From Herpomyces periplanetae (Eukaryota > Ascomycota > Laboulbeniomycetes > Herpomycetales > Herpomycetaceae), in NCBI GenBank assembly GCA_009733715.1, contig WMKJ01000017.1, positions 1 through 64,000 on the forward strand: DNA of 64,000 nt, given 5' to 3'. Of this stretch, positions 1 through 64,000 are shown in pieces; the stretch's first letter is position 1; each line of letters begins with the position of its first letter. The position numbers were made by a program, and so were the translations under genes. A model generated the notes under the pieces. That model saw only the letters and a list, made by a program, of their open reading frames with translations. It ran no database searches and had not been told where the DNA came from.

Positions 1-115
1 CGATAAAATTTTGGGACACACTATTAAGTGGACAAGTTGCGACAAATGCAGCAGCGATTGAAGCGTCTACGACACCGATTGGAAGTACGGGATTTGGCAT
101 TAATTTAGGAAATGA
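1..115 (+). pseudogene. Inverted partial copy of a CDH1 exon, cut by the window edge
   Basis: This stretch is the reverse complement of about 4538-4652, inside the last exon of the CDH1 gene on the other strand. I count two mismatches over about 115 bases, both changing an amino acid (Ala to Glu and Ala to Ser). Read on the + strand it begins KFWDTLLSGQVATN, the end of a WD40 blade and the start of the Gly/Ala-rich insertion special to this Cdh1. Similarity stops abruptly near 115, where the sequence turns into a purine-rich run. The left end is cut by the window, so a longer duplicate may lie outside. A recent inverted duplication, or an assembly artefact, would explain it. It is probably not a functional gene here because the rest of the blade set is missing on the right. 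Confidence 0.85.
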
Positions 116-1574
116 TCGAGGGGGAGGGGAGGTGAAGTAGGTGTGGAAAAGTTGGGATGAGAAAGAAAAATGAGTGATGTTTTGGGAGAGGGGGGGATTG
201 TGTTAGAATGGATAGAAAAGAATGAGAAGAGATTTAAGCGGAAAGAATAAAACGTAAGATATACAGAAGAAAGAAGAGAAGAGGGAAAAGCGAGAAGGTG
301 AAAGATTGGAAGTTTTGGAGGGGGATATTTAAATATAAAAGAATCCAAAAAACTTGCCGGGGAGTTAAGCGAAGATGATGAAGCAGAAGCCGAGGAACGG
401 GATTTGGAGGCCGAAGGGAAAAGCGGGGAACAAAAAAGGACCGGGCCGAGAGGTTTGGGGCACAAGAAAGAAACAAGATGAAACAGCCGAGCACACAGGG
501 GAGGCACGGGCCGAGACATTGAGCGCAGAGCAGGGGCGCGCCGAGTGAGGGCGGGGACACGGTCGGAGGGACTCGGTAGGCAGAATCCGAAACAGCCGAT
601 GGGACGGGAGCAAAGGCCGATTGGGATTTTCGGGAGGGCAGCGGTTCCGCGTTGCCGCGCACGGTTTTCGTTCTTTTCGTGTCCATCGAACTTGCGTCTT
701 CAATTCGCTTAAATTTCTCCCACTTATCCACCCACTTTTCCAGATTATTTCTTCCTTGAAACTTTTTCTTCGCTTTTCAACTCCTTATTATCTTCTTTTC
801 CCACTCTTTAGGCTCGGCTCGACTCGATTCCTGTGGACTCGCCTCCTCTCTCCTCTCCTCTCCACTTCTCTCCTCTTAATCAAGAATTTTTATATCCTTT
901 TCACACTCTTCTTCTTCCTTCAGTACTATTCCCTTTCTCTATTACCGTATATCCATCTGACCATTTATCCATTCTCCCCTTCATCAATACTACCCTGGGT
1001 ACGTGCGTCCGTCCCTTCTCATCCAATCCATCATTCTTCCCTTTCATCGCTTAAACTAACCTCCCACTAAAGCCAATTTTCCGCAATCAGCTCCTCTTCA
1101 TTACATTTTCCCACGTATTTCTCTCTGTCCCTTTTCTCACCATCTCTACATCTTTTTAACCAAATTGTTCGCGTACGTACCCACGTACGTGTTCCCGTTC
1201 TCTTCTTTTATCACCATCTATCTTACCACCGCGTCTTCGTTAGCTACTCATCTTTATCGCTACTTCTACTTCTACCGTTACTCTGGTGTACGACTAGCTA
1301 GCTAGCTAGCCAACCAACCAGCCAGCCAGCCAGCTACTTCTACTTGTTTCTTTACGCCAAATTCCTCTTTTCGTTTGCCCTGCTTAATCTTCCCCTTCTC
1401 ACTCTCCCTCGCTTTTTCAAACCTCACTGCTATTCTCGCTCAACCTCCACCCTCCACTTCCTTCCCCTCCTCTTCCTTTTACTCTCTATACCCATCTTTT
1501 TCACCCTTATCATCTTCCCTTCCACTGCCGTCTACCTCGCATCCGTTTTTCCACTCCTCTTTCGACCTTCTCAA
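116..1574. other. Long skewed 5' region before the PP1 gene
   Basis: No gene recognised. The + strand is purine-rich from about 120 to 620, locally GC-rich at about 400-670, and then becomes strongly pyrimidine-rich until the PP1 start codon. Reading frames here on both strands are Ser/Pro/Leu/Phe-rich products of this bias and match no family. The region probably holds the PP1 promoter and a CT-rich leader. Confidence 0.5.
1294..1335. repeat. Compound tetranucleotide microsatellite (CTAG/CCAA/GCCA)
   Basis: Four CTAG-type units run into CCAA units and then GCCA units without interruption, about 42 bp in all. It lies about 240 bp before the PP1 start codon. The unit changes twice, so this is a compound repeat. 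Confidence 0.85.
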
Positions 1575-2893
<1,319 letters not shown>

Positions 2894-3723
2894 CTTTCCC
2901 TCGTTACTATCCTCATCTCTGCTCAATTAATTCCCGCCGTTCCTCCCGTCCTTTTTGCCACCTCGCCTCTCATAACCGTTGCCGTTTTCTCCATTCATTC
3001 AAATGTACAAATTTCCCTTTTACACGCGCACTCCGGCCCTACTCATTCGCCATCTCGGCCTCATCGTGATAGTCCTCCCTCCTCCACTTAATTCCTCCCG
3101 TTCACTTCAACTTTGATCCATCCATCTTGCTTGTCTTATCCTTCCCTTTCACCCTTCATTCGCCACTACGGTTAACGTCGGTTCCTCATCCTTTCTCCGA
3201 CTCGTCAATCTCAATTTAGCCTCCCAAATATATGCTATCTATATACTTACCCTGACACCGTTTTTTCCCATTTCACCCTCTGCTTTGCTCAACCACTACC
3301 ATGTCTTTACTAGAAATTCGTTGAAGCTTCAATTTCGCTTGAACAAGCTACTAATCAATCAATTCACTATTCCTCTTGATTTGCGCTCTGCCCTTTCCCT
3401 TCCCTCCTAATCTCACAATCATAAAATTTTTGTACATATATACGCTGCACCTGCATCCGCTCCCGTTCTAACCAAACCTTCCCCCGGTATGAAAGTGCAT
3501 TTCCCCTCCTTGCACTCTTGAAAATAATCCTTCCGTGGTAAGTGTAAATTATCAATAAGAAACATGCTTCATGCCATTACCATTTATGTATATGCCAACA
3601 CACATAAATGATGGTCAATTTCGAATTCCATCTATCTCCATGGCCAAAGTGTACCCAATTCGCCTGCGTATAAACGTCTACACATCTCCATGTCAAGTTC
3701 AAGGTGTTTTACATCACACTCGA
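2894..3723. other. Intergenic region between convergent PP1 and CDH1 genes
   Basis: It must hold both 3' UTRs. The + strand stays CT-rich for roughly the first 400 bases. I see no further gene or structured element. Confidence 0.5.
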
Positions 3724-6578
3724 TCATCTCAATGTTCCCCATCGTTCTACTGCTCCCGAGGATAAACCTCCGTAGCTTGAAAACGACTCGTTCATTCTTC
3801 CATCCACCAATAAAGCATCGGTACTTTCCTTGTCCCCACCATCTCCTCCCCCGGCACTCGATCCACACGCTTGATTTGATCCTGATTCATCGCATCCAGT
3901 TATCGTATCCTCACCTCCTGTCACTCCATTACACTGCACACTTGACATATTAACCGCACTTATCGTACTGCGATCTCTACTACTCTCACCACCAGTATCA
4001 ACTGCACTAACGGGTGATGACACTAAACCAGACCTTCGTGATCCTCCACTTCCACCCCCTCCGCTGCCCGAACTACCTCCAACTCCTCCACTACTTCCAC
4101 CACCCCGTTTCTTTTTAAATGCATGCCAAAATCGTAATGTTTCATCACCCGCCCCAGTAACAATAACGCTACCACATGGACTCATGGCCAAGTATAATAC
4201 ACGGTACGTATGCCCTGTTAAACTGGCTATTTGGGTCATTGACGGGTATCTCCATACGACAACTTGATTCTGCGAATATCCGTGTGTTGATACTACCTCG
4301 TTAGTAGTTCGAGACCATGCTAAATTGCATACTTGTGATCCTGTGTCGTACGATGCTAATAAATTGGCCGGTACTGCCCTTCGTCCCATTCCGTTTATAT
4401 TACTTCCACTGCTACCGTTCATAATTCCATTTCCACTTCCCATTCTTCCATGACGTCCACTTCCACCTCGAATCCCACTTTGATCTCGTTCACTAATTCG
4501 ACCAGTCATCCCAAATCCGCCATCCCCTCCTAACCCATCATTTCCTAAATTAATGCCAAATCCCGTACTTCCAATCGGTGTCGTAGCCGCTGCAATCGCT
4601 GCTGCATTTGTCGCAACTTGTCCACTTAATAGTGTGTCCCAAAATTTTATCGTCCGATCCGCTGTACCTCCTCCACTCGCCAGTAAACCTCGTTGATGCG
4701 GACTCCATGCTATCGCTTTCACTGCTGCTTGATGCTCCGAAAATCTGTACAAGGGTGAAGCGTTTAATTTATCCCAAACAATCAATTTATTATCATTTCC
4801 TCCACTCGCTAATTGTCCATCATCAGAATTCCACTTGAGTCCGCACACTTCTTGATTATGACCTGTTAGCCTTCGTAACCACTGATCCGGTGATCGTACA
4901 TCTCTATGCAATATGGTTCTATCCCGACTACCCGATGAAAGTATATGTGAATTCCACGACAATGATCCGACCCGTCCCGTATGCCCCGTCATCGTTCGTA
5001 AGCGTCTTTGACTCGCCGCATCCCAGATTTGAACATACCCTCTGAACGTTCCAATTGCTAAATGTGACCCCTACACTCACCCATATCACATATTTGTATA
5101 CGTTAACACTTAAGCACTTTAACTACTCTTTAACACTCTAGCCTCCCTGCCTATCTAACTTACCCGTTGAATCCAATTAACGCTTGTCACAATATCATCA
5201 TTCAACTCGCATAACCGTGTCACCCGTCCTGAGCTACTATTCCACAAGTAAACGCACTGTCCAAGTCCTACGCTAAGTATATTGGTACTACCCCAATCTA
5301 CCAAGTTAAGGTAGAAATCATCCGCTAAATCTGGCGCATCCAGAACTTTGTACGGCAATTTGCTAATGGTTCGGGGACTTTTCCGCGGTGACAATAGCAT
5401 ATTCCGTGAGTTACACTTTATCGGTGAAAGGCTATAAACGTCTGATTGAACGTTCAAGTTAATATGTCGATTTCCCAAACTCTGCGGTGTTCGTGACGGC
5501 GTAAGATGTCCATTCGAGTATGTAAACAAATTTTTCAATGGCGTCGACGGTGAATGCCCTGTTGCGGGAAAGTGTACCGATGTATTAGGTCGTATAGGCG
5601 ATGTTAATGCTCGGCCTGTATCTACTCCCGACGGTGACATGTCTACCGAAGGCATGATATCGTCGAACATTTCATTTCGTAGTAATCGCGTATATATTCG
5701 ATTAGCTTCTTCGTCTGGTTAAAGTCCAATGTTAGTCAATTTCCAAACGTGCGTAGTATTTATAGACACAACTTGATTTGCTTACTCTTCTGTGATGCTA
5801 AATCTCCGTGCAATTGCCGTTGGGGTGTACTCGGACATCCATCATCATCAGGAAGCAGGCTAAAACTTGCGATCATATCACGCGATGATCGATTTGGTAT
5901 AAACCGATCTCCGTATAACCGCTGCCGTTTACGACTTGGGCTGGTGGTAGGCGTAATTTCTCGGGATCCAAAACTTCGATGTAATCTCTCCAAAGCAAGA
6001 TTTAACTCGGTCGGATTAACAGAATCGTATGACGACGACACTGATGCTGGTACCGACGCTGATGCTAAAGCACCATTATTATTGCTTGATACTTGCATAC
6101 TTCCGTATGATACCGCTTCATGCCTCCGTTTGAATACTCGCCCCGGTGGAGTTATAGATGATGATCGTGCATATAAACCGTCTAGATCACCGTCTGCAGT
6201 CGATGCAGTAATTTTTTTCTCATTGGGCCAGGTAAACACTTCATCATCTTCATCCTCCGCGTATACATCTTCTTGGTTTCGCGTAATTTCAGTGTTAATC
6301 AGCCGTCCCGGTGACTGTCTTGGGTCTATTTCCGATAGACTATGACTTCTTGATCGGGGTGGTTCATCTCTAGAGTCTACATTTGACGTAGTGTATGCTG
6401 AATTCGGTGCACCATCATTTAGACAAACTTGTAAGGGAGTTTTAACACGCCCACTGGATTTGGATGTTTTTCGTGACGATGATCTTAATGGTGTAGTAAC
6501 GTTCACGTTGACCGTACTATCCACGGTTGCAGTAGATGATGCCGCAGCCGCGGCGGCAGCTCTTCGAGTAATCGGCAT
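3724..6578 (-). CDS. CDH1: APC/C activator Cdh1 (Fizzy-related)
   Basis: Exons on the minus strand: 6578-5786, 5714-5164 and 5070-3724; introns 71 and 93 nt; 896 residues against about 500-570 in well-known homologues. Cdh1 recruits substrates to the anaphase-promoting complex in late mitosis and G1. A C-box (DRFIPNR) lies near residue 225, followed by the conserved FTYS, SPRKSPRTISKLPYKVLDAP and DDFYLNLVDW segments and then the WD40 propeller (NKLIVWD, DTGSQVCNLAW, GAGDETLRFW). Three parts are enlarged: a poly-Ala and acidic N-terminus, a Gly/Ala-rich insertion of about 85 residues between middle blades (near 600-685), and a Gly/Ser-rich extension of about 130 residues after the last blade. 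The protein ends in Leu-Arg; the family normally ends in the Ile-Arg tail that docks on APC3. The first ATG in frame is at 6578. Confidence 0.95.
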
Positions 6579-9500
6579 ATGTGGAAAAGTGGACAAGACA
6601 AAGTTGAATCAATCCTCGTAAAAGAAAACTCGAAATCATAGACAACCCAAAGTTCACCTAATTAAAACCCTTGGTGGAATATGCATATATAAATATAAAT
6701 CTTTATATATGACCAAACAAATTCATGACATGAACGTGTATAAAAGTTTATTACACACTGTACGGTTTCATAAGTCTAAAGGTCCTGAGATGGATTAATT
6801 TCTTTTTAACAACACTGATCAAGTAAACGCAAAGGAATTCATTTAAGTGAGTTGGTAAGTTTTGGGAAGAAATTTTTCCAATTGAATGCTTCTTTGATAA
6901 ATCGCCTTACTACGGTTGGTAAGGCAAAGCAAGGCAAATGAAGTAGGATTAATTAAACCACGTTTAAAACTAAAGGGGAGAGTGAGCGTGAGAAGAAGTC
7001 AAAGACCGGCACATTACAATCGAAACTCCCAAAGTAAAGCGTAAAGAAAAGAGTTAAGCATCACGACACGCACGAACTCTCGCCTTCAGGGAAGATAAGC
7101 GCGAAATATCCGGAAACACGAAGATTTGCCGTCTAGCAAACCCTTGGCGGATGTCACGTGAGGTCCGAAAGGAGCGATAGGGCTGACCCAAATAAGTAGT
7201 CACTGCTCTGCATTGGGAAGGCGTGGTGAGGTAAGCTGGGTGTGTTGATTGGTCAGATGTTTCCGAGATAAAGTGTATTTGTGGGTCTATTTCCCAAAGT
7301 GGACTACTACCGGGTTTTGATTTCCCCGGTAAATAATCATAAATCAAAACATTCTTTCCCAGTCTCGCCAAAAATGCCCTATACAATCCCTCCTATAATT
7401 AGGGGTGTTTCCCTGCATGTTGCCAAACTCCTTCCCTTTTCCGTCTTCCTCTTTCCCAATCAAGTAAACTCCCTTTTTGTAAACATGTCAAATGTACTTT
7501 GCCTTGACGTTTGCGGTTTTTTCCCTTTTGGGAAATTTTCGCTATACATTTGGCTTTATTTTCCCTTTACTTGTTCCTTTTGCCTTTTTTTGGCATTTTC
7601 CTTGCCATTTTTTCTTAATTTTGTTCTTCTTTACCATCTTCCACCATTTTATTCTTCACCCCAAATTTTTCTACTTCATTAGTCCTGCATCTCTCCCTCT
7701 ACTCTCTTCCCCCCCTCCCCGTCTCCCTTCTCTTCACCATCACCGTCATCTATCTTGTATATATTATTTTCATTCTTAAATTTACCCGTTCTCATTACTC
7801 CTCATACACCACATCCAATTCTTCTCTTCCAGTCATCTTATCATTCATGTTAACCGTTGAAATACCGCCCACCAATCTAGGTGGCTTTCGTGTGGATATA
7901 ACCACAAATATATTATGTATACACCATTTTACTCCTAAACTAATCAACTATATTTTCAACTGGTTTTTTAACGTCGTCTTTCCCCCATTCCTTTACACTT
8001 ATAAACCTTCGAAACAGGGATTAGCCCATTCATCATCTCTAGAATTCTTGTTCTGAAATCTTCTCCCGATTAATACTCATCTTCACATCAATCAAGCAAT
8101 TTACTTGACAGTGCAAAGTCAATCCATCATGGTTAACTAGTCTCCAGTCCACTTTTTTTCCAAAAAATACCTCAATTAGTCCGATAAACTCTATTACTTT
8201 CATTATCTTTCTCCCTTGACTCGTCATGGAATATCCATCAATTCAGGGTTACGATGAACAGTTTGGTATTCCTACGTCAAGTTTAACTATATCACAACCT
8301 TCGGTTCACTTTAAATCCACTTATTTCACCGCTGTCTCCCCTCTTAGTCTCAGCTGATTCGGCGGGTAATTCTTCCCGTCAAATTGCCACGAGTCTACCA
8401 ACTTTGAAATACTGAAGATTAGTCTCTCCCTTCACTCAATTAATGTTACTGCACTGTACCAAACTATTCCATCTAGGATATGAGTACTAAATGCCTTGTG
8501 CAAACTTACACAGTTTCTTCCCTTCTTCAATTTACCCTGTTGCTATGATTTCTTTATCCACATTTTCCTTACTCAATCTCTCCTTAATGCGTCACTGCAG
8601 CATTATCCATACGTAATACTCCGGTAATGAATTTCCAGTTTGTTCATCGCAATTGATGCATTGCTCACCACACCAAGCTCTTATTTATCATGTACCATAT
8701 GCTCTATCACATCACAACTTCATCTTAGCCAGCACAACGTGTAAGCTTGTAATGTAATGGTTTTCCACCGTATCTTTACAGGAACAGTATCCGCCGTATA
8801 ACTTCAAATGCACCATCAACTCGCGATCTCCAATTAATCTTCCCTTATCCTAAATTTCTTTAACCCCATGTCAACATTAATGTAAAAATATCTGCCCAAG
8901 CAACCCGTTCTTTGATCATTAATTTCTCCCTTCAAGTTCTACCGTGCACAGCTTAGCGGAATCTTTCTATAATGCACTTAACTTTTCATTCGTAACCAAA
9001 CATTTATCCTCATATTTTTCCTTTGAATAGTTTGACCTTCTACAACTTAGTCCATAATTCATTCCTAATCTCATCTCCAGATTGTAAATTTCTTCCAAAT
9101 CCCCCCATGTAGATTGGACCGCTTCATTATCCACTCTCTTTTCAACTTTCATACATGCCATCGATGACATTTGACAAAAATCTCACTTACACTTCACATT
9201 ATGCCACACTCGTTTTAATATTAATCACTTCAATACTTCATGCACAAGCTCAACTCTTCTCCTCATCTACTCCACTCCAGGAAGTGCTGTCTAGGTTACT
9301 AGTTCATCGTTAAATTGTGTCAACTCTCTCTGTACAACTTTACAGTTATATAAGCTGTATTTCTACATCATGAACCTAGCCAAATTCCCTTAACCGATTA
9401 ATTTAACCTGTCCACTTTGCTTCCTTGCAAGGTTTTTCGCTTGAAAATGTTTTATAAGATTCTCCTGTGCTAACCACTTAAAATAGTCATACTTAATTCT

Positions 9501-9683
9501 ACATTTTCTCCCTTCCATTCAACATTTATCGTCTATTAAGTTATATTCTTACCCAAAAACATCCCTCTCTCCCCTCCAGAGCCATACATCTCTTCTACTT
9601 CTTTTTCTTCGAATTTTAGCTCTACGCCCTCGCCTGATCATTCTGATTTAAATTTAAATCTAAACTTTAGAAACTTCCCTACA
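6579..9683. other. 3.1-kb divergent intergenic region between CDH1 and the aminopeptidase
   Basis: No gene recognised. There is an AT-rich TATA-like run near 6684-6715 on the CDH1 side, a single CACGTG at 7155-7160, a CT-rich tract at about 7400-7850, and otherwise unremarkable AT-rich sequence. Frames of 60-130 codons here have no ATG start or no family resemblance. Confidence 0.45.
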
Positions 9684-11431
9684 ATGGTTGCTAATGATAA
9701 AGAAGACGAAGTCACTAAATTCCTAAAATTTGTCAGTTCTTCGCCTACTCGTAAGCTGCTAAATATTTTGATGTTTACCCGTTTTTAAACAAATATCCAT
9801 TTCAAATATTTTACCTCAACACCGTTAATCGAATTTTTAAATGTTCACTATATTATGCAACGAACAATTAAAATCTGACCAACTTTGCTCAACCGGTTAA
9901 CTTAGCATACCATGCCATTGAAACGACTATCCAACTTCTAACTGATGCCGGTTTTGAGGAACTTGATGTAGGTTTGTTACTTGTAATGAAATATTTAGCG
10001 TATATTTTAATACAGTTTATATGTATCATGTTAACCAGTCCCTCTTGGTCCTGGTCCCTACAGCTTTCGACTGAATGGAATCATAAGTTGGTACCGGGTG
10101 GTAAATACTTTTTAACTTGCAATTACTCGTCAATTATTGCATTTTCAGTCGGCACAAATTGGGCACCTGGTGGTCCCTTTGCTATAGTTGCTGCACACAC
10201 TGATTCCCCTTGCTTGCGCTGCAAGCCCACTTCAAATCGCAAGTCGGGTGAATTTCATGGACTGTCTGTTGAGCCGTATGGTGGTGGCCTGTGGCATACC
10301 TGGTTTGATCGTGATTTAAGTTTGGCAGGACAAGTACAAGTTAGCTCTACTTCTAAAGCGAGTGAAGTAAAATTGTTTCGCTTGAATCGTCCTATCCTTC
10401 GAGTGCCTACTCTTGCGGCACATCTTGATCGTTCGCCTAACTTTTGCTTTAATAAAGAAACCCATTTATCCCCATTCTACGGGCTTAATTCTAGTGGATT
10501 ATCCCAACGCTCCATTATTAATTCCGCCAATCCATATTTAAATAACCGTATCAATCCAAGTATTATTAAAGAAATTGCAGAACAACTAAACTGTGAGGAA
10601 AATATGATAGAAGACTGCGAAATGATCCTCTATGACACCCAAGAACCATGCTTGGGAGGATTAGCAAACGATCTTATTTTCTCTTCGCGTTTGGACAACT
10701 TAATGATGTCATTTTGCGCTGTTCAAGGACTCATTAACTCCTTGGAAGCAGGTCATAAAAACAGCCCTGAGAGTGTGCGAATGGTGGTGCTTTTTGACAA
10801 TGAAGAAATTGGAAGTCAAACTAAGGCCGGTGCATTATCTAATTTTTTACCGAATGTCATGTGCCAAATTTGTTTATCTTCAACTAAACATTCAGTCTCT
10901 CACACCTCAATTACCAATTCCCTTTCATCTGTCTTACCATGTTACAACATGTCATGTACTAAATCGGTGCTGATTTCTGCGGATATGGCGCACTCTATTC
11001 ATCCAAATTATGCCGATAAGCATGATGAAACTCATCATCCCGTCATAAATGGTGGTCCAGTAATAAAATATAACACAAATGGACGCTATGCTACCTCACT
11101 TTCAAGTTCTACCATGCTTCAAAAGATAGCATCAATTTACGAAATTCCAATTCAGTTCTATGCGAATCGCAACGATACACCATGCGGAAGTACTATTGGT
11201 CCATTTTTAAGCTCAATGTTAGGAATTCATACAATTGACCTAGGAAATCCTCAATTAAGCATGCACAGTATTCGAGAAACCGGCGGGGCAAAAGACATCA
11301 AACATGCTATAAGGTTATTCGATGGCTTTTGGCAAGAGTTTGATAAGTTTAAGGTGGATGCAAATCGTATATCTTTACCGCGTAGAATAGCTTCACAAAG
11401 AGTGCCCACGAAGGTTACCAAGGATAGCTAA
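9684..11431 (+). CDS. APE4: Aspartyl aminopeptidase, peptidase family M18
   Basis: Exons 9684-9750, 9906-9967 and 10064-11431; 498 residues, usual for the family (about 470-515). M18 enzymes are dodecameric, two-zinc peptidases that remove N-terminal Asp or Glu in the cytosol or vacuole. The spliced N-terminus reads FVSSSPTPYHAIETTIQLL, the expected family opening. Metal and catalytic motifs are complete: AAHTDSPCL (His at about 88), YGGGLWHTWFDRDL, a conserved Asp in SRLDNL, the Glu pair in DNEEIGS, SADMAHSIHPN, NDTPCGSTIGP and MHSIRE. I see no vacuolar propeptide, which favours the cytosolic DNPEP/Ape4 type over Ape1. The hydrophobic stretch that seems to start the big downstream frame (9974-10063) is intron 2, so it is not a signal peptide. 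Confidence 0.95.
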
Positions 11432-12151
11432 TTAACCAAAATTCATCCTCTGTGAACATTAGCACATGGGGTAATACGAGCAATAAAAAACAGTACAAAC
11501 ATGTACATATATAGTATTAAGCTGCAATTTTAAAATGGTTTATACGTAGTTGTATGAGCTGATTTATGTATCGTTTAGGATTATAGGGAGAAGGGAATTG
11601 TGAATGTTTGCCTTGAATAAGCATATAGCAGGCGACGATCAAGCGTAAACAAGCAAGTGAAAGTAAGATGTAGGGTTATGAACAAACATTAATAGTTTGA
11701 TGAGCATAATTGATTAGTTGTGGTGACGATAATAATCACGATACTAGCGGAAATTTTTAAAATGAAGTAGTTACCAAGTTGACGAGTAAGTTAGCCAGAC
11801 GGAGTGAGAAGTGAAGGATTACCAGGCTGATCGAGCTAGTTGGACTATTTGAAGGGCAACTCCAATTCATCGTGGAACGAATATAAGGGATTTCGTACAG
11901 TTTCCAAGCGTGCAAGGATAAGGGCGTTTGACGAAGGATTATTCGATTACGAGTCGATGAAGCGCAACATGCATTGGATGCGCCATTAATAGGGTGTAGA
12001 AGTTTAACTGAGTTGAATTAGCCCAATGAACAATGGAATGTAGAAGAAATGGAAAGATTTAAACCAGGAGAGCTGACGTTGGGTAATATATAATTCAAGA
12101 GCAAGTGGCAAAATAAACGAACAATTTTTCACGCGATAGAACAGGATAACC
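11432..12151. other. Intergenic, AT-rich
   Basis: This is the 3' flank of the aminopeptidase and the promoter side of the phosphatase gene. I see no gene or notable element. Confidence 0.5.
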
Positions 12152-13517
12152 ATGACGAAAATATCCGGGGAAATGGAAATGAAAACCAAGGCAAAGCTGG
12201 AGCTGCTAAGTGATCATGCCGACAAATTTCGGGTGATTTATCACGATGAATGGAACATCTTTGATATTTATGACGAGGAAAATCCGGCACCGATTTTGCG
12301 GTACTCAGGCAAGCCGCTGTATTTGACAGGAAATAAGGGCGAAATTGATCGGTTTCTCGGGCAGTTCGATGTAAGTGGGGGCAATTATGGTTAAGGCAAG
12401 ATATGTTGATTAACATGGTGATGTTAGACGTTTTTATTCGATTGTGATGGTCAGTAAAATGAGCCAGCAAGTGATTGTGTTGATACTAGCTCACGCAGGA
12501 TTGTATGCAATTAGGTGTTTTGTGGTCCGGTGATAATGTGCTCCCAGGTGTCCCCGAAACGCTGGAAATGCTACGGAATAAAGGTACAACAGTACGAAGG
12601 AAAGGGAGGAGGGGCAAATTAAAAGCCTGTTGACGAGTTCATACATTAATGAGAATGATTTAGGCAAAAATTTGATATTCGTTACGAACAATAGTACCAA
12701 ATCGAGAGCTGATTGTACACGAAAATTTCTAGATTTAGGAATGAAAGTTAGCGAGGTAAGTCAACTTAACAAGTCATGGATTAATGGTGATAATTGACAA
12801 TATATACATGATTAGAGGGAAGTTATAAGCTCAGCGTACAGTGCGGCAGTTTACATTTCCAAGATCATTAAGCCCAACAAAAAAGTTTTTGTTGTAGGTG
12901 AAGCTGGACTAGAAAAGGAATTGAAGCTACATGGAATCCAGGTAGTGGGTGGATCGGATGAAAATTTTCGAAGGACTATTTTGCCGAATGATTTTACGGG
13001 GATTGCCGACAATGTTACTTTGGATGGGGATGTGGAGATCGTCTTGGTTGGTTTAGACTTTAATATTTCCTACCTTAAACTAGCACACGCAGTCGCTTAT
13101 ATTAAACGCGGCGCAAGGTTTATCGCAACAAATCTTGATTGTACACTGCCTAGATCGGGTAAAACGACGGCCAACCGATGTGAATTTCCCGGTGCAGGTT
13201 CTATAAGTGCGAGCATTGCGACGGCGAGCATGATATGGCCGGAATCACTGGGTAAGCCTAGTTGGATAATGTTGAAGGCGTTAGCTGAAAGTGATTGTCC
13301 GGGAAGTGAAATGATTCGTAGTCAGGCAGGCCGAAATCGTGTATGCATGATCGGTGACCGACTTGATACGGATATATGCTTTGCACGACGAGCATGCTTT
13401 GGCGGAAGTTTAGCCGTACTATCTGGTATTGTTACGAAAGAGGAAATTATTAACGCTGAATCTACCTTGGCACCTAGTGTATACGCTGATTCACTATCAG
13501 ATATTCTTTTGGCTTAA
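12152..13517 (+). CDS. PHO13: HAD-superfamily phosphatase of the Pho13/phosphoglycolate phosphatase type
   Basis: Exons 12152-12370, 12428-12449, 12515-12583, 12664-12755 and 12816-13517; introns 57, 65, 80 and 60 nt; 367 residues. The family dephosphorylates 2-phosphoglycolate and other toxic side products of metabolism (metabolite repair). The 22-nt second exon is essential: it supplies motif I, so the splice reads FLGQFDTFLFDCDGVLW with both catalytic aspartates. Motif II is VTNNST, the motif III Lys lies in GKPSWIML, and motif IV is MIGDRLDTD. The cap domain segment (EVISSAYSAAVYI to about residue 290) matches the family. The N-terminus has some 35-40 residues more than usual before LYLTGNKGEIDRFL, so the true start could be further in or behind another intron. 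Confidence 0.92.
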
Positions 13518-13928
13518 GCTAACACTGCACTTTAATTAATGTATACAACACTGATTAACCCCAAGTGTCATATTTAACTAAATAATTGTCTCGGTAGTTA
13601 TAACTACAACATTTTGTTAACATGATTAATTGACTATTTTATCCACACTTTGATCAATCCACATTCACGTACACAGAAAAATGTCAAATTAAACAAGTCG
13701 AATGATATCACGGGTTCAGCCCTATAAGGCTACCATCTCGTCTCATCACCTCTCTCAACACTTCTAGAAGCCCGTTGGCACGTGATATACATCCGGAGAA
13801 TTTAGGCGAAGATACAAAAAGTTTGGGGAAAGAATTGTTAACTGGGAGTTGAGAATATTTTTGGGGGAGTTTTCACGGTAACTTTAGGGATTTTGTATTA
13901 AGGGCTGCAGAAACACGAGATATAAAAT
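13518..13928. other. Intergenic, promoter of PRI2, with a CACGTG
   Basis: A CACGTG palindrome sits at 13779-13784, about 145 bp before the PRI2 start codon. I found no ACGCGT here, although primase genes are MBF targets in yeasts. Confidence 0.5.
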
Positions 13929-15758
13929 ATGAGTGGTAAAGATGGAAATCATCCATTTTCAAGGCGAAAATCAACCATCGACGCTCGACGTCAACAATTC
14001 GCTACACAGACTAACCATGGTGCTAAACACATTAGACAAGAGTATCCGCATCGTTTAAATATGTATACGGATATTCCACGTGAAGAAATTACTTTGGAAG
14101 ATTTTGAGAATTGGTCGATTGGACGATTATACGTCTTAGCGGAGCTTGAATTGTGTATTCTACGCAATAAATCATTTGAAGCTACAGTAGCCCACATGAC
14201 GCCGATTTTTAATAAACACATGCCTTTACACGCTAATTCAGTACTGGGAGATAAATTCAGTGGCAAAGGCACGGGGGGACCGCGAAATGCAGCTTACGAG
14301 GATATGTGGGCTTCTCTTCAGCGTGAGCGTATGCGTGATCATTATTCACATTATATACTGCGTTTAGCCTTTGCGCAAGAAACCAGTGGTAACACAGCCA
14401 GCGGATTACACGATACCCTTGAGGCACGTTGCCGAAGATTCATACGCTTGGAGAGTTTTTTATTTCGGTTGCGCTGGCGTATGGATGATGCTCGTGAACG
14501 TCAAGCGTTTTTGGCAGATTTACCCGATTTAGGCTGGAAGAGTGTTTCGTCCGAAGGATTACCAAATTGTTTATCGGCTAATCTAGCTAATGATAATACG
14601 ACAAATTCATCATGTTTATGGTTTAAAGGGGACTGGTTAATGATTCCTGATTTAGTAGAATCAAGACGAGCTATCGTAGAAAATGGAATTGCTTACATTG
14701 CATCGCGGGAAATTGGTGCAGTAGTTGCCACAGAGTTCACACGTAATTTGGAACGCAGTATGGAAAAAATCATTCGAACCGTACCATTACTTGAAGAAGA
14801 CGAACGTTTAACGCCGCTTTTAAACCATTTAGCCAATTCATTTATGACACCGTCCGCTGTGTACGATGGTGGCAACGAAGGAGCTGCAGCGGCTTTACTT
14901 GCCAACGCTTATAATATTCCTCGATTAGCACGACATTTTCCGGCTTGTATGCAAGTTTTACAGCAACGTTTAGCCAAACTTCATCATTTAAAGTATCATG
15001 AACGATTACAGTATACACTTTTTCTCAAGGGAGTAGGTCTCACGATGAATGAGAGCTTGGTGTTCTGGAAAAATTCATTCTCTACTAAAACGGCTCAGGA
15101 ATTTGATAAAGACTATCGCTATAATGTGCAACACGCTTACGGTGCAGTGGGAGGTGATACCAATCGTCGAATGGGCGGTCAATTACCATTTTCCTGCCAG
15201 AAGCTGCTAAGTAACACGCCGAGTGTGGGCTTGATTGATGCTCCGTTTAACGCCAATACATCGTGTCACGGATGTCCATTCCGATCGTTTAATCCGACTA
15301 CGCTAGATTCTCTATTACGTACTATGGGAGTTACCAATGGGACAGTATTGAACAGTGTTCGGGAGGATGTTAAAAAGTTATCTTATCATACAGCGTGTAA
15401 TCGAGTGTTTGATTCGTTACACGCTACTAGCTTACAACTTGCACAAAAAGGGTCTAGTCAGGGGAGAGTTACGGCGACATCGAATGATATGTTTGATACC
15501 ATTAGACATCCTAATGAATATTTCAAGCGAAGCTTTACCCTTACGTATCCCAATTTTGTCGAAAAGCAAACTCAAGCTAACCAGACTAAGACGAAGGAAC
15601 CGGTGGATCGTGAGAATATTAATCTGTCGTCAGATCAGTACGAAAGAGCGTGTACGGATGAAACAGAACTTCGACTTCCACCGCCCCGCAAAGATCTAGA
15701 TCCGGCACAATCACTGGATATAGCATGCCGATTAAGTGAAAGTGAACAAGCCTACTAA
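13929..15758 (+). CDS. PRI2: DNA primase large subunit (p58)
   Basis: One exon, 609 residues. Pri2 pairs with the catalytic subunit Pri1 and DNA polymerase alpha to make and count the RNA part of primers at replication forks. The N-terminal half is helical (YPHRLNMYTDIP, LEDFENWSIGRL) as in the family. The C-terminal [4Fe-4S] domain has all four expected cysteines: Cys340 in FPACMQVL, Cys423 in FSCQKLL, Cys449 in the CHGCPFR motif and Cys490 in HTACNRVF. LQYTLFLKGVGLTMNESLVFW between the first two is a family signature. An extra loop of about 8 residues sits between Cys423 and the CHGCPF motif. A Lys/Glu-rich tail of about 70 residues follows the domain. The ATG directly follows an A/T run and opens with the MSGKDG context. 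Confidence 0.96.
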   Translation: MSGKDGNHPFSRRKSTIDARRQQFATQTNHGAKHIRQEYPHRLNMYTDIPREEITLEDFENWSIGRLYVLAELELCILRNKSFEATVAHMTPIFNKHMPLHANSVLGDKFSGKGTGGPRNAAYEDMWASLQRERMRDHYSHYILRLAFAQETSGNTASGLHDTLEARCRRFIRLESFLFRLRWRMDDARERQAFLADLPDLGWKSVSSEGLPNCLSANLANDNTTNSSCLWFKGDWLMIPDLVESRRAIVENGIAYIASREIGAVVATEFTRNLERSMEKIIRTVPLLEEDERLTPLLNHLANSFMTPSAVYDGGNEGAAAALLANAYNIPRLARHFPACMQVLQQRLAKLHHLKYHERLQYTLFLKGVGLTMNESLVFWKNSFSTKTAQEFDKDYRYNVQHAYGAVGGDTNRRMGGQLPFSCQKLLSNTPSVGLIDAPFNANTSCHGCPFRSFNPTTLDSLLRTMGVTNGTVLNSVREDVKKLSYHTACNRVFDSLHATSLQLAQKGSSQGRVTATSNDMFDTIRHPNEYFKRSFTLTYPNFVEKQTQANQTKTKEPVDRENINLSSDQYERACTDETELRLPPPRKDLDPAQSLDIACRLSESEQAY

Positions 15759-16072
15759 AGTTTGGTAATTTTAATTGTCACGGTGGCATTCTTTTGGTGT
15801 TTGAAAAGGGGGAACGGGTTTTTCCAAATATTTGTTCTATGTTACGCAAGTTTAAACCATGGAAAAGGAAACTTTTAGGAGGTCTGAGGAGTAAAGTATA
15901 CCAAATTACACATACCATACATATACACAAACGTACACATACACATTCACACACACATACACGTACACTGGGATAGCTCCTTCAAACATGGATGCATACA
16001 CACACGCACACGAGCGTGAATTTGTATGTATGCATATATATATTCACATTGTTAACGGATTCACTGTGCAAA
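15759..16072. repeat. CA-rich interrupted microsatellite between PRI2 and the WD40 gene
   Basis: About 15905-16015 holds a degenerate CA/TACA repeat (ACACATACACA with scattered G), in the short region where PRI2 and the WDR44-type gene converge. It belongs to the shared 3' flanks. Confidence 0.6.
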
Positions 16073-18529
16073 TCAGCGATCAACCAGTGATGGATTGGAC
16101 GAAGAAATACAAGCTTTAAGGATGGCGTTAATATCGGAGGTAGATTTAACCGTCTTGATAATATTTTTCGCAGATATAGGAGAGCCTGTCTGTTGAAAAG
16201 TGGTAGTATGGGCAAGCTTGCCACGCAGAGGAAGGGGAAATTTACCGGTATCATGGGTTGAGGGTGGTGGTAGTTGAGATTTTAGGCACGGGGGAAATAT
16301 TGAGGGATTTGATTCGGAACTTTTATGGTAACGATAAGTTTGGGTTGAGGCAGTGAAGGATTGGGAGTGAGCGTGACCAGGATCGGAATTTTTTGAACAA
16401 GAAGCTAAGGCTGAGCAAGACCTTTTTGGAGCAAACACGGTGGAGATTCCGGTAGCAATTTTACTGGATTTTTGAAGGGATAGGCCAACTAAGTCATTGG
16501 CTAACATAGTACGTCTGGATTCAAGGTTTGCTCTTCGGGGCAGGGCATTGACATCTTGTCGATATACTCGAATAGTGCCAGACTGGTAAGCAGAAATGAT
16601 GATCATACCATAGTTAGGATGAGTGTTTCGTAGGGAAGATTTGGAGGTGGAATGTAGGGATGAAAGATGGTTAGAATTATGACATGATTGATTATCATAA
16701 CTGGAAGTATTGGAAGAATCTCTCATATGGTTAGCCTGTATGGAATTGGTATTTAGTGAAGCGGAGGGGAGGTTTTCGGGCACAACGCTAGTTTCACGAG
16801 ATGAATTTATAGATAGGTTGGACATGACTAGCAAATTGTGAGTTTTCTGAGGGGCAAAAATGCAACAGGTTGGCTTTGACGAGTAAGCGTCAATTATTTC
16901 GAGTGGATGATCGGCTTTAACGTTGCCGCTAATGCTCTGTGATCGATTTAACGAAGTGAAAGATGAAGCGGTCATGGTCAAGCCGGATTTGGCTCGGGAT
17001 AACAGGGGTATAATACTAGAGGAAATATCGGCGGAATAATTTGATATTTTATGCTTGGATAGTGATGGAGAAGGGATGGGGGAGGGGGATGATGAAGTGG
17101 ACAGTGAAGGAGGTGAGGGAGAAGGTGGGGAAGTAGATTGAGAATCTAGAGACCATATAAAGGTCCTGGAATCTTCACTGGCGCTAATTACATAGCGACC
17201 ATCATCGGAAAAAGTAGCGCGAATAGGAGTGTTCTCGTTGACGTGACCTTTAAATTTTGCGATTATAGACCAATCGTCAAGGCGAAACATTCTAATTTTT
17301 GAATCGTTGGTGGAAACGAGGACTCGAGATTCAGTATCGTTGGGATTGAAAGATCCGGGGAAGTTTTTAATTTGAATACCGGTGATTTTACTTGACTGGC
17401 CTTTTTTTAGGAAGGATGAAGGGATGGAAAAGTGAGAGATTAACTTTAGACATCGAGTATGAAAAGCTTGAAGTAAACCGTTTAGGGTACCGGCAACACA
17501 TTTAGAACCGTCGGGAGTAAAAGCTAAGGATGTTACAACGTGGGGAAGTTTAATGGAGAAAGTGACACGTTTATCGGGGATACTCCATAATTGTAACTGG
17601 CCATCGAGAGAACCGGAGAGGAAGAATCGGTCATCAAGAGGGTGAAATTCAAGACAGGTGATGGCATGGGAAGGCCGAAAACAGTGTAATGATTTGCAAC
17701 GAGAAACGTGCCACAAATTTATGGATTTGTCGAGGGACGAAGAAAGGAGAAAGTTATTTTTACTCCATGATATGTCCAAGATGGTGGACTGATGGTGGTA
17801 AGTGTGGAATGGGGAAGTGTGGAATACGGAATGATTGGAGGGGGATTTTGGGTCTGAGGAAGTTTGAGGATCGATTGGAGAAGATGAAATGGAAGGAGAG
17901 ATTGGAGGGTTAGAAGGGCTAGATGAAGTGGTGGATTTTTCACAAGTTGGGGTAGAGTAAGAGGCGGGAGGGGGAGTTGAAGAAGTAGATTCAGGATGGA
18001 GGGATGAAGAAGCCTGGGGAACGCAAACAAGAGACCAAAGCCGTATAATATTATCATGACCGGCAGCAGCAAGGAATTTTCCATCGAGACTGAATTGCAT
18101 GGACCAGGTCGGATGGTCATTTTTGCAGATTTGGGAAAGGTAATTGGTAGCTAAATTCTGGGAGTTGGACAATTGTTTTGAGGAGTTGACGAGGGTTTGA
18201 GAAAGGTAGAATATATCAAATTCGCGGGAGACTTTAAATTTTAGATGAGTTTTAACGTATTCGTTAACGGGAGAAGGGAGGGAAGAGGAAATGATAGTTT
18301 GGCAAGTTGAGCCTTTGGAAGGGATGGGAGAAGGGGAGGATGAAGCATAGGATGAAGAAGAGTGTAAATTTCGGGGAGATTGGAAGTCCAAGTTGGAATT
18401 GCTTTGACGAGAAGACAGACGATTATGTTGAAGGGAGTGTGAGGGATTATGAGAAGAGCGAGAGGATGGTTGACTGAGGAGAGTAGGATTGTCGTTGTGA
18501 GGGGATGGAGAAAGTTTGTTACGGGTCAT
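16073..18529 (-). CDS. WD40-repeat protein of the WDR44/Dgr2 family
   Basis: A single frame of 818 residues from the ATG at 18529; an upstream exon cannot be excluded. WDR44 binds Rab11 in animals; the yeast relative Dgr2 is known from 2-deoxyglucose resistance. About 140 Ser/Pro-rich residues come first, then seven WD-like blades from about 140 to 480: LDGKFLAAAGHDNIIRLW, NNFLLSSSLDKSINLWHV, DRFFLSGSLDGQLQLWSI, DGSKCVAGTLNGLLQAF, VLVSTNDSKIRMFRL and RYVISASEDSRTFIWSL. The long inserts between blades and the C-terminal 340 residues are Ser/Thr/Pro/Asn-rich and probably disordered. The opposite strand is purine-rich over the whole gene, which accounts for the Ser/Pro/Leu/Phe-heavy composition. 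The family call is good; the function in this organism is inference. Confidence 0.88.
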   Translation of the reverse strand: MTRNKLSPSPHNDNPTLLSQPSSRSSHNPSHSLQHNRLSSRQSNSNLDFQSPRNLHSSSSYASSSPSPIPSKGSTCQTIISSSLPSPVNEYVKTHLKFKVSREFDIFYLSQTLVNSSKQLSNSQNLATNYLSQICKNDHPTWSMQFSLDGKFLAAAGHDNIIRLWSLVCVPQASSSLHPESTSSTPPPASYSTPTCEKSTTSSSPSNPPISPSISSSPIDPQTSSDPKSPSNHSVFHTSPFHTYHHQSTILDISWSKNNFLLSSSLDKSINLWHVSRCKSLHCFRPSHAITCLEFHPLDDRFFLSGSLDGQLQLWSIPDKRVTFSIKLPHVVTSLAFTPDGSKCVAGTLNGLLQAFHTRCLKLISHFSIPSSFLKKGQSSKITGIQIKNFPGSFNPNDTESRVLVSTNDSKIRMFRLDDWSIIAKFKGHVNENTPIRATFSDDGRYVISASEDSRTFIWSLDSQSTSPPSPSPPSLSTSSSPSPIPSPSLSKHKISNYSADISSSIIPLLSRAKSGLTMTASSFTSLNRSQSISGNVKADHPLEIIDAYSSKPTCCIFAPQKTHNLLVMSNLSINSSRETSVVPENLPSASLNTNSIQANHMRDSSNTSSYDNQSCHNSNHLSSLHSTSKSSLRNTHPNYGMIIISAYQSGTIRVYRQDVNALPRRANLESRRTMLANDLVGLSLQKSSKIATGISTVFAPKRSCSALASCSKNSDPGHAHSQSFTASTQTYRYHKSSESNPSIFPPCLKSQLPPPSTHDTGKFPLPLRGKLAHTTTFQQTGSPISAKNIIKTVKSTSDINAILKACISSSNPSLVDR

Positions 18530-19317
18530 TCTTCCCAAAGTAAAACGGGAGATATAAGTTGATTTTTTGCTGGAAAAAAAGGACGAGTTAGTTGAAGAAA
18601 GGGAAGATTTGCGAAGTTGGGGAATGAAGTGAAGAGCGCGGTAACAATGTAAGAAATAGATTGAAAAGAGTTACACCAAAGCAATTTACGAGACGCACAC
18701 ACACACGCGCGCATACTCATACGACTCACGTACGCTTTCTTGTCATTATGGGAGCGGGAAAAGTTTTTGAGCGGCATTTTGCACGAACAAAGAATGGGTT
18801 TTGTGGGAGACAGGCTTTGTTGAATGGGATGACACTAGAGTGTATAGCACGGACGGCGGGACGGATGCACGCATGTACGTATTTCAGAGGGTTTAACGAC
18901 GGTATGTCTGGGAGATAGAGGGGGGTGAACAAAAGGAAATAGAGAGTGTGTAGCATAGAAGCAGAATGTGGAGACTGGTTTGAAGCATGAGAGAACTTGG
19001 ATGGAGAACGATAGAATCAAGCCGAACAAGACGAAAAAATTTCCTAAAGCGGTAATTTTGGAGAGACGAGACGGGTGATGGAAAACAGTGTACTGCGCGA
19101 TGTCGCTAGCGGCCGTACCAGATTGATGCACAACGTATTATACAAAGATATATTGAATAATTGAACAAGTATAGGCACGTCGAGACACGGTGATGAAGGT
19201 GCAATGAAGGGGAGAGTGGTAGCTGAGACAATTCCACGAAGGAAGAAGCGAAGGTTTTAACTGTGAGGTGATGGTGACGAGACTTTGGATAAATTGGGAG
19301 TAGCATGGATAGTTTAT
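18530..19317. other. Upstream flank of the WDR44-type gene with a CA/CG tract
   Basis: An alternating purine-pyrimidine tract (CACACACACGCGCGC type) lies at about 18693-18715, some 165 bp before the start codon on the minus strand. No gene seen. Short frames here have no ATG or no family resemblance. Confidence 0.5.
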
Positions 19318-19758
19318 TTATTCAGAAAACCGATTAGATTGTCCAAAACCCGACTTTGCGGCAATTCCAAGCCCGTTTATGAATTGGATTCCTGTTACTA
19401 AATATAACGGGCCGCGGATTTGGAAAAAAGGGTTCCTGCATGGAGAGATAAGCAACACCAGCAGGAATTTTTGGCAGAATATTGTCAAGAATGCATAAAT
19501 GTTCGTATTAGCGGCAGCGGAGGCGGCGGCGCTGCTACTGCGACCACATTTTTGGTGCGAGTAATGTGTTTGGATATCTGGTGATGTACATGGCAGCTGT
19601 GCGCAGCGCATCCTAGAACTTATAGTCTGGTCTGGATCAACCGGTCCAGGCTGGTGTACCGGTGCCAACTCTACGCCTGAAGTTGTTACAGGGGTTTTTA
19701 CGCTGCGCATTAATGATAATTCCTCCAGTAACCCGGTCCATGTTAACCCTTCTGACAC
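19318..19758 (-). CDS. Possible exon of an unrecognised small membrane protein
   Basis: I do not recognise this. The minus-strand frame ends at 19318 and has no ATG at its left limit (a GTG stands there), so a real gene would need an upstream exon. The C-terminal part is hydrophobic (YAFLTIFCQKFLLVLLI, then a PLYLVTGIQFINGLGIAA segment), as in a small protein with one or two membrane helices. The N-terminal part is not low-complexity (ELSLMRSVKTPVTTSG, APVHQPGPVDPDQT). A possible splice acceptor (TGCAG) sits just before the NPFFQIRGPL segment. It is separated from its neighbours by long gaps. It may equally be a chance frame. Confidence 0.22.
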   Translation of the reverse strand: MSEGLTWTGLLEELSLMRSVKTPVTTSGVELAPVHQPGPVDPDQTISSRMRCAQLPCTSPDIQTHYSHQKCGRSSSAAASAAANTNIYAFLTIFCQKFLLVLLISPCRNPFFQIRGPLYLVTGIQFINGLGIAAKSGFGQSNRFSE

Positions 19759-21324
19759 AAATTTTGCTCAGCCTATTACTGTTCATGTACATACTTTTTA
19801 CACTTTCACGTACCATGCACTAGTGAATGAAGGAGGGTTTTATTTTTAAGTCACTCTCAGTCCTAATTATAATGCATGGCTTTCATGTATATAATAGTAT
19901 ATTTGTTTGCCGCTTTGTCTAAGTTACCACGATGGTGGGGTAGGGGGCAAGTAAATGTGCTGTGGACAGTCGACGGTTTCATGATAAACGAACAATTGTA
20001 TGTAAAGTATAATATAGGCTTAGAGATGATGATGACAGGGATGAGTTTTTGCTTGGAAAGTTTTCCGCGGTATAACAAGTAGCATATTTACCAGGACAAG
20101 CTTGCATAGAAAGGGTAAATATTTGGTATGAAGTACACGAAAATGTCAATGGTACAATTTTCAGGCTTGGATCGCGTAAAAATCCGATTGATTAAAATGA
20201 CCTGATAAAGTCTAGTAAACATTGAATTCAAAACTGCATTATTACATGTAACAAATATAATGTACATTATATTTGGTGCATATTTAAGTAAAATATTTTC
20301 CAAGCGCAAGATAAGGATCACGAAATTCTGCTACCGTAATGCTACGTATCCGAATTCCAGATTAGGGCTAGGGTCGAGTGAACAGATTGAATGAACAACT
20401 GATGATAATTACCGGTTGAGTAACAATTGGACATGCCTTGACAGACTTGTACGAGCGTTGATTAACCGTAGATGAGAATCGTTTGTGTATACGATGATAC
20501 GTAGCCCTGGATCTTGGTACGATGGAATGGGTTGGAATTATATCTTTGAAGCCAACGTGTAGAGTGCAATACAATTGTAGACATGTACGAAATATTTCAA
20601 GTAACCAGTGTTAAGTTGTGGATTCCAGAACTGCGCATCGGAGATTTAACATTCGAATCTCAAACGGCTGCTTTCCCCAGGTACAATCCATCACCAGATT
20701 ATACTTTGAAGACAAGGTGAACATGAGTACATGCTTTATCATGATAATTTCTGTGAAATAGATTTCACTTGGACATAGATCTATTCTCGCTACCCTAAAA
20801 GTATTTTGGATACATTGTTGAACAGTTTAACGGAATAACACCTACGGAGACTTGGATGTATACATTAAACCAACTTGTACAATAATATCGTGATGTTCAA
20901 TTAATTTCTAGACCATTCACAACCGTTCAGGTTTAGTAGAGGGGAACTTTTTACTTTTTGGCGCACTTTTATCGAAAATATTGTTCACCTAACCCTGATA
21001 ATTTGGAAGTAGGTTCATGGCTTTGTCGTCGGCATTACCGTACAGATTAGCGTACATCACGAACATCCTGTTGGAAGCATCAAAGAGAATGGGTTATACA
21101 AATAATTCCACTGGCTTGAATTAACCAGTTGGTGATCGTGTAGGTCATCTAGACTCGATTCGTACACGGTTACGATTAAACTAGAGTTTGGAGTTTGGGA
21201 ACATCCATGATTATCCAGATGCTGTACAACTTTTATCGACCAAATTATCCTTTTGTGTATTGTCCTTGGAGGTTTAATGATTCTCTTGGTTCGCTTCTGA
21301 CCCACAAGTTTTTCCCTTCTTCCA
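19759..21324. other. 1.6-kb region without a recognisable gene
   Basis: AT-rich sequence with only short frames on either strand. I see no repeat, RNA gene or splice-linked coding segment that I can support. Confidence 0.4.
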
Positions 21325-22080
21325 CTATACCCTATTATAACAGATATCTTCATCCCGATCATCTCGATACCGTTGATTATACGGGGAATTTTGAGTATGC
21401 GCTTGAACATAATCCATTTCACCGGAATGTGAAGGAGAAAAGTATTTTGTAGATGTCGCGATATCAACATCGTAACCTTGCCGGGCGGCAATTTTGCGCA
21501 TTCGGAGCAGTAAATGTTTAAGTGGAAAAGTCTGCTTCACTTGATACCGTTCAATATCGTAGGATCCTCCCTCCGTATCCCGTACATCTGGATAATTTTC
21601 TCCCGAATCTTTTTCCCTTATTTGACGATGCTGCGTAAATCTTTCACTGTTTCCTCGTAAACTCGACGTAGCATTTCCCGAAAAGCCTTGATGATTTTGC
21701 TCCCGTTCGCCCTTTTTACACGACAAATCATGATCCAAATCATCGTCAATATCAACCGATAATTTATCCAGTAAACTATCTATAAGTTTGTTACGACTTG
21801 TTAGATCGCATTTCACATCTCGTGTATTATCCATCACTTTAACCGGGTTGGTGATGATGAATTTTTCCAATTTTCCTCCTGTGAAGTTTTCATATTTTGA
21901 AGCAGCTTTGCCCGAAACGTTTGCTTCATCTAGAGCTAAACCACTCCAGGCACTGCTGTGACGATCATTTTTTTCTCCGGATTTTGGTCGTAAAACACTT
22001 TTCCACTTTCCCCCGTTATCACAACTATTTCCACTTCCACCCGCATAATTCTCGCGCCGGGGATTTCTCGTTAGCCGCAT
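21325..22080 (-). CDS. Hypothetical charged protein, 251 residues
   Basis: Not recognised. The frame opens with a true ATG at 22080 and runs 251 codons. The product is hydrophilic and probably disordered, rich in Asp, Arg, Asn, Ser and Gly. Its most structured parts are NKLIDSLLDKLSVDIDDDLDHD in the middle and FPLKHLLLRMRKIAARQGYD near residue 190, which could form helices. It diverges from RRP46, with 366 bp between the start codons. The last 50 residues may be intronic or 3' sequence if a splice is missed. Evidence for a real gene is only length, ATG and composition. Confidence 0.4.
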   Translation of the reverse strand: MRLTRNPRRENYAGGSGNSCDNGGKWKSVLRPKSGEKNDRHSSAWSGLALDEANVSGKAASKYENFTGGKLEKFIITNPVKVMDNTRDVKCDLTSRNKLIDSLLDKLSVDIDDDLDHDLSCKKGEREQNHQGFSGNATSSLRGNSERFTQHRQIREKDSGENYPDVRDTEGGSYDIERYQVKQTFPLKHLLLRMRKIAARQGYDVDIATSTKYFSPSHSGEMDYVQAHTQNSPYNQRYRDDRDEDICYNRV

Positions 22081-22446
22081 TGTCTGTCGTGAACGTCCTT
22101 GTCCCGTAAATTTCTCCTTACCCTATCCAGCCTAACCGCGCGAAAAATTCTCGTCGATCTGATTAAACGAATAAACGCTTTCGTGTGCCATTCTCGCTCT
22201 TCCACTGACATCGTCTTCCACCTGTTGTCTTGCTGCTTTGCCCTCGACATCCTTCACTTCTCCATAACCTGCTGTGCCGCGGAAACTAGCTTGATTGTCA
22301 GCAACTTGGTTCCATCCTCGCATTTTCTCTTTTCTTCTTCACTGAATTCTCCCCATCATCATTCCTCCCCTTGTCCCCCCCCCCCACACTTTCAATTCAT
22401 ACCTAACTTGCTTCATCGTCAAATCTTCTTCATCCTTATCGTCATC
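22081..22446. other. Divergent promoter region, CT-rich before RRP46
   Basis: It lies between the hypothetical minus-strand frame and RRP46. From about 22330 the + strand is almost pure pyrimidine, including a run of ten C near 22377. Confidence 0.5.
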
Positions 22447-23430
22447 ATGCAAAATTTATCCATTTCCCTTCCTCATGCTCAATTAGGCCCTCTTGAATCG
22501 GCCTCTGGATCCGCTGTCTGCACCGCTTTGTCTCACTCTGTCTTGTGCTCTGTAAATGGTCCCTTGGAAGTTTCAAAACGTGATGAACTTCCTCTTGATG
22601 CTCTCGTTTCTGTCACCGTTCGTCCATTCTCCGGTTTATCTGGCATAGCTTTTCGTCATATGGAACTTAAACTACGTCAAGTGTTAACCGATTTAATGTT
22701 AACTCGACTAAATCCACGTTCCCAATACCAAATCGTTTTACAACTACTTACTCCATGCCCTTCTACTTCCCTTTCCCTTACCAATGTTTGCCCTTCGCGT
22801 ATATTTTCCTTACCCTTACTCTCAACCTTGTTTAACGCTTCTATTCTCGCTCTCATCGACGCTAAAGTTCCCTTGCGATGTATCGCTGTGGCCATCCTGA
22901 TCGGAATTCTTCCCCAAAACACCTCTCCTCCCTCCTCTTCTACCACATCAACCTCTTGCTCTCAAATCCTTAACCTTGATCCCATCCTCTTGTCCAGATT
23001 AATCGTTACTCCATCTATTAATCATTATCCCCATCTTACTTCTCTACACCTTTTTATCTTTTCTTGCCCTCATCAATCCATTTCTCCTCCAAACTCCCCC
23101 CCATCCACTTCTAACCCCAATCCTCCCCCGACTCTTTTCCTCTCCGAATCTGATGGTAACTTTACCTTCTCTGAATATCTTGCTGCTCATAACCTCGCTT
23201 TACGCTTTTGCTATAACCCTCAATTTCCAAACCCTTCCCATCTATCTGCTACTCTTCCCCCTTCAGCTACCTCTACTTCTAATTCTCCCTTTCAACTCCC
23301 CCAATCCTTTTTACAAACTGTCGGCCCTCATGCAATCTTACGCAAATGGCTTGAGTTCCTCGTTACAACAAAGCATGATTCTTCCCTTGCAAATCCCCAA
23401 ACTCCTGCTCCATCTCTCTTCGCTTTTTAA
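22447..23430 (+). CDS. RRP46: Exosome core subunit Rrp46 (EXOSC5), RNase PH fold
   Basis: One exon, 327 residues from the ATG at 22447; homologues are about 220-250. Rrp46 is one of six RNase PH-like ring subunits of the RNA exosome, which processes and degrades RNA in nucleus and cytoplasm; the eukaryotic ring is catalytically inactive. The family order is visible: DGSA-like SASGSAVCTALSHSVLCSV and VNGPLEV, VTVRPFSGLSGIAFRHME, NPRSQYQIVLQLL, NASILALIDAKVPLRCIAVA. The extra length comes from Ser/Pro/Thr-rich inserts (about 100-115, 155-235 and 265-285), encoded by the pyrimidine-rich strand. The frame is open upstream of the ATG, but only from here on does it match the family. It converges with ASE1, 134 bp from stop to stop. 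Confidence 0.88.
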   Translation: MQNLSISLPHAQLGPLESASGSAVCTALSHSVLCSVNGPLEVSKRDELPLDALVSVTVRPFSGLSGIAFRHMELKLRQVLTDLMLTRLNPRSQYQIVLQLLTPCPSTSLSLTNVCPSRIFSLPLLSTLFNASILALIDAKVPLRCIAVAILIGILPQNTSPPSSSTTSTSCSQILNLDPILLSRLIVTPSINHYPHLTSLHLFIFSCPHQSISPPNSPPSTSNPNPPPTLFLSESDGNFTFSEYLAAHNLALRFCYNPQFPNPSHLSATLPPSATSTSNSPFQLPQSFLQTVGPHAILRKWLEFLVTTKHDSSLANPQTPAPSLFAF

Positions 23431-23564
23431 CTTTAAACATATCTACTCTTAAATCAGACTACCGAAGCTTGTTAATTCAAAAATCCGCATTATCTTCATA
23501 TCAACTACTACTTTCCATCTTATAATCTTTAATCATTTCATAACTTTCAATTCCACCATCCATT

Positions 23565-26500
23565 TTATCTCGTCTCCTCCACTCCAAACTTCCTTTGATC
23601 TTCATCATCTTCATCATCATCCTCTGCATCCTCCCATTCTCCACTATCATCTTCCTCTCCATCTACAATACACGTCAACCCTGACATTCCACTACCTCTC
23701 CCCAACCGTTCCACCAGTAGAGTTCCCCCTCTCCTCCGCTTATTATCTAGGCCCTTTTTCCACGCTAACATTGTTAACTTGCTAACTTCACTGCTGTTCG
23801 TCCTTGTGTAAACTTTTTTATCCTTCGTTTCGTAAACCTCTTCCCCCTTCAACTTATTGTCTCCCCCCATTACAACCTCGTCCACCCCACTCAAATCATC
23901 CTCATCGTACGTTTCCCAATTCTCACTTCCGCTGACCCCCGATATTGCACTTGACGCTGAAACCTGCCGTGCCGTCCACCTTTGCCTCACCTCCGCTTCA
24001 CCCTCATACATCTGCTCTCCCTGTCCCATTATCATATCCGTACTTTCACCAACTTTTTCTTCCTTCATCTTATCACCCTGTGAATTCCCTTCATCCCCCC
24101 CCCTCCCTTCACTTTTCTCTTCTTTTTCAATCCTAATCTTCACCTTTTTCACACACCACTCTTCCAATTTCTCCTTCATCTTCATATCCTCCCCAAACCC
24201 CTCCTCTACTCTATCTATTTCCCCCAACTCTTCATCCCTCCCCCCTCGCTTCACCATTGTTACATTTGATGTCGTAACAACGTTGAAACTCCCTCCTTTC
24301 CCTCCCGTTGACCCTACCTCCGGTGGTCGATTTTCCTTGCCTTTCGCCCCTCCATTGTTATCCATATGTCTGTTACTCCGTTCAACCATTCCATACAAAA
24401 CCTTCCGTTCACTTTGCATACCTCCATTTTCATTATGCCTTCCCCTAAAACCTTCATTTTCTTTCCGCGTCTTCCCGCTTCCCGCCAACCCTTTTCCTTC
24501 GTACAAAATATCCTCGGGTGAAACTCGACGAACTATCCCTCCGCCATTACTCCGGCACATCCCACCTTCAAATACTTCATCCCGTCCCTTTTCCGCCAGT
24601 CTACTTTCTTCCCCCTTTATCCCTTGCACTTCCCCCCCCCCTTTACCCATCACATTAAAACCCCTCATCTTAGGCGGTGATCCACTTTCCATTCCCGTAG
24701 ATTTAGACAAACTACTTCCCGTCGTTGCCGATAACAGAGGAAACCGTCCCATTTCTCTCTTTTCCACCTCAAATTCCTCGCCTAAACTGCCTCCCCTGAC
24801 ATCTCGACGTATGGGTGATGGTAGCCTCGATGGCAGAGTTGTTGAACTATTCGTTCCACATGTTCCATTCGTAGATGTAGAACCCGCCGATAAATTATTC
24901 TCCCGTCGTTTCGCCAGCATTTCTGATGTACTACTCCCCGGAAATTTCATCGTACTCTTATAATCATCCCCTCCCCTTACTGTTCGATAATTCATCCTAG
25001 ATTCGTATAACCTGCCTCCACTGTTCATTGTACTGGATAATCCACCTCTTGATTGTCCATGTGTCCCTGCTCCCTTTGCTTTCACCGAGCAGGATGTTAC
25101 TGATAAATTGTGTCCGAGGCCAGTCCGTCCGTGCAATCCAAGTTCCCCTCGGCATGGTGTAGGTGTTTTCAATTGCGCCTGCGCTTGTAGCATTAATCCT
25201 TTCCCTGTATCTATACGACTCGCTGTCGTCAATTGACCTCCCGCTCGTCTTCCTCCAACCGTGCTTGTTACCCCCCGACCGTTTAATTGATTTACATGAT
25301 TCGTAACCGTCAACTTTGATATCGGTGTTTTCACTCGTGACATCAAATTATTGCCATCTCTTTTTCCGTTCAAGGGTCCCGGTCGACTAACTTGATCAAG
25401 ATACCGCTCTCCTCTAATCAAAAACCTCTCCTGCTTTTCTTCCTCCCACAAGCTTAACCGTTCGTATAACTCACGTTCTACCCGTGGTAACTCTTTAGCC
25501 AATCGTTTTCGCATTTTTTCCTCCCGTAATAACTTTCCCGGATCCCGCTTTTCTCCCTTCTGGCCACGCAACATCAGTCGTGATGCATCCTGAGACGATG
25601 CTTCTAATTCCAATCGATCTTCTACTAATCGCTGATGTTGTCCAATCAAGTTAAGCAATGGTCTACGTTCTGCAACAAGCTCCCGCAATCGTGCTATTTC
25701 AGTTTCATGTGCTGATAATAATGCATCTGTGTAAAAGTCTGTGATGCTTCCATAAATTGTCAATTAGCCCAAGCATCTCAACTACTCATACCACCCCTTA
25801 AAATTACCGAGATATCAAACTTACCACTCCATGCCGGAGCAAATGCTAGCATCTGCTCCTCGGAAAAGTATAGTTCATCCCATAAAGCTTGCAATCTACA
25901 TCGCGCTTCTTCTACAAACAATCCCATATTTTGCCGCTTCAATTCGTTAAGTCGATTTAATTCCCCCTCAATCACCCGCATAGTTCGCAGTCCAACCCCA
26001 GGGTTAGATGATATAAATTCTCGTCTATCGTCTTCCACAGCTCCCAATCGCTCCCATAGTTCATGTATACTCTCAATCAAGCTCGCTTTCTTTTTCTCAC
26101 GCACACGTTTTTCTTGAACTAGTTTATCCCGACTACTTTGTAATCGTTTAACATCATCCCTTCGCAAACCTAACTGTTCCGGCGAATCTGTCGCATGTTG
26201 AATAATCTGTGGGTCTGTTAGACTATCGGGTGTATCCAGCTCCGCCCATAGTGTGATAATTTCCTGTGCCAACCGTTTAACCGTGTTCAACCGTGCTATA
26301 TACTCCTCATAAACTCGGGTAAACTCTGCATTGAGCTGAGAAACGTATTGATCATTCAGCAAGAAATTTGGGGGACAACTTGTACTACTAACATTTTGCG
26401 CCTCATATGGGTCATTTGACCGAAATCCTGGTGGGAGTGGTACACACAAAAACGTAGATTCTAAATAGCACGAATACGATAATAACGCCACAATAACCTT

Positions 26501-26914
26501 TTTAACTTCCTCAAACTTTTCTGCATGGTACTGCTTAAGCACATCAAGCTGACCTCTGACTGAATTTATGCATTCACGTAATGGATAGCTCACTTGCGAT
26601 AATTCCCCGGTGTCGTCATCTAAAATTTTACCAGTTCCTTCAATTCCTAAGCATACTTTATACGAATGAAGTGTACGAATAAGTTCAGAAGCTTCATTTG
26701 TCAAAGATAACTTTTCTTGGGTAACTTGTTTTACTTGGGCGTGCAAAGTGTCTATTAATGCCTGAAAAACTTGCGCTTCTCGCTGATCACGCTCTTGTGT
26801 ATCGACACCTATGTCATTAAACAATTCATGCAGTTGTTCAACTGTACTTGAGCACTGTCGCGTTAAGTACGTAGTATTCAATTTTTCCGTAATCATGGCA
26901 TTTACTGCTTCCAT
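23565..26914 (-). CDS. ASE1: Ase1/PRC1/MAP65 anti-parallel microtubule bundling protein
   Basis: Exons 26914-25825 and 25738-23565; intron 86 nt; 1087 residues, longer than PRC1 (about 620) or fission yeast Ase1 (about 730). The family crosslinks anti-parallel microtubules in the spindle midzone and is switched by Cdk1. The first 360 residues are coiled-coil (AQVKQVTQEKLSLTNEASEL, then LREEKMRKRLAKELPRVERE after the splice). The conserved spectrin-like microtubule-binding segment follows: NELKRQNMGLFVEEARCRL, LWDELYFSEEQML, then FYTDALLSAHETEIARLREL and LLREEKMRKRL. The splice joins AWS to DFYTDALL in phase. The last roughly 580 residues are Gly/Glu/Lys/Arg-rich, disordered and acidic near the end. 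This tail lies where the sense strand is extremely purine-rich. A 368-codon frame on the + strand is its shadow. Confidence 0.92.
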
Positions 26915-28170
26915 TCACAAGAATACGGCCAATGTAGATATATCAACCTAGTTCGATCCGTGATAGTAGCAGCGTATGACCTCTGAAACCTTGGTCTTGA
27001 CAATTCTAATGATGATGATGCTGATGATATAAATAACCGCCCAATGTCCAAGGGTACTTAAATATTGCTATCATTGAAACAGCGTATTGTATTCTATAAA
27101 GATGACTTGTTGACTAGATCGCCTTTGCCAAAAAGACATAAATTGTTGGATTCACGTTAATATAAAGCGTAGGTTTTTCAGAATAACAAATATTCCCATG
27201 CACTGGTAAATCCGACAAGCATAAAGGTCGCGTAAGACGGTTTTTGAGTATGAAATTTTATATGCGCAATTCAATTTGTGTTGAGTAGAGAGACAACTTT
27301 TAGATTTTCTCAACCTTTTCACTCTTAACCGTATTAACTGGTCTTGGAGTATATTATGTTAAGTAACTGAGGGGAAAAAAAAGGCTAAAAGTCGTGGTGG
27401 ATGGTAAAAACCGTAAATAAATAGTTTCGGGGTAAAATGGGCGCATAAAAACACACGTCTGCAAAGCTTTTTAAAAGCTGATCCGGCAGTAGATTGGCCG
27501 AAAACTTAGCCGTAGTGGAGTACAAAGTAGCCGGATAGACTTTTAGAATAGGAAAGAAAATTAAAATTAGGTTCAGACTATACGCTAAATCGTCCGGATG
27601 TTAGCTTTTGATTAGATTTGCGACGTATCGATAAATTATGTTCTCGTTTTAGCAGACTATGTTTAGTCGATGAGCGCGAGTTAGCATATACGAGATAACC
27701 CAAAATCGTGGTCGACTTACTCTCACTACTGTTAACTCCACAACCTACGGAATTCTCAAGATTGAGCTGGAGCGCTTAGTACCTTAGCTTGTAAAAATCC
27801 CGGTCTCTGTACAATAGCAAAAGTAGTCGGGTGCTAAACCAAAATTTCGCTATAATAAGTATATAAATGATGGGTAAGTTTATATATATCAGATGAGCAT
27901 AATAAGCTGCAGAAAAGATCACCAGACAGTGGTGTGCGCGCGCAACGACCCAACAAACCTTGACTCGGAAGATTTAAAGTGTGATAGAATTTGTGTCCCA
28001 AAAGTTAACTATTGACAAGAACAAGTGAAGTCTAGTAAGAGTGTTAACTGAACTTAGCTCGATAAATCAAGTTTGTACCACTATTTACCCAATGATTTTA
28101 TCGCATTAAACATAAATAAAGTACTGCTTGATAGCTTGAGTACTTTACTAAACGTCCACACACGGAAGCC

Positions 28171-28185
28171 CACGCGCGCGCACAC
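28171..28185. repeat. Alternating CG/CA tract (Z-DNA-prone)
   Basis: CACGCGCGCGCACAC is a perfect purine-pyrimidine alternation inside a broader CA-rich stretch (28152-28215). Similar tracts lie at 18693, 27932 and 34197. Confidence 0.7.
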
Positions 28186-28431
28186 CCATACGCACAAGTA
28201 CACATACACAAGAGTGCTTCAAGCATAAACTCGAGCCCAATCCCACCGCGAAATCCTTCCCATCCCTTGAGACATGTATAGTCCATTACGGCCAGCCTGT
28301 TAGGTTTTGTTTACATATAACCCAATCCGGAAGTTTGTTTACTAAATTCGAATGATTTGGCAGCTTACTTCATTTGAAGAGGCTGATTGGTCACGTTTTC
28401 CCGTACGAATTAAATCCGGTTTGTACCTGAA

Positions 28432-28439
28432 TGACGTCA
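28432..28439. promoter_or_regulatory. TGACGTCA (CRE/ATF-type) palindrome
   Basis: A full consensus binding site for CREB/ATF-type bZIP factors, with an ATTGG (inverted CCAAT) about 50 bp to the left (28385). No gene is recognised nearby: ASE1 starts 1.5 kb to the left on the minus strand and the GFA gene 2.4 kb to the right. One 8-bp match alone could be chance. Confidence 0.4.
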
Positions 28440-29606
28440 CATTTTAAAAAATGGATTTTCCGAAGGAGGTTAACAGTTTTGAAAGGCGACCTAGCAAGAC
28501 TTGACAAAGTATGGTGTGAGTTGGTGGTACGCGACTGGCAGATTTCAGTGGATTAGATGGCTTGCTGAAATTCATTGTGTGGAGTGTGTTTGGTTTGGGA
28601 TATTAACCTATCTCCGTGTGGCTTTTGTGTTTGTTACGAGAAAATTTGCAATAAAAAGATCAAATGTTATTCAGTAATTTGGCCTTGACTTTATGTGATT
28701 ATACTGTTATAAGTATAATGGAGTCCTTGCAAATATGCCCTGACCAGACATCCAAAGTTAGTATGCTTTGCCTAATGGCAAAAACATTTTGTATTGAAAC
28801 GATTAATGCTGTTAAACTTAACGGGTTAATTTATAATTCAGTGTAGAATAGTACCATTGAAACATTCAAATTACACTTGCCTGATTAAAGGAAAAAGATA
28901 TCATATGATAGGTGAACAAGTTTAAGTACGAATCAAGAACAAGTGAGCAAGGAATATTGGAGGTACTGACGTGAAGATAACATAGTTGGACAGTAATTTT
29001 CGAACCATTGAGATGAAGGTGGATGATACCCATTAATTAAGCTCATGTATTGGTCCATGCTAAGACCAGTTAAACAAGACTTTCGAATAAACACGTCAAT
29101 TCAATACAGGAAATATAATTCAAAGTAAGCAAGTACTGCAGGTGAGTGTGGTTAGCAAGAGAATACGTTACGTGTAGTGTAATACGCTAATAATTTTCTT
29201 AGTAGAAGTACCGGTAAGGGTTAATGAAAAGTTTGAGGATACTAAGCCAAGTTTAACATGTATATTAAGTAGGACTATTAATTTGTCCTTCACACATATT
29301 TAAGAAATTATACTGGTAAATAAGCCAATCACAGGAATACCAAGTGTTATTCACATTCACATGATCACTTCAACTAATTTTAAAACCCCCAAACTGAATA
29401 ATCCAAATCCAAAAGGTTAACAAGCTATTACTCCAATTTAAGTTTCGTCCAACACGTCAATTCCACCACAAAAAATCACGAAAATTCGTCAGGTGGCCGC
29501 CCATTTCCAAAATCCACATCCGTCACCTGACCGCACCAAAAGTTGCGTTAATAAAATAACACACCGGAACTATAATTAGGCGAAGCAAGTAGTCAAGCAG
29601 CAGAAA

Positions 29607-29667
29607 CACGTGATTCGGTAATTCTTCGGCTTCCCCAAGGCACGTGTTGGTTGCAGCGTGTCACGTG
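29607..29667. promoter_or_regulatory. Cluster of three CACGTG palindromes
   Basis: CACGTG occurs at 29607-29612, 29641-29646 and 29662-29667. This is the core site of bHLH factors such as Cbf1, Pho4 or Upc-type regulators in fungi. Three in 61 bp is far above chance. It lies about 1.2 kb before the GFA gene, with no gene recognised closer. Confidence 0.6.
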
Positions 29668-30861
29668 TTGATTCCCGTTTGCGGAAATTTTGACGGAGGA
29701 GCGTAGAGCGGAGGAAAGGTTACGATAATGGGTGATGGATAATTGAAATGGGAAATTGTAAATTTTACTTTGAGTTTTCAGTATAAATATACATAAACTT
29801 AACTGAAATATGTGGGGTTATTAGAGTAAATCTTGGGGAGCGTATAAGTACCTTCACGTACTCTTGCCCGGGGCTTGACACTCGGTGGGTGTATAGGGTT
29901 AGGTGATAATATTCGAGGCAAATCTCGTATTTGGACGTACATATACTTGTGTAGTTATTTTAAACATTATTTTATATGACTGGCTCTGAAACGTTAAGAA
30001 TTAAGGCAATTCAGGTTAATTACTGGGATGTCTTCTTAATGTGTGAAAATAGTTCGGTAAAATCGGGGTGGGCATGTTAGCACATTAATTTGATCAGTTT
30101 AAACCGGTAATCGAAATACCAACCAATCTTTTCTTCTCCTGTCTCTAACTTTACCCGGCTATCTCGGGTAACTTGAAATTTGTTGCACTTCATCTCTAGT
30201 CTTATGGGACACAATAATTTCTCGTCGATCGAAAAAATAAAAATGTCCTTTCCATCAAACTCTTGTGAACATTGCTTAAAGAGTGAATTTAATGGAAATA
30301 TCCACCAGTAACAATGATATGACGATCAAACAATTCAAGTGTCCTGTATCTACCTGAATCAGGTGTGAATACTTTTGATTTAGCAAATTTCTGACGAGAC
30401 CAATTTTGCAACAAAATAGGCGATTTCCCCGCCTTACATTTCCAGCACTCGACACCCCGCAAGAAGCGGAAATATTATAGTCAAAGAGGGTCTTATTCGC
30501 GGTTACACTTTGCATCAAGGCAAACTACATCCGCTCAGACCGTCAGAGGTATCTTCACTCTGGTAGACTGAAGAATCCTGATATAAGCTTACCATACTAA
30601 CATTTGCAATATTCAATGAAATACGATTAATCTTTCAAGAGTAAACGCTCCCTACTCCTTTACAGCGACTTTCTTACACTGACAATATTATCGCAAGATT
30701 TATCAATAATTACTCTTAAATTGTTTCCGCTCGTTGCATGGAACTTTGCGAACTGATATGCTCGATGAATCTTGAGCTTCTACAGCGAGTTATTCACCAC
30801 AGTCGCAGTTTGCCGTAAAGATTTCGTGCCGAAAAGTTATTAACAGAGCACATCGAATAAA

Positions 30862-31636
30862 ATGTCTAGGGAACCATACACGGATACATCGACGTTTCAC
30901 GAAACGCATAATCGACTCACCGGATCGTGTTATTGTGGTGATATCACCTACGAAATTGTGCATTCCAAAACCCAGAAGCCTAGTATTATAACATGTCACT
31001 GCCCAGCATGTCGAGTAAGTCAGAGCAAAGGTGTAATGTTGACAGTGTCAAGGTTAAAATGGTCTGTCCGACCAAATATGCCTAACATGATGTTAAAGTT
31101 AAGCTTTTATACTTTGAGTGTGAGGATTGATTACCGATATCTTAACAACCCTAATAACTTGTGTTAACAGAAGACTTACGGCGCCGAGTGTAGCGTCACT
31201 GTTCGCGTTAACTCGAAATGGTTTCGATATATGTCGGGCAAGTTACTCATGCGCCAGCTAGTTAGTCCCAGCGGCAATACAATTGTACGGGAAACTTGTG
31301 AAACTTGCGGAAGCCTGCTGCTAGAATATCTGGTAAGTATAAGGAAGAACAGAATAGATGTATCGAGTAATGAGACCAGATCATCATGTTTAACCGTTAA
31401 CTTGGGTGAGTATGCACACCTCCACTTTTGGGTGGGCATACGTACATCTACATAGTTAATAGGCTTGCAATCCTGCGGCTAAATCTGTTAGCTGGGGAAC
31501 ATTGGATGCACCAGCGCTACTTGAAGCACCGGTATACGAATTTGGAACGGAATTTAAGGAAAAGGTCGTTTATTCAACGGGCAAAAGTAAAGAAGGTATT
31601 ATCACCTACGTCAGTTTAAACATCCAAAATAAGTGA
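30862..31636 (+). CDS. GFA/CENP-V-type zinc-binding domain protein
   Basis: Exons 30862-31014, 31171-31332 and 31463-31636; introns 156 and 130 nt; 162 residues, typical of the family. The fold was first described in glutathione-dependent formaldehyde-activating enzyme; most fungal members have no known substrate, though some handle glutathione adducts. Cysteine motifs are all present: Cys23 and Cys25 in GSCYCG, Cys45, Cys47 and Cys50 in TCHCPACR, and Cys94 and Cys97 in TCETCGS. The third exon starts at the AG of TAATAG and reads ACNPAAKSVSWGTLDAPALL, where GTLD is a family signature. I chose the ATG at 30862 because CYCG then falls at the usual distance from the N-terminus. Confidence 0.9.
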
Positions 31637-32251
31637 AAAGCTAACTCGACTTAATCATTGAATGCAGAACGAACAAAGACCCGAAGCGCTTTTATCCTAA
31701 AAAAAAGGATTGGAGCAGCGCGATCAAGACCTCACTCGCTAACGAACGATCCAGCCCAATGTACGCCTGTGCAAGCCGTTATTTCACCTGTCTCTTGCAA
31801 ACCAGAGTCACTACCATATTGTGAAAATCCCGAGAATGTAACAACGTGGATATGAAGGAATACGAGCCAATATGTATAAATGAAGAACTTGTAACTAGAA
31901 GATGCGAGTGAGGTTTGATCTTGCGAACTTGAGATCTAACTGTACATATGTTAATAGAATTGCACGCATGCGCAAATCAATGACAATCACCTTTTTTGAC
32001 CTATTCAATCTGTATCCCAACCATGCAGAGCGAATGGGATAAAAATACAAAAGCTCACACTGGTAAATTGGCAAGCTTGCCCATAAACGCTGATTAAATA
32101 AAAGCACGTACGACATATAAAATGGAAGGTTAGAATAAACCAAACAGAAATCTCATGGGGAACCAGCGATTCCATATTGAGTCCTCAGTATTGAAAAGAT
32201 ATTGTGATGATTTAGGAAGTTTTTGTGAATGTCAGCACTGAGAGTCGCAAC
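31637..32251. other. Intergenic between convergent GFA and U1-70K genes
   Basis: Holds the two 3' flanks. No gene or notable element seen. Confidence 0.5.
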
Positions 32252-33783
32252 TTAATACCTACGGCGTTGCGTTGATCGTGAAGAATTTTCGTATGTATCA
32301 ATTCCTTCAAACGAGCGTTTTCGTACGTCATCTTTCGAGTAGTTTGCCGCTGACCCACTGGATGCAGATCCAACACCTCCAATTCCATTGTTAATATTAC
32401 CACCGCCTGTCTCGCCATCACGATCTCGATCCCTATCACGATCCCTATTTCGATATCCAGATCCACGAATATGTTCTCTATTACTTCCACTTCCATAACC
32501 TCCGGAATTTCGATAAGATGGTCGGTCATCATGAGAGCGTCCACCACCTCGATCACGATCTCCTTGTCCACGAGAGCCCCGCGGCCCAGATGGTGCTCCT
32601 TCAGGTGCCATTCCTAAAGTTAACAATAACAAAATGTTAGCTTAATCGGTCTCAAATCTTATAATTTACTGCAAATTCAACAATTAATCATAAATGCAGA
32701 TTCCAAATCCTGTGACCATCGATAAAAACACAGTACCTGATGATCGAGAGGCCCGATCGTATCCACCCCCACCACCACTACCACCACCTTTGTATCCCCC
32801 GCTGGATCTACCGTTGCGATACCCACCACAGAATCCTCGACGATATCCGGAAGAGCCCGACATTTGATCGGATCCACTCATTCCTAATGGTCGTGATGGT
32901 AAAGTTTTAGTATACCCTCTACCACCTAAACCACCACCAAATCGACGAGGCTTCCACCCTGAAACCGTTCTACCACGCTCCACGTCTACTAATATTCGGC
33001 GATCATTTATTCTTATTCCGTCCGTTTCCTTGTACGCAGCTGTATACTCGATATCAATTGCTAAATTCATAAAAATGCACCTTCTCGTATATTTCACTTA
33101 CCTTTCATATCACGTTCTCGTTCGTACAGGATAAAAGCATAACCACGAGATGTATGCTTTTTTCTGCTGCCAGAATGCCCAGTTGCATGAGTGTTTTGCA
33201 CAATACGAATCTAAAATAAAATTGAGTATGTTTACGACATACGAATTAACCAAAGCTCTACCCTCAATGAGGAAAGGAAAGAGAAAAGTGAGAACTTACA
33301 CGTTCAATTGGACCAAATCGACCGAATTCCCGTTCCAAATCTTTAACTTCCGTAGAATAACTGAGTCTCGCCACGAAAAGGGTTTTGAACGGGTCCCCAC
33401 GTACTTGAGGATCCTCATGCGCTTTATCTAAACATGTTGGATGCCAATTAGACAAATGAACCAACGCAAGCAATTGTGCATAAACGTATATGTACGTAAA
33501 ATTTATGCTTTCCACACATACATTGCTCAAATCCTGACGTTAGTAACTCTTGCTGATGCCGTCGTTTGGCCATCTTTTTACGATCATGCCTTAATTGCCA
33601 CGTTTCAGTGGGAGTAGACTTATCATTCACGCGGTATTCGCGTAAAGCGTCCAGATATTCAGCTACACCGCGAATCTCGGCTGTTTTTCGCTCCTCTGGT
33701 GGTCTATCACATGGTAGGACGTAGCGCAGAGGGGGACGAGGCGCGAAAAGCGCGAGTAAATTTGGTGGTAACTTATCGGTCAT
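32252..33783 (-). CDS. SNP1: U1 snRNP 70-kDa protein
   Basis: Exons on the minus strand: 33783-33522, 33427-33300, 33210-33102, 33060-32737 and 32613-32252; introns 94, 89, 41 and 123 nt; 394 residues. U1-70K binds stem-loop I of U1 snRNA and helps define 5' splice sites. The N-terminus ([19 protein letters not shown]) is the classic opening. The RRM has RNP2 ([10 protein letters not shown]) and RNP1 ([10 protein letters not shown]), followed by the invariant [14 protein letters not shown] and [10 protein letters not shown]. The splice between exons 1 and 2 restores [15 protein letters not shown] before the RRM. The C-terminus is Gly-rich with an RD-dipeptide tract ([12 protein letters not shown]) and a basic QRRRY end, milder than the long RS/RD tail of animals. 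The 41-nt third intron is the shortest in the window. Start at the ATG at 33783. Confidence 0.95.
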
Positions 33784-35045
33784 CCGGTCGGCGTAGACTT
33801 GCCTTAACAGCACACGAGAATGTTAATCTTGATCGGCAGCTGGGAAAGGATTGGCGCTAGATATTTAACCGTGCCTTATAAACGCTTAACTTTGATTGCA
33901 CAACAGACTGACTCGCAGTATGAATTAACTGTTAAAATAAACGTGCTGTAACCTGCTTAAACGTGATAACCTCTACGTGTATGTGAACAAACAATCTTAA
34001 CCTGACGTGAGACTCGGTACACGCGATCAAATGAACAAATCCGATTTCATATAGGTCCCTGACACGATGATTCGTACGTCTTTTCAAGTAGTGGCTAGTT
34101 AAGTAGAGCGTGTGCGTGAATCAATCCACTGTAAACCTAGCTTAAAACGACTCCGTGTGTAAGACCATCAACACGCCTTGGATCCCCGTGTGCAGGCGCA
34201 CACGCGCGCACGACAAATTCTCACGCACACACTCGCACACCCAAACTCGCACGCATATACACACACACAAGCTTGATGCACCCCGCGTTTACCTTATGCT
34301 AAATACAACACGTCATATTACTACTTATAATAAATTTTAATATCAATTCCAAAATGGCTGTTAAGTGTAGCCTCCGAGTAGCCCGATAAACTTCCGTGAA
34401 TATATAACGAGAGAAGTTCAAACGCTCATTAATGCTAACACGCGCACATATCCAGGTTCCCACACAATAAAGATCGCAATTGACTCAATAAAACCAGTAA
34501 AAACATTTAAACGTAAAAGAAATAACGGCGCAATCCTGTGAAATCTTCGTTTAAATATTTCCATAAACCAAACTTCTTGATATCTTTATCCCCACACCCT
34601 AGAGCGTGTAATCCAAGAAACTTTTGACAACCTCCTCTGTTTACATAAGCAGCCTTAGCATCATTTGAGGTGTTGATTGCGTGGAAGGGAAGATAAAATT
34701 GGTTAATTGAAGTGAAGAGCAATTTAAGATATATGATAGATATACATGTTGAAAGTATTATAAAATAATAAAATATTATAATATTCCGCAGACTGTAAAT
34801 TCTTTACGAGACAATTGAACCATTGATCAAGTCACTGTTCAAAATTCATCCATAACCCATTCCTTGATGACTAAACCATAAGTTTGTCGGGCTGGAAAAT
34901 ATATTTATCCACCAGACATGCAGATAGCTTAGTCAACGACGTGGAATAACTCGCGGCGCGACTGAAGAACTTTTCCTTTCCCTTCGAATATTTTATACAT
35001 CGTGGTGATGGTCTATGCTACGTTTATATTGATTGTAGAGTTGTT
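33784..35045. other. Divergent intergenic region with a CA/CG-rich tract
   Basis: Between U1-70K and mL43 start codons. A CA-rich stretch with CG cores spans about 34195-34272. The rest is AT-rich, and I see no gene. Confidence 0.5.
34195..34272. repeat. Interrupted CA/CG microsatellite
   Basis: It opens with GCGCACACGCGCGCACG (34197-34212, strictly alternating) and continues with CACACACTCGCACAC and a final ACACACACA run. It lies about 400 bp before the U1-70K start codon. Confidence 0.75.
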
Positions 35046-35686
35046 ATGATCATGGCGCTTAAAGCCTTGCCAACTATTGCCCGAGGACAGGTAAGTTTGG
35101 TTCTTGTTATTTTTAAATTTTCACATGATTTCAATTCCTCAGTTTAGCATATCACGAAAATAGTTCTAATGAGGATCTATTTACTAATTGCTTCGATTTC
35201 TGGCAAGCGTAGAATGGTGTGGGAGCTTTTATACTCCAGTGTAAACGGATTGAGCTTTTTTATTGTGATCATTGGGGAAGTTCTCGTGGCATGCGGTATG
35301 TTGTACGCGAAGTTATCTATCGACCGTGAGAAAATTGCCCACTAATGTTAAACAATGCCAACTTATATTACGGATTTATGTACAGAGAATTTCTTCTGAC
35401 AAAGTTACCGGAGTTTGCTCGTAATAATTCGCAAATTGAGTTTGTCGTATCCCCGCGGCCCAACCATCATCCAGTTATCGTGGGACATTACATCAACGGT
35501 GGCACTAAGCCTATATGCGCTCGTAAGCTATCGCCATCAGAGATTCTTGAAAAGCTTAATCTTGTTCGTCTTGCCAGCGGTGAAAAGTTAAAGCGCACTG
35601 TTAAACCTGTTGAAAGTTTTAATTCATCCGTTCGTGGTATATGGAGTCCCTTTCATAATCCTAACCTATCCAATAATGCACAATAA
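35046..35686 (+). CDS. MRPL51: Mitochondrial ribosomal protein mL43
   Basis: Exons 35046-35090, 35213-35295 and 35386-35686; introns 122 and 90 nt; 142 residues, matching yeast Mrpl51 and human MRPL43. It has the thioredoxin-like L51/S25/CI-B8 fold and belongs to the large mitochondrial ribosomal subunit. The family pattern is clear: NGVGAFILQCKRIELFYCDHWGSSRGMR, then REFLLTKLPEFARNNSQIEF, VSPRPNHHPVIVGHYINGG, and the closing VRGIWSPFHNP. The GSSRG-(M)-REF junction is restored exactly by the second splice. Two ATGs lie 6 nt apart at the start (35046 and 35052). A short N-terminal presequence is usual for this family. Confidence 0.94.
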
Positions 35687-36124
35687 ACTCCGGTATAGTT
35701 TTGACATACAGATCGAAAAGGGTAATACCGCACATAGTAAATACTAGAATATGATTAATGGACGTATACCGAGTGCCAAATACTGCAGCTATGTAATGTA
35801 GATTCTCATAAAAACTTTTTCGTATTAACACTCCTCATAACGAGGTTAGCAGAGCTAAGATTGAGGGAGGCGGTGATTTTGCATCAAGTTTGATAATCTT
35901 GCGATTAAAAGTTTAGAACAGAATCGACTTTTAATGCTTTTGGTAAGATAACACACCCAAAAGGATAGAGGGTAAGGAAGGAGGTGATAAATTAAGGTTC
36001 CCGGAAACAAGTTCGGCGTTTGGCATGTCGTAGTGCAGAGAAGAAAGTGCCGATGAAGAACAACTGGATTTAGCGTAGTCAAACACAAAATTGTAGTATT
36101 ATCATGGAAAATTGAAGAGCGTTA
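35687..36124. other. Intergenic between mL43 and the PWGxR protein
   Basis: 3' flanks of two convergent genes. Nothing else seen. Confidence 0.5.
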
Positions 36125-36959
36125 TCAAGAACTTTTTAGCTCTCGAACCACTTTTTTTAAGTGACCCCAAAAATCTTGCCCCGTGCACATTATGTTAGGG
36201 CGCTGGCCCCATGGCATTCTCGTGGATGCGGGGGCCTTTTTTGTGGTGGACGTAGACGATTTAGAATTGTTCATGGTGGAAGGATCGTTTAATGTCGAAA
36301 AACTTTTGCGCAGGAAATGAATAGCTTCAACGGTGTTGAATGTGTTATTCTGAGGAGCAGGTGCAACAAGTGATGTAGATGAAACGGATGACGGCGTAAG
36401 TGAAGGAACTGAAGAAGCTTGTAAATTGGCAGCGGAAGCTAGGGTGGATGTCGTGTGTGAATTTCCACGAGTCTTTCCGTTGGATTTTGATGATTCCTGA
36501 GTTGCTGCTGTAGCGGCTTTATGATGCATATCTGGACGGGCAGAGGAAGATGATGTAGAGGAAGAAGACGTAGAAGGGCCGGTTCCAATATGAGATAACC
36601 TGATACTATTGCTGTTATTATTGTTATTGTTGCTATTGCTTGTGCTATTGGACTCGTTGGAATGAGGAAACAAGGAGGAGAAATTATTGGAAAGATTACT
36701 TCCGTTAGATTGTTGATGAATATAAGGCACAGTTGTTGGAGATGGTAAAGGAACAGAATATCTTGTGCCCCAAGGGTATCCACTAGGAACTAGGCAAGTT
36801 GAAGACGAAAGATAAACACTACTACTAATACTACTACTACCACCAGTGGCAGTGGCAGAACCGTACGTTGATTTATTGTTACGACTGTTGGGTCGTCCGG
36901 GAAAATTTGTTCGGTTTCGAACATGGTTGAACGAGGGCACGGCAGAAGTACGTCGCCAT
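36125..36959 (-). CDS. Unrecognised Ser/Asn-rich protein with two PWGxR motifs (3' exon)
   Basis: I do not recognise this protein. The open frame runs from a plausible acceptor (TTTCAG ending at 36960) to the stop at 36125, about 278 codons. No ATG lies at the expected place (a GTG does at 36940), so an upstream exon probably exists; a short ATG-containing stretch lies just before, near 37008. The body is low-complexity Ser/Thr/Asn (an Asn run near the middle). Two short conserved-looking spots stand out: GYPWGTRYSVPLPSP in the N-terminal third, and MPWGQRPNIMCTGQDFWGHL followed by a basic KKVVRELKSS end. IHFLRKSFSTLND before the second may form a helix. Confidence 0.5.
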
Positions 36960-39900
36960 CTGAAACCGAGTTAGCCGAAAATTTTAAAAGTGCAGTGAAA
37001 AACCGCATAAAGTTCAGTTTGTTAAGAGGATTATAGCTTTGTTAATGAATGATGATAGAAAATAAAATAAACGGTACAAATTACTTTTAAAATTCCAACG
37101 CGACCGCGCTTACATGACTTAGAACATGATCTTACCGATTGTCACCCATGATCAATGATCGATCATTACCTATGTTCACGTTGAGCAATGGAAGTGGCAA
37201 ATTCTCGAGACACAACAAGGGTAAGGTATGACAGGCTGAATTGGAAATAAAGATGCTTCAGCAGAATTCCGAGGCGTTGGAAAATAGAATTGAAACTGGC
37301 TGTAAAGGACAAATCAAATTGAAATGTTGATAATGTAGCGCATTATTAAACTGATAAATTTATCACAAATGATATAGTGTAGAGAATCCGGCGCAATTCA
37401 AAGAACTTGGAAGTTTGTTTTCAAGTGTACAATATGAGACTACTTATTGATACTAATGAGGATAAGCATCAAGAAAGTATAGAGATTTTAAATTGGTTCA
37501 AAAAGTAGACTATGAGATGTAAAGGCAAAGGGTTTGGTGAACTAGCAATAACTCATATTATAAAGCCAAAAAAATTGATTTATAAATTGAGTATTTTGAA
37601 AAAAAGCATTGTTTAGGAAAGTCGGATAACATGAAGGGGAAAACTAGGTGAAATAAAATCGTATACACAAGAAAAAGGGAAAAGAAGATAAGGAACTGGA
37701 AAATATTTCCGACGAAGAAATAAGGAAAAATGTCGCGATGCTTTCAATCAAGCGAACGCGACAATAACTGGATTCGGGAAGCCGAAATGTTGGAAAGAAG
37801 AGCAAACAGATTACAAGACCCCGAGAAGAAATTGCCAAGCCAGAGCAACGATCGAAAGTCGTCGGGATGCCGAATAAATTGGTTATTTAATGAAGAAAAT
37901 ATTTAAAGGATGGAGGTATAAAGATGATTTTGCGTAGATTTGATGGGCGTGGAAATGAAAAAGAATATTTGAGGGTGAGTGGATGGATGGTAAGTGCTGG
38001 GAAACAAGCAACCATGCAGAAAGTGTTTCTTTCTCCAGGATAACCGACTACTTTATTGAGGAACTCTGGCGTAAAATTCAGGTTTTGCATTAATGTGATA
38101 AACAATTGGACAGGCAAGGTGTTCGTATGAGAAGGGTAAGAAAATTGCAAGAATCTGTTTGACGTGGATCATGCAAACTGTGCAGTGGCACATTGATAAA
38201 GTATACTACTTAACGTAGCTGATGATCATTTAAGTTAATACTGGAAAAGATTTGTTAAAATTGATGGAATCTTGACAAGTTTATCGGAAAATGGATATAT
38301 CATATAAATTACGTGCAACAAATGTAAAAAAGGAGCCTGTTAAGTGTAACTTAACGGATATTCATGAAAGTGACAATATACCTAATGAAAACACTTAGGC
38401 TTACAGGCATGTAGGTTAAATGAAAGGCTCTGGTCTCGAGTAATATAACGGCACCTTCATAAAAGTTTCAGATGGCGAGCTTAACCTCTTTTAAAAATTC
38501 TGGCAAACTCAAGACAGCACAAGGTTAGCCAGTCAGTTAGTAAGGTGAAAATGACATTCTGAAAACCCGATAAACGTAATTTCAATTCGGGTTTAAGCGA
38601 TTGTGAATTCAGTAACCTCGGAATATACGAATAACTTGATTAACTTGCCAAAAAAACGCAGTAGTTTACGTGTGATATCATTACAATGTAATCGTACTAA
38701 AATGTCGGGAGAAATGGAGAAGGAAGTGGATGTATATGGGGGAAATACGAGGAAAAGTAGTCTAAATGTAGATAGTGAGGCAAATATTGACAGTATTATT
38801 GTATGTGCACGGACACACTGATGCAGAAACAACCAATTTAATCAATAAAATTAGAATACGATGTTAGGGAATTAGGATAAATGGATTAAAATTTACTGGT
38901 AATTCATTGATAAATTATAGAGTGAGCATAGTACAAGGTGATTGACGAGCAGGAAGAGGGTTAAAACGCTGAATGGTCCACACCCTTTAAACATTCATTC
39001 ATTCGGCGGGTAACAAAGCAAAATGAAGTAACCAGATAACCATTACCTTGAAGGTAAGTTTACTTTACCATGGAGTTTGGGTAAGAAGGAGTTAACAACA
39101 AGCCTCGTAAATGAATGTCTCGGTAAACGAGCATCAAAGTATCGATAGCCCGGCTAAAATGCAGAAAAACCTGATCTGGTAGACAATGAATAACCCAGAG
39201 AAAATGATGATAACTTATAACTATTACAATAAATACATTTAGCATAATTTTAGATTGAACGTTCTTTAACTAATAACCCATTTATAGAAGGGTAAACCTT
39301 GTCAGTATCCCCTTTACAGTCTAAGGCAAACTAAACTATTTAATTAAATGATCTTCACAGCTCTACCTATAGAGCTAACCGTTCAAAAACAGCTACCCTC
39401 ACCTAGACAAATTTCTCTTTCACTCCGTCAAATTCTTACTTTACTTCCTTAAAAAATTTTCTTTTCGTCCCGTCCAACATTCTCAACATTACCCCTCATC
39501 TCATCTCGGCACGCCTGCACCTTCTATTTGCGGGACAGTCTGTATACCCCATAATTGATCACGTGATAGAGTGATAATTCGACGTTGGCGACCAACTGGT
39601 TGAATTCTACTTAAGGACGGTGTCGGTGTTGGGAATGGTTGAAGAGATTTAATCTTTTTCTTTCAGTATAACTTTTTTAAAGTTTGAACTTGGATAGAAA
39701 AGAACGGTTTCTTTCTATTTTAATAATTTTGAGTTATATCGTTAAGCAAGTTTGCTTAATAAAAATACCCCAAAAGGTGGATATTTTTTGGTTTATCATA
39801 TCCGATTTCCCGACAATTGATTTCACTGTTTTAGGAGAATCTTTCAACTGGCTAGTTTAATCATTGATTTGGTCTTGCTTATCTCGTAAATTTTACTGCT

Positions 39901-40165
39901 TACTCGTTTACCTACATGAATGCTTGCTCGAATTATCTTTAAAGATTGTTCATTCCATAGGGGCAGCTGCCGTGACAGCACCTCGAGTACAAGTAATATA
40001 TCATTATATCATATATAGTATAGTGATCGGTGCTTTTTTATTAAAGCATTTGCTAGTTTACCTTCTCTATTAATTTTACGAGGTGCACAACTATTCAAAA
40101 TTCTTTCATCCAGGACATCCAAAAAGGACTAAACTTGATAGCCAAAGTTTTGGATCGCATAAAAC
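36960..40165. other. 3.2-kb gap, probable promoters of flanking genes
   Basis: No gene recognised. A CACGTG lies at 39560-39565, about 600 bp before the next start codon, following a CT-rich stretch at 39370-39530. The five-prime end of the PWGxR gene probably lies within 36960-37150. Confidence 0.45.
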
Positions 40166-42079
40166 ATGGAAGTTAATCCGAATCAACATTCACTAACCTC
40201 GCGCGCTGAGTTCTCCACATCGCCTTCGAACTTTACTCGCAGTCCCGATTCTCCATATTCATTTCACAACTATCGTGACACTTTAACATGCGAAAAAAAT
40301 ATCCCTCAACACGTATGCACAGATTTAGATGTTCAAAGTGGTGATACCTGGTCTCTCGGTGAGGATGAATATTCAGGAATGTCTGGAATTGATAATTCTC
40401 TAAGAAGCAATCATCGCCATAACGTTAACGGAACTGTTTCTCGAACTTCGGACTTCGGACGCGGGAATCCTAATGATTCTAACGTTACACACATTCCTAA
40501 TCTACGGGGTGGCAGTTTAGCTGATGAGTTAGATGAAGTCTTTGGTGTATGGGGAGGATGTGATGATCAGGCGTCTGATGAAGCTTACGGATGTGAAGAT
40601 GATTTTATAATGGAAGATTCTGTAACACCTGAGATTGCTAAATTAGCATCTAGCCCCCACAAATCTACTTCGCTTAATGCACGTAACCCGGAAATTTCTC
40701 ATCAATTTGGTCGTCATCCCATTGTATCAACTCACGGTGATTTAAAGGGAACCAGGCCATCTTTAATCATTCCTGATTCAGTGTATGACATTTCCCATGA
40801 TAAACTAGTCAACGGAATTAATGCATTACATTTAGAAAGGCCCGCTGACGCGCCTCTAAAGTTTTCCGAATCCTCTCCAGAGTACCGACGTGATATGGCC
40901 CGATGGTCAACACCCCGTTATGATGGTTCAGAGTACGGTTCAACATCAGACTCTGAAACTTCATCTTGCTTTCACATATCAAGAGATTTAGAACTTGTCA
41001 TGCAAGAAGTTGAATCATTGGCCCAGTGTGGATTAAACTTGCCCAAAGATCCCGTTGAAAAATTTAATGAAAATCCAACACATCAAGTTAACAGGCCAGA
41101 CATGGATTTATCAGCCTCAATACCAACTGCAATGTCACCGTCGGATGGGCAGTCTTCAATGAGCATTTTATCGCCGGATTCCAATACAACATCAACCAGT
41201 CCATTTACTTCTGGTAGGGATGAGATGTCTTACCTTGACACTGTTATTCCCCGGGTAATTGAATTATTACAACAGAACATTCCATCGCAATCAAATGTGG
41301 AATCAAGTGTTTCACGGTTAATTGCTACCCACACAGCATTAACGTCGCATATAGCATATCAAACGCGGTCGTTGGCATCACTATCATCGTCAATATTATC
41401 ACCAGTTGCTCCGCCTATTCCCCCAGAGTTAGCGTCAGAATTGATAAATTTAATAACGAGAACACTTGAAGAGCTCCCCAGAAGTGGCGCCATAAGTAGC
41501 AGCTCTGGTAGAAGCGTGAGTCGTACGGGAAATCGGAATCATGCGACCGGATTGACACCATCCTCACCTTCAATGTCACCCTTACCTCAAACATGTAAAA
41601 CTCATAGACGTTCACCGAGAAGTACTCCATCACCAACCGGCGGTATAGGTAGCGCAATGTCGAACTATACCCGTCCAACTGTTAACCAAGCGGCAGCAAT
41701 TTGTGAGCCAACGGGAATACCTAATCATACTTCTAGAGACTCTGGCGTTCCCCCCGTTCCTCAGAGTGCGCTTGTATCACTTCACCATTTATCCATATCG
41801 ACGAGCAACCTCTTGTCTCATTTATCCCAATTATCCGATTCCTTACACATGAACCATCAAACCCACCTTGCGGCTAGTCGACGGTTGGCGTCAACCCGCG
41901 CCCTTGTTAAAACACTGCGATCCGATTTGTCCAAACTTGAAGAGGCTGAACGATACATCGAGCATGGACAGTGGGATCAAAAGCTTCGTGAACGTTGGAT
42001 AAGTCGTGAATGTGGTGGTGTTGTCACCGGTTTTGCTAACCTGTGCGGAGACACTGTGTTAAAGATGAATATTGTTTGA
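40166..42079 (+). CDS. Unrecognised 637-residue protein with C-terminal coiled coil
   Basis: One frame with ATG and stop; I do not recognise the family. Residues 1-330 are acidic and Ser-rich, with a distinct motif GGSLADELDEVFGVWGG near 115-130. A helical part (DTVIPRVIELLQQN, then SSVSRLIATHTALTSHIAYQTRSLA) lies at about 355-430. A Ser/Pro/Arg linker follows. Residues 530-637 form the most ordered segment: ALVSLHHLSISTSNLLSHLSQL, RRLASTRALVKTLRSDLSKL, and the end EHGQWDQKLRERWISRECGG with a Cys pair. The ending looks like a small conserved domain after a coiled coil, as seen in cytoskeletal or spindle-pole adaptors, but that is only an impression. It is single-exon, with 640 bp to the RNR2 stop. 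Confidence 0.75.
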   Translation: MEVNPNQHSLTSRAEFSTSPSNFTRSPDSPYSFHNYRDTLTCEKNIPQHVCTDLDVQSGDTWSLGEDEYSGMSGIDNSLRSNHRHNVNGTVSRTSDFGRGNPNDSNVTHIPNLRGGSLADELDEVFGVWGGCDDQASDEAYGCEDDFIMEDSVTPEIAKLASSPHKSTSLNARNPEISHQFGRHPIVSTHGDLKGTRPSLIIPDSVYDISHDKLVNGINALHLERPADAPLKFSESSPEYRRDMARWSTPRYDGSEYGSTSDSETSSCFHISRDLELVMQEVESLAQCGLNLPKDPVEKFNENPTHQVNRPDMDLSASIPTAMSPSDGQSSMSILSPDSNTTSTSPFTSGRDEMSYLDTVIPRVIELLQQNIPSQSNVESSVSRLIATHTALTSHIAYQTRSLASLSSSILSPVAPPIPPELASELINLITRTLEELPRSGAISSSSGRSVSRTGNRNHATGLTPSSPSMSPLPQTCKTHRRSPRSTPSPTGGIGSAMSNYTRPTVNQAAAICEPTGIPNHTSRDSGVPPVPQSALVSLHHLSISTSNLLSHLSQLSDSLHMNHQTHLAASRRLASTRALVKTLRSDLSKLEEAERYIEHGQWDQKLRERWISRECGGVVTGFANLCGDTVLKMNIV

Positions 42080-42723
42080 ATTTTTCTTATCACCCGCACT
42101 GATTGCGCCTACTTGCATGATTTAACAACGTACAGCTGATATGCACTGAAAGCAGTTCTCATCCTTCATTAGCGGTAACCACTGCTTGCCATGTAATTCA
42201 TTTTGCTCCCATTTGTAACCGACGCGCTGCTCTTCATTTATCAGATTGAATGTGCTAGCCTATATGTGAGTGAACCTTTCACGATGCACCAAGATTAACT
42301 ATCATTATTCTTGTTGTGCTGAGTGTATGTTTCTTATAAATGCGGATGATCGCATTTGTGTATTTATGTGTATTGTGTAGGGTGGTCGGATACACAAGCT
42401 GTTGATACAAAATTTCAAAAATCTGTTGAATTGCTCAAGGAAGCACTGATAATTTACAGTATCGCTGGACAACCGTCACTATTTCTTCATATGCTGCCGC
42501 AATAACTATGCATGTCATGCTTAAAAATTTGCCGTGCCACTGATGAGTGTTGAAAATATTAAGATACAGCTTGCTATTAACGTCGGAGTCAAACAGAGTT
42601 ATTGTAAAAAATGCTTTAGCGCGAACCAGCACGCATTGTTGTACATCACAATGGAAAACGTACAACCATGAAAACACAAACGGATAATTTGACCAAAAGT
42701 TCACAATGAATCCTGAATATCGT
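42080..42723. other. Intergenic, convergent 3' flanks
   Basis: Between the 637-residue protein and RNR2. No gene or structured element recognised. Confidence 0.5.
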
Positions 42724-44050
42724 CTAGAAGTCATCATCAAATGTCAACGTTTCATCCTGTGCTGCCAACGATTGATCCGCAGCATTGAAACGTTCCATAA
42801 TTCTCGATTTTTGATAATCACCAACTCGTTTTTCAAAAAAGTTAGTTTTTCCGGAAAGTGATATATTCTCCATAAAATCGAATGGATTTGCAGCTTTGTA
42901 ATGCTTAGGTTGACCAAGAGCCACTAGTAGCCGATCGGCCACGAACTCAAGGTATTGGCACATTAACTCGGCATTCATTCCTAATAATCTGCAAGGGAGA
43001 GCATCGGTTAAAAATTCTTTTTCGATTTCAACAGCCTCTGTGATAATTTGTAGGACGGCTTCGGGAGGCGGCTTGTATAGAATGTAAGAGTATAGCAGAC
43101 ACGCGAAATCCGTATGCAATCCTTCATCACGAGAAATTAACTCATTTGAAAATGTTAACCCAGGCATCATTCCTCGCTTCTTCAGCCAAAATATTGCCGC
43201 GAACGACCCACTGAAAAATATGCCCTCAATGGCTGCGAATGCAATTAATCGTGTAACAAAAGTGGAGTTTTTATCGTTAATCCACCGCAAGGCCCAGTCC
43301 GCTTTTTTGCGAATACAAGGAATGTTGTCAATCGCATTGAACAGATAATGACGTTGCTTAGGATCACTAATGTATGTGTCAATTAAGAGTGAGTATGTCT
43401 CGGAATGAATATTCTCCATCATAATCTGGAACCCATAAAAGCACCTGGCCTCTGGAACCTGAATTTCACCGCTGAACCGCTCAACAAGATTTTCACACAC
43501 AATTCCATCTGATGCAGCGAAAAAAGCGAGTACGTGTGATATGAAAAATCTTTCGTCGTCGTTGAGCCTCTCATTCCAATCATTTAAATCTTTTGAGAGG
43601 TCAATTTCCTCAGCCGTCCAAAACGATGCCACTGCTTTCTTGTACATATGCCAAATCTACGAAAATTAATCATTTCTGCTAAAGCGAGGAATAAAATGCG
43701 CAAATACAATCTACTGAAACAACTCACCTCATGGTATTGAATGGGAAATAAGACAAAACGTTGCGAATTTTCGCGAAGTAATGGCTCTTGTGATTCCTGA
43801 TCTCGAGTGCCTGATAAATTTGACTGCTCTATTTCCTTAGGAAGTTGAACATCGGGAATCCCTTTAATTGGCTTGGCAACCTTTCGAACGTTATCTTTGC
43901 CGATGTTTGAGAGCATTTGACCATCTGCTTCGAGAGACACTTTATCAAAGGAATTTATCTATGCAGTTCAATCAGAGTGACGTCAGGTGCAGTAAGCAAG
44001 GGATAGCGACTTACAGTATCCATGAGTGCAGTAACACCTTCGATAGTCAT
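42724..44050 (-). CDS. RNR2: Ribonucleotide reductase small subunit (R2)
   Basis: Exons on the minus strand: 44050-44015, 43958-43728 and 43656-42724; introns 56 and 71 nt; 399 residues, the standard R2 length. R2 houses the di-iron tyrosyl radical that lets R1 reduce ribonucleotides to deoxyribonucleotides. Iron ligands and the radical Tyr are in the expected segments: [44 protein letters not shown] (Glu, His and the radical Tyr), [18 protein letters not shown] and [12 protein letters not shown]. The C-terminus LTFDDDF is the acidic peptide that docks on R1. The first exon codes only 12 residues ([12 protein letters not shown]). All key residues are kept, so this is the catalytic R2 and not an Rnr4-like chaperone form. 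The region upstream carries a CACGTG and an ACGCG cluster. Confidence 0.97.
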
Positions 44051-46109
44051 AGCTCTGATGTGTTTGTAAATATATACGTTACTACTTGTACTGATAGGTA
44101 AGAGGGCAATGATTTTGTACGGCTGAAAAAGAAGCGGAAAAATGGACGTGGAATCTTATAACTGAAAGATTTCCTCAATTGGTAAAATGGATAAAAGCTC
44201 CTCAAATAATGACACACACACAGTTTGCCCACAGTATAGAAGGAGAATCGACGCTTTGTTAAAGAATGAATGGGAGCCTGAGAGTGAACGTAAGAATATT
44301 TGGGTGAATCAATAACTGAGTGTATGGTATCAGCATGAAAAGCATGCAGATAAGATTGAATGAGAGTAAATAATTCTTCAGATTGCTCAAAATATTCGTA
44401 CGGGACGAGGAAAAACTCAATTCCGTGAATTCAAAATATAACCAAGCAGCCAAATCCAACGTTCTATGGGTGCGTACTAATGAAATGGAAAGTGAGCTAA
44501 ACAGCAGTGGAATCAAGACGAGATTCTTCCTCCATTATATATGCAGCCTTTAGACATTACCTCCTAATCACGTGAAAACCCTAACACGTCGCGACCAAAT
44601 GGAATATTGGTGAGAGACCGAATTCGGAAGGACCTGTGTAGAGTGACGGGTAATAAGTTGTGAATGAAATATTGATATTTTTGGATGACTCACGACTATT
44701 TGCAAATTGTTGAGAAGCCGGATGTATGGAGATTGAACATTTTAGCTCTACGAGTGTAGCGATACCGGGATAATTGTTTGAATGAGTAATTTTATATTTA
44801 TTTTACTTAGTTACGCGTAGATACTCGTTTAAAACGCGTTATTGTAATTTTATTCCGTTAACATTCACGCGTTTGTGAGTATAATCACACGCGTTTCTAG
44901 TGTTACGCGCTTCCGTTTTATTTTCCTTGTTATATATTTACCCAGGTCATACCCATCTCTCCGCCAACTTCTCTCCTGTTCCACCCCAGTCCCGTGTTTT
45001 TTGCCCATTTATCACCTCACTCGAACTACTATACCGCGGATGTAATTATCTTTATTAAGTTAACGATGTACTCCTTGTCGTTTCCTTTCTCTCGTTTCGT
45101 TTAAGTTCGCCATTTTCATTAAGTCTGGTCTGGTGCATATCTGACTGGCGCTAATTTTGGTACGCGTACTCGTGAGTGTTCGCGTACCGGTCCACATCCG
45201 CCTATAGACGCGCTTTTACACTCGTCTATTTCGGTACTAGCTTCGACGCGCTTTTTACAATATTCCCCGTTTATGTCAGTGTACCCGCTTGATTTTTGTT
45301 TTTGAACTCTTGATCTTCCCGGTCATCTGTATTCATACCCTGGAATTGTTACCCAGATATCGCTATCCCTCGTGTTCCCCGGCCTCTGGGGATGCCATTT
45401 TTCGCCCTCATTAGCCATGCTAAATTGTTTGGTTTCTGTGGTAAATGATTTCTTACGAACCTTTGCTCCACTTTTTCTCTTTAAAAGCGAATTCTTTCTT
45501 ATGGAAGTGGATTTGTGGTTGACCCTGTACCGTAACTCTATTCCGAATCATATCATTGCACCAAATTTTGGGATGTTTTTCGATGTATAACTTAACTTGT
45601 CATGAGGGACGTCCCATCGGTTTGTCATACTCTAGTGTATACTACAGTATTTTCAAAGATGTTTACTATTGTCGTTTATGCAGGCTTGGGCAGCTGGGAT
45701 GTTAAATTCACTTACAACCGTATGACCTATTGGGCGGCAAATTACCCTTGCCCGTCGCTACTCGACTTCAGGTATTGGTTGCTTTTCTCTTTTATACTAC
45801 TGATCAACTTGTCCAACACCTTTTATAATTTAAGTTGCATAATAAGGGAGGTAGTTACTCGACCAACCCGTGGAGGGAAAATTGAATGTTTGAGGTATCG
45901 TTTTAGCCTGATATGAGTTACTATCCATTTACTGTCGGTGTTTGTGTTATCCCGGCTAGTCTGGTCGGATGTGCACAAGTTTTTTGAAATTACTGAACAG
46001 AGATGATTCAAACGCATAAAATTCGTCGAAAGACGGAAGTAAGCGCCTCGCGCCCTCCGCTCCAAGCTGACTGTGTTGGGGCTACACAGTTCATTGCTTT
46101 GCGCATTCC
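44051..46109. other. RNR2 upstream region; no other gene recognised
   Basis: A CACGTG lies at 44570-44575, about 520 bp before the RNR2 start. The ACGCG cluster (44813-45251) follows. From about 44940 the + strand is CT-rich as in 5' leaders here, so an unrecognised + strand transcript is possible, but frames at 45372-45920 have no ATG or no family match. The eEF1B gene ends at 46110 on the minus strand. Confidence 0.45.
44813..45251. promoter_or_regulatory. Cluster of ACGCGT/ACGCGC elements (MCB-like)
   Basis: ACGCGT palindromes occur at 44813, 44834, 44867, 44889 and 45162. ACGCGC variants occur at 44905, 45208 and 45246. The last two sit in near-identical contexts (GACGCGCTTTTACA and GACGCGCTTTTTACA). 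ACGCGT is the MluI cell-cycle box bound by MBF in yeasts, and ribonucleotide reductase genes are classic targets. The cluster is 760-1200 bp upstream of RNR2, far for a fungal promoter, so it could also serve an unseen + strand transcript. Confidence 0.65.
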
Positions 46110-47282
46110 CTACAACTTTTGCATGGCAACCTATAAAATTTAGTACCAGTATAAGGGTCAAAAAATGGAGTACAACTTACCACGTCAGTCGATTGAACGC
46201 ATTCCTCATCCTCCGCAATTCTCGATTGTAATTCATCAATAGAGACTTTATCGTCTTCGACGACCAAGTTAATCTGTAATTTCCTAATGCCATATCCAAC
46301 TGGTACAAGTTTTGATGCGCCCCATACCAACCCATCTTGTTCGATAGCTCGAACATTCTTTTCTAAGAGCTCCATATCCGTTTCATCGTCTGTTTATTCT
46401 TGTGGTTAGTTTTTCCGTAATCATTACTTTGTCGTATTTTATCTCAATGTGTCTACTGACCCCATGGTTTGACATCCAACGTTACGATAGATTTAGCGGC
46501 TGGCTTAACTTTTCCCTCTTTCTTTTTACGATATTCCTCCAATCTTTCTTCACGGATACGTGCTGCTTCAGCATCTTCTTCTTCGTCACTTCCGAAGAGA
46601 TCTATATCATCATCGGTGCTCTTTGTAGTTACAGTTTCTGATGCCGCTGTAGCTACTGGTCCGCCATACTCAGTGATACTTTTACCAACTGTGCCTGGCA
46701 AGCTCGAGTAGTTTGTCTCATATGTTAATATGTGTTGGTACCAGCGAGATGCATGTGGATATTTTTCTGAAGAGGGTGCAGATTTAATTTCTTTGATAAC
46801 CGTGACATCCGCTTGTGATGGTGAGTATCTTTGATTGTTGTTAGTCATTCGCACAAGTATAACTCGTTGGGACAGTTCTCATTCATGTGCACTTAAGCAA
46901 AATAATGTGTAGCTTGGAGGTCAGAAATATTTGAATTAATCGTGTTGAAATCACTTGACGGGTCTTAATCGCCTCATAAACACGGACCAATTTTTTCATC
47001 ATTCACTAGCTGCGATAAAAATTTGATTCGGAGAGAATTATATAGAAGTACATTAAAAATTCTGAACTTACCCTTCGATATAACTTCTCGTCCTCAACCA
47101 GCTGTTCAAAGCTTAAAATTTTTCGAGTCAGCGATGATAAATTAATATTGGTAATGTATATAGATTCAACAGAACTGAGAAATGACAGTTTGCTGAAATT
47201 CGACTCGACAAATTCATGGAGTGAGATTGAAATGTGTGCCCATACCCTCGAAATCCCCGTTAGCGACATTGGCAAAGCTCAT
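46110..47282 (-). CDS. EFB1: Translation elongation factor eEF1B-alpha (EF-1 beta)
   Basis: Exons on the minus strand: 47282-47246, 47111-47072, 46828-46461, 46389-46181 and 46130-46110; introns 134, 243, 71 and 50 nt; 224 residues. eEF1B-alpha exchanges GDP for GTP on eEF1A. Splicing rebuilds the whole family pattern: [18 protein letters not shown], then [18 protein letters not shown] across exons 2 and 3, ASRWYQHI, the acidic [16 protein letters not shown], and the catalytic C-domain ([48 protein letters not shown]). The last exon adds only VAMQKL. The 37-, 40- and 21-nt exons are easy to miss. Intron 2 is the longest intron I could define in the window and carries a C/D snoRNA-like sequence. 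The gene diverges from HSP78. Confidence 0.96.
46917..47006 (-). ncRNA. SNORD51: Box C/D snoRNA (U51-like) inside eEF1B intron 2
   Basis: On the coding strand of the intron: box C ATGATGA (47002-46996) and box D CTGA (46924-46921), 82 nt end to end. Between them, TTGGTCCGTGTTT (46990-46978) lies directly before a D'-like ATGA (46977-46974). A C'-like GTGATTT follows at 46954-46948. The 13-nt guide is the exact complement of AAACACGGACCAA, a universally conserved large-subunit rRNA stretch. By the five-nucleotide rule it would direct methylation of the A in AAACA. The terminal stem is weak (AGCT with AGCT, a few bases away from the boxes). From memory, human U51 sits in an EEF1B2 intron; U51/snR39-type guides target this rRNA region, though I cannot confirm the exact nucleotide. 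Confidence 0.8.
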
Positions 47283-48075
47283 TTTGATAGAAAGGTTGGA
47301 GCTTCGAAGCAGTCTAACGCTGTAGAAACTTAAGCTATATTAAGCCAGGCGATCCAAAAAATACCCCAGCGAAGCTTTAGTGTACTCTACGGATGTGTTA
47401 AGTTAACTTAACCCGTAAAATTTTGGCAACGAACAAATCGATTTTCAGCTCTTTAAAGGTTTACTGCTGTGCAAATCTCGCCTTTCCTAAATATTTCTTG
47501 GAAGTTTCCCCGGCATAAAGCCGACCTTCGCTTAATTTTGTTGCTGTGCCGAACCGGTTAAACTTCGGTCTATACCGTTACCTAATCTTGAGTGCGATAG
47601 GGTTTTTGTGATCTCGTGACTAGCAATTCTGGATCCGTGATTTTTATCGAAGAATTCTAGGCGAAGATTTTATATCTGTTATCTACGCGTCTAATTTTCC
47701 TCTACTTTCTTTTTCAATCTTCGACACTTTCATGTAGCTGCAGTTTAATATTCTTAGCTTAATTAAGCCAGAATTTTTCGGGATCAAATTTCCTGCAACG
47801 CAATATTTTCATACTTACCTTACTTGATGTGTATAAAATCAAGGTTATCTCTTTCAATTGATCATCAGGACTTATTATCTACCTAAAAGTATGGGTTCTT
47901 TCAGCTTACCGTTGTATTTTCTTCATTTTTATACACGCAGTATACTTTGTGCTGCCTTTCTAACTTATTCATTTTCCCTGCACTTCATAGCGCTTTTATC
48001 TACGATCAAACATCATTGGTGGGAAAGTTTATTCTCTACCATTACTATTCGGCAATTTGATTCCTTCCAAATATA
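47283..48075. other. 793-bp divergent promoter of eEF1B and HSP78
   Basis: One ACGCGT lies at 47685-47690. A minimal heat-shock-type GAAGTTTC (GAAnnTTC) lies at 47501-47508, 570 bp before HSP78. A CT-rich leader precedes the HSP78 ATG. Both elements are single short matches. Confidence 0.4.
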
Positions 48076-50478
48076 ATGTCTCTATCGAAAGTTAAGCGGA
48101 TTTTGCCTTGGCGTTTTATCCAGACTCCTCGACTGCAGTCAACGGAGAAGACACACCTTGTCAGCTCACTTTCACGTGCTGTCAACTATAATGGTTTAAG
48201 ATTCTATACAATCGATTTATATCGGGGAAATAATTTGTTAAATAATTCGTCATTACAACGTCGTGGCTACGCTGACAGATCGCACCATGCTCCGGGCCAA
48301 ACTCACCGAATGAACCTGGGCAACGATTCAGAGAAATCTGCTCTAGAGGAGTTTGGAGTTAATTTGACCGAACGTGTTAAAAAGGGTGACCTAGACCCAG
48401 TTATTGGAAGAGACCGAGAAATTCATAGAACTATACAAATACTCTCAAGGCGAACAAAAAACAATCCAGTTTTAATTGGATCAGCTGGAACGGGTAAAAC
48501 AGCAGTGATGTATGGTTTGGTTCAACGAATCGTTCGAGGTGAGGTACCCGAGAGTATCAAGAACAAAAAGGTTATATCATTGGACTTGGGACTTCTTATT
48601 GCTGGTGCCAAGTACCGCGGGGATTTTGAGGATCGGTTGAAACGAGTTTTAAAAGAAGTTGAAAATTCAAAGGGTGAAATTATTCTATTTGTTGATGAAC
48701 TTCACATCCTCTTAGGTTTGGGTAAAGCTGAGGGTAGCATCGACGCGAGTAACCTACTAAAACCGGCTCTGGCTCGAGGTGAATTGCAGTGCTGTGGTGC
48801 TACAACTTTAAATGAGTATCGTTTAATAGAGAAAGATGTTGCATTAGCCCGACGATTTCAATCTATTCTAGTTGATGAGCCATCAGTTCACGATACGATA
48901 TCAATACTCCGGGGCATTAAAGAAAGATACGAAGTTCATCATGGAGTACGAATTTTGGATAATGCATTAGTAGCAGCAGCAACTTATAGTAACCGATACA
49001 TTACTGATCGGTTTTTACCTGATAAAGCGATTGATTTGGTAGACGAAGCAGCGTCCGCCCTACGATTACAACAAGAAAGTAAACCTGATGCAATTCAAGC
49101 TTTAGACCGAGAAATCATGACAATCCAAATTGAGCTTGAGTCTATACGCAAAGAAACGGATCCCATATCAATTAGTCGCCGGGAGAAACTTGAAGAAAAG
49201 TTAGGAGAAAAGCAAAAAGAAGTTAACAAGTTAACGGAAAAGTGGGAAAGCGAAAAGCGTGAGATCGAACAAATTAAGGATACCAAAGAACAGTTGGAAA
49301 AGGCGCGACTGGATCTTGAGGTTGCGCGAAGAGAGGGAAATTTTGGTAAAGCTTCTGAGCTGCAATATTCAACAATTCCAAATCTTGAAAACCAATTGCC
49401 AAAAGAAGGAACTGAAGCTGGTCGTACTGCAGATGATGCACTGCTTCATGACTCCGTCACATCGGACGATATAGCAGCCGTTGTTAGCCGTGCAACGGGA
49501 ATTCCTGTCTCGAAATTAATGTCTGGTGAGGTAGAGAAACTCGTGCATATGGAGGACAAGTTACGCGAAACAGTTCGAGGTCAGGATGAGGCTTTGAAAT
49601 CGGTAGCGGATGCTGTGCGCATGCAAAGGGCTGGTCTCAGTGATGAAAATCGTCCACTGGCAAGCTTTATGTTTTTGGGACCTACTGGAGTGGGGAAGAC
49701 TGAATTATGTAAACGAATGGCTGAATTTTTATTTTCCTCATCAGCAGCGTTAACACGTTTTGATATGAGCGAGTTTCAAGAGAAACACACCCTCAGTCGA
49801 TTGATCGGAAGTCCTGCAGGATATGTGGGTTATGAAGATGCTGGACAATTGACCGAGGCTGTTCGCCGCAAACCATATACTGTATTATTGTTTGACGAAT
49901 TTGAAAAAGCACATCGGGATATTTCGTCTTTGCTATTGCAAGTATTAGACGAAGGATACCTAACCGACTCTCAAGGACATAAAGTGGACTTTCGTAATAC
50001 AATCATTGTTTTGACTAGTAATTTAGGAGCTGACTTAATTTTGCTTGACGAGCCTAAGACCAGCTCTGATGGATCCGAGGAATTGAGCTCGAAGGTTAAG
50101 GCTTCAGTGATGGATATTGTTTCTCACGCTTATCCACCAGAGTTTCTTAATCGCATTGATGAATTTATCATATTCAAACGGTTATCCAAATCAGCATTAG
50201 ATGATATTGTGGATATTCGACTTAATGAGCTGCGTGAAAAGTTGAAGGAAAAGTCTATTCATCTTGATATTCCCGAAGTGGTCAAGGTCTGGCTATGCGA
50301 TAAAGGGTACGATCCCAAGTACGGAGCACGACCACTGAACCGATTGATAGCAAAAGAGGTTGGAAATGGGTTGGCGGATCTAATTATTCGTGGATCATTG
50401 AAACCGGGAGATATAGCAAGTGCGAGAATTCGGGAAGATGGATCGGGTTTGGAGATATTCAAACTTAGTGGAAAGTAA
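48076..50478 (+). CDS. HSP78: Mitochondrial ClpB-type disaggregase Hsp78
   Basis: One exon, 800 residues, close to yeast Hsp78 (811). The AAA+ hexamer pulls aggregated proteins apart with Hsp70 in the matrix. About 75 residues at the N-terminus are rich in Arg, Ser and Leu and lack acidic clusters, as in a mitochondrial presequence; the bacterial N-domain is missing, as in Hsp78. NBD1 has Walker A GSAGTGKT (135-142; usual form GEAGVGKT), Walker B FVDELH (Asp207-Glu208) and pore loop [13 protein letters not shown] complete coiled-coil M-domain (about 350-450) follows. NBD2 has Walker A GPTGVGKT (535-542), Walker [10 protein letters not shown] (Asp607-Glu608), pore loop [12 protein letters not shown] and sensor 2 GARPLNRLI. 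It diverges from eEF1B, and MSH5 follows after only 164 bp. Confidence 0.96.
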
Positions 50479-50642
50479 TGTTTAATGAGATGAATTAACT
50501 GGACGATGAGTTCGTCCGAACGAGGGAAGGGTAATAAGTTGTTCCGTAGGGCTTGAGACATTTAAGAATGAGGATTGTTCATGTTGGGAATTTAAGCTGA
50601 ATATTTGTTCTGGGTCGGATTAGCATAGTTCTTCAAGGTTTA

Positions 50643-53600
50643 ATGGCTAGCATCAAAGAGCGAAAGATAGGCAAAAGGAGAGGTGGAGGTCGGAGCAGGG
50701 GTGGAGGTGCTGCAGTGCGAAGAGCTACCACACGTTCAAGTGTCGCGGGTAGTACAGATTCAGTTAGTATTTCAGACACGACGAGCTCGACGCAATTAGA
50801 ACTTGAATCGCGCAGTCGGAGTATGCGTGATAGTGGTTCTTACGGTCAATCGCATATTCCAAATCCAATTAATGCGGTGGGTGGATTTAGTAATGAGTGC
50901 GAGATTCCGCGACAGTTCCTTGAAAGTGTTAGACAATATGTTGCGAGTACTTCTGATGATGATGACAATGTCGATGATGGTGGACACGCCGCGCGGAGCA
51001 GCGATGACCAATTTACTCAAGTGGTTATGGCGGTAAATATGAAAAGTCAGGGAATGGTTGGTTGCGCTTATTACGTGGGCCGTGATGAGAAACTTTATGT
51101 TATGGAAGATATGAAATATGGCAACGTTGAAATAATTGATTTGTTGAAGATGTCCATAAGCCCGACTTACATTCTAGCACCCGCAAGGTCCGATGAAGAG
51201 CTGATTGCGAAATTGGATCCTAAGTATTCCGTTGGCGAACCAAATATAAATGATTTAAATAGTACTGATATAGCAGACCAGCCGGAAGGTTACGATTTAG
51301 ACCTGAGACCTTGGGGTGAGTTCTCATGCGCGAAGGCAAAGGTTTTGCTTAGGGACATTCATGTAGAATCTCGTGATGGTATAAAGGTGTCACTTTTGGT
51401 GCCAGGGAGCGATGGGGATGACAATTCCCGCTTAACTGAGGACGATAAGATCCCGAACAGCCGTCATGTGCCGCTGGAAGAAGATTTACTTGTTCAGTTA
51501 TCAGGTTGTATTGACCTGGATTCTTCGATTTCTATGGGCTGCATTGGCGCACTGCTTTCCCACCTGATACGTCGTCGATCGATTCAATTTTTGCCGGGTG
51601 ATGTGTCCTCATCTTCTTACTTTCAGGTGTCAGATATCTTAATGTTTACGCTGTCGGATACAATGCTCATTAATCTGGAAACGCTTCATTCGTTGCAGAT
51701 AATGCAATCTGAGTCTAATCCACATTTTCATAATCAAGGGCCTACGAAATCGTCATCTCGTGGTAAGGAAGGTTTATCAGTAATCGGGCTGTTCAATCCT
51801 TTAGCGCGAACTCCACAGGGTAAAGCGCTGCTTCGACAATATTTTTTGAGACCGAGCATTAATCTCAAGACAATTGTTTCCCGACTCGACGCAGTAGAAA
51901 CATTTCAGAATCCCGAAAATGTGCATTATACCAAACAAATTCACACTTGCTTGGGTCATATAAAGAATTTGCATGTAACGTTTTATAAACTTCATAAAGG
52001 TGTATCTAGTGGAAGTGGTGGAATAGCCAAAACAGTATGGTTCACGCTTCGGGAATTTTGTTATCACACATTGGAGATTCGAGATACGATCCAAAATGTG
52101 CGAGTAAATGCACGGCATGGGGATATACGAATTATCGAGGAAATACTTGAACGTTTCAACGTGTTTCACATTTCGAATTTGGGGGGGCAGATTGAGTCGG
52201 TAATAGACTTTGAATCATCGGCACTTCAACATCGAAATGTTGTTAAACCTGGTGTTGATGCTGAGCTGGATGAGATGAGATATGAATTTGATGGATTGGA
52301 GTCCCTACTTTCTACAGTTCAAAAGGTCATGATCGAAAAGGTACCGTTGGAGGTACAAGAAGAACCACTATCAGTGGTTTATTTACCTAGGATATGCTTT
52401 TTATTGCGACTTCGTATTCCTGGGGCGGTTAAATCATCTGGACAAAATTTATACATGGGAGAGGGTATGAAAAGTCCATGGACACTTCAATTCACGGAAG
52501 GAGATTATGCATACTATAAAAGTGAAGAGATGATTGAAATGGATGAAACTTTTGGAGATCTGGCCTCATTAATTAGTGATAAAGAAATTGAAATAGTTCA
52601 GGAATTAGCTCAGCAAGTACTTCAATACGAAGACATGTTTCTTGATATGAGCGATGTTTGCGCAGAATTGGATGTACTAGTGGCATTGGCTTTGGGAGCG
52701 AATCGATTTGGATTGACTAGGCCTGAATTGACGGATGAAAATATTATTGATATTCGCGAAGGACGGCATTTATTACATGAATTGACGGTTCCGGTGTACG
52801 TGACGAACGATACATACATAGTTGGTGGATCAGGCAATGATGTAAATATGCGAAGCAAGGACGGAAGTGTACATGATGAGGCTTACGCAGAAACAAGTTT
52901 AATCACTAACACTACGTCCTGCTCAGGAACCCCTTCCATTAGTGGTGCTACTACACCGGATCAAAGATTCGTACGTAATGGGACTGGGCCAAGTATCCTT
53001 GTGATAACGGGGCCGAACTGCTCTGGCAAAAGCGTTTATATGAAACAGATCGCGATTATTGTGTACTTGGCTCATGTTGGAAGGTAAGCTAAATTTTTGA
53101 GGGATTTGATTTTGCGGGAGAAGCTTTGAAGTGTAGCGCAGTAAGTTAATTGATTAGTGGAGCTAATTTGGGGGGTGATAGTTTTGTACCGGCGATTAAA
53201 GCACGAATTGGAATAACTACGCAAATATTCACACGAATTGCAACACAAGAGTCGGTTTCGAAGTTACGAAGTGCATTTTACATTGATCTGAATCAAATAT
53301 GTGTCATGACAAAGAATGCCAATCGTAGATCACTCTTACTTATTGATGAATTTGGGAAAGGAACACTTCCGGAAGATGGTGCAGGATTGTTTTGTGGTAT
53401 AATTAAGTACTTTTTGGATCTAGGTAATGACTGTCCGAAGATATTAACTAGTACTCATTTCCACGAAGTGTTTGAACAAGGCCACTTCCCGGTTAGTCCT
53501 AGAATTGGATTTGGGTATATGGATGTTCGATTGCACAAGGAAAACAATGATTCTAGTGATAAGCAGATTACTTACTTGTACACCTTTCGTCATGGTAGAT

Positions 53601-53860
53601 CGACGGAATCGTACGGAATATTATGCGCTAGATTGTATGGAATACCAGAGAGTGTTATCAAACGAGCTGAGGAACTGAATGGATTAATGGCTCGTGGAGA
53701 AGATTTGACGGCGTGTTGTGCGATAACTAATGAGGAAGATGAACGAAAGCTTGTTGAAGCCGAAATTGTTGCACGTCGATTTCTTCAAGTTAACTGGGAC
53801 GAGGTTCCCGATGAGCAATTAAATGATACACTTAAGTCGATACTAGTGGTCGGAGGTTGA
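50643..53860 (+). CDS. MSH5: Meiotic MutS homologue Msh5
   Basis: Exons 50643-53083 and 53182-53860; intron 98 nt; 1039 residues against about 830-900 usually. Msh5 pairs with Msh4 as a clamp on Holliday junctions and promotes meiotic crossovers; it does not repair mismatches. No mismatch-recognising domain I is visible. Clamp and lever parts match Msh5 (SLFGILNR-type VIGLFNPLARTPQGKALLRQY, LGHIKN, VIDFE). The ATPase has Walker A GPNCSGKS (790-797) and, after the splice restores GSFVPA-like RSFVPAIKARIG, Walker B LLIDEFGKGT (Asp869-Glu870) and STHFHEVF. Extra length comes from an N-terminal Arg/Gly-rich stretch (KRRGGGRSRGGG) with a disordered acidic part, and a Ser/Thr/Gly insertion of about 55 residues just before Walker A. 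Its presence suggests a sexual cycle. Confidence 0.94.
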
Positions 53861-56800
53861 TTGTTGTTGCAGTGTCAATGGCGTGCAAGGAAAAAGTTTG
53901 GGAAGGGGTCGCATTTATCGGGTAACATGGAGAGACATTTCTTTGTAGTTTATCATTTTGAGGCAGGTGGGTGTGTTGTGCAGCAGACATCATTGCTGTA
54001 AGTGTTTCGGGAGGAAGGGAGATGTAGTAGATCGTGATGGACTAGAGGATGGCAGGCGGTGGTAGGCATTGTGTCGACAAATAAGGGGACGAGAGTTATG
54101 CAAATCGTTAAGTGAAAGCTAAGTCAAATTTAGTTGAAATAATAAAAGTTTAGGTTTAATGAAGGCCACGGTTGTGGGGTTGACTGATATATTGAGATAT
54201 TACTCGAGATAAGACAAGAAAATCCGTTGAAGATGTTTAGGAAATGGTAGTGGATGGATGATTATTGAAGTGAATTATAGTTTTCTACTAATTTAGTAGA
54301 AGGTTTTGTTAAGTTGTCCATTCAGATGTTGTTACGAGTGTACGATTTGTTGGACTAAATTTCGCTTGAAAGATCATCGTGCATAGCTGGTATGCGAAAG
54401 AATGTAGTATTGGCCTAGGCAATGATTGCCTGCCCATTCAGTGATGAATATTGCTAACATTACAGAGTGGTATAATGGTAGGAGTTAGATATATGCATAC
54501 TAGTGATAAAAATCAGCCAGGTAGACAGGTAAGTTTTGTACGATGGTGCACAAATTCTCGCCTTAGTGGTGTTAACAGTATCCTAGCTTCCGTTCGTTTG
54601 ATTTAACGAATGTAGTCTGACGATGATGATTTTGGGTACATCTACATATTTTGCTTAACCTACGTATGGCATAGTACGGAAATGTGCTGGACTGCGACAC
54701 TTATTTGTGTCATCGGTATACGGATGGTATAAGAATAATTACTACTACCTTGATAAGAGATTTTAATGCAAGAACGAAATATGAAAGTTGACGGCTTGAC
54801 AAGTTACTCTTTTTGAGCTAACGTAATGCTTTCGTATAGCTTATGCTTGTATATTCAAGTTTGGTTTATGCGTGGGGTATCATTTTGGATTGGGTACGAA
54901 CGGTTTGTGCGAATGGAGAATTTTTAACATTGATATGAATACTGATGCTCATTTTTATAAGTTCAGCTGAACGTACACAAATGGTACGGACGAGGTATTT
55001 TGGACGAATGATGGTTTGCCTTGTGTATGTAATCAAGAGATGTGGAAGAATAGTTAGGGTAAGATGGGTGGAAATGTGGATAAATGAAGATATAAAATAC
55101 GTCAATCATGATTCAGGTAAGGGTGGGGAAAGACGCGGTATGATTTTTGGATGTAAAATATAAGGAATTCATAGAACATGCACCTAAATGATAGTTGATT
55201 ATTATAGGTACGTGGTTACAGGTGAAAAGTATGTGATTCTTTAACAAGAAAAATTATTGGGACAGGCGCTGTTGAAAAGGGAAGGATTTAATTTTTATTC
55301 GATGATTAGATGTTGCCTTGAATTAATTCGACTGAAAGAGGTTTGTGTAGTGGGCAATATTTAACGCAAAGGATGAAAGTACGCATATCGTTACGAGTTT
55401 CTAAGCTTAAATAGTCCGGATTAATTTGGCACGATAGTGTAAGTTACGGTGGTACGTGGGAAGTTTACGGGAAATGAACGTGGAGTAGTACGAGTACGAG
55501 TGAGAGTACAAGCACAAGCACAAGTTCATGGACATGTACGTGTACGTGTACGTCTATGTCTACGCCTACATCTACGTCTGGGTGTGCGTGAACGTGTAAA
55601 AGTAAAAGTAATTGTACTTGTACGTTCATGCGGGCGTGGTTGCACTCAACCGCAAACGTGAGCACCAATTTAGCCAAATTCTTTAGTGTACATGGTTAAA
55701 AGTGTATTCAATCCAAGGAAAAGGCGAATAAGCACTAAACGTTGGACAAGATTATCGTCCAAGTACTAATTAGGCTGAAAATGCAACACATATACTAGCC
55801 CCGAGTAAGGCAAGTTTGCCAGTAGATGTATTGTCTTTGTGTATAGGACGATTAAACTCATGGCTTTGACTAGTCATTAAAATCTAGGTTCAGCTCAACC
55901 CAAGTTTGAATTTGCAATGAAAAGTGTATAAAGTGTATTAAATTCAACCAACTTGAGCGAAGCAATCCAGTGAAATGCTAAATGAGTAAAATCAGAACAG
56001 GGTCATTTTCATACCCTTCTAGCTTGTCGACAAGACTTCTTGCGTTTGATAAAAATCTGAACTAGCTGGATATTCGTGTTCGCCCTTCTTTTCATCGAAC
56101 CTAACGGAGTTTATTACTGCTTCACCCCATATCCTTTGATCATGTATATTGCTTTGAGTTGAGTTGTTCTACTTTACATGAGAATTTGGGCTCGTGGTTT
56201 TTTAACACTCTAAACCTTGTCTCCAAACATCCTTGCTAGAGTAACTCGATTCCTTGTTTTACTGCGGCCATTCTACATGAATCCGAATTGCTTGACAAGG
56301 CCAAACAAGATTCATACACTTTCCACCTGTGTTGTAATTTGGATTTATTGTAACAGAGTAGTTTGATTAATTAATCATTTTACTAGACATGGGCATATGC
56401 GAAGAGGGACGAAGGATTGGCGTGTTTAACCCTGATAGAGCCGTACATTACGGGGATTGAAGAGGTGGGGCGTACCTGTCAGGGTACGTATTATACTTGA
56501 TGATAGAAAAGCCCAGATGGCCAGTGCCATCGCCGTCGCCATCGCCGTTATTATCACGACCTCCGTCACGATCATGATCCCTATTGCTTCTTCTTCCCCC
56601 TCCGCTTCTCGCCGCACACACCCGACCCCTTCCGCCAAATTCTCCTTACATAAGCACCCGCTCAAGGTATAAATTCACAACATCGCCAATTTCGCTTGGC
56701 TCGTTCCACGGATTCTTCTGTCAAATCTTCTTCTTCCTCTTCCTTTTCCTCTACTCACTAGCATCCTCCTTATCCTTCTTCTCTTCTCTCTTCTCTCTTT

Positions 56801-57560
56801 GCTTGTCGCCTGTCGTTCTTCTTTCTATCCATTCTTGCCAATACTTATCCTCTCGTCTTGTCTTCTCCATTTCTTACCCTTCTCCATCTTACACCTCTCC
56901 ACTTCTTTCATCCTTGATCTAACCCCTTCCGTCGTTCCCCTTCCATCTCCCTCTTACACACTTTTATTCACTACATCTATCTCTCTGCGCTACTTACCTT
57001 CCCTTACCTCTATCTTTATTACACCTCTAAAACTTATATTTTTTCCTACTTACCCCGCTCTCCACTTTCCCTCCCCATCTTCTCCATCTTCGCCCTTTCA
57101 ATATCATCTTGTACTGTTATTTTTCTCAATATCTTACCTTTAACTCTTACCCGACATACTCTTCTCTTCTACTTATCCTATTGTCACTTTGTCTTACCAT
57201 CCTCGAAAATTTGAACCTTTTATCTTCCCCCTTCCCCCATTCTCTCATACATTTATATCCTTAACTTAGTGTACCTTGTCTCTTCGCGTCGTTTATCATA
57301 CCTTTCATTCATAATTCTACTCATTTTTCTTTTAACTTAAGAAACCCTACTTATCAACTTGTTTTCATTCCCCATATCACACCTCTTTCATTTCCCTTCT
57401 GATTAATCCACTCTTTTCCTCCTTCTCCCCCCACCAATCCGATTCTTCCCTCTTCCATTTCTATCATACACAGTATCTGACGGTGATAGAATATCTCAGT
57501 TAGCCAGATGCGCGGGAGTTCCGCCTTGAGGATAGGCCGGTGGCGGTCCTAACTTACTCA
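53861..57560. other. 3.7-kb gap and CT-rich leader of CCH1
   Basis: No gene recognised. The hexamer repeat at 55480-55640 stands out. About 56570-57480 is an almost continuous pyrimidine-rich run before CCH1. A 50-codon ATG frame at 56517-56667 (MASAIAVAIAVIITTSV...) has a hydrophobic start and ends at a possible splice donor; I found no partner exon, so I do not call it a gene. Confidence 0.45.
55480..55640. repeat. Degenerate hexanucleotide repeat (GTACGW family)
   Basis: Units such as GTACGA, GTACGT, CTACGT and ACAAGC follow each other with a six-base period for about 160 bp. The bias opens frames on both strands, giving alternating RV/HV/LV dipeptides. It lies in the middle of the gap between MSH5 and CCH1. 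Confidence 0.7.
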
Positions 57561-60500
57561 ATGGACTCTCATGATACTCATAATTATGAAGGTATTAATC
57601 ACAAAGCCTCGCAATCCATCCCTCTTCGCGAACTTTCCTCATCCTCTACCCATCCCGTTAAACCTGATACATGTGTCACCTCTAATCGTATCAACCATGC
57701 CCCAGATTCAAGTCAGTTCTTAATGAGTAATAACCAAATTCTGTTGAACGAAAAGGCTAATCTCGCTGCTGCCGTTTTTCTTAACTCTCCCACCCCAAAC
57801 GCGGATAATGTTCCCACGCCGAATCAACTTCCTCCTCACTCCCCTCTATTAATCCAAACTCAAATAGATTCGTTCAATATAACGAACACTGATATTATAC
57901 TACCCTCTCCAACAACAACAACACGAATGTTTGAGTCTCAACCTACTATTGCTACGTGTGATTTCACTTCCACCGCCTTACCATCACATCCCTTGGAAAC
58001 CAACGTTTTATGCCATACAAATTCTACCGCTACGCGTTCAGAAGGTGATTCAGCCGTCAATTCCGACCTTGGCAGTCATCTTGAGTATTTTCCACCTACT
58101 GATGAGGATCATGCTCCACTTACCAAGTTGAATGAAAGTACCGGTAAACCTTTCTCTGCCTCTCACTCCGTTGACCAGCCCATTAAAGCACAAAGCTCCC
58201 GTAGTGCTTTCAACGCTAATACTAAATTCAAATCTTATAACCTTAGTTCATTACGTCGGAAAGTTTCCGCTGGCAATTTCTCCGCTGATCGTATGTTAAC
58301 TTCTCGATTCAATTATCTTTACCAAAAATTGGTAAAATCTTTGTCTTTATCCAGCCTTCGTGCCCTATTACGAGATGCTTCGCAACGTGTAGTTAACTTG
58401 GGAAATCGTCCCAACTTAACTCGACGTTCCCTACAAGCTGATGATTCCCATGGAAAGTCCATAGAATCCTCTCATCGTTATACTCCTTCTAGTCATACTG
58501 ATGACAACAATTGTGAGACTGCCCCAAGTGGCCATTTTGATAATATGTCCTGCAAGTCCAAGTGGACTTCACCTAAAGATGCAATGTCTAATCCTCTTCG
58601 AGGCCGTTCTCTCGGTATTATCCCCCCCGATAATAAAATTCGTGTGTTTTTATGCGATCTATTGGTTCATCCTGCTACTGAACCTTTTATTTTCGTCCTC
58701 ATTCTCATCCAAGCAATCCTACTCACCGTTGATGCGTCAAAAAGTATATATGATACTGACCATTCTAGGCGTTGGGGTTCCCGTATTGATATCGCGTTAC
58801 TCGTCATATTTTGCTTCTATACCATAGAAGTTGGCGCGCGAATCATTGTCTCCGGGTTTATCAGAAACCCAACTGAGTACAGTACAATTAACCGAAACAT
58901 CAGCCTAAAAGATGCCCTGCTACTGAAGTGGAAATCCCTGCTTTTTCCCACGTCCAATCGACATGGCGAACAAACCGCGACAACTTCGACCTCCGTCCCA
59001 GTTGCCTCTGCTTCAATTAATTTACCAAATCAACCGCCTGAGCTAGGTCAACAATCAATCCTCAAGTCTATAACCGCTACACATCTATTAAATCAAGCTG
59101 AAACGTTTTACCAACATCGCGCACGATTAGCACATCGAGCTTTTTTACGTCATTCGTTTAACAGACTGGATTTCGTCGCCGTTATATCTTTTTGGATAAG
59201 CTTCGTCCTGAGACTTACTGGTCTTGAAGAGTCGCTTCATTTATACGTATTTCGCATGTTAAGTGCCCTTCGTATTTTACGCTTATTACTCTTAACCACA
59301 GGAACGACAATTATATTTCGCAGTTTAAAAAAAGCGACCCCATTGCTCTTAAATGTTTCTTTCTTAATCAGCTTCTTCTGGCTGTTATTTGCTATTATCG
59401 GTGTTCAAGGCTTCAAGTCGAGTTTGCGGCGCAGATGCGTATGGATTGATCCGGAGCATAAAGAACCGGATTACCGTAATGAAGTTCAATTTTGTGGTAG
59501 CTATACGGACGCTAACGGAACGGGAAAATCATGGCTTAAATCTGATCGCATGACTGAAGGTTCTGAATTGGTCAAAGGCTACAGATGTCCTATGAACTCT
59601 CTATGCATTGAAGGTGACAACCCCTACAATAATACGGTTAGCTTTGATAATATTCTACAATCCTTGGAGTTAGTATTCGTCGTTATGAGCTCTAACTCAT
59701 TCTCCGACTTAATGTACTATTTAACCGACAGTGATTATTTAGCAGCGGCACTTTTTTTTGCAGCAGGAGTTGTGATTCTCTACTTCTGGTTAATTAATCT
59801 GCTGGTCGCGGTGATAACATCATCATTTCAGATTATTCGTGAAGAGAGTAAATCTAGTGCGTTTGCTGAAGAAGCTATTACCAATTCACCCCTCTTGAAA
59901 GGTTCAGTTTTCACTCAACGGGACCCCCAAAATTCCAAAAGCAAACTTGAACATGCATATGACCGAACTAAGTTTATTTGGATTTTCGTAATTGTATTTG
60001 GTTTAACATCCCAAACTATGCGATCTTTTGTAATGTCGAAGAGAAGGGCGTCTTTGATCGATCGGATGGAGACTGCCGTTACTTTAATTCTTCTGGTAGA
60101 GATCAAAGCACGATTATTTATTTTGCGCAAAAAGTTTTTTCGAAGCAAAGCCAATTCATTCGATCTTATCCTAGCCATAATAACAACGTTCATGTTGATA
60201 CCAGTTGTCCGACACTCTGGGCGAATTTACTCATGGTTAACTATATTCCAAATTTTGCGCATTTATCGAGTCGTCCTGGCCGTTCCATTAACTCGCAATC
60301 TAATTCTCATGGTTCTCGGAAATGTTACCGGTCTACTTAACTTGATTTTGTTTGTTTTTCTTTTGACTTTTCTGGCTGCATTATTCGCTATTCAACTTTT
60401 CCGCCACCCAAATGGAATCCCACCGGTAGATGATAATGGCGAAGCAATAAAGATAACTTTCGACACAATCTACAATTCCTTCTTGGGCATGTATCAAATA

Positions 60501-63500
60501 TTTTCTAGTGAAGATTGGACATCAATCTTATATACGGTAACCAGCTTTGACATGTCCACTCATACGGCTTGGATTAGTGCACTCTTTTGCATACTTTGGT
60601 TCATTCTCGCAAACTTTATCGTGCTTAACATGTTCATTGCCGTTATCCAAGAAAATTTTGACATATCTGAAGATGAAAAACGCTTGCAGCAAGTCAAAGC
60701 TTTTCTGCAACAAAAGGAACTAGGTCAACCAGCTCACGGCAATTTATCATTATCAACTATTTTCAAAGGTGGATTTTCCAATTCCCGTCAGATTGATCCT
60801 CTCGCGTTTGGCTCCGCTACTACTGAAATGTTGCTGAAAGATGCTGTCGTTCGCGATTTTCTAAATCAACATCAAGGTATACTTCCTGGTGATTCTCCAC
60901 CTGCGGCACAACAGCCGTTTGTCGGTATTTTAGGTGGTCCTACTTTAGGCTTCAGTTTTTCAAAAACATTTACCTTCACACCAAAAAATTTATCATCATC
61001 GTCGACTTTCTCTTCTCGTGTACTAACATTTCTCACTAACCGTGAACCTAACCCATTTTACTCATGCATCGAATTCTCCCGTGCATACGAAGAACTGGAT
61101 CCTCGACAAATGGCCAAGGAAGTTATGTTGGCTCGTGAAAGGCGAAAGCGAGCTCAAAGAGAATATTTACTAAAAAATCCTTCGTACAACGTCTCTCTCT
61201 TCATATTTGGACCCAATAACCCGTTACGGAAACTCTGTCAACGAATAGTCGGACCAAGCCGCGGCAGCAGTCGTATTGAGGGTGTCGCTCCAAATGCTGC
61301 TGTATGGTATGTATTCTCGGCGTTCATCTACGCCGCTGTAGTAGCCATGGTAATATTAGCATGTATAACAACCCCTGTTTATCAAAAACAGTACTTTGAG
61401 AAGCATGAGTTTAGTGCTCGAAATTGGTTCGTCTTAACTGATATTGGCTTCACCGGCTTGTTCACCCTTGAAACAATCATCAAAGTCATTGCTGATGGAC
61501 TCTACTGGACTCCAAATGCTTATTTGCGCGGTAGCTGGGGACTTATTGATGCTTTGGTGCTTATTACTCTTTGGATTAATCTTGCTACTACCTTCTCGAC
61601 TAAAGGACAAGTTAGTGGAGCCGTTGGTGCGTTTAAAGCCTTGAGGGCCCTTCGATTGTTAAATGTGAGCGATAGCGCTAGAAATACTTTTCATTCTGTC
61701 ATTGTTCGAGGAGGCCTTAAAGTCCTATCGGCGGCATTTGTTTCACTTAGTCTACTTATACCTTTTGCCATTTACGGAATTAACTTGTTCATGGGCAAAA
61801 TGCTCTCTTGCAATGATGACGACTTTGGCTATGACAATCTAGACTATTGTATAGGCGAATACATGAACAAGCCGTTTAATTGGCAAATTCTTACACCACG
61901 TAGGGTTGCAAATCCGTACTTTAACTTTGACAACTTTGGAAATAGTCTGTTCATTCTTTTTCAGATTGTGTCACAAGAGGGATGGACCGATGTGATGTGG
62001 CAAGTCGAGAGTATCACCGGCGTCCGTCGTCAACCTAGACATTCTGCCAGCCAGGGTAACGCTTTATTCTTTGTTATATTCAATTTACTCGGCTCCGTTT
62101 TCGTCATGACTTTGTTTGTGTCCGTGTTTATGCGTAATTACACTGAACAAACTGGTGTGGCCTATCTTACTACCGATCAAAGATCGTGGCTTGAACTTCG
62201 CAAGCTTCTTCGTCAAATCACACCGTCTAAACGTCCTGTTCCTAATGGTAAATTACCCGCTTGGAAAAAGTGGTGTCATATCCATGCTATCCGCAAAACT
62301 AGCCGTTGGCAACGTTTCATAACCATTGTACTCCTTTTACACTTACTTCTTCTCTGCCTTGAATTGTATCCGGGTAGTGACACCTGGGCCTTTATCACTG
62401 AGTTATTATTTCTATTATTTACGCTAATCTTCCTCGTTAACATTGCGATTCGCTTCATTGGGTTATCTTGGTCACGGTTCCGTAAATCATCCTGGGATTT
62501 GTATGAACTAGTTTCTGTGTCTGGTGCCTTCATAACATCCGTTTTACTTTTATCTCAGATAGAGAATTGGGTCTATTTGCAACTTCATAAATTATGCTTG
62601 GTTAGCATTGCTCTACTTTTGATTCCGCGCAACAATCAACTTGATCAACTCTTTAAGACTGCCGCTGCTTTTCTGCCATGGATCCTTAACCTTATGGCAA
62701 CTTGGTTTGTTCTTTTTCTAGTTTATGCTATTGCTTTCACGCAAGCCTTTGGACTTACAAAGTTTGGAGAAAATGAAAATGGCAATTTGAACTTTCGCAG
62801 CGTTTCAAAAACTGTTATTTTTCTTTTCCGTACCAGTATTGGTGAAGGCTGGAATGAATTTATGGTTGACTTTGAAAGTATCCGTCCACCTAACTGCGTT
62901 GTCGGCAAAGATTTTCTCGATGGTGATTGCGGAAGTAGAGCCTGGGCGCAGGCTCTTTTTATATCTTGGAACATACTATCCATGTATATCTTTGTTAATC
63001 TGTTTGTTTCTCTCATATATGAAAGCTTTTCTTACGTTTACCAGCAAAGTTCCGGTCTCAGTGTCATTACTCGCAATGAAATAAGACGATTTAAACAGGC
63101 CTGGGCTGAATTTGACCCCCAAGGTACCGGATACATTAGCAAGGAAGCTTTTCCTCGATTTCTCGGGGAATTATCTGGTGTCCTGGAAATGCGTATATAT
63201 ACCGGTGATTTTACCGTTTCTCGTATTATAGAAGAATGTCAAGTTACTGATGTTGGCCAACCTCAGGTTAATCTACCCTCATGGGATCCTTCACCAGTTT
63301 CCCGTCCTCCTGCATCTAATCCACCCCGAAATCCTTCTCTTGATCTGAAAAAGTTGAATGCCAAACTCTCTCAGTTACCTGTTCAAGAAATTAGGAATCG
63401 TCGCGAGATGTTCAATAAGTTTTATGAAGAAGTTCTTGTCACATGTGATCCTCATCGTGGAATTAGCTTCAACTCTCTCCTTATCACTCTGGCTCACTAT

Positions 63501-64000
63501 AAAGTTATTAATGATAACCATAGTTTACGCCTGAAAGAGTTTCTTCAACGCCGAGCTCGTCTTCAACGAGTTGATGAAGCGGTAAGGCGCAATATTGTTC
63601 AAGGGTTCTTTGATACAATCTACTGGTCATGCCAATTAAGGAAATGGAAAGAAGCCAAACGTTCGTTTTCCACTGTGTCTGTTGCTCGCATTACCAACTT
63701 GCCTACCATGATGTTAATTGTCCCTGAGATTTACGTTGATAGTGAATCTGAGAACCCTACACCTCAGAATCCCACTTCTTCACTTCCAACAAAATTAGAT
63801 CCTTCCCAACATCCCGACTCTACTCCCCTTACTACTTCCAATATTTCCCAATCTACATCCCCGGTTCCTTCCCAACACTCACCTAATCTCTCCCACCTTC
63901 CCCCCTTGGAAATCGGAGATCCTGTTACGCTAGCTCCTACCAATTCATCAGTAGCACCTTCTATTTCAGGCTCACCATGGCTTAGGCCTCGTTTGGGACC
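57561..64000 (+). CDS. CCH1: Voltage-gated calcium channel alpha subunit Cch1 (3' end outside the window)
   Basis: One open frame from the ATG at 57561 to the right edge, 2146 residues seen. Cch1 with Mid1 forms the high-affinity Ca2+ influx channel of the fungal plasma membrane, active after stress or Ca2+ store depletion. About 360 Ser/Pro/Asn-rich N-terminal residues precede four six-helix repeats at about 363-770, 800-1040, 1246-1525 and 1583-1825. An EF-hand-like segment (AWAEFDPQGTGYISKEAF) follows at about 1843-1866, then a Pro/Ser-rich tail. Pore positions read SSNSF (Asn712), SSEDW (Glu984), SQEGW (Glu1473) and IGEGW (Glu1762). The link between II and III carries NPLRKLCQRIVGPSRG, typical of Cch1. 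An in-frame stop at 57501 and no earlier in-frame ATG support this start. Confidence 0.95.
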   Translation, partial: MDSHDTHNYEGINHKASQSIPLRELSSSSTHPVKPDTCVTSNRINHAPDSSQFLMSNNQILLNEKANLAAAVFLNSPTPNADNVPTPNQLPPHSPLLIQTQIDSFNITNTDIILPSPTTTTRMFESQPTIATCDFTSTALPSHPLETNVLCHTNSTATRSEGDSAVNSDLGSHLEYFPPTDEDHAPLTKLNESTGKPFSASHSVDQPIKAQSSRSAFNANTKFKSYNLSSLRRKVSAGNFSADRMLTSRFNYLYQKLVKSLSLSSLRALLRDASQRVVNLGNRPNLTRRSLQADDSHGKSIESSHRYTPSSHTDDNNCETAPSGHFDNMSCKSKWTSPKDAMSNPLRGRSLGIIPPDNKIRVFLCDLLVHPATEPFIFVLILIQAILLTVDASKSIYDTDHSRRWGSRIDIALLVIFCFYTIEVGARIIVSGFIRNPTEYSTINRNISLKDALLLKWKSLLFPTSNRHGEQTATTSTSVPVASASINLPNQPPELGQQSILKSITATHLLNQAETFYQHRARLAHRAFLRHSFNRLDFVAVISFWISFVLRLTGLEESLHLYVFRMLSALRILRLLLLTTGTTIIFRSLKKATPLLLNVSFLISFFWLLFAIIGVQGFKSSLRRRCVWIDPEHKEPDYRNEVQFCGSYTDANGTGKSWLKSDRMTEGSELVKGYRCPMNSLCIEGDNPYNNTVSFDNILQSLELVFVVMSSNSFSDLMYYLTDSDYLAAALFFAAGVVILYFWLINLLVAVITSSFQIIREESKSSAFAEEAITNSPLLKGSVFTQRDPQNSKSKLEHAYDRTKFIWIFVIVFGLTSQTMRSFVMSKRRASLIDRMETAVTLILLVEIKARLFILRKKFFRSKANSFDLILAIITTFMLIPVVRHSGRIYSWLTIFQILRIYRVVLAVPLTRNLILMVLGNVTGLLNLILFVFLLTFLAALFAIQLFRHPNGIPPVDDNGEAIKITFDTIYNSFLGMYQIFSSEDWTSILYTVTSFDMSTHTAWISALFCILWFILANFIVLNMFIAVIQENFDISEDEKRLQQVKAFLQQKELGQPAHGNLSLSTIFKGGFSNSRQIDPLAFGSATTEMLLKDAVVRDFLNQHQGILPGDSPPAAQQPFVGILGGPTLGFSFSKTFTFTPKNLSSSSTFSSRVLTFLTNREPNPFYSCIEFSRAYEELDPRQMAKEVMLARERRKRAQREYLLKNPSYNVSLFIFGPNNPLRKLCQRIVGPSRGSSRIEGVAPNAAVWYVFSAFIYAAVVAMVILACITTPVYQKQYFEKHEFSARNWFVLTDIGFTGLFTLETIIKVIADGLYWTPNAYLRGSWGLIDALVLITLWINLATTFSTKGQVSGAVGAFKALRALRLLNVSDSARNTFHSVIVRGGLKVLSAAFVSLSLLIPFAIYGINLFMGKMLSCNDDDFGYDNLDYCIGEYMNKPFNWQILTPRRVANPYFNFDNFGNSLFILFQIVSQEGWTDVMWQVESITGVRRQPRHSASQGNALFFVIFNLLGSVFVMTLFVSVFMRNYTEQTGVAYLTTDQRSWLELRKLLRQITPSKRPVPNGKLPAWKKWCHIHAIRKTSRWQRFITIVLLLHLLLLCLELYPGSDTWAFITELLFLLFTLIFLVNIAIRFIGLSWSRFRKSSWDLYELVSVSGAFITSVLLLSQIENWVYLQLHKLCLVSIALLLIPRNNQLDQLFKTAAAFLPWILNLMATWFVLFLVYAIAFTQAFGLTKFGENENGNLNFRSVSKTVIFLFRTSIGEGWNEFMVDFESIRPPNCVVGKDFLDGDCGSRAWAQALFISWNILSMYIFVNLFVSLIYESFSYVYQQSSGLSVITRNEIRRFKQAWAEFDPQGTGYISKEAFPRFLGELSGVLEMRIYTGDFTVSRIIEECQVTDVGQPQVNLPSWDPSPVSRPPASNPPRNPSLDLKKLNAKLSQLPVQEIRNRREMFNKFYEEVLVTCDPHRGISFNSLLITLAHYKVINDNHSLRLKEFLQRRARLQRVDEAVRRNIVQGFFDTIYWSCQLRKWKEAKRSFSTVSVARITNLPTMMLIVPEIYVDSESENPTPQNPTSSLPTKLDPSQHPDSTPLTTSNISQSTSPVPSQHSPNLSHLPPLEIGDPVTLAPTNSSVAPSISGSPWLRPRLG

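Follow-up and report, generated by a model that had tools for sequence, protein, structure and literature searches.

Which small nucleolar RNA (snoRNA) lies in the eEF1B intron of Herpomyces periplanetae, and which position of the ribosomal RNA would it guide? An initial annotation of a stretch of 64,000 nt (contig WMKJ01000017.1, assembly GCA_009733715.1; hereafter the window) had described a box C/D snoRNA in this intron and proposed it as a possible fungal counterpart of U51, in a host-guest pair that might predate the animal-fungal split. Here, we found that the RNA at 47007-46917 is very probably the fungal U18 (snR18), located within intron 2 of eEF1B-alpha.

Results

Host gene eEF1B-alpha and its surroundings

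The host gene was delimited by a spliced frame, Pfam matches and a structure match, and comprised the following features:

46110..47282, minus strand: coding part of the eEF1B-alpha (EFB1-type) gene, 224 aa
47282-47246, 47111-47072, 46828-46461, 46389-46181 and 46130-46110, minus strand: the five exons, from the spliced frame
46829..47071, minus strand: intron 2, host of the snoRNA, 243 nt, with a GTAAGT donor, a GACTAAC branch-like site and an AAG acceptor

The product had an EF1_GNE domain (EF-1 guanine-nucleotide exchange; Pfam, E = 6.8e-33), also matched EF-1_beta_acid (the central acidic region), and resembled the solved yeast eEF1Ba structure in its C-terminal part (1f60_B, E = 3e-38). 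No other EF1_GNE match was listed in the assembly (13.79 Mb). The four introns measured 134, 243, 71 and 50 nt, making intron 2 the longest. Its reading as an intron is plausible from the frame and the splice signals, including the branch-like GACTAAC at 46846-46840 on the minus strand. Intron 2 is in phase 2 and splits codon 26, the Gly of SYIEG. From its SGD coordinates, the yeast EFB1 intron presumably also lies in phase 2 within the Gly codon of SYIEG; if this is right, the two introns would be orthologous, given their shared codon and phase.

Among the 120 matches listed in each protein search, eEF1B homologues were 59-68% identical and Hsp78 homologues at most 78% identical. The species named among the 120 eEF1B matches are, by the classification that we assume, Pezizomycotina. 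Judged from these protein matches rather than from a tree, the fungus looks like a member of Pezizomycotina that has no close relative among the species sampled.

The eEF1B gene and HSP78 are divergent neighbours at 47282-48076 of the window. Nine genera (Verruconis, Lepidopterella, Delitschia, Sarea, Mytilinidion, Rhizodiscina, Zalaria, Corynespora and Coniosporium) appeared in both 120-row lists with identical longest-contig figures per genus, which suggests that linkage of eEF1B and HSP78 is widespread in Pezizomycotina. Botryosphaeria dothidea was also in both lists but with differing figures (286094 and 4557172), which may come from separate assemblies. A MutS-family gene at 50643-53860 of the window, which we take to be MSH5-like, had MutS domain III and the start of domain V in the first frame scanned; it is apparently split across two long open frames, which fits an intron between 53087 and 53306.

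Architecture of the intronic snoRNA

At the level of sequence, our analysis confirmed that intron 2 of eEF1B-alpha carries an intact box C/D snoRNA with a guide for large-subunit rRNA, composed of the following elements:

46917..47007, minus strand: U18/snR18-type box C/D snoRNA, 91 nt (aligned to all of RF00093, positions 1-71, with 32.5 bits and E = 6.5e-4)
46996..47002, minus strand: C box, ATGATGA
46978..46990, minus strand: D' guide, TTGGTCCGTGTTT, a 13-nt exact complement of yeast 25S rRNA around A649
46974..46977, minus strand: D' box, ATGA, directly 3' of the guide
46948..46954, minus strand: putative C' box, GTGATTT, 5/7 to RTGATGA
46941..46946, minus strand: AACACG, able to pair with CGTGTT of the guide
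46921..46924, minus strand: D box, CTGA

In RNA letters, the order is AUGAUGA (C), UUGGUCCGUGUUU (guide), AUGA (D'), GUGAUUU (C'-like) and CUGA (D). The perfect C and D boxes of the initial annotation (47002-46996 and 46924-46921) were present, with 82 nt from the start of the C box to the end of the D box, as was the 13-nt exact complement of large-subunit rRNA followed by ATGA (46990-46978 and 46977-46974). The sense orientation within the eEF1B intron was likewise borne out by the exon frame, Pfam and the structure match. The RNA at 47007-46917 thus has RUGAUGA near its 5' end and CUGA near its 3' end, as is required of box C/D snoRNAs, and, against a minimum of at least 10 nt, a 13-nt guide antisense to yeast 25S rRNA directly upstream of D'. 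By coordinates, its 5' end is 64 nt from the donor site and its D box 92 nt from the intron end; distances to the donor in Neurospora crassa snoRNAs are given as mainly 41-60 nt (PMC2780460).

Two of the four stem pairs in the alignment to the Rfam SNORD18 model were non-standard, and predicted folds did not join the ends beside the boxes, with no clear terminal stem. By eye, a 4-bp AGCU/AGCU pairing lies outside the boxes (47011-47008 with 46914-46911). A 151-nt stretch around the snoRNA folded no better than its shuffles (z = 1.07; 170 of 200 shuffles at least as good).

Family assignment

We scanned 1.1 kb around the snoRNA against 4227 Rfam families at E up to 10, which gave seven listed matches (one lower-scoring same-clan overlap excluded). 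The best was SNORD18 (RF00093, U18), which matched end to end over the model with 32.5 bits (E = 6.5e-4) and whose alignment takes in all 11 letters, GGUCCGUGUUU, of the guide. The second by score was the Tetrahymena snoRNA TtnuCD18 (21.5 bits, E = 3.7), which has nearly the same guide. The covariance search proposed in the initial annotation yielded a family, SNORD18, but below the curators' gathering score of 41 bits, and neither U51 nor snR39 was named in any of the seven matches; at gathering level, the scan of the window returned nothing. The shortfall is probably due in part to length (91 nt vs. 71 model positions). U18 is 89 nt long in N. crassa (PMC2780460) and 95 nt long and intronic in Trichophyton rubrum (PMC3890542), as given in these studies. 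Weak RF00093 matches (E up to 10, all under the cut-off) also arose in 10 of 14 prokaryotic control genomes, so that the score alone is modest evidence.

Several observations speak for U18: SNORD18 scored highest among the families and aligned over its full length, the guide points to the counterpart of yeast A649, the host gene is a known host of U18 in fungi, and the length of the RNA agrees with that of U18 in filamentous fungi. The D' guide contains GGUCCGUGUUU, and its fifth nucleotide, counted from the D' box AUGA, is opposite yeast A649, the snR18 site. Saccharomyces cerevisiae snR18 is located in the EFB1 intron (under the name TEF5 in PMC2705663), and Candida albicans snR18 is reported as hosted by the EFB1 intron (PMC2926782).

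Chance expectation and copy number

A model of base composition only predicts 0.0019 chance occurrences of the 13-nt guide in the 64-kb window, both strands included, and about 1.2e-7 of a guide that also has a C box 3-25 nt before it and NTGA directly after it. The plain RTGATGA...CTGA pattern occurs three times in the window (two on the plus strand, one on the minus strand), and C/D boxes alone therefore prove little. A C box with the 13-nt guide was found in 31 stretches among 84,980 prokaryote genomes (257 billion bases), near the approximately 43 expected by chance in a hand estimate, on which grounds we rejected archaeal relatives of the snoRNA. Such strings are expected in a large enough database but should not arise in a 64-kb window. 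Viral relatives were rejected as well. In viral contigs, where no eukaryote rDNA was found, a C box with the 11-nt core occurred in 33 stretches. The full C-guide-D'-D order matched once in the scan of collected loci (from L001-L064), in viral contig L043, and was judged a chance match.

The Herpomyces assembly comprises 220 contigs and 13.79 Mb, which we consider small among filamentous ascomycetes. In it, exact copies of the 11-mer GGTCCGTGTTT occur three times, once in the snoRNA at 47007-46917, and the other two exact sites had no C/D architecture by eye. Allowing one mismatch gave 91 places, of which the three exact ones were inspected; a diverged U18 copy or a diverged rRNA site may be among the other 88. 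Four RF00093 matches were listed for the genome, led by the snoRNA in the eEF1B intron (32.5 bits, E = 0.0019) and followed by matches of 23.1 (E = 0.41), 17.7 and 17.6 bits. The 23.1-bit match (L066) was rejected as a second U18, as it carries GGACCGUGGU where the guide should be. A second convincing U18 copy was thus not found in the assembly by the RF00093 search and the exact 11-mer search.

Predicted rRNA target

DNAzymes directed at yeast 25S A649 and C650 give the rRNA sequence GCCCGUCUUGAAACACGGACCAAGGAGUC (PMC3938493), and in our own reading of their arms, A649 is the A of AAAC-A. The 13-bp duplex between guide and rRNA was predicted at -21.0 kcal/mol. The exact target 11-mer did not occur in rDNA context in the assembly, and complementarity was therefore assessed against yeast 25S only. 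For the whole snoRNA and the same piece of rRNA, the prediction was -29.8 kcal/mol, with pairing that runs across the D' box; we set this value aside given that the D' box is protein-bound. We rejected UAAGAC, between D' and C', as an accessory guide to rRNA GUCUUG, since 1127 of 2000 shuffled spacers paired as well.

In yeast, one U18 guide is described as methylating both A649 and C650, a double methylation attributed to a D' AUGA preceded by U together with an unusual C' box, AUGAGUGA (PMC5389607). In the same account, S1315 is the site set by the five-base rule, and removal of the additional G from C' made little difference; we read S1316 as the +6 site. The Herpomyces D' box, AUGA, is identical to the consensus for D' of yeast U18 (PMC5389607) and is preceded by the same U, while the best C' candidate, GUGAUUU, keeps the first GA and has no second GA. 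By analogy with yeast, the A649 equivalent would be methylated. Given the C' box without the second GA, the adjacent base (yeast C650) may be unmodified, and we consider it probably unmethylated.

Discussion

Alternatives to U18

The proposed identity with U51 (snR39/snR59 in yeast), as part of an eEF1B-U51 pair older than the animal-fungal split, has its basis in the vertebrate gene: a vertebrate EEF1B2 intron does host a U51-type snoRNA, and the statement that human EEF1B2 hosts U51 is paralleled by chicken, in which the RNA corresponding to yeast snR39/snR59 is in EEF1B2 intron 3 and targets 28S A1459 (PMC2653536). However, U51 and U18 have different sites in chicken 28S, A1459 and A1263, respectively (PMC2653536), and the guide in Herpomyces is that of U18. 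At D', it matches the A649 site rather than yeast 25S A807, the equivalent of the vertebrate U51 site, and among the Rfam matches up to E = 10 U18 ranked best. Fungal U51 counterparts are instead in RPL7 introns, where yeast snR59/snR39 reside and where 82% of the fungal species examined have retained the intron position (PMC8476143). Yeast counterparts in genes other than that of eEF1B, as stated in the initial annotation, hence holds for U51, with its RPL7 introns, and fails for U18, which is in the EFB1 intron.

The RPL7 locus of the Herpomyces genome itself contains a candidate:

L072 1885-1787, minus strand: candidate snR39-type C/D snoRNA in the RPL7 gene, with GATGATAT, then CCATCTTTCGGG-A-CTGA

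From the sequence of 25S rRNA, we take CCATCTTTCGGG to be a putative guide for the A807 region, which speaks against U51 in the eEF1B intron. Flanking GCTC/GAGC pairing is possible at this locus, which matched no Rfam family at E up to 1. Taken together, a U51 counterpart in the eEF1B intron is hardly credible, and the label must be given up. A shared eEF1B pair from before the animal-fungal split is likewise unsupported, given that the gene hosts different guests, U51 in vertebrate and U18 in fungi.

Two further explanations concern function rather than family. Were the element an unexpressed C/D look-alike, left by decay or arisen by chance, this would account for the sub-threshold Rfam score, for a fold no better than shuffles and for a guide that is self-paired in free RNA. 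However, the boxes and the 13-nt guide are intact, their chance expectation is around 1e-7 per window, and the host gene is a known one. Given that no second convincing copy was found in the genome and that a table in PMC3511168 assigns the A649-equivalent site to U18 in Arabidopsis, human and yeast, loss of U18 would be unusual, and we regard a look-alike as very unlikely. U18 could also be a regulated guide, masked by its own AACACG. The complementarity of CGTGTT and AACACG noted in the initial annotation is present, and their pairing is predicted in free RNA: in the modelled ensemble, 11 of 13 guide bases were paired with a probability of at least 0.94 (the two C's about half the time), and the four central pairs between guide and AACACG reached 0.98-0.99. 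Yet shuffling the non-guide part gave a six-base complement of the guide in 1945 of 20000 cases, or about 10%, the guide-rRNA duplex was predicted to be more stable than the self-fold of the whole 91-nt RNA (-21.0 vs. -13.9 kcal/mol), and shuffles of the 151-nt stretch folded as well as the stretch itself. Proteins of C/D particles keep guides open in the RNP. On these models, we see no need for a masking function of AACACG, and a self-masked guide seems very improbable. The preferred reading remains U18.

Comparison with known U18 systems

The Herpomyces RNA shares with S. cerevisiae snR18 the target 25S A649, the host gene and a D' AUGA preceded by U. In contrast, the yeast C' box is AUGAGUGA and yeast snR18 modifies A649 and C650, whereas the Herpomyces C' GUGAUUU is without the second GA. 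C. albicans snR18, likened here by host only, forms the same snoRNA-host pair (PMC2926782). With Rfam SNORD18 and vertebrate U18, the Herpomyces RNA has in common an identical GGUCCGUGUUU guide, the C and D boxes and a match end to end; it differs in its length, 91 nt vs. a 71-position model, in its score under the cut-off, and in its host, given that the chicken copies, with target 28S A1263, are listed in RPL4 introns 2, 5 and 6 (table in PMC2653536). N. crassa CD46A and CD46B (U18) are described as 89 nt, intronic and with a D' guide for 26S Am635 (PMC2780460), but as two copies, whereas the Herpomyces genome has one convincing copy. Vertebrate U51 (SNORD51) is another C/D snoRNA with an eEF1B intron as its host, yet belongs to a different family and has a different target (chicken 28S A1459; PMC2653536).

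A possible route from intron to rRNA

Splicing, expression, processing and methylation of this snoRNA are proposed here after other species. The eEF1B pre-mRNA would be spliced and the intron lariat debranched; in Fusarium graminearum, deletion of the debranching enzyme is reported to lower intronic U18. Exonucleases would then trim the intron to ∼90 nt, with the C/D core proteins protecting the snoRNA. The guide beside box D' would pair with AAACACGGACCAA of 25S rRNA, and fibrillarin/Nop1 would 2'-O-methylate the base that lies fifth from box D' and corresponds to yeast A649.

Implications

The arrangement is already known in fungi, and the Herpomyces locus is a further instance of U18 in the eEF1B gene. 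Our results correct the label of this snoRNA from U51 to U18 and add a Pezizomycotina-like ascomycete to the fungi with U18 in this host. If the pairing was inherited and not gained twice, its presence in such an ascomycete would make it older than the budding yeasts. A fuller scenario, in which the U18-eEF1B pair was present in the ancestor of Saccharomycotina and Pezizomycotina, the C' feature was lost in Herpomyces so that only the A649 equivalent is methylated, and AACACG tunes access to the guide, is unlikely as a whole. Given that the D' residues match those of yeast and the C' box does not, the Herpomyces snoRNA would be a straightforward test case, provided by nature, for the published explanation of how U18 methylates two bases.
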